NCBI GenBank assembly: GCA_015654675.1
Contig: JAATGM010000051.1
Coordinates: 248,001 to 312,000 of the forward strand
Source: Planctomycetota bacterium
GTDB taxonomy: Bacteria > Planctomycetota > Phycisphaerae > UBA1845 > UTPLA1
Direction: 5' to 3'
Length of the DNA: 64,000 nucleotides
Shown here: one piece after another, positions 1 to 64,000 of the stretch
Layout: each line of letters starts with the position of its first letter
How positions within the stretch are numbered: position 1 is the first letter of the stretch
Translations under genes and position numbers: made by a program
The notes under the pieces: model-generated
The model's input: the letters and a program-made list of their open reading frames with translations, nothing else
Told to the model about the DNA's origin: nothing
Database searches by the model: none

Positions 1-1
1 C

Positions 2-2356
2 GAAGACGTCTTCAACACCATCATCATTGCGGCCATCCTGGTCATTGTGGTCGTGCTGGTCTTCATTCAGGACTGGCACGCCATGCTGCTACCGATGATC
101 GACATCGTTGTCTCGGTCATTGGCACGTTCGTCATCATGTCGTTCCTCGGCTTCTCGCTGAACAACCTATCGCTGTTCGGGCTGGTGCTGGCCGTCGGCA
201 TCGTCGTCGATGATTCGATCGTCGTGGTCGAGAACATCGAGCGATGGATGAGCAAGGGATTGTCGTCGCGCGACGCGACCATCAAGGCCATGGAGGAGAT
301 CACCGGCCCGGTCATCGGTATTTCGCTCGTGCTCGCGTCGGTGTTCATCCCGGCTGCGTTCATTCCCGGCCTCTCCGGTCAGTTTTTCAAACAGTTTGCA
401 CTTACCATCGCCTGTTCGTCGCTGATCTCAGCCACGAATGCGTTGACCATGGCCCCCGCTCGCGCCGCCGCCTGGATCAAGCCACACAAGGAGGGCGATA
501 CATCCGGCAAGGAAGCGTTGCCGCGCGTCGCGTACGTGCTGCTCTTCGCCTCTTTTGCCTGGCTGCTGGCCGGGCGGTTCGGGCTCGTCAAGTCCGACGC
601 AGTTCACTCATTCGCCAGTCTCGCGACTCGCGACGGCGCGAGGGTCGCCGGGCTTTTGGTGATAGGGGGCGTGCTCGGCTGGTTCGTTTCGCGGGCCGCT
701 AACCGGGCCTTCAATGCCTTCTTCGGCCTCTTCAATCAAACGTTCGCGGTTATCACCAATGGATACACCCGCGTCATTGGTGGCATTCTCCGCGTCAGCG
801 TGATCGCGCTGCTCGTCTATGTCGGCCTGCTCGCCGCGACCGCTTACGGCTTCAAGACCGCGCCGACCGGCCTCATTCCCGATCAGGACCAGGGCTATCT
901 CGTGGCCGCCATCGAGCTTCCCGACTCTTCGTCGGTGCAGAGAACCTCGGCCGTCGTGGCCGAAGTCGAAAAAATCGCCCTTGCCACACCCGGCGTGAAG
1001 CAAACCGTCGCCTGCGCCGGCTTCTCGGCCTTCTATTCGTGCGATGCCTCCAACTGGGCGGTCGTCTGGGTCGTTCTTGACGAGTTCGAGAAGCGCACGA
1101 CGCCCGAAACATCCGCCGTCGCCATCGCCCACAATCTCAACATCAAGTATCACCAGAAAATCCTCGCGGCGAACTGTATCGTAGTCGGCGCTCCGCCCGT
1201 CCCTGGAATGGGCCAGGCCGGCGGCTTCCAGTTGCAGATTGAAGATCAGCAGGGTCTCGGATTGCAGGCCCTGCAGGACGCGACCGAGTCAATCGTTGAG
1301 AAAGCCAGTCACGAGCCGGCGCTGCGCGGCGTCTTCACCAGTTTCCGCGCGGGCACGCCGCAGCTATACGTTGACATCGATCGCGAAAAGGCCCGCGCCA
1401 TGGGCGTCGCCCTGCAGGACGTCTTCGACACGCTTAACATCAACACCGGCTCGATGTTCATCAATCTCATGAACAACTACGGCCGCATCTGGCAGGTCAA
1501 TATCCAGGCCGCCGGCAACTACCGCATTGATCCACAGCAACTCGGCCTGCTTTACGTCCGCAACAACAAAGGCCAGACCGTGCCGCTCGCCTCGCTGATT
1601 CACGTCCGCGACGACGCCGGCCCCGTCTTCGTCATGCGTTACAACGATCTCTCATCCAGCGCCATCCTCGGAAACTCGGCCGCCGGCTATAGCTCGGGCC
1701 AGGCCATCGAGCTCATGCAGCGGCTCTGCGACCAGAATCTGCCGAGCGGCATGACCTACGACTGGACCAACATCGCCTACCAGGAAGTCACGGCCGGCAA
1801 TACCGGCATTTTCGTGTTCGCGTTCTCGGTGGTGCTCGTTTTTCTCGTGCTCGCCGCGCTCTACGAAAGCTGGGGCCTGCCGCTGGCGATCATCCTCGTT
1901 GTGCCGATGTGTCTGCTATCGTCGATCGCCGGACTGGTGTGGATCGCCCACATGGATGTCAACATTTTCGCGCAGATCGGCTTTATCGTGCTCATTGCCC
2001 TGGCCGCCAAGAATGCCATCCTTATCGTCGAGTATGCCAAGGCCAAGCACGAAGAGGGCATGACCCAGCGCGATGCCACGCTCGAAGCCGTCAAGCAGCG
2101 GCTCCGGCCCATCCTCATGACTTCGTTCGCGTTTATTTTCGGTGTTTATCCGCTGGTGATCGCGACCGGCGCCGGCTTCGAAATGCGCCGCTCGCTCGGC
2201 ACGGCCGTGCTGAGCGGAATGATCGGCGTGACATTCTTCGGGCTATTCCTAACGCCCGTGTTCTACTACGTCATCACATGGTTTTCGCGGAACAAGGCGC
2301 CCAAGCCCGCGCCCGACGCAAATCCCCCGGCGCCGGCCGCCGCGTCAGCGTCCTGA
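2..2356 (+). CDS. RND multidrug efflux permease, AcrB/HAE1 family (5' truncated by window edge)
   Basis: C-terminal 784 residues of a trimeric inner-membrane proton/drug antiporter; the reading frame is open from base 2, so the gene starts outside the window. Visible hallmarks are the TM4 motif VVDDSIVVVEN with the paired aspartates (fragment residues 70-71), the porter-domain segment around PDQDQGYLVAAIELP, the docking/porter region, and the TM10 motif LAAKNAILIVEYAK with its conserved lysine (about residue 670), followed by RLRPILMTSFAFIFGV. Compared with AcrB there is an insertion of about 60 residues (roughly 170-232) with two extra hydrophobic segments. The 3' end overlaps the convergent outer-membrane factor gene by 12 bp. 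Family call is certain; the substrate is unknown. Confidence 0.95.
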   Translation, partial: EDVFNTIIIAAILVIVVVLVFIQDWHAMLLPMIDIVVSVIGTFVIMSFLGFSLNNLSLFGLVLAVGIVVDDSIVVVENIERWMSKGLSSRDATIKAMEEITGPVIGISLVLASVFIPAAFIPGLSGQFFKQFALTIACSSLISATNALTMAPARAAAWIKPHKEGDTSGKEALPRVAYVLLFASFAWLLAGRFGLVKSDAVHSFASLATRDGARVAGLLVIGGVLGWFVSRAANRAFNAFFGLFNQTFAVITNGYTRVIGGILRVSVIALLVYVGLLAATAYGFKTAPTGLIPDQDQGYLVAAIELPDSSSVQRTSAVVAEVEKIALATPGVKQTVACAGFSAFYSCDASNWAVVWVVLDEFEKRTTPETSAVAIAHNLNIKYHQKILAANCIVVGAPPVPGMGQAGGFQLQIEDQQGLGLQALQDATESIVEKASHEPALRGVFTSFRAGTPQLYVDIDREKARAMGVALQDVFDTLNINTGSMFINLMNNYGRIWQVNIQAAGNYRIDPQQLGLLYVRNNKGQTVPLASLIHVRDDAGPVFVMRYNDLSSSAILGNSAAGYSSGQAIELMQRLCDQNLPSGMTYDWTNIAYQEVTAGNTGIFVFAFSVVLVFLVLAALYESWGLPLAIILVVPMCLLSSIAGLVWIAHMDVNIFAQIGFIVLIALAAKNAILIVEYAKAKHEEGMTQRDATLEAVKQRLRPILMTSFAFIFGVYPLVIATGAGFEMRRSLGTAVLSGMIGVTFFGLFLTPVFYYVITWFSRNKAPKPAPDANPPAPAAASAS

Positions 2357-3925
2357 CGGCTCAGCCGCGTCCGCGGGTTTGTCGCTCGGTACGCCCGGCG
2401 TGGGGCTCGGCTTGTAATCCGCGGCCGGCCACTCGCGCATGTCATCGCGCATCTTGGCGGGATCAAACTTGAGATCGGCGGGGCTTCTCTCGCGAATCTG
2501 CCAGCCGCCACCCAGCGCCCGATAGGTCGCCACCAGTCCCAGCGCGATGTTGCCCTTGGCCTGCGCGAGCTGGTCCTGCTGCTGCACGAGGTTCTGCTCC
2601 AGCAGAGACACGCGGTTGAAGTCGACCATGCCCGCCTTGTATTGCGCCAGCGAAACCTGCACCGCCTTCTCCGCGGCCGACACGCTTTCGGCCAGTGCCG
2701 TCGCCTGCTGTTGCGACTTGAGGAATCGCACGATCCCATCCTCGACTTCGGCGTTCGCGGTCAGCACGGCGTTTTCATAACTTGCGACCATCTGCTGAAA
2801 CTGGGCCGCTTCGAGGTGATAGACACTCAGCAGCCGGCCGTAGTTGAGCACTTTCCACGCGTACGAAGGGCTGACGCTCGCCTCAAACGCGCGGCTCTGG
2901 AACGCGTCATCAAAGTGCTGCGCCTGCCAGCCCAGATTGCCGATAATCGAAATCGCCGGATAGAAATCCGACTCGGCAATCCCCACGGCGGCGCACTGGG
3001 CCGCCGCCAACCGTTCCTCGCGCCGCACATCCGGCCGCCGGCGAAGCAGGTCGGCCGGAATGCCGACCACGACCTCATTCGGCGCCGTCGGAATCGGCGC
3101 GTCGCTCAGCCGCGGACGCAAATCGATGGTCGGAACGCCAAGCAGCACGCAGAGCCGGTTATTCGCCTGCCGCGACCGAATGTCCAGTTGCGGAACCTGC
3201 GCTTCAGTCTGCGAGAGCGTGCTCTGCGCCTGGTCGACGTCCAGCTCGGCCGATTCGCCGCTCTGGAAGCGCGCCCGCGCGATATCAAGCGTCTGTCGCT
3301 GCAAGGCCACGTTGGCCCGCACATAGACCAGCTGCTGCTCGATGGTTCGATACTCGACATAGCTGTTGGCCACGTCGGCCAGGAGCGTCACGAGGACGTC
3401 ATCGTAGTTGTCGACCGACGCATCGAGCTGCGCCGACGACTGCTCGATGGCCCGCCGGAAGCGGCCCCAGAAATCCAGTTCCCACGATGCCTCGGCACCA
3501 AACTGCCACTGGTTGTCGTAGGGCTCCGAGACGTACGGCCGATTCGCGACCTCGCGGCTGAGGGCGTTACGCGAATAGCCGCCCACCGCTTCCTGCTTTT
3601 GCGGAAAGAGGTTTCCGATTGAGTAGTCGAGTTTCGACCGCGCCGTCAGTACGCGCCAGCCGGCCTCGCGGAGCGTCAGGTTTTGTCGGTAGGCATCGTC
3701 GATCAATGCGTCAAGTTTCGAGTCGTTCAGGGCCTTCCACCAAGCCGCGTCGCTTTCGCCCGATTTGCGAACGCGCGTGTCCGACGCGTCGATCCAGTCC
3801 TTCGACGCCTCAGCCGGCGGGCGGCGAAAGTTGGGCCCGACTTTGAAGCCGTTACGGAAGTATTCACCGGGGGCCGTGCAGCCGCAGAGCAGTGCCGCCA
3901 GACATGCCGCGCGTGCGCTTCGCAT
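2345..3925 (-). CDS. Outer-membrane efflux lipoprotein, TolC/OprM (NodT) family
   Basis: 526 residues, the size of OprM/NodT-type outer membrane channels that complete RND tripartite pumps. The N-terminus has a short hydrophobic signal ending in AALLCGC, so Cys16 is a likely lipidation site. Two internally repeated OEP domains are recognisable: coiled-coil stretches such as YVEYRTIEQQLVYVRANVAL and EVEDGIVRFLKSQQQATAL, and the conserved GVPADLLRRRPDVR-like segment (here VGIPADLLRRRPDVRREERL). GGAGAG lies just upstream of the ATG. The gene is convergent with the AcrB-like permease at 2-2356 rather than co-directional, but they are presumably partners. No periplasmic adaptor gene is visible in the window; it may lie upstream. 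Confidence 0.93.
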   Translation of the reverse strand: MRSARAACLAALLCGCTAPGEYFRNGFKVGPNFRRPPAEASKDWIDASDTRVRKSGESDAAWWKALNDSKLDALIDDAYRQNLTLREAGWRVLTARSKLDYSIGNLFPQKQEAVGGYSRNALSREVANRPYVSEPYDNQWQFGAEASWELDFWGRFRRAIEQSSAQLDASVDNYDDVLVTLLADVANSYVEYRTIEQQLVYVRANVALQRQTLDIARARFQSGESAELDVDQAQSTLSQTEAQVPQLDIRSRQANNRLCVLLGVPTIDLRPRLSDAPIPTAPNEVVVGIPADLLRRRPDVRREERLAAAQCAAVGIAESDFYPAISIIGNLGWQAQHFDDAFQSRAFEASVSPSYAWKVLNYGRLLSVYHLEAAQFQQMVASYENAVLTANAEVEDGIVRFLKSQQQATALAESVSAAEKAVQVSLAQYKAGMVDFNRVSLLEQNLVQQQDQLAQAKGNIALGLVATYRALGGGWQIRERSPADLKFDPAKMRDDMREWPAADYKPSPTPGVPSDKPADAAEPSGR

Positions 3926-4089
3926 GAATGCTCTCCGTCACCTGACGTGCTCCGGCGAAGGATTTGTCAGCACGCGGGGCTGATAGTGTCGGCGAGCCGT
4001 GCGGCCATTGTCAATTCCAATCGCTTTCATCTTGCCGCGTCGTCGTGGTATGCTCCGCCCGATGAGTGGTTCCAATAAACGCGCAGGCC

Positions 4090-5232
4090 ATGACTCAGAA
4101 ACCCGCTAGCACACCTGCCGCCGATCCCGTCGTCGTGTTGCTGGTCGATGATCAGGCCATCGTCGGCCACGCCGTCAAACAAATGCTCGCCGCGGAGCCG
4201 GGCATACAGTTTCATTTCTGCCAGGACCCGCTCAAGGCGATCGAGACGGCCAACCAGGTTCACCCGACGGTCATCCTGCAGGACCTCGTCATGCCGGACA
4301 TGGACGGCCTGACTCTGCTCAAATTCTTCCGCGCCAACGAAGCCACGCGCGAAACACCCATGATCGTCCTCTCCAGCAAAGAGGAGCCCGAGATCAAGGC
4401 CAAGGCCTTCGCCCTCGGCGCCAACGACTACCTCGTGAAGCTCCCCGATCCGATCGAGCTGATCGCCCGCATTCGATATCACTCGCGCGCCTATCGCGCC
4501 CGGCTGGAGCGCGATCAGGCCTTCGCCGAGTTGGCGGAGCTGAATCGCGATCTCGAGAAAAAAGTCGCCGAACGGAGCGCCGAGCTGGTCAACGGCCGCG
4601 ACACGCTGATATTCGGCCTCGCCAAGCTGGCCGAATCGCGCGATAACGAAACCGGCCTGCACCTCGAACGAATTTGCCTCTATGTCGAGATCCTCGGTGG
4701 GGCGATGCTCGCCCGCGGTGCCACCGAAATAAACCATGCCTGGGTGCAGATGGTCACCCGGACGGCCGTCCTGCACGACATCGGCAAGGTGGGAACACCG
4801 GACGCCGTTCTCCGCAAGCCCGGCAAGCTGACGGACGACGAGCGCAAGATCATTCAGAAACATCCCTGCATCGGCGGCGACGCCCTCATCGCCATCAAGG
4901 GCCGCTGGGGAGAGAACCCGTTTCTCAATACCGCCAGCGAAATCGCCCTCTGTCACCATGAAAAATGGGACGGGACCGGCTATCCCTACGGCCTGCGCGG
5001 CGAGACAATCCCGCTGGCGGCCCGCATCGTCGCACTGGCCGATGTGTACGACGCCCTGACCAGCGCCCGCGTCTACAAGCCGGCCATGCCGCACGCAGAG
5101 GCCGTCGCGCGTATCACCGCCGACGCCGGCACGCATTTCGACCCGCGCGTGGTCGAGGCATTCGTAACAGTGACTGATCGCTTCCGCGAAATTGCGGACG
5201 CCCACCGCGACGTGGTTGGAAAAGAAGCATGA
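4090..5232 (+). CDS. Response regulator with WspR-like receiver and HD-GYP c-di-GMP phosphodiesterase output
   Basis: 380 residues. An N-terminal REC domain (about 15-135) has the acidic pair D20-D21, phosphoacceptor D65 in VILQDLVMPD, and K118 in ANDYLVKLPD. A charged coiled coil (about 136-170) leads to an HD-GYP domain (about 172-375) with HD at 229-230 and DGTGYP at 294-299, the signature of c-di-GMP phosphodiesterases. The REC strings VILQDLVMPD and ANDYLVKLPD match what I recall of the Wsp system regulator WspR, which carries GGDEF instead. An in-frame GTG exists at 4066; ATG at 4090 is preferred by similarity to the paralogue. The stop overlaps the next gene's start (ATGA), so the two regulators are translationally coupled. 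It probably takes phosphate from the CheA encoded nearby. Confidence 0.93.
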   Translation: MTQKPASTPAADPVVVLLVDDQAIVGHAVKQMLAAEPGIQFHFCQDPLKAIETANQVHPTVILQDLVMPDMDGLTLLKFFRANEATRETPMIVLSSKEEPEIKAKAFALGANDYLVKLPDPIELIARIRYHSRAYRARLERDQAFAELAELNRDLEKKVAERSAELVNGRDTLIFGLAKLAESRDNETGLHLERICLYVEILGGAMLARGATEINHAWVQMVTRTAVLHDIGKVGTPDAVLRKPGKLTDDERKIIQKHPCIGGDALIAIKGRWGENPFLNTASEIALCHHEKWDGTGYPYGLRGETIPLAARIVALADVYDALTSARVYKPAMPHAEAVARITADAGTHFDPRVVEAFVTVTDRFREIADAHRDVVGKEA

Positions 5233-6440
5233 GCGAACCCGCTAAGACTGCCGACGCGCCCAATCCCGCTGTTCCGACGAACGACGTGGTCAAGGTGCTC
5301 CTCGTCGACGACCAGGCCATCGTGGGTCACGCCGTCAAGCAGATGCTCGCACCCGAGGCCGACATCCAATTGCATTTCTGCCAGGACCCGCTCAAGGCCG
5401 TTGCCACCGCCAACGAACTCGGCCCGACCGTCATCCTGCAAGACCTCGTCATGCCCGACATCGACGGCCTCACGCTGCTCAAGTTTTTCCGCGCCAACGC
5501 CGCCACGCGTGAAACGCCCATGATCGTGCTTTCGAGCAAGGAAGAGCCGGCCGTGAAGGCGCAGGCCTTTTCGCTGGGGGCCAACGATTATCTCGTCAAG
5601 CTGCCCGATCGCGTCGAACTGGTGGCCCGAATCCGCCATCACTCGGCCGGCTACGTCGCGCAGCTTCAGCGCAACGAGGCCTATCGCAAACTGGCCGAGA
5701 GCGAAAAGCGCCTGGCCGATGAAGTGGCCGAAGCGGCCAAGTATGTGAAGTCGCTCCTCCCGCCCGTGATGAAAGAGGGGGCGGTTCGGATCGACTGGCG
5801 ATTCGTGCCCTCCACGCAGCTCGCCGGCGATGCCTTTGGCTATCACTGGCTCGACGAAAAGCGGCTGGCCGTCTATCTGCTTGATGTCAGCGGCCACGGC
5901 GTTGGCTCGGCGTTGCTGGCCGTCTCGGTGCTCAACACGCTGACGCACCAGTCGCTGCCCAAGACCGATTTCGGCGACCCCGGCGCGGTGATGAACGCCC
6001 TGAACAAGATTTTCGAAATGGATCGCCACGGCGGAAAGTTTTTCACGATCTGGTACGGCGTCTGTGACCTTGCCGCCCGTAAAGTCACCTTCAGCGGCGG
6101 CGGCCACCCGCCCGCGCTGCTCTTCAGCCGTTCTGGTGGCGCGGTGAAAGTCGACGAACTCGAGCCAACCGGCCCGATCATCGGTCTGCCGCCCTTCATG
6201 GACTTTGAAAACCACACCGTCGAGCTGCCACCCGATTGCGCCTTGCTGCTCTACAGCGACGGCGCCATCGAGATCGAAGACCTGCAGGGCCATATGCACA
6301 ATCAGGAGCAATTCACCGCGTTTGCGCGCGAGCAGACCGGCTGGGACAACGTCCTGAACCAGTACGTCGAACGCGCCCACACCCTGCGCGGCCATGCATC
6401 GTTGGCTGATGATTGCAGCTTGCTTTTTATTCGTCTCTAA
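5229..6440 (+). CDS. Response regulator with WspR-like receiver and PP2C (SpoIIE/RsbU-type) phosphatase output
   Basis: 403 residues. The REC domain (about 20-142) is nearly identical to that of the preceding gene, with phosphoacceptor D72 and K124. A short helical linker is followed by a PP2C-type Ser/Thr phosphatase domain (about 185-400). Metal-binding aspartates are visible in QLAGDAFGYHW (D201) and LLDVSGHGVGSALL (D219), with LLLYSDG near the C-terminus. Phosphatases of this kind dephosphorylate STAS-domain anti-anti-sigma proteins in partner-switching systems; a STAS-containing protein is encoded at the head of the facing operon (14169-14930). The gene overlaps the HD-GYP gene by 4 nt and its stop codon overlaps that of convergent cheR by 4 nt. 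Confidence 0.93.
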   Translation: MSEPAKTADAPNPAVPTNDVVKVLLVDDQAIVGHAVKQMLAPEADIQLHFCQDPLKAVATANELGPTVILQDLVMPDIDGLTLLKFFRANAATRETPMIVLSSKEEPAVKAQAFSLGANDYLVKLPDRVELVARIRHHSAGYVAQLQRNEAYRKLAESEKRLADEVAEAAKYVKSLLPPVMKEGAVRIDWRFVPSTQLAGDAFGYHWLDEKRLAVYLLDVSGHGVGSALLAVSVLNTLTHQSLPKTDFGDPGAVMNALNKIFEMDRHGGKFFTIWYGVCDLAARKVTFSGGGHPPALLFSRSGGAVKVDELEPTGPIIGLPPFMDFENHTVELPPDCALLLYSDGAIEIEDLQGHMHNQEQFTAFAREQTGWDNVLNQYVERAHTLRGHASLADDCSLLFIRL

Positions 6441-7297
6441 ACCGGCTCGCCCGGCTTTCGATACAGCAGCGTCCGACCGACTCTAACGGTTTCAAAGCGA
6501 TCGGTGATTCCAAAAAGACTCTCCGCCGCGCCCAGTGCCAGCCATCCGCCCGGATAAAGCGTGCCGTGCATTCCCTGGCAGACGCGCCGTCGAGTGGCTT
6601 CGTCGAAGTAGATCAGCACATTGCGGCAGAGAATGAGGTCAAAGGCCCCGAGCTGCGTCGGCGGTTGCATCAGATCGAAGCGCTGAAACTGCACGAGTCG
6701 CCGCACCGGCTCCGTGATCATCCATGCCTTGCCGTCGCGACTGCAATGTCGCTTGAGATGGTCCTCGGAGAGCCCGCGCCGCACTTCACTCGCCAGGTAG
6801 CGCCCCGCGCGGGCCGTCTCGACCGCATCCGATGAGATGTCGCTCGCCAGAATCGTAAACTGCGTCTCGCTCATGCCCGAGTCCGGGTCATCGACCAGGT
6901 CGCGCACGATCATGGCGAGACTGTATGGCTCCTGTCCCGTTGAACAGGCCGCCGACCAGATTCGAATCCGGTGCCGCTTGCCGCCGCTGGACTTCAAATT
7001 GGCGATGCACGCGGGCAACACGACGCGCCGAATCGCCAGGAACAATGCCTGATCGCGAAAGAAGCCTGTCTCCTTCGTCGTGATGGCTTCGACGATGGCG
7101 TCGTGCAGTCGCGGCGCATTGCGCCCCTGCAATCGCTCCAGCAACTGCTCGTAACTGCTCAGCCCCTCACGCACGAGGATCGGCTCGAGCCGATGCCGAA
7201 TCAGGTAGTCCTTGTTCGGCCCCAGCACGAGCCCGCACAGTCGGTGGACCAATTCGGCAAGTCGCCGTCCGGTGTCGGCCGAGAGTTCCATCTTCAC
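6437..7297 (-). CDS. cheR: Chemoreceptor glutamate methyltransferase CheR
   Basis: 286 residues, normal CheR size. It methylates receptor glutamates using S-adenosylmethionine. The N-terminal helical domain (about 1-85) includes TTKETGFFRD, the family landmark before the catalytic domain. The SAM-binding loop is RIWSAACSTGQEPYSLAM (about 112-129), and the conserved LILCRNVLIYFDE lies around 221-233. There is no C-terminal TPR, unlike WspC of the Pseudomonas Wsp system. It is the last gene of the che operon; its start overlaps the cheB stop by 4 nt, implying translational coupling. The MCP of this cluster has no C-terminal tether pentapeptide. Confidence 0.96.
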   Translation of the reverse strand: MKMELSADTGRRLAELVHRLCGLVLGPNKDYLIRHRLEPILVREGLSSYEQLLERLQGRNAPRLHDAIVEAITTKETGFFRDQALFLAIRRVVLPACIANLKSSGGKRHRIRIWSAACSTGQEPYSLAMIVRDLVDDPDSGMSETQFTILASDISSDAVETARAGRYLASEVRRGLSEDHLKRHCSRDGKAWMITEPVRRLVQFQRFDLMQPPTQLGAFDLILCRNVLIYFDEATRRRVCQGMHGTLYPGGWLALGAAESLFGITDRFETVRVGRTLLYRKPGEPV

Positions 7298-8382
7298 GCG
7301 GTTGGACCCTGGCTGATCGCGGCCGCAGCCGAAGCGATCTCGGTAACCGGTCGGATGTCATCCACCACCCCCGCCTGAACCGCGCAGCCGGGCATTCCCC
7401 ATACCACGCTGCTAGCCTCGTCCTGCGCGATTACGTAGCCACCGCCGCGCCGCACCGCTCCCAGCCCAACGGTGCCGTCATTGCCCATGCCGGTCAGGAT
7501 GATCGCCAGTACGCCGCCTCCGAACGCCGCCGCCACCGATCGAAACAGCACATCGGCCGACGGCCGGCAACCGTTCTCCGGCGGCCCGTCGCTCAGCCCG
7601 ATACTGGGCGCTGCCGCCGTGCCGCGTACCAGCATGTGCCGGCCGCCGGGCGCAATGAACACCCGCGCCGCCGAGAGCGGCATGCCGTCAATCCCCTCGA
7701 CGACCGGCTGCCGCGCCTGCCGCGCGAGCGATTCGGCCAGCGATTGCGTAAATCCGGGTGGCATGTGTTGCACGACAACAATCGGCAGCCGCGTACTCGC
7801 GCACAGACCGGGCAACACCTCGGACAACGCCCTGGGCCCGCCGGTCGATGCCCCGATCGCGATGATGTCGGGCGCCGCTTTCCGCCGGGCGCCCGCCCGA
7901 GGCGGCGGTGGGGGGGTGGCACGCGGAGCGACGGCAGTTGTGCGCATCCCGGGTCTTAGCCGTGCGCAGGCCCGGATTCGCGGCAGAAGATCGTCGCGCA
8001 GTGCCGCCAGATTCGCATCAGGCGACGGACCGCTCGGCTTGGTGACAAAATCGAACGCGCCACGCTCGAGCGCGCGAACAGTCACATCGGCGCCCCGCCG
8101 CGTAACCGCGCTGACCATGATCACCCCGACCGTCTCGCCCGCCGGTCGACCGGCGTTGAATGCCATGATCTGCTCAAGCGTGGCGACGCCGTCCATGCCG
8201 GGCATTTCAACGTCCAGCGTGACCACCTGCGGCGGCGATTTGCGGATGAACTCCATCGCCTTCGCCCCGTTGAATACGGAGCCGACCACGCGCATGTCCG
8301 GCTGGCCGCCCAGCACCTGCTCAAGCGCCGCGCGAAACAACCGCGAATCGTCGACCACCAGTACCCCGATACGATCACCCAT
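7294..8382 (-). CDS. cheB: Chemotaxis protein-glutamate methylesterase/deamidase CheB
   Basis: 362 residues from the ATG at 8382 ([14 protein letters not shown]), chosen because the receiver domain begins immediately; further upstream the frame encodes only a Pro/Arg-rich stretch lying within the MCP gene. The REC domain (about 1-125) has D11-D12 and phosphoacceptor D57 in [12 protein letters not shown] proline-rich linker (about 153-165) leads to the methylesterase domain with catalytic triad S179 ([11 protein letters not shown]), H206 ([10 protein letters not shown]) and D302 ([11 protein letters not shown]). It overlaps the MCP stop by 8 nt and the cheR start by 4 nt. Phosphorylation by CheA normally activates this enzyme to provide adaptation. 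Confidence 0.96.
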
Positions 8383-10645
8383 GGTCGTTCGTCGCCGCGG
8401 GCCGGGCCCCGGTGTTGAAGTGTTCGACGCTCTTCTGGAGCCGGCCGGCAATTTCCTTCAGCCGCCGCGCGGATTCGTCAACCTTGACCGCGCTGGCATT
8501 GTTCAAACGCGTCGCCTCGCTTACGCCGTGGATGCTCGATGCGATCGACTGCGAGGCGGTGGCGGCCTCGGCCGCGTTGCGCGACGCGTCGTTCGCGGCC
8601 TTGGCCGCTTCGGCCGTGTTGCTCGAGGCGTCGTTCGCGCCCTTGGCAACCTCGGCGATTGAACGCGCGATGTCCTCGACTCCCTTGCGGGCCAGGGCAA
8701 TGTCACTCGTGATCCGTCCGGCCGTTTCGGTCTGCGTACCGACGGCGTCAGAGATCCGGCCGGCCGACGTGTTGATTTCTCCGATGGATCTGGCGACGTT
8801 TTCAATCACCTTGACGGCTTCGCGCGTGCTGGCCTGCACACTCTCGATCTTCCGCGCGATCTCTTCGGCCGACTGTCCGCTTTGGTTCGCGAGGTCCTTG
8901 ATTTCCCCTGCGACGACTGCAAATCCGCGGCCCGCCTCGCCGGCCGACGTGGCCTCGATGGTCGCATTCAGCGCCAGCAAATTGGTCTGGATCGCAATAG
9001 TTTTGATGACGTCGGTAACCTTCGTGATGTCGCTGGCCGCCTGATCGAGCTGCCGCATGGCGGCGTTGGCCGCGGTCGCCATGTCGCGGGCTTCGTGCGT
9101 CATGGCCGAGCCCTTCTTCGCGTCGCGGGCCGTCTCCTGCAGCGAGCTGGTGATGTGCCCGACTGACTCGGCCACCGAGCCGATGATCCGGCTGCCCGAT
9201 TCGGCACTTGACGAGATCGTTCCGACGTTGACGGAGACCTGCTCGCTCGCCGACGAAATGCTTGCGATGTTCACGCACATTTCCTCGGCCGCCGCCGCCA
9301 TGCTCGAAATATTCTGCGAGAGCTGCTCGGTCCCGGCTGCGACCGTCTCGGCCTGCGTCGCCATTTCGTGGCTCTGCGACAGCAGATCGTGCGAGACCCC
9401 CAACAAATCGTTGGCTGCCTCGCCCAGCCGTCCCGCCAGCGCGCGAATCTGCGTCACCACTTCGCAGAGCGTCGCGGCCATCTGGTCCGACGCGTGCCCC
9501 AGCCGCCCGATTTCATCCTGGCGATCCAGATTCATTCGCCGCGTCAGGTCGCCTGACGCCAGTGACTCGAACACCTGCAGGCCGACGCCCACCGGGCGCG
9601 TGATCGAGCGGATGATGATGACCGCCAGCGCCAGTGCGATCAGCGACCCAAATGCCGCAGTGCCGATCAGGATCGAGCGGCCCATGCGGTTCTGCCAGTC
9701 GGCATTTTTTTTCTCGTCTTCCAGCCGCGCGCTGAGCGAATTGATCAGTTCCGTCATCGCCGCGTCACAGCGATCGGCGAACTCGACCGTTTTTGTGGTC
9801 GTGAGCATGCGAGCCGTCTGATCGTTATTCAAGTGCGACAGTTCGAGAACCCGCGTCACCATTTGCTTCACGCCCTCCAGGACCGCCATCGTGCCGGCGG
9901 CCCGCGCCCGGTCCGACTCGCCGAGCAGATTGTTCAGCCGCCATACACTGTCCTGAAACGCACTCAAGCGCGCCCGCACGACGCCGTCCAGTTGCGACAT
10001 TTCGATCTCGCCAAACGCATCAAGGTGAACTCCGGTGAAGTAAAGCAACTCGAAGTAATTCCCCAGCATCGCCCGTCCGGCCGCCGCCCGCTCGGCGACG
10101 CGCCCATCGTTGGCCGGCCGGCTGGTCGCTCCGGCCTCTCCGCTCAAACTGGCGACAAAATCCTCGACCTCCTGCGCACGCCGGTAATAATCCGAGAGCA
10201 GCAGCTTGCGGCCCTCCATTAATGACTTGACGGCCGTCAACCGCAGCACTTCCTTCTGGTTTCGCAGCAGGTCGTCGCAGGCCTGGTCGAAATCTGATAG
10301 TGCCTTGCCCTCGCGCGTCCCGAGGTTCGTTCCCACCAACTTGGCCAGATCAGTCCGGTCCGCCGCCAGGTCCTTCCACTCATTGCGCGCCGCGTCGGCG
10401 AACTCGCCCGCCCGGGCCGCGTCCATCGAAAGGACTGCATTCTTCTCGGCGCGGATCGCCTGTAACACGTCGATTCGCGTCGCCTCGGCCGTCACCAGCG
10501 CGCGGCTATCAACATCGATCAGATGCTCGAAGCGGTCGTCCATCTGGGCGAACTGCCGGACGCCCACCACGGTGATCGCGACGCTGCTGATCACCAGCAC
10601 GGCCACCAGGATGCCGATCTTCGTGGCGAGACTCAGATTCTTCAC
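8375..10645 (-). CDS. Methyl-accepting chemotaxis protein (transmembrane chemoreceptor)
   Basis: 756 residues. TM1 (about 9-29) and TM2 (about 324-346) flank a long periplasmic helical sensor domain of nearly 300 residues, somewhat larger than a standard four-helix-bundle MCP sensor. A HAMP domain follows (about 347-400), then a long signalling coiled coil whose hairpin tip contains [20 protein letters not shown] and [18 protein letters not shown]. The distal coil has an Ala/Asn/Ser-rich stretch. The C-terminus ([10 protein letters not shown]) lacks an NWETF-like tether for CheR/CheB. It is the only receptor in the cluster, between cheW and cheB, so it probably defines the input of this array; in topology it is comparable with WspA. 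Ligand unknown. Confidence 0.95.
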
Positions 10646-10697
10646 GGATCGCCTCTCAATCTGTTCAACGGCCGCGCCCGACTCGATTGAGCCGGTC

Positions 10698-11183
10698 CTA
10701 GCCGATTGCCTTTTCCGTTGCCTCGATAAGCCGGATCGGATCGACGATCAGCATCAGCTCGTCCGCGAGTTTGCAAACGCCCGAAACCGCCGATGGCCGG
10801 CTCGCACCGCCTGCCTGCACGGCCCCGTCGGCCGCCGCATCTTCAATCTGTTCCTGCGCTACCTGCACGATTTCACCGCCGCGATCGACGAGCAGGCCGA
10901 CATGCTCCGCGACGCCGGCCTGCAGAACAACCAGCCGGCTCTCCGCGGTTCCGGCCGCGACCGGAAACCCCAGCGCGGCCCGCAGGTCGAGCACAAGATG
11001 GATCCGGCTCCGCAGATTGGTCAGACCTCGGACAATCGCCGGGGCCTGCGGTACCGGCGTGACCGCGATCTGTGTGCTGACTTCGCGCACGAAGCACACC
11101 TCGATGCCGTAAAGCCGTTCATATACGCGGAAGGTGACGAATGTGCGCGTCACCGGGGCCGACACGGTCGCAAGACTACTCAT
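10698..11183 (-). CDS. cheW: Chemotaxis coupling protein CheW
   Basis: 161 residues, one CheW/SH3-like domain that bridges receptor and CheA. Recognisable segments are [25 protein letters not shown]-like [20 protein letters not shown] (the canonical region before the first conserved loop), and a C-terminal stretch [20 protein letters not shown] with [12 protein letters not shown]. The start overlaps the cheA stop by 8 nt. It is followed by a 52-nt gap before the MCP gene. It is the only stand-alone CheW in the cluster, whereas Wsp systems have two. Confidence 0.93.
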
Positions 11184-14157
11184 GTTGCGCCCCTCCCGCG
11201 ACCAGCGCCGCCGGACGGCCGGATGTCAGCAGCGACCGAATCGTTTCAAGAAACGTTTCGCGGTTCAGCTTGACCTCGTATGCGTCGAAGCCCGCCGAGC
11301 GGGCCTTGCGCCGGTCCTCCTCGCTGCTGAGCGAAGTCAGGGCCAGCATGGGCAGCCGATCGAACCGGCCATCCCGCCGGACTTCGCGTGCCAGCGTCAG
11401 TCCGTCCATGACCGGCATCTCGATATCCGAGACGACCGCGTCGAACGATTCGGCGTTCAGTTTTTCGAGTCCTTCGGCGCCGCTGCCCGCGGCTGCGACT
11501 TCCCAGCCCTCGGCCGCCAGATAGCTGGTGACGAGCCGCCGGAAGAACTCCGTATCCTCGACGACAAGAACTCTCTTTCGAGCCGACGGGCCCGGAAGCG
11601 CGGCGGGAGCTACGCCATGCTCTATCTCCCACATCGCAATCAGCCGGAAGACATCGAGAAAGATCGCAATTTGCCCAAGGATGAGACCCGATCCAAGAAT
11701 TCCGTCGGCGCGATAGGCGCGATCGTCGAGCCGCAAGTCGAGCGTCGGCGTGTCGACAATCTCGGAGGCAAGAAACCCGGCCGGCGCCTTGGCCTGCCTC
11801 GGCAGAATCAGGAAGCTGCCGCGCGATTCGTCAAAGCCCGAGACGCGCAGAAAACGGTCGAGCCGCAGCACATTCGTCGGCGTCCCGTCGATCGCGATCA
11901 TCTCGCGCTCGCCGACGCGCTCGATTTGCTCCGGACGAATCGACACGATTCTCCGCACGTCACCCAGCGGAACGGCAAACAGTTCGGCGGTGCCATAGCG
12001 AAACAGCAGCAGAGCACCGGTTTCCATCGCCTCCGCGGCGGCAGGAAGCTCGGCCCGCACCTCGCGCCGCTGACGATGCACAATTCCGCTGTGCCGTGCC
12101 AACCCCTCGCAGCTCAGGATCAGCACCACCCGGCCGTCACCCAGGATCGTCGCCGCACCATAACTCCCAAGCCGTCGCAACAGCGGATGCAGCGGCTTAA
12201 CGACGATCTCCTCGCTTCCCAGCACGTCGTCCACCACCATGCCGAAGCGCAGCGCACCAAAGCGAAGAATGGCGACGTATCCGCGCGTCAGCTCAGCCGA
12301 TTGGCCGTGATGTCGATCAGCGATCGCGGCGCACGTGTCCGCGCTGAAGGGCTCGCGCCGCCGCAATACTTCGGCCAGTCGCATGACCGGCACCAGCTTG
12401 CCGCGCAGCCGCAGCACTTCCTCATGATCCGCGCACTCGATGCGCGCCTTCGTCTCGCTCCGCAGCAGGACGACCTCCTCGACATCCCGAAGCGGAATCG
12501 CGAATCGCTCGCCCTCGCTCGTCATCAGCAGGCATGGCAGAATCGCCAGCGTCAGCGGCAATCGCAGCGTAAACGTCGCCCCCTCGCCAAACACCGAGTC
12601 GATCTCAACCACGCCGCCGATCTGTTCCAGATTCGTCCGCACCACATCCATGCCGACGCCGCGCCCGGAAAGATCCGTCACGCGCGACGCCGTCGAGAAA
12701 CCGGACAGCAGGATGAGTTCGTTCACCTCTCGCTCGCTCATGCGATCAAGCTCATCGCGCTGCTTGACGCCCTGCTGCATGGCCTTTCGCTTGATCGCGT
12801 CGCGATCGAGTCCGCGCCCGTCATCCTTGATCTGAATGACGATTTGCCCGCGTTCCTGCCGCGCCGCCAGCCGAATCAGGCCGTTCGGACTTTTGCCGGC
12901 GCGGCCGCGCTCGTCGGGCGTCTCTATTCCATGATCGCAGCAGTTGCGCATCAGGTGCGTCAGCGGATCGGCCAGTGTTTCGAGGACCGTCTTGTCCAGC
13001 TCCACGTCGGCCCCGGCGATCTCCAGGTCGATCTGTTTTCCAAGTTGCCGCCCCAGGTCGCGAACCAGCCGGGGAAAGCGATCAAACAGCGCGCCCACCG
13101 GCTGCATCCGCATCCGCAGCGCCGCGTCCTGCATTTCATTCGTCAGTGCGTCCAGCCGCCGCAGGAGCTGTCGCTGCGTGTCAACGCCGGCGTCGGTCGA
13201 TCGTTTGGCTTGGTTGCGCACCAGCACCAGCTCGCCCGCCAGACTCATCATGCGATCGATCAGCGTCACCGGAATCCGCAACGACCCACCGGCCGCCGGA
13301 CCTCGCGGCCCGGCCTGCGCACCCCCCTCTGGCTTCTTTTCCTGCGGCTTGTTTGCAACGCTTTCCAGTCGAACGATCGCCGCGCACGGAATTTCAAGTT
13401 GCTGCGCGAAGTCCTCGGACGGCAGCGCCGATGACACAATCGTCCAATACCAGAGTGGGGGGGTCGGAAGGCCGTCCGCGAGCGTCAGGCCGGTCAGTTC
13501 CATGCGCGCGTCGAGCGAGGTCCCCGCCCGCTCGATCCGCCGCGCAACTTCCAGCGGTGAGAGTCCCAGGTCGCGCTCGGCCTCGAACCAGTCGAGCTTC
13601 ACGCCGTAGAGAAATGACGCATGTCGCTCCCACGTCTCAAGCACGCGCGGCGAAATGGGGAATTCGCTTACGGCGGCGGTCGATTTTGCAAGCGTCGTTG
13701 TCCGCGGCGTGGAGCTCGCCTGACTGGGGGTGATCTGTCGCGCCGAAATTTTCTTGGCCGGCTCGGTCGACGCTTCGCCGGCGGCTACCAGCGGCTGCAA
13801 TCGCTCGAGCGGGGCGGTGATGTCCGCCCCTTGGCTGTGCTCGGCGTCGTCGACCAGCGCGCTGAGCCGATCGAGTGCGAAGAGCAGCGTATCGATCACC
13901 TCGGCGCTGGCCGCAATGCGTCCGTCGCGAACATTCTCAACCGCGGTTTCCATCGCGTGCGACAGCCGTTCGATGGTCGTCAGCCCGCTAAACCCCGCTC
14001 CACCCTTCAGACTGTGCGCCGAGCGCAGAATACGAGCCACTTGCTCGGCCGGGTCTGACGCGCCGCGCTCCAGCTCCACGATCGCCGCCGAGAGCGCCGC
14101 GAGATGCTCGCGTGCCTCGACGACAAAGCGTTGTTGTTGGTTCGACTCTGCCGCCAT
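11176..14157 (-). CDS. cheA: Hybrid chemotaxis histidine kinase CheA with C-terminal receiver (WspE-like)
   Basis: 993 residues. Domains in order are: Hpt (P1) about 5-115 with phospho-accepting H48 in RSAHSLKGGAGF; a divergent linker/P2-like region (about 160-290); dimerisation domain starting near RIPVTLIDRMMSLAGELVLV; HATPase with N-box LMRNCCDHGIE, IKDDGRGLD and GRGVGMDVVRTNLEQIGG; a first CheW-like domain after LPLTLAILPCLL; a second CheW-like domain (about 720-850, GALLLFRYGTAELFAVPLGD); and a C-terminal REC (about 860-985) with D911 in SDIEMPVMDG and K963. The C-terminal REC is the arrangement of WspE and other alternative-function CheAs, where it acts as sink or output. Two CheW-like domains are unusual. 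The start lies 11 nt after the Hpt-STAS stop. Confidence 0.94.
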   Translation of the reverse strand: MAAESNQQQRFVVEAREHLAALSAAIVELERGASDPAEQVARILRSAHSLKGGAGFSGLTTIERLSHAMETAVENVRDGRIAASAEVIDTLLFALDRLSALVDDAEHSQGADITAPLERLQPLVAAGEASTEPAKKISARQITPSQASSTPRTTTLAKSTAAVSEFPISPRVLETWERHASFLYGVKLDWFEAERDLGLSPLEVARRIERAGTSLDARMELTGLTLADGLPTPPLWYWTIVSSALPSEDFAQQLEIPCAAIVRLESVANKPQEKKPEGGAQAGPRGPAAGGSLRIPVTLIDRMMSLAGELVLVRNQAKRSTDAGVDTQRQLLRRLDALTNEMQDAALRMRMQPVGALFDRFPRLVRDLGRQLGKQIDLEIAGADVELDKTVLETLADPLTHLMRNCCDHGIETPDERGRAGKSPNGLIRLAARQERGQIVIQIKDDGRGLDRDAIKRKAMQQGVKQRDELDRMSEREVNELILLSGFSTASRVTDLSGRGVGMDVVRTNLEQIGGVVEIDSVFGEGATFTLRLPLTLAILPCLLMTSEGERFAIPLRDVEEVVLLRSETKARIECADHEEVLRLRGKLVPVMRLAEVLRRREPFSADTCAAIADRHHGQSAELTRGYVAILRFGALRFGMVVDDVLGSEEIVVKPLHPLLRRLGSYGAATILGDGRVVLILSCEGLARHSGIVHRQRREVRAELPAAAEAMETGALLLFRYGTAELFAVPLGDVRRIVSIRPEQIERVGEREMIAIDGTPTNVLRLDRFLRVSGFDESRGSFLILPRQAKAPAGFLASEIVDTPTLDLRLDDRAYRADGILGSGLILGQIAIFLDVFRLIAMWEIEHGVAPAALPGPSARKRVLVVEDTEFFRRLVTSYLAAEGWEVAAAGSGAEGLEKLNAESFDAVVSDIEMPVMDGLTLAREVRRDGRFDRLPMLALTSLSSEEDRRKARSAGFDAYEVKLNRETFLETIRSLLTSGRPAALVAGGAQHE

Positions 14158-14168
14158 CGCGTCGTCGC

Positions 14169-14930
14169 CTACGCGCCCGGGCCCAGGGTTCGGTCCAGCG
14201 CCGTCACGCGCAACATCGCCGCTACCGCGCCGGACCCACCGCGAGCGGTCATCGTCGGGGGTGGTTCAAGCCGGGCCGCCTCGCGCGTCGCTGAGACTAG
14301 CAACGCCAAGGCGCGCGTGCTGATGGTCTTCACCTGCCGGAAATCAATTTCAATCGGCCCGGAGTCGCCATCAAGCCCCGCGAGGAGCTGGCCGCGCAGC
14401 GCCTCTGCCGCGCCATCGCCGAAATCGGCCGGCAGTACGATCTTCCGTGCAGCCCCGCCCTCCACGCTCGCCGCCGGCGCCGAAATGGGCGCGGCCTCGA
14501 CTGGCGGCGGTGGCGCAGTGGCCACCACTTTTCCCTCTTTCACCGCCGTCAGTTGTGCGACGACCGAATCAAGCCACGCCTCGGTCATGTCCGCTTCCGG
14601 TTGCAGGGCGCAAATTCGCTGCAACGCGTCCACGCCGGCCAGCAGTACGTCAACCGCGTCGCTCGAAAGAATGGAGCGCTTCTCCTTCGCCGCCGTGAAG
14701 CAGTCTTCCATCACGTGTGCGACCCGAACCGCCGCGTCGATCCCGACAATCCGCGCCGCCCCTTTCACCGAGTGCGCCGCGCGCATCATCGACGCGACAG
14801 ATTGGTCGTCGGCCTGGCCCTTTTCCATCGCCAGCAGTCCCTGGCTCAATACGGGAATGTGCGTGTCAGACTCGGCCCGAAATAGTTCGACGAGTGCGGG
14901 ATCAGCGTTCGTTCCGAAGGGGTCGCCCAC
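14169..14930 (-). CDS. Hpt-STAS fusion protein, first gene of the che operon
   Basis: 253 residues, GTG start preceded by GGAAG. The N-terminal half (about 10-125) is a histidine phosphotransfer domain with H53 in AAHSVKGAARIVG. A Pro/Ala-rich linker (about 138-160) joins it to a C-terminal STAS-like domain (about 165-250), recognised from IEIDFRQVKTISTRALALLV and the downstream helix/strand pattern ending RVTALDRTLG. Aligned by eye to SpoIIAA-type STAS proteins, the D-S-S-G phosphosite becomes S204-T205-R206-A207, so a hydroxyl residue (T205) sits at the phosphorylated position but the preceding aspartate is gone. Hpt is certain in my view, STAS probable. Its position beside cheA and a PP2C regulator suggests a link between phosphorelay and partner switching (inference). 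Confidence 0.82.
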   Translation of the reverse strand: MGDPFGTNADPALVELFRAESDTHIPVLSQGLLAMEKGQADDQSVASMMRAAHSVKGAARIVGIDAAVRVAHVMEDCFTAAKEKRSILSSDAVDVLLAGVDALQRICALQPEADMTEAWLDSVVAQLTAVKEGKVVATAPPPPVEAAPISAPAASVEGGAARKIVLPADFGDGAAEALRGQLLAGLDGDSGPIEIDFRQVKTISTRALALLVSATREAARLEPPPTMTARGGSGAVAAMLRVTALDRTLGPGA

Positions 14931-14995
14931 TGTGCTTCCAACCGGTGCCTGCGAATGGTCGTCGTCCGCAGATTACGCGAACGCCCATCGGCTCG

Positions 14996-15601
14996 CTACT
15001 TCGACGCGGCCGCCCGCTGCGATGCCGTCCAGAGCTCGCGAAAAAGCCGCGCCAACTGCGGCGGCTGATAGTGCGCATTCAGCCCGCTCGGATTCGGCAA
15101 CACCCAGATCGTCGATGCCCCCATGAGTTCGTGCTGACGCCCGATGGCCGCCTCCGGCCGGGCAAATGCCGTTCGATACGACGTCAGCCCGACAATGGCC
15201 ACGAACTTCGGTCGATACCGCCGCACCTTGCGGGTCAGCAGATTCGCCCCCTCGCGCAGCTCTTCGCGCGAAAGCTCGTCGGCCGTCGCCGTCGATCGAT
15301 CCACCAGATTTGTGATTCCAAAACCGTCGGTAAGCAGCAGTTCTTCTTCGTAGGCAGAATAGAGCCGCGGCGTGAACCCGCCCGCGAGCATGGCCGGCCA
15401 GAATCGGTTGCCCGGCCGCGCGAAATGATGTCCGGTCGCCGCTGAATAGAGTCCCGGATTGATCCCGACAAACAACACGCGCAGGCCGCGCCGAATGATG
15501 TCCGAAACCGTCAATTCGCGCGCCGCCTCCAATTCGGCCCGCGTGGGCCGTCGTCGATTTTGTGTCGCATCAAGCCGTTCGGCCCGTTCCATGTAGCTCA
15601 T
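14996..15601 (-). CDS. mug: G/T(U)-mismatch-specific uracil/thymine DNA glycosylase, Mug family
   Basis: 201 residues from ATG 15601 (MSYMERAERL); a second ATG at 15592 is possible. The Mug active-site region VLFVGINPGLYSAATGHHFA, the RPGNRFWP segment and the C-terminal loop VLPNPSGLNAHY are clear. The enzyme excises uracil or thymine opposite guanine after cytosine deamination, in the cytoplasm, as part of base excision repair. The start lies directly after the stop of the upstream MFS gene (TAG-G-ATG), so the two are probably co-transcribed. An in-frame upstream extension of 44 residues overlaps the MFS gene, has no resemblance to the family, and was excluded. Confidence 0.92.
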   Translation of the reverse strand: MSYMERAERLDATQNRRRPTRAELEAARELTVSDIIRRGLRVLFVGINPGLYSAATGHHFARPGNRFWPAMLAGGFTPRLYSAYEEELLLTDGFGITNLVDRSTATADELSREELREGANLLTRKVRRYRPKFVAIVGLTSYRTAFARPEAAIGRQHELMGASTIWVLPNPSGLNAHYQPPQLARLFRELWTASQRAAASK

Positions 15602-15602
15602 C

Positions 15603-16853
15603 CTACTCCGATTGCGCCGCCGCGATCCTCGGTCGCAGCAAAGCGGCCGCAACCAACGCGAGCAACGCCATTGCCGCGCCAAACCAAAATGTCGCCGACG
15701 GACCGACACGATCCCAAAGCACGCCGCCGACAATGCTCGCCAATAGCGTCGTCAGTCCGCTGAGCATGTGAAAGACACCGAGTGCCGCCCCGCGCCGCGA
15801 TTTCGGCGCGTGGTCGGCGATTAGCGCTTTGCCCACGCCGTCGGTCGCCGCCATGTAAATGCCATAGAGCGCCAGCAACGCCCAGACACCGCGCGGCCCC
15901 GTGATCGCGAACCCCGCATATACCGCCATATATACAATCCACCCCAGTCCAATGATCCGCCAGCGGCCAATGCGATCGCTCAGCACACCCGCCGGATACG
16001 AGGCGATAGTGTAGGTCGCATTGAATAGCGCGTAAGCCAGCACCACCGTGGCCGGCGAATATCCCAGATCGCGCGCCCGCAGCAGCAAAAAAGCATCCGT
16101 GGAGTTTGCCAGGGCGAAGATCAGCAGAATGGCCAGCGTCCGCCAGTATCCCGCCGGCAGACCCAGCCGCCCGCCGATCGTAGTCGCCGCGCGATCGGCG
16201 TCGTCATGCGCCGTCGTCGGCTCACGCACGAGAAGCGTGAGTCCGAGCGACAACAGCCCGAACGCCGCCGAAATCCCGAAAACCAGCCGAAACACCCAGC
16301 CAGAATCGCCCGTGCCCGTCTCGCCAACCTGCGGCGCATGAGCGCGTCCGAACCACCACAGCAGCGCCGCCGACACCAGCACGCCCACCAGCGCCCCGGC
16401 CGTGTCCATCGCGCGGTGAAACCCAAAGGCCCGCCCGCGAATATCCGCACCGGCTGCATCGGCGATCAACGCATCACGCGGACTCGAACGCAGGCCCTTC
16501 CCCAGCCGATCAATCAGGCGTCCGGCCAGCACCATCGGCCAGGCCACGGCCAGCGCCAGCAGCGATTTGCCGATCACCGGAATGCCATAGCCCAACCGAA
16601 CGAACGGCACGCGCCGTCGAACGCGGTCGCTCTGCAGCCCCGCCCAACCCGTCATGATCGCCGCCATGCACTGCGCCGCGCCCTCGATCCCGCCCAGCGA
16701 TGTCGCCGTCGCCCCCAGCACACCGACGACAAACAGCGGGATCAGCGGATAGACCATCTCCCCCGATATATCCGCCAGAAACGATACCCAGCCGAGCAAG
16801 ATGACCGTGCGGGGCAATGCTCGACTCTGCGATGGTGCTCGCTGTGTATCCAT
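15603..16853 (-). CDS. Major facilitator superfamily transporter
   Basis: 416 residues from ATG 16853 (MDTQRAPSQS), about twelve hydrophobic segments. The MFS loop 2-3 type motif is present as LIDRLGKGLRSSPRDALIAD, and the region DTAGALVGVLVSAALLW is typical of the YfcJ/YwoG-like bacterial MFS proteins annotated as putative drug or sugar exporters. The substrate cannot be told. The frame extends 32 codons upstream, but that stretch (Arg-rich) does not look like a transporter N-terminus. It is upstream of and nearly fused in transcript with mug, and divergent from the PEP-CTERM gene at 17062, whose promoter region lies within its upstream sequence. Confidence 0.88.
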   Translation of the reverse strand: MDTQRAPSQSRALPRTVILLGWVSFLADISGEMVYPLIPLFVVGVLGATATSLGGIEGAAQCMAAIMTGWAGLQSDRVRRRVPFVRLGYGIPVIGKSLLALAVAWPMVLAGRLIDRLGKGLRSSPRDALIADAAGADIRGRAFGFHRAMDTAGALVGVLVSAALLWWFGRAHAPQVGETGTGDSGWVFRLVFGISAAFGLLSLGLTLLVREPTTAHDDADRAATTIGGRLGLPAGYWRTLAILLIFALANSTDAFLLLRARDLGYSPATVVLAYALFNATYTIASYPAGVLSDRIGRWRIIGLGWIVYMAVYAGFAITGPRGVWALLALYGIYMAATDGVGKALIADHAPKSRRGAALGVFHMLSGLTTLLASIVGGVLWDRVGPSATFWFGAAMALLALVAAALLRPRIAAAQSE

Positions 16854-16908
16854 GCGCACTCTGGCCGATCTCTCGCCCGTTTTCCTTCGCACCGGGGTCC
16901 GCGGCAAA

Positions 16909-16960
16909 TTGAATCCGCGGGCGGAATTCCGTATGATATGCCCAATCAAAGTGGTTGGGC
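16909..16960 (+). promoter_or_regulatory. Sigma70-like promoter with an inverted repeat at the start site
   Basis: TTGAAT (16909-16914), a 17-nt spacer and TATGAT (16932-16937) form a good vegetative promoter reading toward the PEP-CTERM gene at 17062. A 6-bp inverted repeat GCCCAA/TTGGGC with a 9-nt loop (16940-16960) covers the expected transcription start, where a repressor operator could sit. The leader would be roughly 115 nt. Seen directly; the function is inferred. Confidence 0.5.
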
Positions 16961-17061
16961 GGTCAACTCAATCGAGCGACCAATCAGCAGTACGACCAAC
17001 AGTTGAGCTGGATATCGCTGCTTCCGAGTGAAGCGCGATCCGGCCTTACAGGAGAGGATGT

Positions 17062-18009
17062 ATGCGAATTCATCGTGCGATTGGTTTTTGCGCTTGCGCG
17101 TGGCTGGCGGCGGCCGCTTCGACCGCGTCAGCCCAGCTCGTCTTCGGTACAACGACCGCGGCGACCACCAACGGGTCGGCCTTCTACCTGGATGTCAACA
17201 CATCCCAGGTAACCACGCTTTGGAACTCCGCTGCCAATAAGAAAGTCAACGGCCTCGCGGCCGATCCGGCCACTGGTCGGCTCTACTCGAACGATGCCGC
17301 CCGCCTCAACTATTGGAACTATGGCGACATCGGCACGACTCCGACCTTCATCGCCGGCATGTATCGCACGAACGACAACGTTACCTTCACCGCCACGGGC
17401 GTGGATGGCTTGGCCTTCGCCAACGGCAATCTCTACGGGGCGACGTCTTTCTCGAGCACAATCTATAAGCGCGGAATCTATCGCGTCTCAACGACCTCTG
17501 ACGGCCAGAGCCCGACCCCGCACAGCGTCATGACGCCGCTCTGGCTCGACCCGACCGGCATCGGCACATCGAGCGGCACGCTTTCTCTGGGCGGCCTCGA
17601 GTTCAACCCGGCCAACAATCTCTTCTACATCACCAACTCGGCCGACACGACCGGAAGCGGCGGCACCTATACGCCGGGCATCTTCACCATCGATGCCTTC
17701 GGCTCAGGCGCGATCGTCAAGTTGATGGACTTTCCGCTCGGCCACACCCGCATCGACGGACTCGCGATCGGCGGCGGCAAGCTCTGGATGACCGAGCAGG
17801 ACGGGACCAACTCCCGCATCAACATCTTCCCATACGATCTGGCCACTCAGACCCTGGACCCGACCATCTTTGTCCCGCTCGCCGAGACGGGCAATCGCGC
17901 CAGCGGCGCGGCCTGGGCGCCCGGCGCCATCGCTCCGGAACCGGCCACGCTCAGTCTGCTCGGCCTGTCCGGCTTAGCCCTGCTGCGACGGCGGCGCGCG
18001 ACGCGCTAA
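17062..18009 (+). CDS. Secreted PEP-CTERM sorting domain protein, beta-propeller-like
   Basis: 315 residues. N-terminal signal peptide MRIHRAIGFCACAWLAAAAS with cleavage near ASAQ. The mature part has repeated segments such as VNGLAADPATGRLYSND and IDGLAIGGGKLWMTEQD, suggesting a small beta-propeller, ligand unknown. The C-terminus is a classical PEP-CTERM signal: PEP (PEPATLSLLG), hydrophobic helix, and RRRRATR tail, which marks substrates of exosortase for surface attachment or EPS association. A strong Shine-Dalgarno AGGAGAG precedes the ATG and a strong terminator follows at 18039, so it is a monocistronic gene. No exosortase gene is in the window. Confidence 0.9.
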   Translation: MRIHRAIGFCACAWLAAAASTASAQLVFGTTTAATTNGSAFYLDVNTSQVTTLWNSAANKKVNGLAADPATGRLYSNDAARLNYWNYGDIGTTPTFIAGMYRTNDNVTFTATGVDGLAFANGNLYGATSFSSTIYKRGIYRVSTTSDGQSPTPHSVMTPLWLDPTGIGTSSGTLSLGGLEFNPANNLFYITNSADTTGSGGTYTPGIFTIDAFGSGAIVKLMDFPLGHTRIDGLAIGGGKLWMTEQDGTNSRINIFPYDLATQTLDPTIFVPLAETGNRASGAAWAPGAIAPEPATLSLLGLSGLALLRRRRATR

Positions 18010-18038
18010 TCGTCGTTCCTCGATTCAATAGCAATATG

Positions 18039-18072
18039 AAGCCCTTCGGCGGAAACGCTGGAGGGCTTTTTT
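18039..18072 (+). terminator. Rho-independent terminator after the PEP-CTERM gene
   Basis: A 13-bp stem (AAGCCCTTCGGCG paired with CGCTGGAGGGCTT, two G-T wobbles) closed by a GAAA tetraloop, followed by a run of six T (18067-18072). It lies 30 nt after the stop codon at 18009. Confidence 0.93.
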
Positions 18073-18222
18073 CATATCGTCCTTCCTTGGTAGAATGCGA
18101 CATGGCCGTTTCAGGCGGCCGACGGTCCGCGTAAAGGGTTGAACCCGCCTGTTCGTTGTTCTGACATAACCTTCTTTCTGCCCGAAGATGCGGACGTTGG
18201 GCCTGCTGAAGGAAGGTTTCGC

Positions 18223-19386
18223 ATGTCTCGATCGCTTCCCCCGCGCCCCAATCTCGAATGGTTGAAGAAACTGAGCAAGGATCGCCTTGCCGCGATGCGC
18301 CAGGCCGATCCGGCCGCCAAACTCAGCGCCGCGCAGCACGCCGTCGCGACGGAATTTGGCTTTGCGAGTTGGCGAAAACTCAAAGCCCACGTCGAGCAAC
18401 TGGCGGGCAAGCCCGCGACCTCGGCGCCAATCGCACCCGACGACGCCGATCTCGCCCGGTTGCTCTCGGCCGCACGCGAAGGTGATGCGAAAACCGTTCA
18501 AGCCATCCTCGCTCGTCGCCCCGAACTGGCAAACGCCCGCGGCCCCGACGGCGCGACGCCGCTGCATGCCGGGGTCGAAAGCAATTCGCCAGCCGTCGCC
18601 GAGGCGATCCTCGCCGCCGGCGGCGATCCGGACGCACGCTATGGCGACTCGGGCCACACGGTCCTGTCTTGGGCCGTGACCTACCACTCCGACGATTTCG
18701 CGAGAACACTCATCCGCCGCGGGGCGAAGCCCGACCTCTTCTGCGCCGCCGGCCTCGGCGAACTGGACCACGTCCGGGCTGCGTTTGACGCGGCCGGCCG
18801 GCTCATTCCAAACGCCTCGCTCACCGGCAGTTCGCGCCTTGCCGCCGATGGAATGCGCCTGCCTTGTCCTCCCGCGAGTGCAACGGAGCAGATCTCCGAC
18901 GCGCTCTATATCGCGAGCCGAAACGCACACGTCGAAGTCGTGCGTTTTCTTTTGCAGCACGCGCCCGATCTCTCGTTCAACGCGTACATGGGTGGAACAC
19001 CGTTGCACTGGGCCTACTTTGGCGGCTCGCGAGCGGTAATCGATCTACTCCTGAAGGCCGGTGCCGATCCGAACAATCGCGAGAACAGTCTGCACTGCAC
19101 GCCGCGCGCATTCGGCATCTGTGCACCCGCTAACTGGGGCTTCGGCGAACTCGTCGTGCGGCGATTGATGGAGGACCCGACTTTGGCGACGCTGCAGGAC
19201 GGCTGGACCACGCCGCTGCACGAAGCCGCCCGCAGCGGCAATGCGAGCATCGTTCAGCTGTTGCTGGCCGCCGGGGCCGATGCGGCGCTCCGCGATGGGA
19301 ACGGAAAGACGCCGCTCGATATCGCGACAGAAAAGGCCCATTCCGATGTCGTGCGGTTACTGGAAAGCGTGCGAGCAGGCAGTTGA
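18223..19386 (+). CDS. Ankyrin-repeat protein
   Basis: 387 residues from ATG 18223, chosen for the AAGGAAGG Shine-Dalgarno 7-14 nt upstream. The N-terminal about 60 residues (PNLEWLKKLSKDRLAAMR ... EFGFASWRKLKAHVEQL) form a helical module that I know to precede ankyrin repeats in many planctomycete and acidobacterial proteins. Ankyrin units follow, for example DGATPLHAGVESNSPAVAEA, AYMGGTPLHWAYFGGSRAV and GWTTPLHEAARSGNASIVQL, ending with GKTPLDIATEKAHSDVVRLL. No signal peptide or catalytic domain is visible, so it is probably a cytoplasmic protein-binding scaffold. Its partner is unknown. Confidence 0.88.
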   Translation: MSRSLPPRPNLEWLKKLSKDRLAAMRQADPAAKLSAAQHAVATEFGFASWRKLKAHVEQLAGKPATSAPIAPDDADLARLLSAAREGDAKTVQAILARRPELANARGPDGATPLHAGVESNSPAVAEAILAAGGDPDARYGDSGHTVLSWAVTYHSDDFARTLIRRGAKPDLFCAAGLGELDHVRAAFDAAGRLIPNASLTGSSRLAADGMRLPCPPASATEQISDALYIASRNAHVEVVRFLLQHAPDLSFNAYMGGTPLHWAYFGGSRAVIDLLLKAGADPNNRENSLHCTPRAFGICAPANWGFGELVVRRLMEDPTLATLQDGWTTPLHEAARSGNASIVQLLLAAGADAALRDGNGKTPLDIATEKAHSDVVRLLESVRAGS

Positions 19387-19398
19387 TGCTCGGTCCGA

Positions 19399-19980
19399 TC
19401 AGCGCTGCGCCATCTCCAGAAGCTTGAGCACCGTCCGCAAGTTTCGAAAGGTGCTGGTGGTCGCCAGCTTCGAATCGAAATGGGCGTTGGTCAGCTTGCT
19501 CTTCGCGACGCCGTTGGGCAGGTGCAGGTGAATCTCCCGGCCAAGCACCTGGAACGAATCGCCCGGCGATCGTCGCGGATCAAGCCCCGACACGCGGCTC
19601 GCTTCCGGCAGATCGGCAAGAAAACCGAGAAAAACCGCGTCGGGATCCGCACCTTTTTTCAAGAATGGGTTCGCGTCGATCGCGGCGCGGACCTCTTCGG
19701 CTGAGCGGACAACGATGACCGGTTGGAAGCCAAATCGCTTTGCGATGCGCTCCGATGTGAGCCGCGCGATCCGCGCGGCGTCCGACCGTTTCGCGGCAAA
19801 CACGAAATTGCCGCTCTGAATGTACGTCTGCACGTCCGCGCCGCCGGCCGCGCTCACGCACTGCACGAGGTCGGCCATCGGGAGCTTGTTCTTACCGCCC
19901 ACATTGACGCCACGTAAGAGTGCAATATGAAATGCGGTGGGGGAGGAGCGCTGCACCGGCTTCCTGGACCTCGTTGCCAT
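19399..19980 (-). CDS. DUF1697 family protein
   Basis: 193 residues, the usual length of DUF1697 proteins. The family opening HIALLRGVNVGGKNKLPMAD, then VQTYIQSGNFVF, and the C-terminal SKLTNAHFDSKL ... RNLRTVLKLLEMA are all present. The fold is ferredoxin-like and the function is not established; no membrane segments. It is convergent with the ankyrin gene (12-nt gap) and divergent from the PEP mutase/isocitrate lyase-like gene. The N-terminal 15 residues (Arg/Ser-rich) are less typical and the true start could be slightly later. Confidence 0.9.
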   Translation of the reverse strand: MATRSRKPVQRSSPTAFHIALLRGVNVGGKNKLPMADLVQCVSAAGGADVQTYIQSGNFVFAAKRSDAARIARLTSERIAKRFGFQPVIVVRSAEEVRAAIDANPFLKKGADPDAVFLGFLADLPEASRVSGLDPRRSPGDSFQVLGREIHLHLPNGVAKSKLTNAHFDSKLATTSTFRNLRTVLKLLEMAQR

Positions 19981-20095
19981 GACGAGACTCTACGGTGTCC
20001 CGATCGAAAAATCAGCGACCAGCCGTCGATTGACGCCGGACGCAGCTTCGCAAAGGATGTCGCGAGTTGAGTCGGGAACGGAGCACCAAGCGCAA

Positions 20096-20971
20096 ATGAG
20101 CGAAGTCAACCTGCCTTCAAAGCAAGCCGCCGGCGTACCCGTGACGCAAACGCTGACCGCTCGGCGGGCCGCATTTCGCAAGCTGCACGAGCGCGGCTGC
20201 TTCGTCATGCCAAATCCATGGGACGTCGGCTCGGCGGTCTTACTTCAGTCGCTCGGTTTTCCGGCGCTCGCGACAACCAGCGCCGGATTCGGTTTCTCGC
20301 GCGGACTGCCCGATTCTGTCCGGGTGCTGCCGCGCGATGAAGTGTTGAAACATATCGCCGAAATCGCCGCGGCCACTCCACTGCCGGTGAATGCCGATTA
20401 TCAGTCGGGATACGCCGACACGCCGGACGGCGTCGCGGAAAGCGTGCGACGCTGTGTTGATGCCGGTGTAGCCGGCCTGTCGATCGAAGATGCCACCGGC
20501 GACCCGCACCAACCTCTCTTCGAGCTGCCCGAAGCACTCGATCGCCTGCGCGCCGCTCGCGCCGCCATCGACGCTGCCGGACGCGACGTGGTTCTCACCG
20601 CCCGCGCCGAATGCTTCTTGGTCAATCATCCCGATCCGCTGCGAGAGTCCATCCGGCGGCTGCAGGCCTACGCGGAAGCCGGGGCTGACGTGCTGTTTGC
20701 GCCCGGCCCGCGCGAAAAATCAGACATTCAGTCGATCGTCTCGGCCGTCGGCACAAAACCTGTGAACGTTCTGGTCAGTGCCAACATCGGACTGACCGTC
20801 GCCGACCTCGCCGCGATGGGCGTCCGCCGCATTAGCGTCGGCTCAGCCCTTGCTCGTGCCGCATGGACGGGGTTCATTCGCGCGTCCCGATTGATCGCCG
20901 CCGATGGCAACTTCTCGGGCCTCGACGGCCTCACATCATTCGCGGAGCTGAATGGGCTGTTCCAGCGATAG
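20096..20971 (+). CDS. Isocitrate lyase/phosphoenolpyruvate mutase superfamily enzyme
   Basis: 291 residues from ATG 20096; an in-frame ATG at 20057 and more upstream codons exist, but the conserved start is TARRAAFRKLHERGCFVMPN. The TIM-barrel family pattern is clear: MPNPWDVGSAVLLQSLGFPA, TTSAGFGFSRG, metal-binding PVNADYQSGYAD, and GVAGLSIEDATG. The KKCGH catalytic loop of true isocitrate lyases is absent, so it belongs to the broad group annotated as PEP mutase-like or oxaloacetate decarboxylase-like lyases. The exact C-C or C-P bond cleaved cannot be told. It stands alone, without phosphonate or methylcitrate genes nearby. Confidence 0.86.
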   Translation: MSEVNLPSKQAAGVPVTQTLTARRAAFRKLHERGCFVMPNPWDVGSAVLLQSLGFPALATTSAGFGFSRGLPDSVRVLPRDEVLKHIAEIAAATPLPVNADYQSGYADTPDGVAESVRRCVDAGVAGLSIEDATGDPHQPLFELPEALDRLRAARAAIDAAGRDVVLTARAECFLVNHPDPLRESIRRLQAYAEAGADVLFAPGPREKSDIQSIVSAVGTKPVNVLVSANIGLTVADLAAMGVRRISVGSALARAAWTGFIRASRLIAADGNFSGLDGLTSFAELNGLFQR

Positions 20972-21010
20972 CATCAGCCGTCGTGCATCGCCTGCCCGCC
21001 GACCGTAGGC

Positions 21011-21040
21011 AAAAAAAGAGCGAGGCCGAAACCTCGCTCT
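21011..21040 (-). terminator. Rho-independent terminator for the PEP-CTERM gene at 21066
   Basis: On the minus strand GAGCGAGG pairs with CCTCGCTC (stem 18-25 / 32-39 of the 210xx numbering, 6-nt loop) and is followed by seven T (complement of A-run 21011-21017). It lies 26 nt past the stop codon of the minus-strand gene. Confidence 0.9.
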
Positions 21041-21065
21041 CGCTTCAATTGGTTTTCTCGTGTTC

Positions 21066-21752
21066 TTACGCCCGTCGTCGCGCCCGCGTGACCAGCATTC
21101 CGCCCAATGCCAGCAGCGTCAGCGTGGCCGGCTCCGGAACAAACGTCACAAACGCCTCGCCCATGCCAACGATCTCGCCATCTGAGAAAGTCATCACGGC
21201 CAGCGGTCCCGGAGTATTGACCCACGCCGAGTGCGGAACGCCGCCCGGCCCGAGGATTCCGGTCTCCGCGTCGCCGTTCGCGAACGCGCCCACGAAGTCG
21301 AGTCCCGGCTGGATGATCGGCCAGTCCTGGCCCGACGTCGACAGCTCGATCGCGTCGATCAGGTCCTCTTCGAGCGTATGGCGGAAGAGCGTGCCCCACG
21401 CAATGTGGTTCGCGAGCTGCGCCGCGGTCGGATCCATGAACATGACGATGTGCTTCTGTTCCGGCGTCCCGTCGTTCGGCAGGCCGGTGACGATGCCCAG
21501 CAACAGCGCCCGCGTAATCGGCACCGGCCAAAAGAACGGATTGGTAATCGTCGATTCGCCCTGCCCCGCAACGCTGAACGGCCAAGTGGCCGATCCAAAG
21601 TCTTGGCCGGCTTCGAGCAGCATGATATTCGTGACCGGATTCTCCGGCCCGAGATTCAGAGTCGCAGTGTACGACGTCTGATAGTCCGCTCGCGCGGCAT
21701 TGGCCGAGACAGCCAGAACAACAGCACAAACCAACCCCAATAACTTCTTCAT
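21066..21752 (-). CDS. Secreted PEP-CTERM sorting domain protein
   Basis: 228 residues. Signal peptide MKKLLGLVCAVVLAVSANAA with cleavage around ARA-D. The mature part has no domain I recognise; it contains SVAGQGESTITNPFFWPVPI and a repetitive acidic middle. The C-terminus is a PEP-CTERM signal, PEPATLTLLALGGMLVTRAR with RRRA, predicting exosortase processing. GGGAG precedes the ATG, and an inverted repeat (TCCGGAA/TTCCGGA, 21780-21810) lies in the leader. A clear terminator follows, so it is monocistronic. Function unknown. Confidence 0.88.
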   Translation of the reverse strand: MKKLLGLVCAVVLAVSANAARADYQTSYTATLNLGPENPVTNIMLLEAGQDFGSATWPFSVAGQGESTITNPFFWPVPITRALLLGIVTGLPNDGTPEQKHIVMFMDPTAAQLANHIAWGTLFRHTLEEDLIDAIELSTSGQDWPIIQPGLDFVGAFANGDAETGILGPGGVPHSAWVNTPGPLAVMTFSDGEIVGMGEAFVTFVPEPATLTLLALGGMLVTRARRRA

Positions 21753-22061
21753 TTCTTACTCCCGATTAGAGAAAACGATTCCGGAAAGTCCGCCCGTGGG
21801 TGCTTCCGGAGTTTCTTCGACCTCCCCCGTTCATCCAGATTTTCGCATCCAAACGAGGGGACCCGATTAATCCCATCCATATCGACGGGACCAGCCCGCG
21901 CGGAACATTCAGCGCGATGCTTTCGTTCAAGTGGTCCTAGGCGCCCCAGACCGATGATCTGACACGAACTTCGAGAATTGGCTTGCGCGTCGCGCAAACG
22001 GTCCAGCAACAATACTGATGAACCGGCTTTTTCCGGCCCCAATGGCGGTCAGCGCGTCGAA
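21753..22061. other. Intergenic region of about 310 bp
   Basis: It holds the leader of the PEP-CTERM gene (minus strand), including a 7-bp inverted repeat at 21780-21810 with a 17-nt loop. I see no gene: the minus-strand frame 21749-22042 encodes a 97-residue product rich in Arg/Ser without family resemblance. No terminator with a T-run is visible after the gene that ends at 22062. Confidence 0.6.
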
Positions 22062-22544
22062 CTAAGGGAATTCCCGATCCAGCGTTTCGCCCAGTTTCAA
22101 CGCCTGGAATTCCCCCAGTAACTGCGCAAATCGCTCCCGAATCAGACGAAGCTCGTCTTCTGTCACGACGCGCACAGTACTCCCCGAACTTCGATTTTCC
22201 CCAGCCATCACCTGCGACAGCACACGATTGAACTCCGCCGCGTCGCGCGCCGGCCCATACGTCGCCTCCTGCATCAAAAGGTTCACGACGTGTTCCGCGA
22301 AAATCGCCTCCGCCGGCAATCGAGCGGCCGCGCCCGGTTCGGCGAATTGCTCAATCGTCCAGCCCGCCGCGATCAAACCGAAAAACGCCTGTCGCAACCC
22401 CAGCGTCGTCTCGACCGCGAAGTGCATCAGGTCATGCGGACCGAAAAACGCCCCGTGCGCCGACTTTGAATACGTGCTGCTCCCATCCGCGCGAACGCAC
22501 GTTAGCACCGGCGTCCCCTTCGGCTTCGAGAATCGAACCAGCAT
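22062..22544 (-). CDS. Conserved-looking hypothetical protein
   Basis: 160 residues, no signal peptide or membrane span. I do not recognise the family. The first 50 residues are beta-rich (MLVRFSKPKGTPVLTCVRAD, then STYSKSAHGAFFGPHDLMHF), followed by helices; the C-terminal part is a helical segment (DELRLIRERFAQLLGEFQAL). The HDLMHF motif and the histidines before it could bind metal, but this is a guess. Codon use matches neighbours and the frame is uninterrupted, so it is probably real. It is divergent from the AMP nucleosidase gene, with a strong GC hairpin between. Confidence 0.65.
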   Translation of the reverse strand: MLVRFSKPKGTPVLTCVRADGSSTYSKSAHGAFFGPHDLMHFAVETTLGLRQAFFGLIAAGWTIEQFAEPGAAARLPAEAIFAEHVVNLLMQEATYGPARDAAEFNRVLSQVMAGENRSSGSTVRVVTEDELRLIRERFAQLLGEFQALKLGETLDREFP

Positions 22545-22558
22545 GGTTCCATCCTAGC

Positions 22559-22590
22559 CGCGCGGCGCGCATTGGTCCGCGCGCCGCGCG
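22559..22590. repeat. Perfect 12-bp GC-only inverted repeat between divergent genes
   Basis: CGCGCGGCGCGC (22559-22570) and GCGCGCCGCGCG (22579-22590) separated by an 8-nt loop (22571-22578). It fills half of the 66-bp gap between the divergent genes at 22544 and 22611 and ends 20 nt before the AMP nucleosidase ATG. It has no T-run on either side, so it is not an ordinary terminator. It could be an operator or a leader structure. Confidence 0.7.
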
Positions 22591-22610
22591 CGGTTACCAT
22601 TCTCCGCGTC

Positions 22611-23381
22611 ATGCGAACCAAAACCGACATCGTCCGAGACTGGCTCCCGCGCTACACCGGCCGCAAGCTGAACGATTTCGGCCACTACGTCCTGCTCACC
22701 AACTTCGCCCACTACGTGGAGCTCTTCGCCAAACGTTTTGACGTCGAAGTCCTCGGCCGCGACCTGCCGATGCAAACGGCCACGGCCGACAACATCACCA
22801 TCATGAACTTCGGCATGGGCAGCGCCATGGCCGCCACGGTGATGGATCTGCTTTCGGCCGTCGAGCCGAACGCCGTCCTGTTTCTCGGCAAGTGCGGCGG
22901 TCTCAAGAAGACGAAAGTGGGGGACTTCATTCTCCCCATCGCGGCCATTCGCGGAGAAGGCACCAGCAACGACTACCTCCCGCCCGAAATCCCCGCGCTG
23001 CCGTCGTTCCGTCTTCAGCGGGCCGTTTCGGCCATGATCGTGAAGCACAAGCTCGAATACTGGACCGGCACGGTCTACACGACCAACCGCCGCGTCTGGG
23101 AACATGATGAGAAGTTCAAGCAGTATCTCACCCAGACCCGCGCGGCCGGGATCGACATGGAGACGGCCACGATCTTCGTCGTCGGTTTCGCCAATCACAT
23201 CCCCAAAGGCGCGCTCCTGCTCGTCTCTGACAATCCGATGACCCCCGAGGGCGTGAAGACCGCCCGCAGCGACCGCACCGTCACCGAGAAATTCGTCCGC
23301 CGCCACCTGCAAGTCGGCGTCGAATCGCTCATCGAACTTCGCGACTCGGGCGAGTCGGTCAAACACATGCGCTTCGAATAG
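22611..23381 (+). CDS. AMP nucleosidase (short form)
   Basis: 256 residues from ATG 22611 (MRTKTDIVRDWLPRYTG). The PNP/UDP fold signature appears in LGRDLPMQTATADNITIMNF, NFGMGSAMAATVMDLL, NAVLFLGKCGGLKK and DMETATIFVVGFANHI, matching the roughly 260-residue AMP nucleosidases of Bacteroidetes and Planctomycetes rather than the long E. coli Amn. It cleaves AMP to adenine and ribose 5-phosphate in the cytoplasm. The ribose 5-phosphate product can feed the pentose-phosphate genes at the other end of the window (functional link only by inference). Weak ribosome binding site. An upstream in-frame ATG at 22572 lies inside the GC hairpin and was not chosen. Confidence 0.9.
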   Translation: MRTKTDIVRDWLPRYTGRKLNDFGHYVLLTNFAHYVELFAKRFDVEVLGRDLPMQTATADNITIMNFGMGSAMAATVMDLLSAVEPNAVLFLGKCGGLKKTKVGDFILPIAAIRGEGTSNDYLPPEIPALPSFRLQRAVSAMIVKHKLEYWTGTVYTTNRRVWEHDEKFKQYLTQTRAAGIDMETATIFVVGFANHIPKGALLLVSDNPMTPEGVKTARSDRTVTEKFVRRHLQVGVESLIELRDSGESVKHMRFE

Positions 23382-23718
23382 CCGCAATCTCACAGATTCA
23401 CAGGTTTGTGAATTGGGGAGCCCCATTCCTCGCTCTGTGTAATCATGCACAGTTCGGTGGAACGCTGCTCACGGCCCGGCGTCAGTTGCCCGACCTGCAT
23501 GCCCCGCAAAACGCTATTTAGGGGATGGCGCGGAAATTGCACTTCTCGTTCAACGCGATCGCGGTCTCGCCGCCGATTTTCGTGGCTGGCTTCCGATAAG
23601 TCAGCCATCGGCCGCGGTCGAAGTGCCGCGGAATTGGACAACTCGATCACCGCACACTGCCGCCGTCGATAGCGGCAAGTCAGAAAGGAATGGGCAGGAC
23701 CCAGCGTCCGACCCGACC
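23382..23718. other. Intergenic region of about 340 bp
   Basis: No gene supported. A small inverted repeat ATTCACA/TGTGAAT with a 4-nt loop (23396-23413) follows the AMP nucleosidase stop by 14 nt but lacks a T-run. Frames crossing the region on either strand are short, Arg-rich and unlike any family. It presumably carries the promoter of the glycosyltransferase gene, which I cannot pinpoint. Confidence 0.55.
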
Positions 23719-24918
23719 ATGCGAATCGCACTCGTAGCACATAGCAATGCACCGTGGACCGCGCCATACGCACGGTTTTTCCGTCGCGAAGGGCACGAGG
23801 TCCGCGTCATTTCGTTTCACCCCGACCCCATCGACGGCATCCCGGTCGAGTTCGTCGGCCGCGAGCCGTTTGACGCCAATGAAGGCAAACTGCTTTTCGT
23901 AACCCGCGCTCCGCGCGTCCGAAAAATTCTCCGCGACTTCGCCCCGGACGTCGTTCTCGCTTGCTACATCATCTCCAACGGTCTCACCGCAGCGCTCGCC
24001 TGGGATGGCCCGCTCGTCGTCTCGGGTCGCGGAGGCGGAATCCTTCGCCAGACGCGCAGCGGAGAACCCGGTCCGCCGACGGCGCTTCGCTCCCGCATTT
24101 TGCGATACGTCTTGCGAAACGCGACTGGCCTGCACGCTGTCTCCGACGAAGTCGCCGAGGAGATGGTCCGGCTCGGTGCCGATGCCGACGCGCTCGAGGT
24201 CTTTCCGCTTGGCGTCGAACTGTCGCACTTCCCGCTCGCCGCGCAGCCGCTGAGCGAGGCCGACGTTCCGCACATCATCTGCACGCGCAAGCACGAGCCC
24301 ATCTATCGCAACATCGATCTTGTGCACGCGCTCGCCGACCTGCGCGACCGCGGCTTTAACTTCCGTTGCACCTTTGCCGGCCAGGGCGAACTGCTCGATT
24401 CGTGCCGAAACGCCGTCCGCGAGCGCCGCCTCGACCATCGCGTCAGCTTTGTCGGCAATCTGCCACACAATGAAATTCCGGCCCTGCTCGCTTCGGCCCA
24501 TTTGTACGTTTCAGCATCCATCAGTGATGGGACGAGTTCCTCGTTGCTCGAGGCAATGGCAACCGGGCTCTATCCGATCGTGACCGACATCCGCGCGAAT
24601 CAGTCGTGGATCGAAAACGGTAAGAACGGCGGCCTCTTCGAAGTCGGGCGAGTGGATCAGCTTGCCGCGGCCATAGCCCGTGTGCTCGACGATCCGGCCA
24701 GCCATCTGACCGCCATGGACTCAAATCGCCGCCGCGTCGAACGCGATGGCAGCCAGGACGATTTCAACCGCAAACTGCTTGGTTTGCTGCGTCGCGCCGC
24801 CACAAAAGTGGTCGTCGAACCAGCCAAGCCCCCGCTCTCGCTGCGCGGCAAGCTGATGCTGGCCCTGGCCGGTGCCGGTGCAGCCGGTATCGGGCTTCCA
24901 TTTCTGATGAATTTCTAA
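23719..24918 (+). CDS. Glycosyltransferase family 4 (GT-B), with C-terminal hydrophobic tail
   Basis: 399 residues from ATG 23719 (MRIALVAHSNAPWTAPYARF). The N-terminal Rossmann domain includes APDVVLACYIIS and the GxGG-like VSGRGGGILRQTRSGEPG. The C-terminal domain has the GT4 donor-binding pattern: HRVSFVGNLPHNEIPALLAS, AHLYVSASISDGTSSSLLEA, then the ENGKNGGLFEVG loop. The EX7E-type second glutamate region is SSLLEAMATGLYPI. Residues about 375-399 form a hydrophobic segment (LMLALAGAGAAGIGLPFLMN), which may anchor the protein. It uses nucleotide sugars to elongate a glycan, acceptor unknown. Its stop overlaps the convergent beta-helix gene. Confidence 0.88.
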   Translation: MRIALVAHSNAPWTAPYARFFRREGHEVRVISFHPDPIDGIPVEFVGREPFDANEGKLLFVTRAPRVRKILRDFAPDVVLACYIISNGLTAALAWDGPLVVSGRGGGILRQTRSGEPGPPTALRSRILRYVLRNATGLHAVSDEVAEEMVRLGADADALEVFPLGVELSHFPLAAQPLSEADVPHIICTRKHEPIYRNIDLVHALADLRDRGFNFRCTFAGQGELLDSCRNAVRERRLDHRVSFVGNLPHNEIPALLASAHLYVSASISDGTSSSLLEAMATGLYPIVTDIRANQSWIENGKNGGLFEVGRVDQLAAAIARVLDDPASHLTAMDSNRRRVERDGSQDDFNRKLLGLLRRAATKVVVEPAKPPLSLRGKLMLALAGAGAAGIGLPFLMNF

Positions 24919-27581
24919 CGCCGTCGATTGCGGCGCTTCATTCCGACCAGACCCAGCAGCGTGGCCGGGACCATTCCCACCGCTCCGAGCCCGCACAGTG
25001 CGTTCCGGAACAACAAGCCCAGCAAGACGTCCTGAGCATCGCCATTTCCGATCAGGTCGATGGGCGGCAGGCCCGGGTTCGGATTCGGCGCCGGCGCGTC
25101 ACTGACCACGTTGAATCCCACCGATGACGCCGATTGAAGTTCCGGGCTGTTCGCGATGAGCGTGTATCCATTCCCCGCCGTGCTGATGCTGACCGCCGCA
25201 AACGCCGCCATTCCATTGGACGCCGCGACCGCACTGCCGCCCGCGAGCGTTCCGCCCGCCGGATTGGTTCCGATCGCCAGCGAAACGTGATTCGTCGCGC
25301 TGCTGACCGCGTTCCCGAACGCGTCGAGAATCGCAACCAGAATCGGCGGACCGATGGCCGCGTTCGCCAGTGCGTCAGACGGCTGGGCCGTGAAGGCCAG
25401 TCGTGCCGGCGCGCCGGGAAGAATTCGAAAAGTACTGCTGACGGCCTCGCCCATACTGGGCGGCTCGCTGCTGATGAGCGGCACTCCGCCCGTAACGGCC
25501 TGCGCGCGAAGCGTATATCCCGCGTCGGCCACCGTGATATTCAGGTTCTTGTCGGAGGTCCAGACCGCGACGCCTCCGTTTGAAGTAAGCGTCGTCGTTC
25601 CGCCCAGGGTGGCCGCGCCGGGATTGCTATCAATCAACAATTCAACGGCGAGCTCAGTGCCGGATGAGCGATTGCCAAACTCGTCGCGGAGTTCGACGGT
25701 TGTCGCGATCGGCACTCCTGCCGTCGTGTCGGCCGGCTGATGCAGGAATGCAATGCTGTGCGGATCCCCGCCGAGAATGTCGAACGGCTCGCTCTCGCCC
25801 GATAGTCCGCCGCGCGTCACCTCCGGCCCTTCAAGAAGTTCGGCCACCAGCGTATAGCCGGCCGCGGCGCGAGTGATATTGAGGTTTTCATCGGACGACC
25901 ACGTCGCGACGCCGTTGCAGGTCAGCGCGAAGAACTGCCCGCCCAGCGTCGCTTCCGCCGGATTCTGGCCCAGCGAGAGCACCACCAGCAGATCGTCGAT
26001 CCGCACGATGTTTTCGTAAGTGTCGCGGATGGAGACTTCGGTCAGGATCGCGGCGCCCGCCGGTGTGTTTTCCGGTTGCGGGCAGAACGTGAGATGATCC
26101 ATGCATCCCGGCTTGATCTTGAACGAGTCGCTTTCCACCGTATAGCCGCCCGGAAGTTCCGGCTGGCCTTCCCCCGGTTTGTAGGTCGCGAGCAATCGAT
26201 ATCCGCAACCGGCCACCGTGATGTTGAGCTCATCGTCGTGCGACCACGCCGCGACGCCTTCGTTTAACTCGACAATTCGGTTGCCATTCAAATCTGCGTC
26301 GGTCGGGTTCGAAGAGAGCGTCAGTTCAACTTCGCCAAACGCCTCCGTATCAATATCGCCGCACTGGTTGACCACGGCGACCGTTGGAAGCAATGTCTCG
26401 CCGGCCCGCGCGTGACACGGCGTGCTCAGAAAGATCAGGTGTCCCGCGCCGCAGCGCTCGTAAGCGCCCATATCGACGATCGGCGCATCGCCGCATGCCC
26501 CCGGCGATTGCGCGCAGTCCGCGGCCGCTGCGTCGTCGAGGAATCGCGCGTGCCCGTCCAGATCGTCGCTCGTTCCCTCCGGCACGCGCGTATTGCTGCC
26601 GGCGTCGATGCAGGGCGATCCTGCCGCAAGATGGAAGTCGGCTTCAGGGTCTCGAAAGTTTGGAGTCGCAATGATGTTGCCGGTGCCGGGACCGCCCCAG
26701 CCGTCCTGAATGTCGCTGAAATCAATCTGAACGATATACCCACGGTCCCATTCGACCTGCCCGATTCCGCTCGGAGAATTGCCCCAGACAATTGAGTTGC
26801 TGACGTACGTCGAACCATAGAACAACGCCACGCCGCCATAGGTCCCGTACGTGGTCGAGTTATTCACAATCGTGCAGTTCGAAATCCAGGTCTGGTCCGA
26901 TGATCGCACCGTAATTCCGCCGGCTTCCTCCCCCTCGGTATCGGTCGTGTTGTAGGCGATCAGGCAGTTCGTGATATCCGCCGAGCCGTCGTCGATCCTG
27001 ATTCCGCCCGTGCCGGCGCCATAATTGTCGAGAATCTGGCAACGTCGGATGGTCGCATGGCTTTCTTCAACCAGAATCGCGCCCGACTGGTTGCCGGTGT
27101 TATCGCGAATCGTGCACTGCTCAATCAGCGGGTCGCTGTCATCCGTGATCAGAATTCCCCCGGCGTAGAAGCCGTCGTTCGATTCGATGATGCAATTGCG
27201 GACTGTCGGCGCGGCGTAGTCGATCATGATCGGCGCGGCGACTTCGGAGCTGGAGATGGTGAATCCGTCCAAAACGGAGTCGCGTCCCTCTTCGTCGTCA
27301 AAACTGACGACGCCGCCCTTGTCGCCCGATCCGTAGAGGAATGTCGCCTCTGGCCCGTCCGTGCTCCGTACCGTGATCGCTTTGCCGTTGAATCGGAGCT
27401 GCTCGTTGTACTCACCGGGTGGCACGACGACTTCATCGCCGTTCGATGCCGCGTCAATCGCCGACTGGATCGTCGGATACGAACCGGGCGATACCGGCAG
27501 CGTGCTGGCCGCCGCCATGGAAGGCAGCGCCATCGCCAACAGAGAAAGCATTCGCGCGATGAGCGACTTGCTCGGATTCAT
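24915..27581 (-). CDS. Large secreted beta-helix protein with four Ig-like repeats and a Cys-Gly membrane tail
   Basis: 888 residues from ATG 27581, chosen for the GGAGGA ribosome binding site and signal peptide (SLIARMLSLLAMALPSMAAA). A pectate-lyase-like right-handed beta-helix (about 30-390) opens with GSYPTIQSAIDAASNGDEVV and continues with many CxI/NNT rungs. Then come four tandem domains of roughly 110 residues each, recognisable by repeating FxxQP...AGxxI...NPxxATLGG...NGVAxWSSDxNLNIT...GYTL. The C-terminus (ALCGLGAVGMVPATLLGLVG then MKRRNRRR) is a tripartite sorting tail, Cys-Gly motif plus hydrophobic helix plus basic end, not PEP-CTERM. Substrate or adhesion function unknown. Probably an exported surface protein. 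Confidence 0.85.
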   Translation of the reverse strand: MNPSKSLIARMLSLLAMALPSMAAASTLPVSPGSYPTIQSAIDAASNGDEVVVPPGEYNEQLRFNGKAITVRSTDGPEATFLYGSGDKGGVVSFDDEEGRDSVLDGFTISSSEVAAPIMIDYAAPTVRNCIIESNDGFYAGGILITDDSDPLIEQCTIRDNTGNQSGAILVEESHATIRRCQILDNYGAGTGGIRIDDGSADITNCLIAYNTTDTEGEEAGGITVRSSDQTWISNCTIVNNSTTYGTYGGVALFYGSTYVSNSIVWGNSPSGIGQVEWDRGYIVQIDFSDIQDGWGGPGTGNIIATPNFRDPEADFHLAAGSPCIDAGSNTRVPEGTSDDLDGHARFLDDAAAADCAQSPGACGDAPIVDMGAYERCGAGHLIFLSTPCHARAGETLLPTVAVVNQCGDIDTEAFGEVELTLSSNPTDADLNGNRIVELNEGVAAWSHDDELNITVAGCGYRLLATYKPGEGQPELPGGYTVESDSFKIKPGCMDHLTFCPQPENTPAGAAILTEVSIRDTYENIVRIDDLLVVLSLGQNPAEATLGGQFFALTCNGVATWSSDENLNITRAAAGYTLVAELLEGPEVTRGGLSGESEPFDILGGDPHSIAFLHQPADTTAGVPIATTVELRDEFGNRSSGTELAVELLIDSNPGAATLGGTTTLTSNGGVAVWTSDKNLNITVADAGYTLRAQAVTGGVPLISSEPPSMGEAVSSTFRILPGAPARLAFTAQPSDALANAAIGPPILVAILDAFGNAVSSATNHVSLAIGTNPAGGTLAGGSAVAASNGMAAFAAVSISTAGNGYTLIANSPELQSASSVGFNVVSDAPAPNPNPGLPPIDLIGNGDAQDVLLGLLFRNALCGLGAVGMVPATLLGLVGMKRRNRRR

Positions 27582-27644
27582 TTCGATAGATCCTCCATCT
27601 CGAAGCGGATTATTCCGCCCTCCGGTCCATCGGAGATAGAAACC

Positions 27645-27674
27645 GGGCGACGACTCGCGAAACGAGTCTCGCCC
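27645..27674. repeat. Hairpin with bulge in the intergenic region
   Basis: GGGCGA...TCGCCC and GACTCG...CGAGTC stack into a 12-bp stem with a single bulged C and a 5-nt loop (27645-27674). It lies between the dockerin gene (stop at 27760) and the start of the beta-helix gene (27581), both minus strand. On the minus strand GGTTTC follows, so it could be a weak terminator of the upstream gene or a leader structure. Confidence 0.6.
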
Positions 27675-27759
27675 AGGCGTGCGAGGCCTGAATTGCCTCC
27701 AGCTTATCAGATCGTACGCACACCCGCGAACCCTTTTCTCGCCCCGGGTCCGCTCCGCG

Positions 27760-29169
27760 TCACAGTCCCAGAACCGCTGCGGTGAACGGCTGTGCATCCG
27801 CTCCGTTGACCCCGTCTCCGTTGAAATCGCCCAGCAAAATATCACAGCTCGGATAGGCCGCCGCATATCCGCTTGCGTCAACCAGTGCCTGCACGAACGG
27901 TGGCACGTCGCCCGCGTTCACAAGGCCGTCGCAATTCATGTCGCCCTTGCGGGCAACCAGCGCCAGATAGATGCCGGTTCCCCATTCGACTTGGTTGTCG
28001 CCCGGCGGTGTGAGCGATGAGTTGAACGCCACGTCGCCGCCGGCATTGATCGACGGCGCGCCGCCGAAGACCGGGCTTGCGTCATTTTGTTCGACCCGCG
28101 CCGGTCCGAGGTCCGACGGCAGAATGTCGAGATGCGTCACAACCTTCTTCAATCCCGCGCCGTCGCCGGCCCAGATGGCCCGCCTGCCGGCCGAATCCTT
28201 GGCCCGAAACACGACCACGCCCGCGTCATTCACGGATGGTGCGAAGAACTCGACATCCATCACCTGCGTCCCCGGCGCTGTCGTCGTTGCGATCGTTAGC
28301 GTCGTGGTCCCGTCCGAAAGAAATACGCCGCGTCCGCCGGCTTGAAGTGTGGAAACGAACGCCACCTGCCCGACGTTGTTGACGCCCACGCTGTTGTCGA
28401 ATCGCGAATACGGCGACGCCGCATTCGAGTCGTGGTCCTCGGCGATCAGCGTCGAGGAACCGTCCGAATTGAACAATCGCACCTGGTCGGGCTGCGATTC
28501 GCCGGTCTGCCCGGCCAGTCCGAGCCGCACTTTTCCGGCGATTTGCCGATTGTTGTTGAAATTGGGGGTAAACAAAAATGAGTAAGGGCTCCCCGGATCA
28601 ACACCGGCCTCGACCGCATGAAACGCCGTGCTCGTCGGCGCCTCCCACGACACCCACACATTACCGCTTCCCGAAAAGATCGCCCGGTAGCCCACTTTGC
28701 CCGAGTCATTGATCCGCGGCGAACTCCATCCGGTCGCACCGAGCGGCCGGCTGGTCAAGAATCCACTTGAGTTCGAGGGCTGATCGTAGAAATACAGCCC
28801 ATTCGGCGACAGAAACGTCTGCTCCCAGACGACTTTTCCAAGATTGTTCAACGAGGTCTGCCCCAGGAACGCGTCGTTGGCCGAGTTATAGACGATTCCT
28901 CCGACGCCATTCTGCCCGAACCACACCGACTGAAAATCCCCGGTGGTAACGCCAAGATGAAAGCTCACCTGCCGCGAATTATTCACGCGAATGTCTTCGC
29001 CGCTGAAGAAATAAGTCCCCGGGACGTTGTACGACCCGCCCGGATTGGACGCGAAATTAGTCCGCGCCTGAATCTGGTAGCCCACGTAATTCGGCAACGT
29101 TGCTCGCGCCGGTGTCGCCGCCCAAACTGAGGTCGCTAACACCGCTCCGACCGTTATGCCGGTTCGCAT
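27760..29169 (-). CDS. Secreted protein with C-terminal dockerin-like repeats
   Basis: 469 residues from ATG 29169 (MRTGITVGAVLATSVWAATP), preceded by GGGAGAAACG. Signal peptide cleavage is likely near ARAT. The body consists of repeated units around DxGxVxFxxxxxG (for example INDSGKVGYRAIFSGSGNVW, VNNVGQVAFVSTLQAGGRGV, VNDAGVVVFRAKDSAGRRAI, INAGGDVAFNSSL), the pattern of planctomycete proteins annotated as DUF7453-like or choice-of-anchor, probably a beta-propeller. The C-terminus has paired calcium-binding dockerin-like segments, GDMNCDGLVNAGDVPPFVQA and GDFNGDGVNGADAQPFTAAV. Function unknown; extracellular. Confidence 0.85.
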   Translation of the reverse strand: MRTGITVGAVLATSVWAATPARATLPNYVGYQIQARTNFASNPGGSYNVPGTYFFSGEDIRVNNSRQVSFHLGVTTGDFQSVWFGQNGVGGIVYNSANDAFLGQTSLNNLGKVVWEQTFLSPNGLYFYDQPSNSSGFLTSRPLGATGWSSPRINDSGKVGYRAIFSGSGNVWVSWEAPTSTAFHAVEAGVDPGSPYSFLFTPNFNNNRQIAGKVRLGLAGQTGESQPDQVRLFNSDGSSTLIAEDHDSNAASPYSRFDNSVGVNNVGQVAFVSTLQAGGRGVFLSDGTTTLTIATTTAPGTQVMDVEFFAPSVNDAGVVVFRAKDSAGRRAIWAGDGAGLKKVVTHLDILPSDLGPARVEQNDASPVFGGAPSINAGGDVAFNSSLTPPGDNQVEWGTGIYLALVARKGDMNCDGLVNAGDVPPFVQALVDASGYAAAYPSCDILLGDFNGDGVNGADAQPFTAAVLGL

Positions 29170-29336
29170 CGCTCGTTTCTCCCTCTTTCCCCCGGCCTCT
29201 GTCCCCACGCTCGCCAGTATAACGCAGGCCCATTGTCGTGTGCGCTCCTTGTTCCTGCGCGCGCCTCTGAATAGACTAGACCGTTCGCCGCCTGGGCGGC
29301 CCGCGCGGCGAAGGATTCATTCCCTTCGGAGGCCTT

Positions 29337-31388
29337 ATGCCGGCTTATACCACCGCGGACATTCGTAACGTTGTCCTCGTCGGCCACGGCGGATCGGGAA
29401 AAACCTCCCTCGCCGAGGCCATGCTGCACACCACCGGCGCCACGGGCCGGCTCGGCTCCGTTGCCGACAAGACCAGTCACCTCGATGTCGACGACGAAGA
29501 ACGCGAACGCGGTTTCTCCGTCGAGCCGCACATCCTGCACGTCACGCATGACCACAAACAAATAAACATCATCGATACGCCGGGCGCAACCGACCTCGTC
29601 GGCCCCGCGATCGCCGCACTGGCAGCCGCCGAAACCGCGGTGCTGGTGGTCAACGCCGGCGCCGGCATTCAGGTCAATACGCGCAAATTTTTCGAGCACG
29701 CCAAAAACTATGGCCTCGCTCGCGTCGTCGTCGTGAATCGGATCGATGCCGATCCGGGAGCGCTGGAAGAGCTGCTCAAGTCTTTGCGCGAGGCCTTCGG
29801 CGAGTCACTGGCCCCCTTCAACCTGCCCGCCAACAAAGGCAAGACAACGATTGCCTGCTACGACGCCCACGGCCACCAGGGCACCGGCACTCCCGATTTT
29901 GGCGACGTCGGCGCGTGTTATACGCAGATCATCGAGCGTGTCATCGAAACCGACGAAAAACTGATGAACGAATACTTCGAAAAGGGAGAGGTTCCGCCCA
30001 ACGAAATCATCGATCGCATCTCCGACGCCATCGCCGCCGGCATCCTGGTTCCCGTCCTCTTCACCAATGCCAAGGGCGAAGTCGGCGTCCGTGAGCTGCT
30101 CGATTGTCTGGCCGACGACTGCCCCTCCCCGACGCACGGAAAGCAGCGCAGCATCACACGCGGCACGGAGGAAATCGCGCTTCCCCCCAAGATCGAAGCC
30201 CCATTCACCGGACTGGTCTTCAAAGTCCACTACGAGGCCAAGAGCAACATCAAGTACGCCTTCATCCGCATCTTCTCCGGCCACATCAAAGGCGACGGCA
30301 ATCTCCATCCCGCTGGAGACAAGCGCGGCATGCGTATCGGCCACCTGCTCAAATTCCAGGGCGCCGCCCACGTCGAAATCGACGAAGCCATCGCCGGCGA
30401 CATCGTCGCTATCGCCAAGCTCGATCTGCACATTGGCACAACGGTCTACAGCGTGCCCGCCGAAGGCAACGTCAAGATGCCGCGCATCCCGACGCCCATG
30501 TTCTCGCTGGCCGTCGAGCCCAAGGCTCGCGGCGACGAAGGCAAAATCGCCGACGCCCTCCGCCGCCTGCACGACATCGATCCCTGCTTCCGCTCGCGAC
30601 AGGACCCACAGACGCACGAGCTGGTCATCTCCGGCGTGGGAGACCTGCATCTCCGCATCATGCTGAGCAAGATGCATCGCTCGAATAAGATTGACGTCAA
30701 CACCAAGCCGCCCAAGATTCCCTATCGCGAAACCATCAGCAGCAAGGCCGACGGCCACTACCGCCACAAGAAACAGTCCGGCGGCGCCGGCCAGTTCGGC
30801 GAGGTCTTTCTCACCGTCTCGCCGCTGCAGCGCGGCGCCGAGCCGCCCCTCGAATGGGCCTGGGACATCTTCGGCGGCTCGATCCCCGGCCAGTTCGAAA
30901 GCGCCATCAAGAAGGGTTGCACCGAGCTGATGGAGCAGGGCGCCCTCGCCGGCTTCCCGCTTCAGGACGTGAAGGTGTCCATCACCGATGGTAAACACCA
31001 CCCGGTCGACTCGAAGGAAGTCGCCTTCAAGATCGCCGGAAAGTTCGCCTTCCGCGACGCGATTCTGAAAGCCCACCCCGTCCTGCTCGAGCCGATCGTC
31101 AACATCGAAGTGACCGTCCCCACCGAAAACGTCGGCGACGTCACTGGCGACATCGCCTCGCGCCGCGGCCGCCCGCAGGGCCAAGACATGCTCCCCGGCA
31201 ACATGGCCGTCATAAAAGCCCAGGCCCCGCTCGCCAAAATGGCCGACTACCACTCTCGCCTCAGCAGCATCAGCGGCGGCAAGGGCAGCTTCGCGATGGA
31301 ACTAAGCCACTACGAACCCGTCCCCTCCCACGAAGCCGGCGCCATCATCGCCCAATACAAACCGCATAAGGGCGAAGACGAGGAATAG
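29337..31388 (+). CDS. Elongation factor G-like translational GTPase (EF-G II type)
   Basis: 683 residues; GGAGG lies 4-8 nt before the ATG. The GTPase domain has P-loop GHGGSGKTS (16-24), the switch I region RERGFSVEPHIL, DTPG (80-83) and, in place of NKxD, NRID (134-137). Domains II-V of EF-G follow: LVFKVHYEAKSN, the domain III FRSRQDPQTHELVISGVGDL, domain IV with GAGQFGEVFLTVSP, and domain V with RRGRPQG. It belongs to the EF-G-like paralogues (often called FusA2) rather than the housekeeping translocase; the role (ribosome recycling or none in translocation) is not established. A dockerin gene is divergent upstream. Confidence 0.9.
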   Translation: MPAYTTADIRNVVLVGHGGSGKTSLAEAMLHTTGATGRLGSVADKTSHLDVDDEERERGFSVEPHILHVTHDHKQINIIDTPGATDLVGPAIAALAAAETAVLVVNAGAGIQVNTRKFFEHAKNYGLARVVVVNRIDADPGALEELLKSLREAFGESLAPFNLPANKGKTTIACYDAHGHQGTGTPDFGDVGACYTQIIERVIETDEKLMNEYFEKGEVPPNEIIDRISDAIAAGILVPVLFTNAKGEVGVRELLDCLADDCPSPTHGKQRSITRGTEEIALPPKIEAPFTGLVFKVHYEAKSNIKYAFIRIFSGHIKGDGNLHPAGDKRGMRIGHLLKFQGAAHVEIDEAIAGDIVAIAKLDLHIGTTVYSVPAEGNVKMPRIPTPMFSLAVEPKARGDEGKIADALRRLHDIDPCFRSRQDPQTHELVISGVGDLHLRIMLSKMHRSNKIDVNTKPPKIPYRETISSKADGHYRHKKQSGGAGQFGEVFLTVSPLQRGAEPPLEWAWDIFGGSIPGQFESAIKKGCTELMEQGALAGFPLQDVKVSITDGKHHPVDSKEVAFKIAGKFAFRDAILKAHPVLLEPIVNIEVTVPTENVGDVTGDIASRRGRPQGQDMLPGNMAVIKAQAPLAKMADYHSRLSSISGGKGSFAMELSHYEPVPSHEAGAIIAQYKPHKGEDEE

Positions 31389-31420
31389 CGATTTCGGAAA
31401 TGTAGTGGCGGTGGGAGGAC

Positions 31421-31597
31421 TTACTCCGCGTCGTCCCTCGCGGCGCGAATTGCGTCGATCGCTTTCGGATCAAAGTAAGTCTCGCCGCAGTTCGAGCAGT
31501 GGTCGGCGTAGACATACACGCGTGCGCCGCCTCGAAGCCGCAAGGGGGTCTTCGCACGCGAGACGCGTTGCGATCCACACACCGTGCAGGTCTTCAC
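31421..31597 (-). CDS. YgiT-type zinc-finger protein (antitoxin-like)
   Basis: 58 residues from GTG 31597, giving the family-typical start VKTCTVCGSQRV. Two CxxC pairs (CTVC and CSNC in YADHCSNCGETYF) should bind one zinc, as in the N-terminal half of MqsA/YgiT; the DNA-binding HTH of full MqsA is missing, as in many short YgiT proteins. The gene follows the DUF4258 stop by 10 nt. The pair has the toxin-then-antitoxin order of mqsRA. An alternative ATG at 31666 would overlap the upstream gene by 59 nt. Function as an antitoxin is by family and context, not shown. Confidence 0.75.
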   Translation of the reverse strand: MKTCTVCGSQRVSRAKTPLRLRGGARVYVYADHCSNCGETYFDPKAIDAIRAARDDAE

Positions 31598-31607
31598 GGG
31601 GCAAAGC

Positions 31608-31922
31608 TCAATCGGGGTATCGCGACGCCTTCGCTGAGATGAAGAAGTAGTAGACTTCCTCGCCATCTTCGCGCGCAATTTTGCCCTTGGTATAGAGGAG
31701 TTCGCCACTGAAGCTGTAGCTCTCGATGACATAGAGGATTTCCGCTTCTCGCCCGGGCCGTCGCTGAGCCCGGAGTCGTTTTCCGATTCGCTTCGCATTC
31801 AGAACCGCTTCCAAGGCGTCCTCGGGTTCAAGCAAGTCCTGCTCAAGTTCCGCCAGCGCCTTGTACGAAAACCGGTACCGGCGTCGAACGATCAGCCGCT
31901 TGATCTGCGCGAGGGCGTCCAT
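31608..31922 (-). CDS. DUF4258 family protein (toxin-like)
   Basis: 104 residues from ATG 31922 ([20 protein letters not shown]). The DUF4258 pattern is visible: [40 protein letters not shown] and the beta-strand [20 protein letters not shown], ending in [12 protein letters not shown]4258 is related to RelE/MqsR-like folds and is commonly paired with a YgiT zinc finger, as here. RNase activity is plausible but no catalytic residues can be proposed with confidence. The frame extends far upstream, but that part lies antisense to uvrA and is not coding. Confidence 0.75.
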
Positions 31923-32069
31923 GCCATTTCCATTATACCTCGCATCGGAAGCGTCAGCCGCCGGCGAGCCCCGCCTTCTTGAAAGCGCACCTCCCCGCGC
32001 GGTATCCTGAACCGTTTGCCTACGTCGCAAAATCGCACTTGCGGCGCGGCAATCGGGGATTCGCCGTCC

Positions 32070-34937
32070 ATGCCCCCAAAACCCCCATCCGGCCCCAAGC
32101 CCATCGCCGTCCGCGGCGCGCGCCAGCACAACCTTAAGAACATCTCGCTCGACATCCCGCGCGACCAACTCGTCGTCGTCACCGGCCTCTCCGGGTCCGG
32201 CAAAAGCTCGCTCGCCTTCGACACCATCTACGCCGAAGGCCGCCGCCTTTTTGTCGAATCGCTCTCGGCCTACGCCCGCCTCTTCCTCGAACAACTCAGC
32301 AAGCCCGACGTCGACGAAATCGACGGCCTCCCGCCGACCATCGCCATCGAACAGCACGCCACGGGCGGCAACCCGCGATCAACCGTCGCCACCACCACCG
32401 AAATCTACGACTACGTCCGCCTGCTCTTCGCCCGTGTGGGCACGCCGCACTGTCCCAACTGCAACCGCCCGATCTCGCGCCAAACCACCACGCAGGTTGT
32501 CGACGCCGTCCTCGCCCTCCCCGAGCAGGCGCGTATCCTGATCCTCGCCCCACTCGTCCGCGGCCGCACCGGCGAACATCGCGACGTCTTCGCCCGCGTC
32601 CTCCGTGAGGGCTTCGTCCGCGCCCGCGTCGATGGCGAAATCATCGAAGCCAAGCAGATCCCCGCGCTCGCCCCGCGAAAAAAACACACGATCGAAGCCG
32701 TCGTCGACCGCATCATCCTCAAGCCCGACCTCCGCACCCGCCTTGTCGAGTCAATCGAAACCAGCTTCCGCCTCTCCGACGGCCTCGTCATCATCGCCCA
32801 CCAGGACAAGGCCGATGGCCCCTGGCACGACACGCTCTACTCCTCGCGCTACGCCTGCCCGAAGTGCGACTTCTCGCTGCCCGAGCTAGAACCGCGCCTC
32901 TTCTCCTTCAATTCGCCTTACGGCGCCTGCGAAAAATGCAGCGGCCTCGGCATCGTCCTCGAGTTTGATGCCGAGCTGATCGTTCCCGACCCCAAGCTCA
33001 CCCTCGACCTCGGCGCGATCGACCCGTGGCGGCGCGGCGGCCGCCAGATGAACGCCATCTACGCCAAGCTCCTGCGCGAGTTCTGCGAGCTGGCCGGCGT
33101 TTCGCCCTCGACGCCCTTCGCCTCGCTCCCCGAAGACACGCGCCGCATCCTCATCCACGGCACCACCGAGGCCGACGTCACCGCCCTCGGCTGGCAATTC
33201 GAAGGCGCCATCCCAAACCTCGAACGCCGATTCAAGACCACCGACAGCGAACTTGTGAAACACCGCCTCCACAACTACCTCACCGAGCGTCCCTGCGAGA
33301 CGTGCGACGGCGCGCGCCTCCGCCCCGAGGCACTCGCCGTCCGCATCGGCGACCAGAACATCCACAATCTCACCAGCATGAGCATCGCCGCTGCGGCCGC
33401 CGCCTTCGCCGCGCTGCCGCTGGATCCCGAGCACCGCACCATCGCCGAGCCAATCTTGAAGGGCATCCGCCAGCGTCTCCAATTCCTGCTCGACGTCGGC
33501 CTCGGCTACCTCACCCTCGACCGCACCAGCGGCACGCTCTCCGGCGGCGAGGCCCAGCGCATCCGCCTCGCCACCCAGGTCGGCTCCGGCCTCGTCGGCG
33601 TCTGCTATGTCCTCGACGAGCCCACCATCGGCCTCCACCAGCGCGACAACGACAAGCTCATCGCCACCCTCCGCCGCCTCCGCGACCTGGGCAACACCGT
33701 CCTCGTCGTCGAGCACGACGAAGACGTCATCCGCGCCGCCGATCACATCATCGACATCGGCCCGGGCGCCGGCGCCGGCGGCGGCGAGTTGATCTATGCC
33801 GGCGACCTGGCCGGCCTGCTCAAGTCGCAGGAATCCATCACCGCCCGCTACCTCCGCAACGACGCGTCGGTCGAAATGCCCGCCCGCCGCCGCCGCGCCA
33901 ACGGCAAGACTCACATCCAGGTGCTCAACGCCCGCGAGAACAATCTGAAGGGCATCAACGTCTCGTTTCCCCTCGGCGTCTTCTGCTGCGTCACCGGCGT
34001 CTCCGGCTCCGGCAAGTCCACCCTCGTCTCGCAGATCCTCCTCCGCGCCGTCCAGCGCCGCCTCGGCGTCGGCAAGGAGCGCCCCGGCGCACACGACCGC
34101 GTCGTCGGCGCGTCGCGCGTCGACAAGATCATCGAAATCGACCAAAGCCCCATCGGCCGCACCCAGCGCAGCAACCCCGCCACCTACACCGGCCTCTTCG
34201 ACCTCATTCGCGACCTCTACGCCAAAACGCGCGAAGCCAAGGTCCGCGGCTACGACGCCGGCCGCTTCAGCTTCAATGTGAAAGGCGGCCGCTGCGAGGC
34301 CTGCCAGGGCCAGGGCCTCAAGCGCATCGAAATGCATTTCCTACCCGACATTTTCGTCCCTTGTCAGGAGTGCCACGGCACGCGCTACAGCCGCGAGACC
34401 CTCGAAATCCGTTACCGCGGCAAGTCCATCGCCGACGTCCTCGACATGCGCGCCGAGGAAGCCGCCCCGTTCTTCGAAAACTTCTCCGAAATTCGCCGCC
34501 TGCTAGACGTCCTCTGCGACGTCGGCCTCGGCTACATCACCCTCGGCCAGGCCTCATCCACGCTCTCCGGCGGCGAAGCCCAACGAGTCAAACTAGCCGC
34601 CGAACTAGGCCGCGCCCCGGCAGCCCACACGCTCTACGTCCTCGATGAACCAACCACGGGCCTCCATTTCGCCGACATCCACAAACTGCTAAACGTGCTC
34701 AACCGCCTCTGCGACCTCGGCCACACGATTCTCGTCATCGAACACAATCTCGACGTCATCGCCCAGGCCGACTGGGTCATCGACCTCGGCCCCGAAGGCG
34801 GCGATGCCGGCGGCGAAGTAGTGGTGGAAGGCACCCCCGAGCAGGTCGCCGCCCATCCAACCAGCCACACCGGCCGCTATCTGCGGACAAAACTGCAAGC
34901 CACCTCGAACGGCCGTCGCAAACTCCGCGCGAGCTAG
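32070..34937 (+). CDS. uvrA: Excinuclease ABC subunit A (UvrA)
   Basis: 955 residues from ATG 32070. It recognises DNA lesions with UvrB in nucleotide excision repair. First Walker A is [12 protein letters not shown] (residues 39-50); the UvrB-binding and insertion domains follow, with zinc modules [18 protein letters not shown] plus CEKCSGLG, and the C-terminal finger CEACQGQG...[12 protein letters not shown] signatures are [12 protein letters not shown] and [12 protein letters not shown], Walker B are [12 protein letters not shown] and [12 protein letters not shown], and the second Walker A is [10 protein letters not shown]. Length agrees with UvrA1. An in-frame TTG at 32016 would add 18 residues without similarity. 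It is divergent from the DUF4258/YgiT pair. Confidence 0.97.
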
Positions 34938-35008
34938 TTGAGCTGCTCAATTGCTCGGTTGCCGTGATGGCGCTCGGTATCCAAGTCCAAGCGCTGAGCG
35001 CTTATGAT
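34938..35008. promoter_or_regulatory. Two short palindromes and a -10-like element before a membrane protein gene
   Basis: TTGAGC-T-GCTCAA (34938-34950) begins right after the uvrA stop, and AAGCGCT-G-AGCGCTT (34989-35003) lies just before a TATGAT hexamer (35003-35008). No convincing -35 box is at 17 nt. The next start codon is at 35021 without Shine-Dalgarno, so the message could be almost leaderless and the second palindrome an operator. Confidence 0.4.
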
Positions 35009-35020
35009 CAGTTTGTATAG

Positions 35021-35446
35021 ATGAAAAGTCCTGGACAAATAGGGCGGCGCGCTAATCTTAAGCGGTTGGCTGTTGCCGCGATGAGTTTCGCGGTGCCGGC
35101 CCTCTTCGTAGCATCGCTCGCTTCGAGCGTCCTGCGGCCGAGTCGCCCCATGTTTGCCGGCACGGTGCCGCTGGCGTTCGCGGGCGTGATCGCTACTCTA
35201 AACCTCTATCTCTCCTTTATTCGCCCGCGACTTTATTACCGACGCATACGTTCCATGGACGGGTATCGAAACGTCTCGGGCATTCCGATGGTAAGCTGGC
35301 TGGGCCTCATCGCCGCGCTCGTGGTCGGATGGGGTGCATCCGGCACCTCGCTGCTGGGATTACTGTTCTGCTTTCTAGACACAGGTGGACCCGTTTGGTT
35401 CGTGATTTGGACATGGCGCGACCGATCGCTCTGGGACAGTGGCTAG
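35021..35446 (+). CDS. Small integral membrane protein, unknown function
   Basis: 141 residues with four predicted transmembrane segments (about 14-38, 44-67, 88-107 and 108-132). A charged loop (RPRLYYRRIRSMDGYRNVSG) lies between the second and third, so it is probably cytoplasmic. No motif I recognise. The C-terminus is hydrophilic (RDRSLWDSG). It stands alone between uvrA and the sulfatase; the stop overlaps the start of a long frame that I do not consider part of the sulfatase gene. Confidence rests on coherent membrane topology and a clean start. Confidence 0.65.
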   Translation: MKSPGQIGRRANLKRLAVAAMSFAVPALFVASLASSVLRPSRPMFAGTVPLAFAGVIATLNLYLSFIRPRLYYRRIRSMDGYRNVSGIPMVSWLGLIAALVVGWGASGTSLLGLLFCFLDTGGPVWFVIWTWRDRSLWDSG

Positions 35447-35451
35447 CGACT

Positions 35452-35600
35452 TGCTATTCGGCCAGCCACCTCACCACCCCCAGTTGCAAACTGCGGATAA
35501 TCATTCCCCGCGGGCATTCATCCCAAACATCCGCCCGCTATTCGCATCAATCTGCGCAGTCAACATCGCCGCCGCAAGTTCGCGCACCGCGCCTTGTCAC
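35452..35600 (-). pseudogene. Remnant of a DUF4350-like gene (3' end only)
   Basis: Read on the minus strand the sequence encodes AAAMLTAQIDANSGRMFGMN and then, after two reading-frame shifts, GNDYPQFA, VVRWLAE and a stop. This matches the last 45 residues of the intact gene at 39270-40232 (AAMLTAQIDANSGRKFGMN, GNDDRDFA, VVRWLGA, stop). At the DNA level 35516-35573 agrees with 39330-39387 in 55 of 58 bases by hand alignment, two of the three differences being synonymous. Nothing of the 5' part is visible. It therefore looks like the decayed tail of a homologue in the same orientation as the intact copy. Confidence 0.72.
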
Positions 35601-35678
35601 AAATCGCCGATGCTAGCTAGACTAACCGTGCAGTTGCCGCCATCGATGTCGCCTATTTGTTCAAGGAAGAACCAAACT

Positions 35679-37829
35679 GTGACACCCAACGCTTTCAGTC
35701 GCCCCAGGACCCGCCTCCTCGCCTTCGCTTTGCTCGCCGTCGTCTGCCTCGGCAACTCGTGCAACGTCCCGCCTCCGCCCGGCCAGCCGCCCAACATCCT
35801 CTTCATCATTCTTGACGACGTCGGCATCGACCAGCTCGGCATCTTCAATCCCGCCGCGCCGAACCCGCCGTCCACGCCCAATATCAACGCCGTCGCCGCC
35901 GCCGGAGTGAAGTTCAACAACTGCTACATGATGCCCGAGTGCTCTCCGAGCCGCGTCTGCTTCTTCACCGGCCGCTGGCCGCTCCGCACCGGTGTGACCG
36001 CCGCCTTCACCGACGCCGACCTCGCCGCCGCCCAGTGTTCGCACTACGAATCCACGACGCCCCAGATTCTGCACAACGCCAACTACACCTCCGCGCTGGT
36101 CGGCAAATTCCACGTCGCCGGACCAACGAACAACCCCGACGGCTACGGCGCTCCCGCCGCGCTCGGATGGGACTACTACAACGGCATCATGCAGGGCGCG
36201 CCACCTTTCATCGACCCCTCGCTCGGCGGCCAGTACACGACCGACACGAAGAAATACTGCTGGGGTTTCCCCTTCAACGATCTGCGCGGCGCCGGTTGGT
36301 TCATGACGCCTCTGGGATCAGTCCGCTGCCGCGACAACTTCGGTCGCGGTTACACGGGTCAGGAAATCGCCTCACTTGGAGGCATCGCCGCCCTCAAATC
36401 CAACGGAGATTTTGCCGCGACCTGCGCCGAGGCCGCCACGCCCGCCGACTTCACCGTCAACAGCGGTTACAACGGCTACTACTCCATGCCCAACGTCATT
36501 AACGAGAACGGCCAGATCCGGCAATCGACCTCGCGCGGCTACGCAATCTCGCTCCAGACCGACGCCATGATCGACTGGATCAAGCGCCAGTCCTGCGGCA
36601 TCGGCCGGCCGGCCCCCTGGATGGCCACCATGAGCTACAGCGCCATCCACACGCCATATCAGCCGCCGCCCGCCGAGCTTTGGCCGGACGGTTTCGTCTG
36701 GCCCAGCGACGTGCCGATGAACGAGTCGACAAACTCTCAGACCATTCGCGTGGTCAGCAGTCTGATGGTCTCCGCCATGGACAAGGAGATCGGCCGCCTG
36801 CTCTGCTCGACCGGCCTCGCCACGCGCGGCCCCGACGGCCAGCTTCAGTACGACCCGCAGGCAAGCAACACCATGGTCGTGATCGTCGGTGACAATGGCA
36901 CCTATTACCCCAGCGTCGAGGCGCCTTACGATCCCCTCCGCTCCAAGGGCACTTGCTACCAGACCGGAACGCTGGCCCCGCTAATCGTCGCCGGCCCGCT
37001 CGTCGCGCAGCCCGGCCGCACCGTCCCGCACATGGTCAACGGCGCCGATCTCTTCCAGCTCTGGGGCGATATCGCCGGAGTCGATGTCCGCGCCGCCGTG
37101 CCCGCATCGCACGAACTCGACTGCCAGCCGATGCTGGCCTACCTCACCGACCCGAATCAGCCCGCCATCCGCCAGCGCAACTTCGAACAGGTCGGTAGCG
37201 GCGTGAAATCTCCCGCGACCCAGGAGCTGCTCGGGCCGTGCATCCTCAGCGTCGGCCCAGCTTACATCTGCACCGATCAGCTTTTTGACAGCGAGAGTCT
37301 CTGCACGGCCGAGGGTGGCAAGTGGTATGGCCCGACCTCCGGCGCGCCGGCTCAGTATGCCACGTGCTGCGACGTGCCGACCGACCTCTATCCCGGAATG
37401 ACCATCGAGCCGATATCGTCGATGGCGATCCGAAATCATCGGTACAAGCTCATCCAGTTCGATCGCGAGTCGTGCGATACCCACGGCAAATACGAGTTCT
37501 ACGACCTCTCGCAGGGTCTCGACACGGCCGACATGAATCTGCTCGAGTGTTGCATGCCGCTCAACTCCGACCAGCAGGCCAACTACGACGCGCTGCTCGA
37601 CGAGATGAACCAGCTCGTCGCCTCGGAGCCGGCGTGCTACGCCGACGGCAACCTCGACAAACAGATCAATCAGGCCGACATCGATGGCGTGAACACCTAC
37701 ATGGGCCAGGAAAGCTGGTTCGACGTCAACCACGACGGCTACACCGACCAGAACGACCTCGACTGCATCACCGCGAACCAGGGCGCAGACTGCCTCGCCG
37801 GAAACTCCGGGTCGCAGTGCTCGCCCTGA
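35679..37829 (+). CDS. Secreted sulfatase with C-terminal dockerin-like repeat
   Basis: 716 residues from GTG 35679, chosen because AAGGAAGA lies about 9 nt upstream and the signal sequence (RLLAFALLAVVCLGNSC) starts there; Cys28 may be lipidated, though the lipobox is weak. The alkaline-phosphatase-fold sulfatase core has metal-binding ILDDVG (D46-D47) and the formylglycine motif CSPSR (C88), which needs a sulfatase-modifying enzyme not seen in the window. Another metal site is VIVGDNGTYY. After about residue 640 comes a dockerin/EF-hand-like pair, ADGNLDKQINQADIDG and DVNHDGYTDQNDLDCI. Substrate probably a sulfated polysaccharide. The longer upstream frame crosses the pseudogene remnant and is noncoding. 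Confidence 0.87.
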   Translation: MTPNAFSRPRTRLLAFALLAVVCLGNSCNVPPPPGQPPNILFIILDDVGIDQLGIFNPAAPNPPSTPNINAVAAAGVKFNNCYMMPECSPSRVCFFTGRWPLRTGVTAAFTDADLAAAQCSHYESTTPQILHNANYTSALVGKFHVAGPTNNPDGYGAPAALGWDYYNGIMQGAPPFIDPSLGGQYTTDTKKYCWGFPFNDLRGAGWFMTPLGSVRCRDNFGRGYTGQEIASLGGIAALKSNGDFAATCAEAATPADFTVNSGYNGYYSMPNVINENGQIRQSTSRGYAISLQTDAMIDWIKRQSCGIGRPAPWMATMSYSAIHTPYQPPPAELWPDGFVWPSDVPMNESTNSQTIRVVSSLMVSAMDKEIGRLLCSTGLATRGPDGQLQYDPQASNTMVVIVGDNGTYYPSVEAPYDPLRSKGTCYQTGTLAPLIVAGPLVAQPGRTVPHMVNGADLFQLWGDIAGVDVRAAVPASHELDCQPMLAYLTDPNQPAIRQRNFEQVGSGVKSPATQELLGPCILSVGPAYICTDQLFDSESLCTAEGGKWYGPTSGAPAQYATCCDVPTDLYPGMTIEPISSMAIRNHRYKLIQFDRESCDTHGKYEFYDLSQGLDTADMNLLECCMPLNSDQQANYDALLDEMNQLVASEPACYADGNLDKQINQADIDGVNTYMGQESWFDVNHDGYTDQNDLDCITANQGADCLAGNSGSQCSP

Positions 37830-37862
37830 TCGGCGCAGCGGGTCGGACCGCCGAGTTCTCGC

Positions 37863-38894
37863 TTACGATCGAGTGGGCTGCACCACTAGCACCATGAACG
37901 TCCCCGGCTTTGGCTTCGGCCGGCCGCGCTCATCTTTGTCTTGCCCAAGCTCTGCCGTCGGCAGATAGATCAGGTGCGTCTTCGGATCGACATCCATCGT
38001 CTTCGCCCCCGGCCGCGTCTGAAGCGTCTGCACCACCGTGAACTTCCCCGGCGAGGTCTCGCGCGCCGCCGTCAGCGTCCCATCGCGGCAACTTGCCAGC
38101 GCATAGCCGTTGTCAAATCGCACCGCATCGCAGCCCTGCCCGATTGGCACATCCGCGAGCACCTTCCCGTCATCCGCGTTCATGACCAGCAGCTTGGCGG
38201 GATTCCGGCAGCCCACAAACAACCGCCGCTTCTCGCGATCCATCGCCATGCCGACCGGCGCCCCGCCCGGGGCCGTCGGCCAGCGGTTCACCACTTTCAT
38301 CATCTTCGTATCCACGACCACCACCTGGTCCTTGTCCTCCAGGTTCACGAAGACTTTTCCCTTGCCATCGGCGACCAGCGCCTCCGGCTTGCCGCCCAGC
38401 GCCACGGGCGCATCGGCTTTGCCGGTCTTCGGGTCGACGTCCGGCGATATCGGCACAACCGCCGCCGCATCGCCGCACGACACCAGCACCTTGCCGCTGG
38501 CCGGGTCAAAAATGATCGCATCGGCGTCGTCGGCTGCTTTCACCGTGCCCAGTGCCTTGTTTGTCTTCAGGTCAAAGATCGTGACCGAGCCATCCTTCCC
38601 ATCCGATATGAACCCGCGCCCAACGCTCGGCACCAGCGCCACGCCATGATTCCGCTGTTGCCCCGGCAGATCGGCCACCACTTTGCCGGTCGTGGCGTCG
38701 AGCACCATCGTATGCGTCGTCCGCGGCACATAGAGCAGATGGCGCTCCGGGTCCACGGTGATGTAATCCCACCCGCCCTCGCCGCCGACTTGCAGTGTCA
38801 TCGCAACCTGAAAAGCCCCAGCCGCCGAAGCCCCCGGCTCCGCCTGCGCGAGCGAAGCAGCAAACATGGCGACCCAGATTACGTTCGTACCCAT
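37863..38894 (-). CDS. YncE-like beta-propeller protein, exported
   Basis: 343 residues; AAGGAG precedes the ATG. Short signal peptide (TNVIWVAMFAASLAQAEPGA). Repeated blades follow the YVTN/NHL-like pattern: YITVDPERHLLYVP, VALVPSVGRGFISDGKDGSV, IIFDPASGKVLVSCGDA, ALVADGKGKVFVNLEDKD, GMAMDREKRRLFVGCRNP and MDVDPKTHLIYLPTAE, giving a seven-bladed propeller. Such proteins are periplasmic and bind DNA, metals or partner proteins; no enzyme activity is evident. It is convergent with the sulfatase (33-nt gap). Confidence 0.9.
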   Translation of the reverse strand: MGTNVIWVAMFAASLAQAEPGASAAGAFQVAMTLQVGGEGGWDYITVDPERHLLYVPRTTHTMVLDATTGKVVADLPGQQRNHGVALVPSVGRGFISDGKDGSVTIFDLKTNKALGTVKAADDADAIIFDPASGKVLVSCGDAAAVVPISPDVDPKTGKADAPVALGGKPEALVADGKGKVFVNLEDKDQVVVVDTKMMKVVNRWPTAPGGAPVGMAMDREKRRLFVGCRNPAKLLVMNADDGKVLADVPIGQGCDAVRFDNGYALASCRDGTLTAARETSPGKFTVVQTLQTRPGAKTMDVDPKTHLIYLPTAELGQDKDERGRPKPKPGTFMVLVVQPTRS

Positions 38895-39269
38895 GGCGTT
38901 CTCCTTCGATGTCGATGTTCGGAAATCTTGATGAGTCGACTATGCTCACCAGCCCCGGCGCATGCAACGCAATTTGAGTTCTGAGTGACGCGAACGCCTC
39001 GATTCTTTCGTGAAAGCCCGCCCCCGCGACCCTGCAACATTTGCCGAATTAGAGCCACAAACGGCCAAACTGGAGCATTTCGGCTCACGGCACTAAGACG
39101 CAAAGCGCTGACATGACAAATGCGTAACCCGGGCGCTCATCGCGAGATTGACCCGCGGTCAACAGGTTCTTGGCGTTTTCGGAATTGCAATTGCTAATTG
39201 ACGCCGAACTTCGCTGGAGATGGTGAGGTGTGTTTCGTGACGCCGCGGGTCGCGCCGCGTCGCCGTTTT
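38895..39269. other. Intergenic region of about 375 bp
   Basis: No gene supported. A 15-bp palindrome TTGACC-CGC-GGTCAA (39148-39162) and a GCAATTGC motif just after 39180 are operator-like. The region lies upstream of the minus-strand YncE-like gene and downstream of the DUF4350 gene. No terminator with a T-run is visible. Confidence 0.5.
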
Positions 39270-40232
39270 TCACGCTCCCAACCAGCGCACCACATTCAGC
39301 GCAAAATCCCGATCATCATTCCCACCGGTATTCATCCCAAACTTCCGCCCGCTGTTCGCATCAATCTGCGCCGTCAACATCGCCGCCTCGCCCAGCACCA
39401 CCACGCGCCCCTTCCCGAACTGCAGCGCCAGCCCCTGCGATCGCCCGCCGGCCGGCAGGTCATCTGTTTGAAACGTGGTCTTCCGCACGCCGTTTTTTTC
39501 CTCGGTCGCGGATGCCTTCGGCACCCGATCCACCGCCGTCTCCACCAGCGTCATCAAAGACACTGACCCCGCCGGCCCGCGCAGCGACTGCCCCGTAAAC
39601 GTCTCAACCACGTTCACGCCACGCGTAATCGCGTGCTCACCCAGCAACCCATTCGCCCGCGAAAACAAAAGCTGCCCCGGATCGCCTGAGCCCGCCCGCG
39701 CGTGCGCCTCGTCATCCGTCCACCCGCCGCTCATCTCCACCCCAAACTCGCTCGCCAGTTTCGCCGCCGCCTCGCCATACGGATGATGGTCCGCCACCAG
39801 CAGCAGCGACCCGCCGCCCTCCACCCACGCCCGGATCGCAGCGCACTCCGCCGAATCAAACGGCGATGCCGTCCGCTGATCGCCATCCCCGGGCCCGCAC
39901 CCATTTACGACTACCAGAATGTCGCACTCCCCAAGCGCCGCCGCATCAAAAGCCGACCGATGCGTCGAAACCCGGCACCCGTCCGACTCAATCAGCTTGC
40001 AGAAAGGCCCAAATCGCCCGCGCGGCGTGTGCGCATTGCGATGCCCCACGTCGAACAACACCCGCGGATGCCGCTGCAAGAGCTGCGGCGACTGAACGGT
40101 GGTGTCATATCCCGAATCCGCCCCCGGCTCGCTGAAAAACGTCCAAACCACCACCCCGGCCGTCGCCCCAATAATGACCAGTCCCGCCACACCCATGATC
40201 ACCCAACGTCGCCTGCGCATACGATCTCCCAC
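39270..40232 (-). CDS. DUF4350-like membrane-anchored protein
   Basis: 320 residues (a second ATG at 40220 is equally good). One N-terminal transmembrane helix (about 10-32, WVIMGVAGLVIIGATAGVVV); the rest is extracytoplasmic. The fold looks like a GATase1/ThuA-like domain: RVLFDVGHRNAHTPRGRF, ECDILVVVNGCGPG, AIRAWVEGGGSLLLVADHHP, and GKGRVVVLGEAAMLTAQI near the end. This is the arrangement of DUF4350 proteins, often tied to secretion or surface genes. Function unknown. The last 45 codons have a decayed second copy at 35452-35600 in the same orientation. Confidence 0.82.
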   Translation of the reverse strand: MGDRMRRRRWVIMGVAGLVIIGATAGVVVWTFFSEPGADSGYDTTVQSPQLLQRHPRVLFDVGHRNAHTPRGRFGPFCKLIESDGCRVSTHRSAFDAAALGECDILVVVNGCGPGDGDQRTASPFDSAECAAIRAWVEGGGSLLLVADHHPYGEAAAKLASEFGVEMSGGWTDDEAHARAGSGDPGQLLFSRANGLLGEHAITRGVNVVETFTGQSLRGPAGSVSLMTLVETAVDRVPKASATEEKNGVRKTTFQTDDLPAGGRSQGLALQFGKGRVVVLGEAAMLTAQIDANSGRKFGMNTGGNDDRDFALNVVRWLGA

Positions 40233-40782
40233 GCCCCGCCAGAGGCCAAATCATCCAATGCCGCCAACGATTCGTCGCCTAGGTATTGGCGTCAGGCGGT
40301 CGGTTATTCGAGTGGGGAGCAAGACCGAACGGCCAATTAAGGAATTTTGAAAAAGGACGTTGCCAATATTGAACAGATACCTAACATCGTAGAATCGTCC
40401 CGTTCGGCCAGTCCGGGCGGCGTCTGGTCAGATTGCGCGCAAAACCGGTAGGGCGGTCAGCGCCAAGTCCGCGCTTCGCCGGCGACGGGTAAGCGCGCGT
40501 GCGATTGAGCTCGGTAGGGGGGTAGACAGGCATGCACATTTCCGATTTCCGACATCCAATATCGTCCCACGAATCCCACGGGAATGCGCAACCCCCACGG
40601 GCAAAGTGCCTTACAACCCGCCTCCGCCCCGCGTCCCGCGCCGTCTCTAAAATCTCAACCCGTCCGCTGCGTGGCCCGCCCTCGCCCGGCGGCCTCCCAA
40701 TCCGCACATTTCTCGGAAGATTTAGCGGCCCCACCGATATTCTCCCGAGTATGGTACCTTTCCTCCAAAGGAGTCCTACGCC
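40233..40782. other. Intergenic region of about 550 bp
   Basis: The longest gene-free stretch in the window. Short frames on both strands (for example minus 40381-40734) are Arg/Pro-rich and carry no recognisable domain. The right end carries the ribosome binding site AAAGGAG (40767-40773) of the lipoprotein gene. The left 100 bases are AT-richer (40290-40390) than the surroundings and may hold the promoter of the DUF4350 gene. I see no RNA gene or repeat. Confidence 0.55.
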
Positions 40783-41400
40783 GTGAAACCCATCAGGACC
40801 GCAGCCCTTAGCTTTTTGGCACTCACCGCCCTGACACTGCCCATCGGCTGCGCCGACAATTCGCTGCCGGGGTCGCTTCAGGTGCTCTGGCCCGATGGTT
40901 CCGGCTTTGATGCGCCGCTCGGTAGCGGGGCTCCTTCGCTCGCGAACTCGACCTGGGACATTTTCCCCGGCCCGATCCTTGGACCAGTCCCAATTGCCAT
41001 CGCGCGGGTCTCATTCGGCGAGGCCGGGCAGGTTGTCAGCTTTGAGGCCGCACCCGACTTCGTGGGAAGCATTCCGACCGACCTTCCGGGCTTTACCACC
41101 ACGCTGCAAGCCGACGGCGTGCCGCATGACCTGGTCCCGGGCGTTTCCTACATCGGCGGGGCTTATGGCGGACAGACCGGCGCGAATCTCGCGATCACGG
41201 CGTTCTTCCGATACTCAGCCGGCCCGGTCACGGTGGCCGAGGTGACACTGGCCATTGCGGGCGCGGAAGGCAGCGACCGAATCGACGGTACGTTCGGCTT
41301 TCACGTGACGCTAGAGGGCCCGGCCGCGGACTTTCTACCCGGCGTTGGAACAGGGCCGCAGGCGACGGAGCTGCCGATCATTCTCAAACCGGCCCCGTAG
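40783..41400 (+). CDS. Probable secreted lipoprotein, unknown function
   Basis: 205 residues from GTG 40783; AAAGGAG ends 9 nt upstream and decides the start. The signal sequence MKPIRTAALSFLALTALTLP leads to IGC, so Cys23 is a likely but not ideal lipobox. The mature part is beta-rich and Gly/Pro-rich without recognised domain (FGEAGQVVSFEAAPDFVGSI, VSYIGGAYGGQTGANLAITA). Codon use is normal. No neighbour is obviously linked. Confidence 0.75.
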   Translation: MKPIRTAALSFLALTALTLPIGCADNSLPGSLQVLWPDGSGFDAPLGSGAPSLANSTWDIFPGPILGPVPIAIARVSFGEAGQVVSFEAAPDFVGSIPTDLPGFTTTLQADGVPHDLVPGVSYIGGAYGGQTGANLAITAFFRYSAGPVTVAEVTLAIAGAEGSDRIDGTFGFHVTLEGPAADFLPGVGTGPQATELPIILKPAP

Positions 41401-41730
41401 GCGGCGCATCGGCAAGTCGGCGACCGGCAGTCCTTCGGCAAACAATTCACAGGCCGCAACGCGGGTTCAATTCGGTTTGGTTGGCTCAAGTAATACTTCT
41501 CGGACGCTGCCGATTTCACTCGCGCGGCGGGTTTCGTTCGGCTTTGGGGCGCGATTTTTACATCGCCGGACGCTTTCAACCGCGGCAGAAACCGGGCGTG
41601 GCAAACGGCCATCCAATGCGTTAAGCTCGATCGTTTCGTATCGGGTCCGGCAGCCGGCCGGCCGACGCGGTTCGACGCGCAAGCTTGTCGAACTGGACCG
41701 AGGGAAGTCCGAAGCTGGAGTATTCGCCGA
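41401..41730. other. Intergenic region of about 330 bp
   Basis: No gene supported. The frames crossing it on both strands are short and Arg/Ser-rich. It must hold the promoter of the PLP enzyme gene, but no clear -35/-10 pair stands out. No terminator after the lipoprotein gene. Confidence 0.5.
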
Positions 41731-42969
41731 ATGTCAGCCGCCGAACGAAAGGCCGCCGAAATCGCCCGAGCGCACCGATTCCTCAAGCCCCTGCTGGATC
41801 GCGGCCGTGGGCTCGAAGTCCTGTTTCAGTCGGGTTCGCCGCGGATCGGTTCGCGCACGCTCGCGATCGACGGCAGTGATTTTATTGACTTCGCTACAAC
41901 GAGTTACCTCGGGCTTGATTCGGACCCGGCGGTGGTTCAGGCATGTGTCAACGCGCTGCGATCCGGCGGACTGCATCGCTACATCTCGCGAGCGTTTTTC
42001 TCGGCTGCCGAGTACCGCGAATTGGAGTCCCGGCTCGCACGCGTGACAGGTCTGCCCGCGGCCATCGTATTTCCCAGCGCGACGGCGCTGCATCAGGCGC
42101 TGCTCCCGTTGTTGGCTCGCAAGGGCACGCTGGTCGTCGCCGACGACCAGGTGCACCATTCGATGCATGAAGCCCTCAAGGCGTGTGATGGCGCAGAGAT
42201 CCACTATACCACGCACAACGACCTTGCGGCCATGGCCGATCTTCTATCGCGAAAGGAGCCGGGTTCTCCATCGCTGATTCTGGCCGACGGGGTTTACAGT
42301 CTGTCCGGCGAGGTGGCTCCGGTCGAAAAGCTCTACGACCTGGCTGTCCGCACGGAATCGCTGCTGTACCTCGACGATTCGCACGGTTTCGGTGTTTTTG
42401 GACGCCGAGGTGAAGGCGTCCCGGCCCGGCTCGGCCCGGTTCGCGACAACCTGATCTACGTTGGCAGTCTCTCAAAGGCACTCGGCTGTTACGGCGCCTT
42501 CGCGGGCACGACCGCCACACTCGGCGCCGCCATTCGCGATTTTGCCGGCGGCCTGCTCTTCAGCGGCCCGCTGCCGATCACGCTGCTGGCCGGCGCCGTT
42601 GCCGCCGCCGATGTATTGCTTTCGCCGCGCCTTTCGGAATTGCACGACCGACTCTGGCGGAATCAGGCCCGCGCGATCGGGGCCCTGCGCGAGGCGGGCT
42701 TCGAGCCGATGGCGACAGACAGCGCCGTGGTATGCGTGGACTTCAATAGCTTGGCCGGGATTTCACAGGTGATCGACACGCTGCGCGAGAACGGAATCCT
42801 GATGAGCGCGGTTTCATTCCCGGCCGTGCCGCGCGGCCACTATCGACTGCGCTTCTCGATTTCGTCCAGCCACAGCGACGAAGACATGCAGCGCCTGGCC
42901 GATGGATTGCAGCAGGCCCGCGCCGGCGCGCGATCCCGCGCCGAATGGTCGGGCGTTGCCGTTCCCTGA
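41731..42969 (+). CDS. PLP-dependent alpha-oxoamine synthase family enzyme (BioF/KBL/SPT/CqsA-like)
   Basis: 412 residues, usual family length. The family landmarks are FIDFATTSYLGLDSDPAVVQ, the HHSMHEALKACDGAEI region, DGVYSLSGEVAPV, the DDSHGFGVFGRRGEG motif, and the PLP-lysine segment YVGSLSKALGCYGAF. These enzymes condense an amino acid with an acyl-CoA (biotin, sphingolipid, autoinducer or glycine metabolism). Some otherwise conserved positions differ (for example IVFPSATALHQALL and SGPLPITLLAG), so the substrate cannot be assigned. No biotin or sphingolipid genes are adjacent. The neighbouring pnt genes run convergently. Confidence 0.85.
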   Translation: MSAAERKAAEIARAHRFLKPLLDRGRGLEVLFQSGSPRIGSRTLAIDGSDFIDFATTSYLGLDSDPAVVQACVNALRSGGLHRYISRAFFSAAEYRELESRLARVTGLPAAIVFPSATALHQALLPLLARKGTLVVADDQVHHSMHEALKACDGAEIHYTTHNDLAAMADLLSRKEPGSPSLILADGVYSLSGEVAPVEKLYDLAVRTESLLYLDDSHGFGVFGRRGEGVPARLGPVRDNLIYVGSLSKALGCYGAFAGTTATLGAAIRDFAGGLLFSGPLPITLLAGAVAAADVLLSPRLSELHDRLWRNQARAIGALREAGFEPMATDSAVVCVDFNSLAGISQVIDTLRENGILMSAVSFPAVPRGHYRLRFSISSSHSDEDMQRLADGLQQARAGARSRAEWSGVAVP

Positions 42970-42986
42970 ACCGCCGCTCGCGTGGA

Positions 42987-44453
42987 TCAGTGCATCCCGC
43001 CGCCCGAGAGCGCCTTCACCACATCGCCCAATGCCGCCTTCGAGTCGCCGAAGAGCATCAGCGTCTTATCGTTATAATAGAGTTCGTTATCGATGCCGGC
43101 AAAGCCCGGATTCATGCTGCGCTTGTTGACGATAATGGTCTTGGCTTTGTCGACATCCAGGATCGGCATGCCGTAAATCGGGCTGCTCTTGTCATGCCGA
43201 GCGGCCGGGTTGGTGACGTCGTTGGCACCGACGACCAACGCCACGTCGACCTGCGGAAACTCGGGATTGATCGTTTCCATATCGATCAGCCGGTCGTAGG
43301 GGATTTCGACCTCGGCCAGCAGCACGTTCATGTGGCCGGGCATGCGGCCGGCGACGGGGTGGATCGCGAACTTGACGACCACTCCGCGCTTGGTGAGCTG
43401 GTCATATAGCTCGCGGACCATCCGCTGCGCCTGAGCCACGGCCATGCCGTAACCCGGAATAATCGCCACCTCGTTGGCCATTTCCAGCATCTGGGCGACT
43501 TCTTCGGGGTTGGTGCTGCGCACCGACTTGTCGGTCGTCGCGGCGGCGGCGGCTTGTACCTGCCCGAAGGCCCCGAACAGCACGTTGAAGAACGATCGAT
43601 TCATGGCCTTGCACATGATGATCGAGAGAATCAGACCGCTCGACCCATCCAGCGCGCCGGCCGTGATCAGCAGCTTGTTGTCGAGCACGAAGCCCATGGC
43701 CACGGCCGAAAGTCCGGCGTAGGAATTGAGAATCGAGATGACCGTCGGCATGTCGGCCCCGCCGATCGGGATGATGAGCAGTACGCCGAAGGTGAGGGCC
43801 AGTCCAGCGAACAGGGCGTAGACCGGCCACCAACTCGGTCTCAGCACCAGCGTGACGCCGGCGACGATGGCGATCACGAAGAGCAGCAGGTTGATGGCGT
43901 TCTGGTTTTTATAGGTGATCGGCCGAGTGGGAATGATCTCCTGCAGCTTGCCGGCCGCCATGAGACTGCCCGTCACCGTGATGAATCCGAGCAGCACCTC
44001 GAAGACGATCGCGCCCATTTTGAAGCCGGACATCCCTGCGGCGGGGGCGCCGTCATGCAGCCAGATGAAGTACTCGGCCGTGCCAACCAACCCGGCGGCC
44101 AGACCGCCGAACGCATGCGACAACGCCGTCCGCTGTGGCACGGCGGTCAATGGCACCATTGAAAGCTTGATACCGAATGGAACGGCGAGCAGGGCCGCGA
44201 TGGCGATCCACAGATACCCCGATCGCACGATCTCGGGCTCAACCAATGTACCTAGCACGGCGGCGGCCATTCCGGCAACGCCGGCAAACGTTCCGCGGCG
44301 AGCCGTCTTGGGGTCGCTCATCCAGTGCAGCGACAGGATGAACATGACGGCCGCGAAGATGTAAATGAGGTGTATGACGGAATGAATGACGCCGGCATGT
44401 GCAGCCCGGCCGGATGACGCCAACAACAGCAGGGGAGAGGCGAAGGTTTCCAT
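42987..44453 (-). CDS. pntB: NAD(P) transhydrogenase beta subunit (PntB)
   Basis: 488 residues from ATG 44453; the start overlaps the pntA2 stop by one base (TAATG), which decides it. The N-terminal two thirds carry about eight to nine membrane helices, with HAFGGLAAGLVGTAEYFIWL and MPTVISILNSYAGLSAVAMG. The C-terminal NADP(H)-binding domain III has VAIIPGYGMAVAQAQRMVRE, AIHPVAGRMPGHMNVLLAE and VGANDVTNPAA. It pumps protons while reducing NADP+ with NADH, with PntA1 and PntA2. In this window NADPH is also made by Zwf and Gnd at 56-59 kb. Confidence 0.97.
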   Translation of the reverse strand: METFASPLLLLASSGRAAHAGVIHSVIHLIYIFAAVMFILSLHWMSDPKTARRGTFAGVAGMAAAVLGTLVEPEIVRSGYLWIAIAALLAVPFGIKLSMVPLTAVPQRTALSHAFGGLAAGLVGTAEYFIWLHDGAPAAGMSGFKMGAIVFEVLLGFITVTGSLMAAGKLQEIIPTRPITYKNQNAINLLLFVIAIVAGVTLVLRPSWWPVYALFAGLALTFGVLLIIPIGGADMPTVISILNSYAGLSAVAMGFVLDNKLLITAGALDGSSGLILSIIMCKAMNRSFFNVLFGAFGQVQAAAAATTDKSVRSTNPEEVAQMLEMANEVAIIPGYGMAVAQAQRMVRELYDQLTKRGVVVKFAIHPVAGRMPGHMNVLLAEVEIPYDRLIDMETINPEFPQVDVALVVGANDVTNPAARHDKSSPIYGMPILDVDKAKTIIVNKRSMNPGFAGIDNELYYNDKTLMLFGDSKAALGDVVKALSGGGMH

Positions 44454-44746
44454 TACTTGCCCGCCTCCCGCGGCTTGAACATCTTCAGCATGCGATCGGT
44501 GATGAGAAACCCGCTGATGATATTGGTCATCGATGCGAACACCGCGATCGCTCCAAGGATCGAACTCACCGTGCTCTTCTGCTCGCCGGCGATCAGGATG
44601 GCCCCGACCACGGCGATGGCCGAGATGGCATTTGTCAGCGACATGAGCGGCGTATGCAGCAATCGCGAGACGCGGCGAATCACGCCCAGTCCGATGATGC
44701 TGGACAGCATGAAAACGTATAGCGCCGAGATGAAATCCGTTTGCAT
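44453..44746 (-). CDS. pntA2: NAD(P) transhydrogenase alpha subunit 2 (membrane part)
   Basis: 97 residues with three membrane helices: ALYVFMLSSIIGLGVI, AISAIAVVGAILIAG and SILGAIAVFASMTNIISGF, with VSRLLHTPLMSLTNAIS between, which is the standard PntA C-terminal domain. In this organism the alpha subunit is split into two genes, as in many bacteria (PntAA/PntAB). The start overlaps the pntA1 stop by one base, and the stop overlaps the pntB start by one base. Translation of the three genes is therefore tightly coupled. Confidence 0.96.
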   Translation of the reverse strand: MQTDFISALYVFMLSSIIGLGVIRRVSRLLHTPLMSLTNAISAIAVVGAILIAGEQKSTVSSILGAIAVFASMTNIISGFLITDRMLKMFKPREAGK

Positions 44747-45906
44747 CAGACGCCGGCTCCTTTCTGCAGGGCGTCGCGCGCCTGGGCGTGAAGCACCTGT
44801 CCTTCATGGGTGATCATCGCGCCTTTGATGATCTCGTCCGTCAGGTCGAGGTTGAATTTATTGTCTTTCCAGAACGTGGTGATGAAAGTTGTCAGGTTTC
44901 GGCTGTAGAGCAAGCTTGCGTGCAGCGGCATTTCGGCCGGGATGTTGAGCGGTCCGCAAATGGTCACGCCGTGCCTGAGCACGGTCTTGCCCGGCTCGGT
45001 CAGCTCGCAGTTTCCGCCGCCTTCGGCCGCGATGTCGACAATGACCGATCCGGGCTTCATGCCCTGAACCATGTCGGCCGTGATCAGTCGCGGGGCTTTT
45101 ACTCCGCCGATGAGCGCGGTGGTGATGACGACATCATTGGACGCACAGTGCTTGCCGATCAACTCGCCCTGTTTCTTGTAGAAGTCCGCCGATAGCTCTT
45201 TCGCATAGCCGCCAGCGTCCTGCGCCGATTCGCTGGTATCTACGCCGGTCCAGCGGGCCCCCAGACTCTCCACCTGCTCCTTGACCGCGGGCCGCGTGTC
45301 GGTCGCTTCGACGGTCGCGCCGAGGCGGCGGGCTGTCGCGATGGCCTGCAGACCGGCCACCCCGGCCCCGATGACGAAGACCTTGGCCGCCAGCACGGTT
45401 CCAGCGGCAGTCATGAACATGGGGAAGTATTTCGGAAGAGTCATGGCCCCGATGAGGACCGATCGATAGCCGGCGATATTCGCCATTGAAGACAGCGTAT
45501 CCATCGACTGGGCCCGGCTGATGCGGGGGATGCAGTCGGTGGCGAAGGTCGTAATACGTCGCTCCGCCAGTCGGCGAACGGCATCGAGGTTTCGCGTGGG
45601 GGTGATGGTGCCGAGCAGCATCGCGCCTTCGCGGAACAGGTCGACCTCGTGCCGGCCGATCGCGGCGTTTTCCATCGGCGGCTGGACTTTCACGATCAGG
45701 TCGGAGCTGCCCAGCAGCGTGGCGAGATCGGATTCGATGGTCGCACCGGCTTCGCGGAACTGCTCGTCTGGAAAGGACGCGGCCGTGCCGGCCCCGGCCT
45801 CGACGGAGACGGCCATACCGGCTTTCACCAGTTTTTTGACGCTTTCAGGGGCGAGCGCTACGCGGTGCTCGTCCGGTTTGATTTCTCGTGGAACGGCGAC
45901 TTTCAT
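44746..45906 (-). CDS. pntA1: NAD(P) transhydrogenase alpha subunit 1 (soluble NAD-binding domain)
   Basis: 386 residues from ATG 45906 (MKVAVPREIKPDEHRVALAP); GAGG lies upstream. The alanine dehydrogenase/PNT fold is clear: the N-terminal signature VPREIKPDEHRVAL, the mobile NAD-binding region VIGAGVAGLQAIATARRLGA, TDTRPAVKEQVESLGARW and the C-terminal lobe VIVDIAAEGGGNCELTEPGK. It transfers hydride from NADH. It is the first gene of the pntA1-pntA2-pntB operon; a short hairpin (CCCGCAT/ATGCGGG, 45933-45951) lies in its leader. Confidence 0.97.
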   Translation of the reverse strand: MKVAVPREIKPDEHRVALAPESVKKLVKAGMAVSVEAGAGTAASFPDEQFREAGATIESDLATLLGSSDLIVKVQPPMENAAIGRHEVDLFREGAMLLGTITPTRNLDAVRRLAERRITTFATDCIPRISRAQSMDTLSSMANIAGYRSVLIGAMTLPKYFPMFMTAAGTVLAAKVFVIGAGVAGLQAIATARRLGATVEATDTRPAVKEQVESLGARWTGVDTSESAQDAGGYAKELSADFYKKQGELIGKHCASNDVVITTALIGGVKAPRLITADMVQGMKPGSVIVDIAAEGGGNCELTEPGKTVLRHGVTICGPLNIPAEMPLHASLLYSRNLTTFITTFWKDNKFNLDLTDEIIKGAMITHEGQVLHAQARDALQKGAGV

Positions 45907-46039
45907 GCACACCTCGACGAAGACGACCTCGGCCCGCATTCGCGATGCGGGGTGGGCCGACTATCTTATCGATCGAACCGTTGGGCGAAAGAGATCAGTC
46001 CCACCGGATCCACCCGGCGAATTACCGCGCCCGGTCTGA

Positions 46040-46501
46040 TTATGCCTCACCGAAGGGCTGGCCGTGGATTTGGCGGCAAACTTCCGACAGGCGCGTCCAT
46101 GTGGATGACCGCACCGATTGCAACATGACCTGCTCGTTCCAGTGGCGACTGGCGCGCTCCAGTAGTTCGGGGCTGAGTAACATGGCGGCCGGCTGTTGTA
46201 GGCCGCTGGATCGCGCGACCATCCGAAGCAGGATTCGATCTAGCGTCGAGAGCGACAGGCCTCGCAGCAATGAGCGGAACAGCTTCTGGGGCTGGCGCGC
46301 AACCGGGTTGGTGCGTCGCCGCTGAAGGACACTGAGCGAGTAGAGGACAACGATGAAAACCAGGAATACTGTGAAGACGATCGCGATCTGACGGCCGATC
46401 TCGGTTGACGATCCGCGGCCTTCGCGGAAGTCCCATTTCATGTATTCGAGGAACTCGCGGGCGCGATCCGACATGACGGCTTCGGCAAGGATGATGGTCA
46501 T
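46040..46501 (-). CDS. Small membrane protein coupled to the HEAT-repeat gene
   Basis: 153 residues from ATG 46501, which overlaps the HEAT gene stop (ATGA). One transmembrane helix lies at about 36-57 (IAIVFTVFLVFIVVLYSLSV), flanked by a short acidic N-terminus (SDRAREFLEYMKWDFREGRG) and a cytoplasmic tail with RRRTNPVARQPQKLFRSLLR. The tail (about 75-150) is helical, with a Leu-rich segment. I do not recognise the family. Because it is translationally coupled to the HEAT protein, the two products probably interact, with this one as a membrane anchor (inference). Confidence 0.7.
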   Translation of the reverse strand: MTIILAEAVMSDRAREFLEYMKWDFREGRGSSTEIGRQIAIVFTVFLVFIVVLYSLSVLQRRRTNPVARQPQKLFRSLLRGLSLSTLDRILLRMVARSSGLQQPAAMLLSPELLERASRHWNEQVMLQSVRSSTWTRLSEVCRQIHGQPFGEA

Positions 46502-48423
46502 GCGAGATCTCCGGCCGGGGCGGGCGCGGGGACGGCCGGGATGGCGGTCTCCAGACGCTTGGAAAGTCGATGCAGCGTTTGGGTGGCGGCTCGGCGGACG
46601 GACATGTCCGGGTCGCACTGGCTGACGCCGTGGACGCGCTCGCGCATGGCGGTCAGGCGCATTCGCTCAACCAGCCAGAGGGCGCTGATGCGGTGCATTC
46701 GGCGCGGATCGGAGAGCATGCTGAGCAGCGCCCCAGCGGCCTCGGGGACGCGGCGATGCAGCAGCGCGCGGATGGCGTTGCCGCGGATGCGGTTGTCGTC
46801 GTGTTCCATCAGCGGGGTCAGCATGTCTAGCCGCGTGGTGGAGCCGAGTCGGTCGAGGCCCTCGACGGCATTGGCGACGACGCGCGGATCGGCGTCGAGC
46901 AGGGCGCGCTCGAAGATTCGGCGAGCGGTGGGGCCGCCCGCGGCCGAGAGGGCGGACATCACCGTTGAACGCACCGTGATGTCTTCGTCGCTCGACAGCG
47001 CCGCGACTTCGTTGAGCAGATCGCCGGACAAACCCAGGGCCATCACCATTCGCACCGCTCGCGTTCGATCCTCGGCCGATCGTGAGCAGAGCCGCGCGCG
47101 AAGGGCGTTTCCGAATTCCTTCATTTGGGTGCGGGCGCGGCGGCCGATTGACTGGGCCACGTTGGCGTCGAGGCGGTCGAACGTTGACCAGGCCGAGTCG
47201 AACAGGGCATCGTTTTTGGCGCCGATCGCACGGAGGTGCGCCAGCCGGCGCGAGCGCTCCGACAATCGCCGCCGGTGTTTCAGGGCGCGGATAGCCATCC
47301 GCTGGACGACGCCCGACCCCTGCCGCGCGGCGGTATCGAGTCCGCGTGCAGCCGACTGACTCGTCATTCGGGAGAGTTCGAAGATGGCGGCGGCCGCGGC
47401 ACTGGGGTTTTCGCCGGTCGCGATCTGAGTCAGGATGTCCATCTTCATTTCAGGCGGGAGACCGGTCGCAGTCAGCCAGGCCGGAAAGCGGGGCAGCAGC
47501 TCGGCGGGCATCTCCAGCACCGACTCGATTCCGGAGGCGAGCCACGACAGGCGGCGTACGGCCGCGAAGGCGCGGCGAATCTGCGGTTCGCGAACGAGGA
47601 ACGAATCGCGAATCATCTGATGGAAAAATTCCGAATCGCAACGCAGTTCGAGCCGGCGCAGGATCGGGGCGCGGGTTTCGGCGCGGGTCAGGGCGACGTA
47701 AGCGAAGGGCGAGAGCCGGCGGTCGTCGGAGTTTTCAAAAACCTCGATCATGGCGGCCGTATGTCCGCCGCGGCGCTGGCCGGCGTGGTCGAGCAGTGTT
47801 TCGGTCAGCTCGTGGGCGAAGAACATGGCGGCCTCGAGGGCCTCCATGCGGTGGTGATCGCTGAAGGTCGCGAGCCCGGCTGAGACGGCGCGAAGCAGCG
47901 ACTCGCGCTCCTGGGTGAGCATGCGGAGTGCCTCGACCGCGACGCCGGCGGCTTCGTTCCCGGCCACTTCCGGGTCGCGAAAGACCGTTCGCACGTCGGA
48001 CTGGCGATCGAAGAAATTGTCCACCAACGCTCGAAGGGCTTCGGCGGCGGCTTGCCGGACGCGAGGCGTTCCATCCTTAAGCCCGAGATTGGCCAGATCG
48101 GCCAGGCGTGGGTTGCCGGATCGACGCAAAATGGTGAGGGCATTGACGCGGGTTTCGACGTCGGGTTCGTGGAGGGCCGACTCGAGGGCGGCCGACATCA
48201 GGGCGCTGTGGACAACGACGTCCTGTCGCAGGTCGTCGGTCAGGACCTGGAAATGGGCGACCAGTCCGACCATGCCGGGGGTGGATGCGCGGTGGAGCAG
48301 GGTGCGAGCGGCCATTGAGCGGTAGGGCTCGGAGACGAGGGGAAGGGCTTCGCGCAAGGCGTCATCCGCGGCGGGATGATCGCTGCGGGCGAGAAGGTCG
48401 TAGATGGCGGGTATGTTTGCCAT
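46498..48423 (-). CDS. HEAT-repeat protein
   Basis: 641 residues of almost continuous alpha-helical HEAT-like repeats, about 35 residues each, for instance PDVETRVNALTILRRSGNPR, LKDGTPRVRQAAAEALRALV, EDITVRSTVMSALSAAGGPT, LLDADPRVVANAVEGLDRLG and EHDDNRIRGNAIRALLHRRV. No signal peptide, membrane helix or catalytic domain is visible, so it is a cytosolic binding scaffold. The stop codon overlaps the start of the small membrane protein gene by 4 nt. The gene is divergent from a GT2 gene with 146 bp between. Partner unknown. Confidence 0.83.
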   Translation of the reverse strand: MANIPAIYDLLARSDHPAADDALREALPLVSEPYRSMAARTLLHRASTPGMVGLVAHFQVLTDDLRQDVVVHSALMSAALESALHEPDVETRVNALTILRRSGNPRLADLANLGLKDGTPRVRQAAAEALRALVDNFFDRQSDVRTVFRDPEVAGNEAAGVAVEALRMLTQERESLLRAVSAGLATFSDHHRMEALEAAMFFAHELTETLLDHAGQRRGGHTAAMIEVFENSDDRRLSPFAYVALTRAETRAPILRRLELRCDSEFFHQMIRDSFLVREPQIRRAFAAVRRLSWLASGIESVLEMPAELLPRFPAWLTATGLPPEMKMDILTQIATGENPSAAAAAIFELSRMTSQSAARGLDTAARQGSGVVQRMAIRALKHRRRLSERSRRLAHLRAIGAKNDALFDSAWSTFDRLDANVAQSIGRRARTQMKEFGNALRARLCSRSAEDRTRAVRMVMALGLSGDLLNEVAALSSDEDITVRSTVMSALSAAGGPTARRIFERALLDADPRVVANAVEGLDRLGSTTRLDMLTPLMEHDDNRIRGNAIRALLHRRVPEAAGALLSMLSDPRRMHRISALWLVERMRLTAMRERVHGVSQCDPDMSVRRAATQTLHRLSKRLETAIPAVPAPAPAGDLA

Positions 48424-48569
48424 GCGTCGGTAATGTCCCCGTCGCGGTTATCGGTTTGATCCATTGGCGGCCTGAGGATCGGGTTGGCCGGCGTCCCTGG
48501 ACGCGCCATCGTCCGAGAATTGTGGTTGTGTCCTGCGCTCCGGTTGGCTGGGTACAATGTTTCCAATAG

Positions 48570-49385
48570 ATGACTTCGATCTTGAGCGAAGATGTTGTTC
48601 GGCGCGTACGGCACGATCGGCGGGCCTTCAAGCGGCGCGTCGTCGTTCTGCCGGCATACAACGCCGAGTCAACGCTGCGGGCGACCATCGCGGATATCCC
48701 GCGCGAGTGGGTTGATGAGATCATTCTGGTCGACGATTGCAGTCCGGATCGCACGGTGGAGATCGCGCGCGAGCTGGGCCTGACCACGATCGCTCACAAA
48801 GTCAATCGCGGCTACGGAGGCAATCAGAAGACATGCTACGACGCCGCGCTCGCGAGTGGGGCGGACGTCATCTTCATGTTGCATCCCGACTATCAGTATG
48901 ACGGGCGGTTGATTCCGGCGTTTCTCAATGTGCTGGAACTAGGAGTGTGCGACGTCATGCTGGGATCGCGCGTGCGGACGCGGCGCGAGACGCTGGCCGG
49001 CGGCATGCCGATCTGGAAGTATTTCAGCAATCGTATGCTGACGTTGGTTGAGAACGTCGCGTTGGGGCAGAATCTGGGGGACTTTCACTCGGGATTTCGC
49101 TGTTATACGCGCGAGGTCATCGAGACACTTCCGTACCATCGCTTCAGCGACGATTTTGTATTTGATTCACAATTCCTGGCGGCCGCCGCGCACTTTGGCT
49201 TCAAGATTGGCGATGCGCCGATGCCGTGCCGCTACTTCGCCGAGGCGAGCAGCATCAATTTCCGGCGAAGCACGACTTACGGCCTACGGACGCTGTGGAC
49301 AATCGCACAGTACAATCTACAGCGGTCGGGGCTCGGGCGATTCGCGATTTTTGAACCGGTCACCGGCCGGCAGGGCAGATCGTAA
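48570..49385 (+). CDS. Glycosyltransferase family 2 (polyprenyl-phosphate mannosyltransferase-like)
   Basis: 271 residues. The GT-A signature opens with [20 protein letters not shown] and [20 protein letters not shown]; the metal-binding DxD lies in [14 protein letters not shown], and the acceptor region includes [14 protein letters not shown]. It resembles DPM1-like enzymes that transfer sugars to polyprenyl phosphate, without C-terminal membrane segments. A TACAAT -10 hexamer (48553-48558) is close to the ATG, so the leader would be very short; no Shine-Dalgarno is evident. Its role may be in surface glycan synthesis. Confidence 0.88.
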
Positions 49386-49453
49386 GCGGGGCCTCTTCTT
49401 CAATGTGTAGTGCTCGCACAATGCTGTCGTAGAATGTGATAGATGGGGTCGAA

Positions 49454-51469
49454 ATGAGGGAATTGCTTGTGATATCAAGAATCGTTGCCGGGACCCGCTG
49501 CGTCGTCTTAACGTGCTCGATCGCTCTTGCCGTCTCGGCATTGAATGAACGCGCTGCGAACGCGGGCCCGATCGCCGTCGCGGGCGCGGACAGAGCTACC
49601 TTTTCGAACGAGCAGGTGATCCCGGCCGCGCGACTGGGCATTCACCTGGTGGACCAGCCGCAACCGAGGGGAGCGGGTATTCGACTCATCGCCACCGGAC
49701 CGAGTCCGCGCGAGATCCGGGCGAGGATTCTGGCGAACATCAATGCGGCGGATACGACCAACGCCGATCAACTCTGGCTGGGCGGCGGGCTGGGCCTAAA
49801 CCTCACCGGCGCGGGCCTGACGGTCGGCATTTGGGACGGCGGTTCCATCCTGGCGACGCACCAGGAATTGACGGGGCGCATCAGCGTGATCGACGCGGTC
49901 GGGCTTTCCAGTCATGCAACGCACGTGGCCGGTACGATCGGCGCGACGGGCGTCAATCTGCTCGCGCGCGGGATGGGGAGCGGGTTGCTGATTCGCAGCC
50001 GCGACTTCGATGACGACGTGGCCGAGATGGCAACGGACGCGGGGCTGATCAATTTGTCGAATCACTCGTATTCGTTCGTGCGTGGGTGGACGCAAGCCAT
50101 CGGTTGGGGCATCGGGCCGGTCGACACGTGGTTCGCCGATCGATCGATCGACTCAGTCGAGGACTCGGAGTTCGGGAAGTATGAGGAATATACGCAGGCG
50201 CTCGACCAGGTCCTCGCGGACAATCCGAATCTGCTGAGCGTCTGGGCGGCCGCCAACGATCGCGGTGAGGCCTACTCCAATGCTCACGCAACCAATGAAT
50301 ACATGACTTATCTGACGAGCGATCCGGGCGGCGTCGGCTTTACGACGGCGGGTTTTTATCTGGTGCCGAACAGCGGTGTGACCACGGCGCCTCCGCCGGA
50401 CGGGAACGCGGGCACCGGCTTCGATTGCCTCCCGAATACGCAGGTCGCAAAGAACGGGCTAGTTGTCGGGGCCATCCAGGACGTTACGAATGACCCCTAC
50501 ACCTCGGGCGACATTTTGCTGGCCAGTTTTTCCGATACCGGCCCGACGGATGACGGACGTGTGAAGCCGGACGTGGTCGGAAATGGAATCGGACTGACCT
50601 CGTCGGTCGCGAGCGGCAATGCCGACTACGCGTCCTTCAGCGGGACCTCAATGGCATCGCCCAACGTGTGCGGAACGGCGGCGCTGCTGGTGGAGCACTA
50701 TCGCAATCGAGCCGGTTCCCTGCCGGCCAGCGCGACGACCAAGGCGTTGCTGATTCACACCGCGTTCGATGCCGGCAACACCGGACCGGATTACCGATTC
50801 GGCTGGGGGCTGGTGGATGCCGCGGCTGCAGCTCGGTTTTTGAATGATGCGCTCAGCGCGTTTCCCAATGTGAACCGAATCGTGACGGCGACCTATGCCG
50901 GTTCCACGCAGTCGATCAATGTCTTCGCGAGCGGAGTTGGCCCGCTCAAGGCCACGCTCGTCTGGACCGACCCGCCGCCGATCAGCGTGCCCGGACTTGC
51001 GCTGGATGATTCGACGCCGGTCCTCGTCAATGATCTCGATCTGACTGTCGTCGGCCCGGGAGGCACGACGACTTTCTTTTCGTGGACGCTCGACCCAGCC
51101 AATCCTTCGATTGCGGCCGTGCGGACGACTCGGAACTCGGTCGATAACGTTGAACAGGTGCTGATTGATGCGCCGCTGGCGGGCAATTACTCCGTGCGAG
51201 TCAGTCACACGGGCGGCGTGACGTCGCAGGCCTACACGCTGCTGGTCAGTGTCGATCACGGTTGTTCGACGTGCCCGGGCGATGTCGATGGCAACAACAC
51301 TGCCGACGGCCGAGACGTGCGACTCTTCGCGACCTGCGTCGTCGGCGGCGGCACTGCGGGGCAGCGGGCTTGCGCCGACATGAATGGGGACGGCGCAGTT
51401 AATGCTGCTGACGCGCCGCTGCTTGTGCAACGACTGATCGCAAGCCCGGGCCTGCTCGCCTGCCCGTAA
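49454..51469 (+). CDS. Secreted subtilisin-like serine protease (S8) with C-terminal dockerin-like repeats
   Basis: 671 residues from ATG 49454 (an in-frame GTG at 49436 is less likely). Signal-like N-terminus VVLTCSIALAVSAL. Catalytic triad: D128 in TVGIWDGG, H154 in LSSHATHVAG and S399 in FSGTSMASPNVCG; a long insertion separates H and S. After the protease domain comes a P-domain-like beta region with VLVNDLDLTVVGPGG and NYSVRVSHTGGVTSQAYTLL. The C-terminus has a paired EF-hand-like dockerin repeat, CPGDVDGNNTADGRDVRLFA and DMNGDGAVNAADAPLLVQR. It is an exported protease, substrate unknown; convergent with lemA (10-nt gap). Confidence 0.88.
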   Translation: MRELLVISRIVAGTRCVVLTCSIALAVSALNERAANAGPIAVAGADRATFSNEQVIPAARLGIHLVDQPQPRGAGIRLIATGPSPREIRARILANINAADTTNADQLWLGGGLGLNLTGAGLTVGIWDGGSILATHQELTGRISVIDAVGLSSHATHVAGTIGATGVNLLARGMGSGLLIRSRDFDDDVAEMATDAGLINLSNHSYSFVRGWTQAIGWGIGPVDTWFADRSIDSVEDSEFGKYEEYTQALDQVLADNPNLLSVWAAANDRGEAYSNAHATNEYMTYLTSDPGGVGFTTAGFYLVPNSGVTTAPPPDGNAGTGFDCLPNTQVAKNGLVVGAIQDVTNDPYTSGDILLASFSDTGPTDDGRVKPDVVGNGIGLTSSVASGNADYASFSGTSMASPNVCGTAALLVEHYRNRAGSLPASATTKALLIHTAFDAGNTGPDYRFGWGLVDAAAAARFLNDALSAFPNVNRIVTATYAGSTQSINVFASGVGPLKATLVWTDPPPISVPGLALDDSTPVLVNDLDLTVVGPGGTTTFFSWTLDPANPSIAAVRTTRNSVDNVEQVLIDAPLAGNYSVRVSHTGGVTSQAYTLLVSVDHGCSTCPGDVDGNNTADGRDVRLFATCVVGGGTAGQRACADMNGDGAVNAADAPLLVQRLIASPGLLACP

Positions 51470-51479
51470 CGCATCCGTC

Positions 51480-52181
51480 TTATTTCGTGCCGAAGTTGAC
51501 CTTCGGGGCTTCCTTCGACGCCGGCGCGGCTTCGAAGTAGTCGGCCGCTTTCACGCCGGCAAACCCGGCGAAGAGGCGACCCGGGAAGCCGTTGACGTAG
51601 CTGTTGAGCATTCGCACCGTGTCGTTGTATCGCGTGCGTTCGACGCTGACCCGGTTCTCCGTGCCCTCCAGCGTGTCTTGAAGTTTGAGGAACGACTCAT
51701 TGGCCTTGAGTTGCGGATACTGCTCCTGCAGGACGAGCAAGCGCGAGAGCAGCCCTTCCAGTTGATTGGCCGACTTCAACTTGTCGGACTGCGTAGCGCC
51801 GGGCTGGAAATACTTGGTTCGCGCCTCGGCGATCGCCGTGAACAGATCGCTTTCGTGCTTGGCGTAGCCCTTGACGGTTTCGACCAGATTCGGGATCAGG
51901 TCGTAGCGCCGCTGAAGCTGCGTCTCGACCTGGCCCCAGGCGCTCTTCACGCCTTCGTTGAGCCCGATCGCGCGGTTGTAGCCGCTCATGGCGCAGCCGC
52001 CGCCGATCACGCCCACGGCGAGCAATACCAGCAGGAAAACAAGAATGCCTTTTGATGCGCTCATGGATGAACCTCCGCTCGTTGTTACAGCCGACTGCGT
52101 GAGATCGGCGCCGCACCGGGCGCAGAATTTCGCAGCGACGTCATTTTCGACTCCGCATTTCAGACAAGCTTTACCAGCCAC
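51480..52181 (-). CDS. lemA: LemA family protein with N-terminal zinc ribbon
   Basis: 233 residues from GTG 52181, chosen because GGGGGAGGAG lies 9 nt upstream and a clean zinc ribbon begins there (CLKCGVENDVAAKFCARCGA, two CxxC). A membrane helix (ILVFLLVLLAVGVIGGGCAM) precedes the LemA domain: RRYDLIPNLVETVKGYAKHE, VLQEQYPQLKANESFLKLQD, TRYNDTVRMLNSYVNGFPGR. LemA is a helical membrane protein of unclear function that nearly always sits beside a TPM-domain protein, as here. The start lies within the 3' end of the TPM gene (11-bp overlap). Without the ribbon, an alternative start is ATG 52064. Confidence 0.9.
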   Translation of the reverse strand: MAGKACLKCGVENDVAAKFCARCGADLTQSAVTTSGGSSMSASKGILVFLLVLLAVGVIGGGCAMSGYNRAIGLNEGVKSAWGQVETQLQRRYDLIPNLVETVKGYAKHESDLFTAIAEARTKYFQPGATQSDKLKSANQLEGLLSRLLVLQEQYPQLKANESFLKLQDTLEGTENRVSVERTRYNDTVRMLNSYVNGFPGRLFAGFAGVKAADYFEAAPASKEAPKVNFGTK

Positions 52182-52992
52182 CGCTCGCACCTCCTCCCCC
52201 GAAAGATCCACCGCCCCCGCCGCCAAACGATCCGCCGCCCCATCCACCGCCTCCGCCGCCGCCCCAGCTTCCGCTGGTCCAGCCGCGCGATCTTCCCGAT
52301 GAGCCGCTCATCATGTTGCCCAGGATGACGCCTTCCCAGAATCCACCCCGGCGACGTCCGTAGCCGGGTCCGCCGCGATTGTTCCGCGACAGGACAATGA
52401 GCACGATGATGATGATCAGAAACACGATAAGTATGGCAGCTGGGCTGTTCTTCCCGCGCGGCCGAATCGGCGCGGCCAGTCCGGAGACCGTGACGCCATA
52501 TTCCTGGGCGACCTTGTTCGCGACGGCCACGGTCGCTTCGTAGATCCCCGTGCTGTAATCGCCGCGACGGAAATTGGGGATAAAGTAGTCGCGGCCGACC
52601 GTACCGCACCAACTGTCGGGCATCGCGCCTTCCAGCCCATAGCCCACCTCGATCCGGTATTTCCGATCGCCGGTGGAGACGCAGATCAGGACGCCGTTGT
52701 CCTTGCCCTTCTGACCGAGCTTCCAATGCTTCATCAGCTCGATGGTGAACATGTCGATCGGCAGGCCATCGAGACTCTTGACCGTCAGGACGATCACCTG
52801 GGCGGTGGTCTTCTGCTCCAGTTCCGTGAGCCAGCCGTCGATTTTCGTCGATACATCGGGCCTGATGATGTTCGCGTAGTCGGCCACGTGCGTGGTGGGC
52901 TGCGGAAGATTGGGCGCAGCGTCGGCGGACTGGCCGAATGAGACCAGCAACAGACACAGCGGCAACGCAAACCATCGGGGCATCCAACTCAT
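52171..52992 (-). CDS. TPM domain protein with Gly-rich tail (YgcG-like)
   Basis: 273 residues. Signal peptide (WFALPLCLLLVSFGQSADA) then the TPM domain, with HVADYANIIRPDVSTKIDGW, AQVIVLTVKSLDGLPIDMFT, GVLICVSTGDRKYRIEVGYG and RDYFIPNFRRGDYSTGIYEA. A membrane helix (LIVFLIIIIVLIVLS) is followed by a Gly/Ser/Trp-rich C-terminus in the cytoplasm. TPM proteins are proposed metallo-phosphatase-like folds with unclear function, usually paired with LemA. It is the middle gene of an operon: its start overlaps the upstream stop by 4 nt and its stop overlaps lemA. Confidence 0.92.
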   Translation of the reverse strand: MSWMPRWFALPLCLLLVSFGQSADAAPNLPQPTTHVADYANIIRPDVSTKIDGWLTELEQKTTAQVIVLTVKSLDGLPIDMFTIELMKHWKLGQKGKDNGVLICVSTGDRKYRIEVGYGLEGAMPDSWCGTVGRDYFIPNFRRGDYSTGIYEATVAVANKVAQEYGVTVSGLAAPIRPRGKNSPAAILIVFLIIIIVLIVLSRNNRGGPGYGRRRGGFWEGVILGNMMSGSSGRSRGWTSGSWGGGGGGGWGGGSFGGGGGGSFGGGGASGGW

Positions 52993-53729
52993 TGTTCAGG
53001 GGCCATTTCGTCGCTGAGCGCGGCCAGCCGCTCCAAATCGCCGTAGAGGGACTTGAACTCGTCCCAGTCGTGGATCATTTTGTCAGTGACGGCCTCGCGT
53101 ACGCCGGGCAAGTCGCAGCCGGTTCGTTCACGAATCGCGGCGAGGACATGGGCGCGCGACATCGGCTCTGTCCGGCCGCGTAGCCAAAGAAGTCCGCGCA
53201 GGGCCCGGAAAAGGCGATCGCCCATTGACTCGACGACCTCGGACAATATGCCCTCGCGGCCGGACGAATAGAGCACTCCCTGCCGCAGGTCGAGCAACAT
53301 CTGCTTAAATCTCCGCTCGATCTGAAGACGAAGGTGCTCGGATTCGATCTCGATATGTTCAAAGTGATCGCGGCCGCAAACGGTGGTATGGAATTGCATG
53401 ACTTCCAGCAATTCGAGGGCGAAGGTGTCGCGCGAGCGCTCGATCGATTCGGGCGTCATGATGAGCGGCGCAGCGATATCGAGGCGGGCCAAACGCGGCC
53501 CGTGCTCAGCAAGGTCGGCCAAGCGGTCGAGGTTGATGCGATCGAGGACGGCGATCGACGTCAGGCGTCCCGCCGGGCCATCGTAATCCGCCGAGACGCT
53601 CGAGCCGAAGATGGTAAGTCCGAGCAGACTCGGGCCGGCCAAAGGCGTCAGGAGTCCGGCGAGTTCGGCCGCTGCGTCGCGGCGTTCGGCTCGCACGCCG
53701 GTGAGATGTAGGTGCGTCGCGGTCGTCAT
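52989..53729 (-). CDS. Probable nucleotidyltransferase-fold protein, first gene of the LemA/TPM operon
   Basis: 246 residues from ATG 53729 (MTTATHLHLTGVRAERRDAA). The segment LTIFGSSVSADYDG and the following beta-alpha elements resemble the core of the nucleotidyltransferase superfamily, but the D-x-D metal pair is not obvious, so activity is uncertain. The rest is helical, with EHIEIESEHLRLQIERRFKQ. I do not recognise a precise family. The stop overlaps the TPM start (ATGA), so it is co-translated with TPM and LemA. Confidence 0.7.
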   Translation of the reverse strand: MTTATHLHLTGVRAERRDAAAELAGLLTPLAGPSLLGLTIFGSSVSADYDGPAGRLTSIAVLDRINLDRLADLAEHGPRLARLDIAAPLIMTPESIERSRDTFALELLEVMQFHTTVCGRDHFEHIEIESEHLRLQIERRFKQMLLDLRQGVLYSSGREGILSEVVESMGDRLFRALRGLLWLRGRTEPMSRAHVLAAIRERTGCDLPGVREAVTDKMIHDWDEFKSLYGDLERLAALSDEMAPEQ

Positions 53730-53783
53730 CGATCCTCGATCCGTGTGTGCAAGATAGGCGGCAGCGCTGTCGCCGCCCAATAT

Positions 53784-53800
53784 AAACCCGCGCGGGGTTT
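53784..53800. repeat. Short inverted repeat in the divergent promoter region
   Basis: AAACCC and GGGTTT with a GCGCG loop (53784-53800) lie between the divergent LemA-operon head (start 53729) and the CPXCG gene (start 53849). A TATATT hexamer on the minus strand (53779-53784) abuts it and could be the -10 of the operon. Confidence 0.4.
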
Positions 53801-53848
53801 GTAGCAGCCCCGCATTGATTGCCCCGGCGGGTGCGGGAGAATGGTGTT

Positions 53849-54031
53849 ATGCAGGCGGAAGGGGCCTATATCTGTGGGTCTTGCGGCGAGCAGATCGTTG
53901 TTCCGCTCGATCCAAGCGGCGGCGAAGAGCAGGAATACGTGGAGGATTGCCCGGTCTGCTGCCGGGCAAACGTCATCCACGTCGAGTTTTCCGGTCGCGA
54001 CGAACCGCGCGTCTGGGCTGAGGCGGAATAG
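53849..54031 (+). CDS. CPXCG family zinc-binding protein
   Basis: 60 residues from ATG 53849 (MQAEGAYICGSCGEQI); another in-frame start 30 nt upstream is less typical. Two Cys pairs, CGSC and CPVCC, and the acidic EEQEYVEDCPVCCRANVIHV match the Cys-rich CPXCG family, small cytosolic proteins of unknown function. It is followed by a tRNA gene. Confidence 0.85.
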   Translation: MQAEGAYICGSCGEQIVVPLDPSGGEEQEYVEDCPVCCRANVIHVEFSGRDEPRVWAEAE

Positions 54032-54050
54032 CCGAAGCCGAGGGGCAGGG

Positions 54051-54079
54051 TTGACGATTACCCTGTCGGGTGATAGAAA
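54051..54079 (+). promoter_or_regulatory. Promoter of the tRNA-Gly gene
   Basis: TTGACG (54051-54056), a 17-nt spacer and TAGAAA (54074-54079), with the expected start about 25 nt before the mature tRNA. Confidence 0.55.
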
Positions 54080-54108
54080 ATTCGGGCCGGCGTGATGGCC
54101 GGCGATGT

Positions 54109-54180
54109 GCGGGTGTAGCTCAGTGGTAGAGCGTCACGTTGCCAACGTGAATGTCGTGGGTTCGAATCCCATCACCCGCT
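54109..54180 (+). tRNA. tRNA-Gly (anticodon GCC)
   Basis: A 72-nt cloverleaf: acceptor GCGGGTG pairs with CACCCGC, D-arm GCTC...GAGC, anticodon stem TCACG/CGTGA with loop TTGCCAA (anticodon GCC), T-arm GTGGG-TTCGAAT-CCCAT, discriminator T. CCA is not encoded. It decodes GGC/GGU. Confidence 0.97.
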
Positions 54181-54514
54181 GTTCCCAGGAAACAACTTCC
54201 GCGATTTCCGGCCCTCGTCGGGACGGCTGATCTTCTGGATTGCGCAAAAAAAGAGGGCGGACCGGCACACTCAACGGTCCGCCCAGAGATGTCCGCCATT
54301 GCAGCGGACACTTGGATTGTAGCGTGGCGCGCCGCCGGTGTGTCAACGATCGTTTTGAGAATCGTCTTCCTGGTGGTTCATCTCAATTCATCTGGAATTC
54401 ACACGCGCTGGGGTGCCCCATTTGCAAGCGAGCGCGTCCGGTGGGTAGATTACGAGTCTGGCCGCATCCAGGGCGAGCACATCCTTTCGGCAGGCCAGGC
54501 GCGGAGGGTCCACA
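54181..54514. other. Intergenic region of about 330 bp after the tRNA
   Basis: It holds the candidate small RNA (54246-54346, minus strand). A possible plus-strand promoter for the dockerin gene is TTGCAA (54422-54427) with TAGATT (54446-54451), and its Shine-Dalgarno GGAGGG is just before 54515. Nothing else is seen. Confidence 0.6.
54246..54312 (-). ncRNA. Candidate small RNA ending in a rho-independent terminator
   Basis: On the minus strand, a perfect TTGACA (54341-54346) and TACAAT (54316-54321), spaced 19 nt, are followed after a few bases by hairpin 1 (TGTCCGC/GCGGACA, 54290-54310) and hairpin 2 (GGGCGGACCG/CGGTCCGCCC, 54255-54284), then TCTTTTTTT. The transcript would be about 65 nt and almost wholly structured. 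No protein gene on this strand needs this terminator: the plus-strand tRNA lies downstream and the plus-strand dockerin gene upstream. No transcript data are available, so this is a structural prediction. Confidence 0.45.
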
Positions 54515-55339
54515 ATGCCCAAGCGTTTTCTCATTCTGGTCATCGCAGCGCTATCGTCCGTTGCGCGGGGGCAGTCGATCAATCTGGATGTCGGCCCGCC
54601 GGCAGCTCAGCCGCCGGCGAGCTATGCCGCGGCGGGATTGTCAGGGTACTGGAACAGCACGACGGCCGAGCAGAACTCGTACACGTATGACCTGCGGACG
54701 CTGGATGGAACGATCACGCCGGTTTACGTCTGGCAGTATGGCGGGACGGAACTGCGCAATGACGACGACCCGGCCACCACCGGCAACGATCAGTTGTTGA
54801 TGGATCATTGCCTGATCACCTACACGCCGAACCTGGAAACCTGCCTGTTTTTCTTCAATCTTGAGCCGGGCGATTACGAAGTGTTGCTGTACGCGTGGAT
54901 GCCGAATCATCCGTCCATTCTCAGTTATGCGAGCTGTGACGAAGAGCCGGGACGGCCGCACTCAAGCATTGGCGGGGCCTGGCCGGGCGGACAAGTTCAG
55001 GGTGTGACCTACTCGCGGCATTACGCGACGGTGAGCGATCCGCAATTTCGTCTGCGCGTTCATTCCGGGATCGTTCCAGGGGCCGATCCTGCGCTCGGAG
55101 CGGCGTGCAACGGCGCCCAGGTTCGCAAGCTGCCGAACAAATCGGCGGGCGACATGAACTGCGACGGCAAGGTGAACGGGGCGGACATCGCTCCGTTCAT
55201 TCAGGTGCTGCTGAATCGTCCCGCGTATTACGCCGCACAGCCGGCGTGTCGTTATGACAATGCCGACCTTTCGGGCGACGGGGTTGTCTCGGCCGCTGAT
55301 ATTCCGCTGTTTGTCAGTCAGCTATTGACGGCTGCGTGA
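54515..55339 (+). CDS. Secreted protein with C-terminal dockerin-like repeats
   Basis: 274 residues; GGAGGG ends about 6 nt before the ATG. Signal peptide MPKRFLILVIAALSSVARGQ. The body is beta-rich and is not a family I recognise; it contains GLSGYWNSTTAEQNSYTYDL and LEPGDYEVLLYAWMPNHPSI, which resembles carbohydrate-binding or beta-sandwich domains. The C-terminus has two EF-hand-like dockerin segments, GDMNCDGKVNGADIAPFIQV and DLSGDGVVSAADIPLFVSQL. The 3' end overlaps the convergent pgl gene by 22 bp. Confidence 0.82.
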   Translation: MPKRFLILVIAALSSVARGQSINLDVGPPAAQPPASYAAAGLSGYWNSTTAEQNSYTYDLRTLDGTITPVYVWQYGGTELRNDDDPATTGNDQLLMDHCLITYTPNLETCLFFFNLEPGDYEVLLYAWMPNHPSILSYASCDEEPGRPHSSIGGAWPGGQVQGVTYSRHYATVSDPQFRLRVHSGIVPGADPALGAACNGAQVRKLPNKSAGDMNCDGKVNGADIAPFIQVLLNRPAYYAAQPACRYDNADLSGDGVVSAADIPLFVSQLLTAA

Positions 55340-56049
55340 GCCGGTCGATCAAGCAACCAGATCAGATTTCCATCATCGGGCTGAATGAGCTGGGCGGGGA
55401 AGCGATTCGGATCGCGCGGGCCCGAAGTCACTTCGCGCACGGCGTCGGCCTTGTCCGCGCCTGAGACGAGAAATGCAACGACGCGGCCGGCGTTCAGGGC
55501 CGGGGCGGTGAGCGTGACGCGCCACAGATCCTGTTCCGGGACGTACACTTCCGCGGCAAGGCGACGCGTTTCGTGGACGACGCTCGTGCCGGGCCAGAGC
55601 GAGGCTGTGTGGGCGTTGTCGCCGAGGCCGAGGAAGATCAAGTCGAATGCGGTCGGGCCGTTATTGAAAAAGTGTTTGAGGTCGGCTTCGCAATCGGCGG
55701 CCGCGGCGGGCGGGGCCAACTCGCCGCGGATGCGATGGATCTGCGCGGTCGGCACGGAGACGTGATTGAGCAGGGCTTCGCGCGTCATGCGAAAGTTGCT
55801 CTTGGCGTGGTCGGGCGGGACGCAGCGTTCGTCGCCCCAGAATACGTGCACGCGAGACCAATCGACGCGGGTCTTAAACGCCGGGGTTGCGAGCAGTTCG
55901 TAGGCGGGCTTGGGGGTGTTGCCGCCGGCCAGCGAGACAGCGAAGCGGCCGCGGGCGGCAATAGCGCGGGCCGACTCGGCGACGAACAACTCGGCGGCGG
56001 CACCGCTGAGGGCCTTCAAGTCTTCCAATACACGGAACTCGGACGGCAT
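55318..56049 (-). CDS. pgl: 6-phosphogluconolactonase
   Basis: 243 residues, DevB/SOL family. Landmarks are FAVSLAGGNTPKPAYELLAT, VHVFWGDERCVPPDHAKSNF and FDLIFLGLGDNAHTASLWPG. It hydrolyses 6-phosphogluconolactone, the product of Zwf. It is the last gene of the pentose-phosphate cluster and follows zwf by 12 nt. Its 3' end overlaps the plus-strand dockerin gene by 22 bp. Confidence 0.96.
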   Translation of the reverse strand: MPSEFRVLEDLKALSGAAAELFVAESARAIAARGRFAVSLAGGNTPKPAYELLATPAFKTRVDWSRVHVFWGDERCVPPDHAKSNFRMTREALLNHVSVPTAQIHRIRGELAPPAAAADCEADLKHFFNNGPTAFDLIFLGLGDNAHTASLWPGTSVVHETRRLAAEVYVPEQDLWRVTLTAPALNAGRVVAFLVSGADKADAVREVTSGPRDPNRFPAQLIQPDDGNLIWLLDRPAHAAVNS

Positions 56050-56061
56050 GGCGGGCTCGCG

Positions 56062-57588
56062 TCAGGTGTGGTCCTGGATGGCGGTGGGCACCCACCAGTT
56101 ACGGCCGTCGCGCGCCAGCAGCGTCACGGCCGCATCCGGCCCCCACGAGCCGGACGGATAATTCGGAAACTCGATGGGCGTTGAGCCCTCCCAGGCGTTG
56201 ATAATGGGCATGACGACCTTCCACGCCGCCTCAACCTGGTCGGCTCGCATGAACTGCGTCGCGTCGCCGTGGGCAATGTCCAGCAGCAGCGTCTCGTAGG
56301 CCTCCGGCTCTGCAACTTTGAAAGTCTCTTTATAGAGAAAATGCATGTCCGCCCCGCGCAGCCGGAACGTCGCCCCCGGCTGCTTGACCTGAATGCGGAT
56401 GAAAATCCCTTCGTTGGGCTGAATGCGCAGCACCAGCCGATTGGGAGTGAAGTCCGGAATGGCGCTGGATGGGAATGAAAGGTGCGGCACCGGCCGGAAC
56501 TGCATCACGACCTCCGACACTCGCGCCGGCATGCGCTTGCCCGAGCGCAGATAAAACGGCACACCCTCCCATCGCCAGTTGTCGATCAGCAGCTTCACCG
56601 CGGCGAACGTCTCAGTGCCCGAGTCTGGATTGACGCTCGGCTCCTTGCGATAAGACGGTACCTGTTCGCCGCGAATCCAACCCGAATCATATTGCCCGCG
56701 AACGGCGAACTGGTTCACCTGCTCCGCTTCGATCGGCCGAATGGCCCGCAGCACGTCCACCTTCTTATTGCGGATTTCGTCGGCCTCGAACGCGACCGGC
56801 GCTTCCATAGCGATGTAGCACAGAATCTGCATGAGATGATTCTGAATCATGTCGCGAAGCGCGCCCGACTTGTCGTAGTACCCGCCGCGGTGCTCGACGC
56901 CGACTTCCTCGGCGACCGTGATCTGCACGTGATCGACATAGCGGCGGTTCCACAGCGGCTCCATCAGCGAGTTGCCGAAGCGGAACGCCATGATGTTCTG
57001 CACCGTCTCTTTTCCGAGATAGTGATCGATGCGATAGATCTGGCTTTCCTTAAGCTCCGTTAGCAGCTTGATGTCCAGTTCCTGCGCCGACTCCAGGTCG
57101 CGTCCGAACGGCTTCTCGATCACCACTCGACTGCGCTTTTCGTCCTTCGTCAGTCCAGCCGCGCCGAGGCCGTGAACCAGCATCTCGACCACCGACGGGG
57201 GGGTGGCGAAGTAGAAAATCGTGTGGACCTCGGTGTTGAGTTGTTGCTTGATGGCTGCGATGCGATCACCAAGTTGTTTGTACGTGTTCGGATCGGAAAA
57301 GTCGCCGTCCATAAACGACAGTCGCTTCGAGAACACGTCCCACTCGGCGTCCTGCGTCTTGCCGCGCCGCGAAAACTCGTCTACGCCCTTGCGCAGAAGG
57401 CCGCGATATTCGTCTTCCGGATGAGAACGGCGATCGACACCGATCAGCGAAAAATTGACGCCGACGAACTTATCAAGATAGAGGTTGTAGACCGCGGGCA
57501 CGAGTTTGCGGCTCGTCAGGTCGCCGCTCGCGCCGAAGATGACGAAAACGATGGGTTCGGTTGCCTTGTGGTTCTCCATGTCGGACAT
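56062..57588 (-). CDS. zwf: Glucose-6-phosphate 1-dehydrogenase
   Basis: 508 residues; the start overlaps the gnd stop by one base (TGATG), and an alternative ATG is three codons in. NADP-binding GASGDLTSRKLVPAVYNLY and the substrate-binding RIDHYLGKETVQNIMAFRFG motif are clear, followed by EEVGVEHRGGYYDKSGALRD and YKKEPSVNPDSGTE-like segments (here YRKEPSVNPDSGTETFAAVK). It makes NADPH and the gluconolactone consumed by Pgl. Catalytic His lies in the RIDHYLGK region. Confidence 0.97.
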   Translation of the reverse strand: MSDMENHKATEPIVFVIFGASGDLTSRKLVPAVYNLYLDKFVGVNFSLIGVDRRSHPEDEYRGLLRKGVDEFSRRGKTQDAEWDVFSKRLSFMDGDFSDPNTYKQLGDRIAAIKQQLNTEVHTIFYFATPPSVVEMLVHGLGAAGLTKDEKRSRVVIEKPFGRDLESAQELDIKLLTELKESQIYRIDHYLGKETVQNIMAFRFGNSLMEPLWNRRYVDHVQITVAEEVGVEHRGGYYDKSGALRDMIQNHLMQILCYIAMEAPVAFEADEIRNKKVDVLRAIRPIEAEQVNQFAVRGQYDSGWIRGEQVPSYRKEPSVNPDSGTETFAAVKLLIDNWRWEGVPFYLRSGKRMPARVSEVVMQFRPVPHLSFPSSAIPDFTPNRLVLRIQPNEGIFIRIQVKQPGATFRLRGADMHFLYKETFKVAEPEAYETLLLDIAHGDATQFMRADQVEAAWKVVMPIINAWEGSTPIEFPNYPSGSWGPDAAVTLLARDGRNWWVPTAIQDHT

Positions 57589-58994
57589 CAGCTCCAGTGC
57601 GTGTGAAAAGTGCCCTTCTCGTCCACGCGCTCGTAGGTGTGCGCGCCGAAGTAGTCACGTTGCGCTTGAATGAGATTGAAGGGCATCCAGCCGCTGCGGT
57701 AGGCGTCGAAGTACGTCAGACACATCATGTGGCCGGCGGCGGGGATGCCGTTTTCGACCGCGAGCTTGATGAAGGCACGGAGATCGGCGACGCGCTCGGA
57801 GACTTTCTTGCCGATTGCCGGGTCGAGGATCAGCTCGGGCAGATCGGGCTTGGCGCGGTAGGCGTTGCGGATGTCTTCCAACAGCGAGGCGCGGATGATG
57901 CAGCCGCCGCGCCAGATGCGGGCGATCAGTTCCATGTTCAGGCCGTAGCTGTAGGCCTTTGAGGCGGCCTGGAGCTGGGCCATGCCCTGGGCGTAGGTGA
58001 TGATCATCGCGGCGTGGAAGGCGTTGCGAATCTTTTCGATCATCACGGGCTCGGGTCGCGAGACGATTTGCGGGCTCTGGAACATCTTGTTCGCGGCAGC
58101 GCGGATTTCTTCGCGGCCGGACAGGTCGCGCATGGCGACTGCGGCGTCGATTGTCGGGGCGGGGACCTTCAGCTCCAGCGCGTCCTGCGAGGTCCACTGG
58201 CCGGTGCCTTTTTGGCGGGCGACGTCGAGAATGACATCGATCAGCAGCTTGTTCGACTTGTCGTCTTTCTGGCGGAAGATGCCGGCGGTGATTTCCATGA
58301 GGAAGCCGTTTAGCTCGCCGCGATTCCAGGTGTCGTATACGCCGTGCAGTTCCTCGTTTGACAGGCCAAGGACGCGCTTCATCACGTCGTAGGTTTCGGA
58401 GATGAGCTGCATCAGGCCGTATTCGATGCCGTTGTGGACCATTTTGACGTAGTGGCCGGCCGAGCCGGGGCCGAGGTAGGCGACACAGGGGTCGTTGTTC
58501 ACCTTGGCTGAGACCGCTTCGAGGATGGGGCGGACGCGCTCGTAGGCCTCTTTCGGGCCGCCGGGCATCATGCTGGGGCCGTGCCGCGCGCCGGACTCGC
58601 CGCCGGAGACGCCCATGCCGAAGAAGTGAAAGCTCTTTTCGGCGAGGGCTTTGTTGCGGATGTCGGTGTCTTTGAAGTGCGAGTTGCCGGCGTCGATCAG
58701 CAGGTCGCCGGGTGACAGCAGCGGCATCATTTCGCGGATGACTGCGTCGACCGGTTTGCCGGCGGGCACGAGCATCATGATCGCGCGCGGCTTGCGGAGC
58801 ATGGCGACGAATTCTTTCGCGTCGGTCGTTGCGCCGGCCTTCTTGCCGGCTGCCTCGGCGAGTAGCGACTTCACCTTGGCCGCGTCGGTGTCGAGCCCGC
58901 CGACCGAGTAGCCGTGATCGGCCATGTTGAGCAGCAGATTGCGGCCCATGACGCCGAGGCCGACCATGCCGATATCGAGATTGGTTTCCGCCAT
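57588..58994 (-). CDS. gnd: 6-phosphogluconate dehydrogenase (decarboxylating)
   Basis: 468 residues, usual length. The NADP-binding start IGMVGLGVMGRNLLLNMAD, the catalytic-domain segment GMGVSGGESGARHGPSMMPG and the substrate-binding KMVHNGIEYGLMQLISE are conserved, with the C-terminal RDYFGAHTYERVDEKGTFH. It converts 6-phosphogluconate to ribulose 5-phosphate with NADPH and CO2. The stop overlaps the zwf start by one base, so the pair is translationally coupled. Confidence 0.97.
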   Translation of the reverse strand: MAETNLDIGMVGLGVMGRNLLLNMADHGYSVGGLDTDAAKVKSLLAEAAGKKAGATTDAKEFVAMLRKPRAIMMLVPAGKPVDAVIREMMPLLSPGDLLIDAGNSHFKDTDIRNKALAEKSFHFFGMGVSGGESGARHGPSMMPGGPKEAYERVRPILEAVSAKVNNDPCVAYLGPGSAGHYVKMVHNGIEYGLMQLISETYDVMKRVLGLSNEELHGVYDTWNRGELNGFLMEITAGIFRQKDDKSNKLLIDVILDVARQKGTGQWTSQDALELKVPAPTIDAAVAMRDLSGREEIRAAANKMFQSPQIVSRPEPVMIEKIRNAFHAAMIITYAQGMAQLQAASKAYSYGLNMELIARIWRGGCIIRASLLEDIRNAYRAKPDLPELILDPAIGKKVSERVADLRAFIKLAVENGIPAAGHMMCLTYFDAYRSGWMPFNLIQAQRDYFGAHTYERVDEKGTFHTHWS

Positions 58995-59009
58995 TGCAGA
59001 TCTCCGAGG

Positions 59010-59633
59010 TCAGGCGTCGAGCGGCAGGCCGAGCGCGGCGAGCGTTCGGCGGGTGCTGTCGACGTTCTGGTGATGGATTCCATGAATGCCGAGGCCGGTG
59101 GCGACTTCGGCGAACAGCGCGCGGTCGTCGAGATAGGCGACCTGCTTCGGCGCAACCTGTGCGACGTCGAGTGCGAGCTTGAAGATGTCGGCGTCGGGCT
59201 TTCGAAAGTGGACGTAGCACGAAAAGATGAAGAAATCGACGAACGCGCCGAGTTTGAATTCGCGCACGCGGTGCTCGGTCAGCTCGCGGCCTTCGTTGCT
59301 GACGACGGCCACCTTGAGCTTGTGCTTCGCCTTCAACGCCGTGACATATTCGATCATGTCCGGCAGCTTCTGCGACTGCGCGAACATGAACGCCCGAAAG
59401 TCGGCCGGCGTGAACGACCGCTTCGTGTAGAAGACCACGCGTTGCAGGTATTCGTCCAGCGAGAGCTTGCCCACTTCGTACGTGTCGAACGTCATCCCGT
59501 GGCGATCATTCATCTCATCGCTGTCGAGCTTGAACTTCTCGGCTGCCCGCTGCCGCGCCTTGCGGTCCCAGCCGTTCGTAAGCAGCACGCCGCCGACGTC
59601 GAGGAACAGCGTAGTGACTTGTGATTGCGCCAT
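59010..59633 (-). CDS. HAD superfamily hydrolase (DxGGV type)
   Basis: 207 residues. Motif I is LFLDVGGVLL: the nucleophile Asp is present but the usual +2 Asp is Gly, as in the DxGGV HAD group. Motif II lies in VAVVSNEGRELTEHR and motif III/IV in HFRKPDADIFKLALDVAQ with VAYLDDRALFAEVATGLGIH. The cap domain is helical. It may be a sugar-phosphate phosphatase; its location between gnd and pgi in the same direction supports a role tied to this pathway, but the substrate is unknown. Confidence 0.85.
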   Translation of the reverse strand: MAQSQVTTLFLDVGGVLLTNGWDRKARQRAAEKFKLDSDEMNDRHGMTFDTYEVGKLSLDEYLQRVVFYTKRSFTPADFRAFMFAQSQKLPDMIEYVTALKAKHKLKVAVVSNEGRELTEHRVREFKLGAFVDFFIFSCYVHFRKPDADIFKLALDVAQVAPKQVAYLDDRALFAEVATGLGIHGIHHQNVDSTRRTLAALGLPLDA

Positions 59634-59651
59634 GCGGAATTCCTGAATGAT

Positions 59652-61229
59652 TCAGGCCTTTGTCGCGTAGGTCGCCCGGTCCGGACTGCCGCCTTCAACG
59701 AGCCGCGCCCGGCCGTCGGCCGCGAGGTGTTCGAGGACATGCAGGACGGTTTCGGCTTCGTCGGCCGCGCCGATTTTGGATGCGATATCGACCGCATTCT
59801 GCGGGGTGGCCGAAATCGCCGCGATGACTTTGTTTTGCAACGCCAGCACAGCCGCGGCCGCTTTCTTGCCGGCTTCGACGCCGGGCTGGTGGTAGGCATT
59901 GATGCCGACGAGCGAGCCGTAGAACCCGACCGCTCGCTCGAAGAGGGCGATCAGGATGCCGATGTTTCGCGCGTCGACATGGCGAATGCTGATGGTCATC
60001 GACTGGCGGTCGTTGCCGAAGAGGGCTTCGCGCGTACCAAGCCAGAAGCCGTGCAAATAGTCGCCGGCCGTGACGCCCGGCTCGACCTGCACCGGCTCGC
60101 CGCCGGATTCGAGGACGCGGACGAAGGTGACGAAGAAGTTGTTCACGCCGTCGCGAAGCTGCTGTACGTAGGCGTGCTGGTCGGTCGAGCCCTTGTTGCC
60201 ATAGACGGCGATGCCTTGATCGACGCGTTCGCCTTTCAAGTTCAGCCGCTTGCCGAGCGACTCCATGACGAGCTGCTGCAGGTAGCGGCTGAACAGGAGT
60301 AAACGATCTTTGTAGGGCAGGACGACCATGTCCTTTTGGCCTTTGCCGCCGGTCGCGTGATACCACATGAGGGCGAGCAGGGCCGACGGGTTCTTCATCG
60401 TGTCATGCTTGCGCGTGATCTCGTCACATGCGGCCGCACCCGCCAGCATCGCGTCGACATCGAAGCCCTGCAGCGCCGCCGGGACGAGGCCCACGGCACT
60501 CAGTTCGCTCGTGCGGCCGCCGACCCAGTCCCACATCGGGAAGCGGGCCAGCCAGCCCTCGGTGGTCGCCTGCTTGTCTAGATGCGATCCGACGCCCGTT
60601 ACGGCTACTGCATGTTTGCCGAACTCGAGGCCGACCGCTTTGTAGGCGGCTTCGGCGTGGGTGGTTGCATTGCGCGAATCGGGCGTACCGCCGCTTTTGC
60701 TGATCGAGATGACCAGCGTTTCGGACAGCTTGGGGCCGATGATTCGCAGCGTTCGGGCGATGCCGTCAGGGTCGGTGTTGTCGATAAAGTGCAGGTGCAT
60801 CTTGTCGGTCTTCGGATCGCCGAGGGCGTCGCTGACGAACATCGGGCCGAGGGCTGAGCCGCCGATGCCGATCGAGAGGACCTGCGTGAACTTGGCCGCC
60901 TTCTGCGGTTTGATCTTGCCGGCGTGCACGTCGGCGGCGAAGGATTTGATCCGCGCGAGCGTGCCTTCGATCTCGGTGGTGATGTCGGGCGAGGGGGCAC
61001 GTTTGGGTGCTCGCAGCCAGTAGTGGCCAACCATGCGCTTTTCGTCGGGGTTGGCAATCGCGCCTTTTTCGAGGGCATCCATTGCATCGAACGCGCTCTT
61101 CATGGCCGGCTCCATCTTCGTGAAGAAGGAGTCGTCAAAGGTCATGCGGCTAATGTCGAGCGACAGGTCGATCGATGGGCACGGGCAGACGTGCTTCAGG
61201 TAGCGCTTCCACAAGTCGGCTTTGGTCAT
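59652..61229 (-). CDS. pgi: Glucose-6-phosphate isomerase
   Basis: 525 residues. PGI signatures include [59 protein letters not shown] and the C-terminal [20 protein letters not shown]. It interconverts glucose 6-phosphate and fructose 6-phosphate, linking Zwf and Tal products. It follows the tal gene by 27 nt and precedes the HAD gene by 18 nt, all in one direction. Confidence 0.97.
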
Positions 61230-61256
61230 GTCAGCTTCTCCGCGTGCGGTTCGGGC

Positions 61257-62384
61257 TTACTTGGCGGCCTTCATTTTGGTTTGCAGGGCACCGAGCAGCT
61301 TCTCGTACGGCGTGATGAACTTCTGCACGCCTTCGTCCTCGAGCGTTTGCGTGGTCGTGTCGATGCTGATGCCCAACTCGGCGAGTTGCTTCATGTCGCG
61401 CTCGCACGCCGGGACATTTTCTTCAAGCCGTGCGGCCGGGTTGCCATGATCGCGATAGGCGTCGATCGTCTCGGGTGGGGCGGTGTTGACGGTGTCCTTG
61501 CCGATCAGGGCTTCGACGTACATGACGTCGTTGTATTTCGGATTCTTGGTGCTGGTGCTGGCCCAGAGCAGCCGTTGCGGCCGGGCCCCCTTGGCTGCCA
61601 GTCGCTTCCAACGATCGCTCGCGATGTCTTTCTTGTAGATCTGGTAGGCCAGCTTCGCGCTGGCAATGGCGATCTTGCCGGGCAGATTCTTCGCGATGTC
61701 GCCCTTGGGGCCGCCGGCTTTCTCGATGGCTTCGAGCTTCGGATCGAGCAAGGTGTCGATCCGGCTCAGAAAGAAGCTGGCTACCGAGGAAATCTTGCTG
61801 ATGTCGCCGCCAGACGCAAGCCGCTTTTCGAGACCGGCCATGTAGGCCTGGGCGACGGCCTGATAGCGCGGCAGGCCGAAGAGCAGTGTCACGTTGACGT
61901 TGATGCCTTCGCCGATGAGCGTCTGGATCGCCGGGAGGCCTTCCGTCGTTGCGGGCACCTTGATGAAGACGTTTGGTCGGTTCAGCTTGCCCCACAGTCT
62001 CCGTGCCTCGACCAGTGTGCCCTGTGTGTCGTGCGCGAGTTTCGGAGAGACTTCGAGACTGACGTAGCCGTCAACGGTCTCGGTCTTCTGATATACGCCT
62101 TTGAAGATGTCGGCGCCGCGGCCCACGTCTTCAACCGTGATGGTCTCGTAGATTTCCTGCACGTTCTTGCCGGACTTGGCCAACTGGTGGATCGAGTCGT
62201 CGTAGGCCGAGCTTTCGTCGATGGCCTTTTCGAAGATGGCCGGATTCGACGTGACGCCCATGATGCAGTCGCGCTCGATGAGCTGTTGCAGCGTGCCGCC
62301 CGGGGCGAGCATGTCGCGGCGGATGAAGTCCTGCCAGATGCTTTGACCGAACGAATGCAGTTTGACCAGTGGATTTTCTTTCAT
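61257..62384 (-). CDS. tal: Transaldolase
   Basis: 375 residues, long TAL subfamily. Landmarks are DCIMGVTSNPAIFEKAID, the Schiff-base lysine in NVFIKVPATTEGLPAIQTLI, INVNVTLLFGLPRYQAVAQA and LWASTSTKNPKYNDVMYVEA. It exchanges three-carbon units between sugar phosphates. The start overlaps the rpiB stop by 4 nt (ATGA). Confidence 0.97.
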   Translation of the reverse strand: MKENPLVKLHSFGQSIWQDFIRRDMLAPGGTLQQLIERDCIMGVTSNPAIFEKAIDESSAYDDSIHQLAKSGKNVQEIYETITVEDVGRGADIFKGVYQKTETVDGYVSLEVSPKLAHDTQGTLVEARRLWGKLNRPNVFIKVPATTEGLPAIQTLIGEGINVNVTLLFGLPRYQAVAQAYMAGLEKRLASGGDISKISSVASFFLSRIDTLLDPKLEAIEKAGGPKGDIAKNLPGKIAIASAKLAYQIYKKDIASDRWKRLAAKGARPQRLLWASTSTKNPKYNDVMYVEALIGKDTVNTAPPETIDAYRDHGNPAARLEENVPACERDMKQLAELGISIDTTTQTLEDEGVQKFITPYEKLLGALQTKMKAAK

Positions 62385-62830
62385 CGTTCTTCCTCCAGCC
62401 GTTTCACTTTGGCCAATCGGCGCTCATGTCGTTCCGCGCCGCTGAACTTCGCCGCCAGGAATATTTGAGTCAGCTTCCAGCAGGTCGGCTCGTCCATCAC
62501 CCGCCCGCCGAAACAAATGACGTTCATTGCGTCGTCTTCCACGCCCTGCCGGGCCGAAAATTCGTCATGAATCAGGCAGGCCCGCACGCCGCGAACCTTG
62601 TTCGCCGCCACGCAGATACCTACCCCGCTGCCGCACACCGCCACGCCGCGCTCCACTTCGCCCGCCGCCACCGCCCGCGCGAGCGGTTCGGCGAAGTCGG
62701 GATAGTCATCGGTCGGCGTCATCGACGTCGCGCCGAAGTCGCGCACGTCGTGCCCGGCCGCGCGCAAGCGCTCCATTAGCCGCTGCTTCAGCTCGAATCC
62801 GCCGTGATCCGTTGCGATGCCGACGCGCAT
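62381..62830 (-). CDS. rpiB: Ribose-5-phosphate isomerase B
   Basis: 149 residues. RpiB/LacAB fold: MRVGIATDHGGFELKQRLME at the N-terminus, DYPDFAEPLARAVAAGE, and the catalytic-Cys segment GVAVCGSGVGICVAANKVRG followed by LIHDEFSARQGVEDDAMNVI. It interconverts ribulose 5-phosphate and ribose 5-phosphate. It is coupled to tal by a 4-nt overlap. Confidence 0.97.
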   Translation of the reverse strand: MRVGIATDHGGFELKQRLMERLRAAGHDVRDFGATSMTPTDDYPDFAEPLARAVAAGEVERGVAVCGSGVGICVAANKVRGVRACLIHDEFSARQGVEDDAMNVICFGGRVMDEPTCWKLTQIFLAAKFSGAERHERRLAKVKRLEEER

Positions 62831-62924
62831 GATTTAGTCCGATTCGATTCAGTTTCCTGGCTCGGCCGCATTATGCCGCGTGATCCCGCCGGGTGCAAAA
62901 AGAGCACTTTTCCTATTGTTGTTC

Positions 62925-63908
62925 TTAGCGCGGCGTCGGGTTCGCAGCAACGGCCTGGCGCGCCAGGGCCGCCGCGCCGACCACGCCGGCGTCGTTGTGC
63001 AGCATTGCAGGCACGATTTCGAGAACCGCGGTAGCGGCTTTAAGCGCCCTCGGCATGACGCCTTCACGGACCCTGGCGACCAGCGCCGGCATTCCTTCGA
63101 TGACGCCGCCGCCGAGAATGACGCGCCGCGGGTTAAACGCATTCACCAAGACCGTGACGCCCGCAACCAGGGCGTCTGCCACACCGTCGATGATGCTTCG
63201 GGCGAGCGCATCGTTGGCGGACAGGGCTTCCGAGACGATCTTGCCGTTGATCGCTTCTCGTGAACCACCTGCCAACTTCAGCAGTGCCGCGCCGGCCTTT
63301 GGGTCGGCGGCGACCGCTTCCTGTGCTCTGCGGGCGATGGCCCAACCACCGGCCAGGGCTTCTACACAGCCCTTGTTGCCGCAATGGCACAGCGGACCGT
63401 TGAGCTGTACCGGGACGTGGCCGATTTCGCCGGCCGTGTTGCTGGCTCCCACGAGCATCCGGCCCCCGCTGACGACACCACCGCCGATGCCGGTGCCGAC
63501 GAACATGCAAATCAGATCGTCGCAGCCGCGGCCGGCGCCATCCAGCCACTCACCCCAGGTCGCGACGCGGACATCATTATCAACCGCGACCGGCAGTCCG
63601 ATGGCGGCGGCGAGATCGGCCTGAAACGGCTCGTCGGTCCAGTGGAGATTCGGGGCGAAGCGGACGACGCCGGTGTGGACTTCCACCTGCCCGGCCACGC
63701 CAACTCCGACTGCGGCGATTGGCGCGGGCGCGTCTTTGCGAAGCGACGTCACGGCTTCAACGATTGCGGCGCGGATGCCCGCAGCGCCGGCCGCCACCGG
63801 CGTCGGAGTCCGAAGCCGCCGATCGACTTTTCCGCTTGGGGCGACGCGCGCCGTCTCGATCTTTGTTCCGCCAAGATCGACACCGATGGCCCAGACCTGG
63901 TTGCTCAT
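62925..63908 (-). CDS. ROK family sugar kinase (probable glucokinase)
   Basis: 327 residues from ATG 63908; AAGGAG lies 5-10 nt upstream, and translation begins MSNQVWAIGVDLGGTKIETA. ATP-binding DLGGTKIE, the GTGIGGGVVSG motif and the ROK zinc motif CHCGNKGCVEALAGG are clear. The substrate Asp region VAVDNDVRVATWGEWLDGAG fits glucokinase/fructokinase. By context it supplies glucose 6-phosphate to Pgi and Zwf. It is the first gene of the cluster, followed by rpiB after 94 nt. Confidence 0.92.
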   Translation of the reverse strand: MSNQVWAIGVDLGGTKIETARVAPSGKVDRRLRTPTPVAAGAAGIRAAIVEAVTSLRKDAPAPIAAVGVGVAGQVEVHTGVVRFAPNLHWTDEPFQADLAAAIGLPVAVDNDVRVATWGEWLDGAGRGCDDLICMFVGTGIGGGVVSGGRMLVGASNTAGEIGHVPVQLNGPLCHCGNKGCVEALAGGWAIARRAQEAVAADPKAGAALLKLAGGSREAINGKIVSEALSANDALARSIIDGVADALVAGVTVLVNAFNPRRVILGGGVIEGMPALVARVREGVMPRALKAATAVLEIVPAMLHNDAGVVGAAALARQAVAANPTPR

Positions 63909-64000
63909 ATTGCTCCTTGTGCATCGCGCGGCGCTCCTTGCAGAGATGCCGAGCGTCGGCCGCATGATACACGCCGGACGGCGGCTGTTATTGACACGTT
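63909..64000. other. Upstream region of the ROK kinase gene, window edge
   Basis: About 90 nt. Minus-strand TATCAT (63964-63969) is a possible -10 for the pentose-phosphate cluster, but no good -35 stands 17 nt upstream. A plus-strand TTGACA at 63991-63996 could be a -35 for a gene beyond the window. Confidence 0.3.

Follow-up and report, generated by a model that had tools for sequence, protein, structure and literature searches.

A chemosensory gene cluster in a planctomycete DNA stretch of 64,000 nucleotides (the window) appears, at a probability of about 0.5, to be a chimera that joins two types of chemosensory system; in it, an Hpt-STAS protein would serve as a plug-in P1 that is phosphorylated by CheA and feeds WspR-type receivers. 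Judged from sequence, the CheA core falls into a lineage of planctomycete CheAs; upstream of cheA, the other loci of that lineage have a partner-switching module made up of REC-PP2C, an RsbW-like kinase and STAS. The receivers of both outputs are of the Wsp family, as are the PP2C domain and the Hpt within Hpt-STAS.

Layout and gene content of the cluster

The cluster spans positions 4066–14930, with the REC-HD-GYP and REC-PP2C genes on the plus strand running into a minus-strand operon for Hpt-STAS, CheA, CheW, MCP, CheB and CheR (Table 1). All eight open reading frames are intact, and neighbouring genes either share 4 or 8 bases or are separated by gaps of 11 or 52; promoter-like sites are no commoner than chance (34 vs. 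31.9 expected). For CheB, the ATG at 8382 is a likelier start than the TTG at 8451, to which the open reading frame extends.

The open frames and Pfam domains bear out the earlier note, which had listed MCP, CheW, CheA with a C-terminal REC, CheB and CheR on the minus strand and HD-GYP and PP2C as outputs; the two CheW domains of CheA are absent from that description. Its further statement that CheY, CheD, CheZ, GGDEF and a TPR-bearing CheR are missing is likewise correct for the eight genes of the cluster, among which none encodes a CheY-only, CheD, CheZ or GGDEF protein, while four GGDEF genes are found elsewhere in the genome. Motifs that we take to be typical of the respective families were present wherever sought, including the HD-GYP signatures at residues 237 (HDIGK) and 297 (HHEKWDGTGYP). 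Genome-wide, there are three CheW-domain matches, every one of them within the cluster, which is hence the sole CheW-containing locus found in this genome.

Table 1. Genes of the chemosensory cluster, with positions in the window and the evidence for each assignment.
Feature	Position	Strand	Evidence
Response regulator, WspR-type receiver + HD-GYP, predicted c-di-GMP phosphodiesterase	4066..5232	+	Pfam Response_reg 1.5e-20, HD_5 4.1e-33; PDB 3bre WspR 3.1e-56, 4r8z cyclic di-GMP phosphodiesterase 9.4e-55; LQDLVMP, HDIGK, HHEKWDGTGYP
Response regulator, WspR-type receiver + PP2C/SpoIIE phosphatase	5229..6440	+	SpoIIE 2.3e-40; 3bre WspR 8.4e-57; GDAF, DVSGHG, GGGHPP, YSDG, DDCS; PP2C domain tree
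CheR methyltransferase, 286 aa	6437..7297	-	CheR 1.8e-52, CheR_N 1e-10; ACSTGQE, CRNVLIYF motifs; no TPR match
CheB (REC + methylesterase)	7294..about 8382	-	CheB_methylest 1.6e-61; motifs (18 protein letters, not shown)
Transmembrane chemoreceptor MCP	8375..10645	-	MCPsignal 1.1e-30, HAMP 1.1e-8, 4HB_MCP_1 9.5e-6 (below its cut-off); two hydrophobic segments, near residues 10 and 327
CheW adaptor	10698..11183	-	CheW 2.6e-25
Hybrid CheA: own P1/Hpt, dimerisation, HATPase, two CheW domains, C-terminal REC	11176..14157	-	Pfam; CheW domain found twice; core tree
Hpt-STAS: Wsp-type P1/Hpt (His53) + STAS	14169..14930	-	Hpt 4.8e-15; STAS_2 1.4e-5 (below Pfam curated cut-off); AF2 model + fold search; Hpt trees + AU test; slot comparison

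Descent of the CheA core, the receivers and the Hpt

In a CheA core tree, obtained by a short search, the seven CheAs that are linked to Hpt-STAS or fused to its Hpt form one clade (SH-aLRT 95), which adjoins a clade of 13 partner-switching CheAs (SH-aLRT 92), and both are split from 32 Wsp-operon CheAs (SH-aLRT 100). The two clades are sisters within a group of support 100, which also includes one other CheA (L002). The window CheA shows the traits of this lineage, i.e., at least two CheW domains, a REC, and a core inside the planctomycete partner-switching clade. The stretch between P1 and P3, where a P2 domain would lie, is variable across the six rows compared. The term “Wsp-like array” of the earlier note could thus not be upheld: the CheA core lies in a different clade, there is one CheW gene, CheR is without a TPR match, and the operons of the sister clade are chemosensory ones with partner switching. 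A simple Wsp array is ruled out by the CheA tree together with the gene content.

The partner-switching relatives share the CheA-CheW-MCP-CheB-CheR order of the window, and among the 14 related loci that were searched, 12 carry a STAS gene as the direct upstream neighbour of cheA. Where tested against Pfam, the module genes of these relatives were confirmed (RsbW-like 4/4, STAS 3/3, REC-PP2C 1/1). In the window, Hpt-STAS takes the place of the free STAS gene, and the RsbW-like kinase gene of the relatives' operons is absent from the eight genes. The REC-PP2C of the relatives has an ordinary receiver, in contrast to the WspR-type receiver in the window.

For both regulators, WspR (3bre) is the best PDB match, via the receiver, in line with the resemblance to WspR described in the earlier note. 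WspR-type receivers accompany the window-type CheA in both class genomes with Hpt-STAS and in none of the 17 next loci without it; absences are provisional in this survey, in which two to six candidates per genome were scored, and four of the comparison loci (L193, L225, L227 and L229) are cut by contig ends. This count leaves out five of the seven loci with Hpt-STAS or the fusion, since a REC-PP2C search had brought them up. The short frames G575 and G586 run off contig ends; G492 is short as well (282 aa).

In two lineages, the two receivers at a locus (those of the HD-GYP and the PP2C protein) are 75–80% alike, compared with 58–66% across lineages, which may reflect separate duplications or slow homogenisation. 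The two window receivers show no sign of recent gene conversion: identity at third codon positions is 54%, and where the residues agree, the codon is shared in 57% of cases (codon usage would predict 47%).

The Hpt of the Hpt-STAS protein is, on the evidence of its trees, Wsp-type and not a duplicate of the cluster's own CheA P1. In the 107-column alignment, Hpt-STAS Hpts cluster with WspE-type P1s (support 100/98; 98/96 in a 39-row set), and the three residues following HSxKG read AAR or AGR in all six Hpt-STAS proteins and the fused Hpt but xAG in all seven own CheA P1s. Descent as a copy of the own P1 is rejected when outgroup P1s are included (lnL difference 53, p-AU 0.0014); it withstood the AU test when outgroups were omitted (p 0.132; in a second run p 0.569, with the held-together tree 4.2 better). 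At locus L060, a Wsp-type Hpt is fused to the N-terminus of a window-type CheA.

The H-box of the CheA P1 is intact, so this domain could itself phosphorylate the WspR-type receivers, leaving Hpt-STAS as a phosphate sink or a modulator of signal lifetime similar to CheS, a STAS-only protein of Sinorhizobium and Agrobacterium that binds CheA and, according to the excerpts of PMC12654446 available, biases phosphoryl flow between two CheYs. We consider such direct transfer unlikely, however, since the WspR-type receiver motif is nearby in none of the 17 related CheA loci without Hpt-STAS, in Wsp operons WspR-type receivers are accompanied by Hpts of the same family as the added one, and the L060 fusion adds just such an Hpt as an extra P1.

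A multistep relay, as in hybrid-kinase phosphorelays, would run from the CheA P1 to the C-terminal REC, on to Hpt-STAS and finally to the WspR-type receivers. We regard it as very unlikely, even though the REC carries a phospho-acceptor motif and a separate Hpt protein is encoded alongside. The P1 of WspE is phosphorylated by WspE's own kinase domain, and the partner-switching relative L218 has a CheA REC with no separate Wsp-type Hpt seen there; hence, the REC probably came first.

The STAS domain and the proposed phosphate route

In a fold search, the AF2 model of Hpt-STAS resembles a CheA P1 in its N-terminal half (1i5n, Z 17.3) and, in its C-terminal half, proteins that act as anti-sigma antagonists (3f43, Z 11.9; RsbV in 6m36, Z 11.8), indicating a STAS fold. 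The predicted structure thus supports the weak STAS_2 profile match, and the STAS assignment made earlier from the letters withstood this test. The domain is weakly tied to cheA-linked STAS genes, whose profile fits better in three of the six members, with the general STAS profile better in two and a tie in one. Measured against the partner-switching antagonists SpoIIAA and RsbV, the fold is present but a conserved Ser/Thr phosphosite is not, the position being T, T, P, A, A and A across the six members, with Thr in the window (Thr205) and in G169.

A role of the STAS domain as a conserved PP2C substrate is unsupported, given this variation. The unconserved phosphosite and the lack of an RsbW-like gene in the cluster together argue that Hpt-STAS is probably not a substrate of the phosphatase; it probably is a module that docks on CheA. 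The partner-switching branch postulated in the earlier note is therefore only partly retained: the lineage is indeed rooted in a STAS/RsbW-like/REC-PP2C module, whereas the phosphosite and the missing kinase gene speak against Hpt-STAS as the target of the phosphatase. Since Thr is found in the window and in G169, partner switching might still take place in these two.

In its classical form, partner switching would make Hpt-STAS an anti-sigma antagonist, with an RsbW-like kinase from elsewhere phosphorylating Thr205, REC-PP2C removing the phosphate, and the Hpt acting as a tether or gate. Shared ancestry with operons uniting REC-PP2C, RsbW-like and STAS genes, the Thr at the phosphosite in two members, and the PP2C motifs are in keeping with this scheme, and the genome does hold two strong RsbW-like genes. 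Both are on other contigs, however, and each already adjoins a free STAS of its own (contigs C5 and C53); moreover, L060 keeps the Hpt with CheA while no STAS match was found in that fusion protein, and the four other Hpt-STAS members have no Thr at the site. Overall, the classical scheme is quite unlikely.

In the chimera that we favour, the receptor array would drive CheA, which would phosphorylate its own P1, serving CheB and the CheA REC, and also, in trans, His53 of Hpt-STAS. The STAS domain would dock Hpt-STAS on CheA, resembling the reported behaviour of CheS, and Hpt-STAS would hand the phosphate to the two WspR-type receivers. The HD-GYP output would then remove c-di-GMP, and the PP2C output would dephosphorylate a STAS antagonist encoded elsewhere. 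Such a target in trans is in keeping with the free STAS and RsbW-like genes near REC-PP2C at other loci and with the two RsbW-like genes of this genome, each beside a STAS. As a plug-in P1, Hpt-STAS would have given a second kinase lineage access to Wsp outputs.

Tentatively, and at slightly less than even odds, Hpt-STAS may be regarded as a phosphotransfer adaptor that is detachable, consists of a Wsp-type P1 joined to a CheA-docking STAS, and allows a CheA of an unrelated lineage to drive imported WspR-type regulators. If true, this would be a natural rewiring of a kinase array by a P1 swap in trans, kept in several planctomycete lineages. The apparent mixing concerns the most specificity-critical step, from P1 to receiver, the matching P1 seemingly having come along on a carrier of its own, one that would dock on the resident kinase. 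In the excerpts of a Campylobacterota survey, chemosensory classes are said to “rarely stir”, i.e., they seldom mix components (PMC9239204). If the adaptor reading holds, the cluster would offer a small testable system for signalling specificity moving between pathways, and would tie receptor arrays to c-di-GMP removal as well as to Ser/Thr partner switching.

Known systems and distribution

The Wsp surface-sensing system of Pseudomonas comprises WspA-F and WspR, with two CheW-type genes, a TPR-bearing CheR and a GGDEF output. The window resembles it in the WspR-type receivers on its outputs, the Wsp-type P1/Hpt, the hybrid CheA, MCP, CheB and CheR. It differs in the CheA core of another lineage, the single CheW gene, the CheR without TPR match, the HD-GYP and PP2C outputs in place of GGDEF, and the placement of the Wsp-type P1 on a STAS protein of its own. 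Wsp operons with REC-PP2C share the same REC-PP2C family, and L045, L046 and L133 also have REC-HD-GYP before it; in contrast to the window, they possess their own WspE-type CheA with P1 attached as well as WspB/C/D-type genes.

STAS and phosphatase genes are also known from other chemosensory clusters. According to the available excerpts, F7 stage 1 clusters contain anti-sigma antagonist and serine phosphatase genes (PMC7184735) and STAS genes occur in F-class gene orders (PMC9239204). CheA, STAS and PP2C genes thus come together in one cluster as in the window, whereas the Wsp-type Hpt and the WspR-type receivers are, as far as these excerpts describe, confined to the latter. In the excerpts cited above, the CheS gene likewise accompanies cheA, and its product is believed to direct phosphoryl flow among receivers, but CheS has a single STAS domain without the Hpt of the window protein. 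HmpU/V/W of Nostoc and SiaABC of Pseudomonas are partner switches of PP2C, STAS and HATPase in which the phosphatase is the switch for the STAS protein (excerpts of PMC8256260 and PMC9239204); there, no joining to CheA through an Hpt is described. Among the matches listed, the open-licence literature searched contained no description of an Hpt-STAS protein with CheA or of a planctomycete partner-switching chemosensory operon, nor did the excerpts of PMC7534058, PMC7666581 and PMC6194562.

Around REC-PP2C, a free STAS was found at 7 distinct loci among 87 searched, and Pfam-confirmed RsbW-like genes lie nearby in L070, L095, L096, L112 and L136. In 30 of 80 REC-PP2C loci, the surroundings are neither the fuller Wsp set nor of the window type. 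Wsp operons with REC-PP2C occur in Planctomycetota, Lentisphaerota, Thermodesulfobacteriota, Acidobacteriota, Ignavibacteriota and others.

The earlier note's Hpt-STAS protein is real and co-occurs with CheA in other planctomycetes: the neighbourhood survey, which might have found the arrangement here alone, saw it again in four further planctomycete lineages, and in a fifth the Hpt is fused to CheA. In the window and in G169, REC-PP2C stands at the CheR end, whereas the other five have it at the Hpt end; the arrangement is therefore not one fixed operon.

The chemosensory cluster and its occurrence

All eight genes that the earlier note had described in this cluster were confirmed, and the motifs expected in their proteins were all found. 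Two output regulators, REC-HD-GYP and REC-PP2C, are encoded on the plus strand and converge with a compact minus-strand operon of tightly packed genes in the order Hpt-STAS, CheA, CheW, MCP, CheB and CheR, in which CheA carries two CheW domains and a C-terminal REC. Since all three CheW-domain matches of the genome (96% complete) fall inside the cluster, it is the only array found there. The STAS profile match of the Hpt-STAS protein is weak (1.4e-5, under the cut-off). The STAS assignment proposed earlier held in an AlphaFold2 model (mean pLDDT 75.9, built on a six-row alignment), where the C-terminal half is predicted to resemble anti-sigma antagonists (3f43, Z 11.9; RsbV in 6m36, Z 11.8) and the N-terminal half CheA P1 (1i5n, Z 17.3).

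Coordinates and content of the window cluster, its relatives and other loci of interest
Locus	Source	Position	Content
Window, cluster	Own genome	4066-14930	Eight-gene cluster; REC-PP2C at CheR end
Window, one flank	Own genome	2-3925	AcrB-type transporter, outer membrane efflux protein; ordinary neighbours
Window, other flank	Own genome	14996-19386	Uracil-DNA glycosylase family, MFS transporter, PEP-CTERM protein, ankyrin protein; ordinary neighbours
G169 (= L119)	Planctomycetota NC_groundwater_1039		Window-type cluster; REC-PP2C at CheR end
L068	Gemmata sp. IIL30		Window-type cluster; REC-PP2C at Hpt end
L089	Planctomycetaceae MAG		Window-type cluster; REC-PP2C at Hpt end
L104, L105	Two Pirellula MAGs		Window-type cluster; REC-PP2C at Hpt end
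L044	G169	3894-5362	REC-PP2C, then PilT-family ATPase gene and free STAS gene
L217	CheA comparison locus	6302-6625	cheA-linked STAS with Ala phosphosite; PilT-like (T2SSE) gene close
L241 (G000:C62:244000-254000)	Own genome	3104-9881	Hybrid histidine kinase (Y_Y_Y, PAS, HisKA, HATPase, two REC); downstream, second WspR-type REC-HD-GYP, then free Hpt protein and REC-PP2C with ordinary receiver

The six operon genes with an adjoining WspR-type REC-PP2C were also found in G169, L068, L089, L104 and L105. In a Pirellulaceae MAG (L060), whose contig stops inside MCP, a window-type CheA carries a Wsp-type Hpt as an N-terminal fusion; Pfam found two Hpt stretches and no STAS in the fusion protein. 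Full-length Hpt-STAS is rare: with few candidates scored per genome, 397 class genomes yielded it in the own genome and G169, and 392 phylum genomes, judged by coverage of the STAS half, only in the own genome, the latter count leaving aside three short frames, two of them running off contig ends. The PilT-family gene 3' of REC-PP2C suggests a type IV pilus link for G169. Gemmata sp. IIL30 also holds a Wsp operon with REC-PP2C (L084/L242), which makes it a natural setting for testing how well the two systems are insulated from each other.

Ancestry of the kinase, the Hpt and the receivers

The window CheA found matches at 1e-40 in 213 of the 397 class genomes, the own genome ranking first and G169 (59%) second; the comparison loci are the 17 that follow in E-value rank, the last at 2.7e-87 (35–50% identity over all or part). 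A STAS profile search of 14 of them (the three shortest left out) placed a free STAS gene immediately 5' of cheA in 12 (misses L225, cut inside cheA, and L232), a PP2C match occurs in 9/17, and the WspR-type receiver motif in none of the 17. Pfam confirmed RsbW-like HATPase_c_2 (4/4 loci tested), STAS (3/3) and REC-PP2C (1/1), and the fullest order reads REC-PP2C, RsbW-like kinase, STAS, CheA, CheW, MCP, CheB, CheR. In the CheA-core tree (53 rows chosen by motif; four of the 17 loci gave no row), the seven Hpt-STAS or fusion CheAs form one clade (95) beside 13 comparison-locus CheAs (92), within a 100 group that includes one more CheA (L002), while 32 CheAs from Wsp operons fall on the opposite side.

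The Hpts are placed elsewhere. In a 67-row tree, all six Hpt-STAS Hpts and the fused L060 Hpt join 52 P1s of REC-PP2C-locus CheAs, mostly WspE (100/98), and the seven P1s of their own CheAs form a separate clade (96/82). Grouping the Hpt-STAS Hpts with these own P1s lowers the log-likelihood by 53 units (p-AU 0.0014) when 18 further CheA P1s are added as outgroups (82 rows, three long-branch rows dropped beforehand); without the outgroup P1s this grouping was not rejected. The residues following HSxKG give the same split as the Hpt trees, with AAR or AGR in 7/7 Hpt-STAS and fused Hpts and xAG in 7/7 own P1s.

For both regulators, the best solved-structure match is WspR (3bre; REC-HD-GYP 3.1e-56, REC-PP2C 8.4e-57). 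Among the best 80 of 577 REC-PP2C relatives, obtained by scanning named genomes with a seven-row alignment, 44 loci hold wspE plus at least two other wsp-type genes, six a window-type CheA and nine a partial wsp set, with none seen in 21 (many contigs are short); WspR-type REC-PP2C is thus a frequent neighbour of Wsp operons across several phyla. The window PP2C domain groups with those of Wsp-operon-linked REC-PP2C, apart from the partner-switching PP2Cs (SH-aLRT 100; the latter being five rows out of nine loci). In three Wsp operons of Phycisphaerales-type genomes (L045, L046, L133), REC-HD-GYP precedes REC-PP2C, matching the window in both pair and order; these pairs and that of the window apparently arose by separate assembly or were homogenised locus by locus.

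Wsp systems as such are already known. Within the open-licence literature, no account was found of Wsp and partner-switching joined via a Wsp-type Hpt carried by a STAS protein, and this join of two chemosensory systems is the apparent novelty. Partner-switching genes inside chemosensory clusters have been published for F7 stage 1 (PMC7184735) and also in PMC9239204; the join is notable because the latter describes chemosensory classes as mixing rarely.

Proposed signal flow and the STAS domain

The observed part of the mechanism comprises domain content, motifs, the relatedness of the individual parts, and the order of the genes with its recurrence. As proposed here, the STAS domain would dock Hpt-STAS onto CheA, which would phosphorylate it; phosphate would pass to both WspR-type receivers, the HD-GYP output lowering c-di-GMP and the PP2C output releasing an antagonist in trans. 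Among loci from the CheA-based search alone, WspR-type receivers occur in 2/2 with Hpt-STAS versus 0/17 without (about 0.006 by simple pair counting that ignores relatedness, four comparison loci being cut by contig ends).

The STAS phosphosite was read at the alignment position that we take to be that of the SpoIIAA phosphoserine. The Hpt-STAS proteins of the window and G169 carry Thr there, that of L068 has Pro, and those of L089, L104 and L105 have Ala, while cheA-linked free STAS has Ser in 11/12, the exception being L217 (Ala). No PP2C match was found in the 15 kb of L217; STAS can thus persist beside cheA where Ser/Thr switching is impossible, and the L217 STAS is possibly a pure CheA-docking one. 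Such persistence fits a docking role like that of CheS, a STAS-only protein that, as PMC12654446 reports, binds CheA and directs the flow of phosphoryl groups between two CheYs. Of six Hpt-STAS members, three score better with the cheA-linked STAS profile and two with the general one, with one tie; the case for descent from cheA-linked STAS draws more on position than on sequence.

Possible targets and end points

The search for free STAS genes near WspR-type REC-PP2C covered 87 loci (the 80 named plus L043–L049, with a few duplicates); seven distinct loci (G169, L061, L070, L095, L096, L103, L112) have one no more than about 1.6 kb away, and Pfam confirmed a nearby RsbW-like gene in 5/5 tested (L070, L136, L095, L096, L112). 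The own genome has 15 SpoIIE domains, 13 STAS matches to PF01740 and two strong RsbW-like genes, on contigs C5 and C53, each adjoining a STAS; these two pairs are the best candidate targets of the window PP2C. Possible end points are c-di-GMP, flagella and type IV pili, judging from the four GGDEF genes, single FliM and five PilT-family genes that score above the cut-off in the own genome. With the gene set of L241, the HD-GYP, Hpt and PP2C trio occurs twice in this genome, once without an array, and cross-talk between that trio and the window array is possible.
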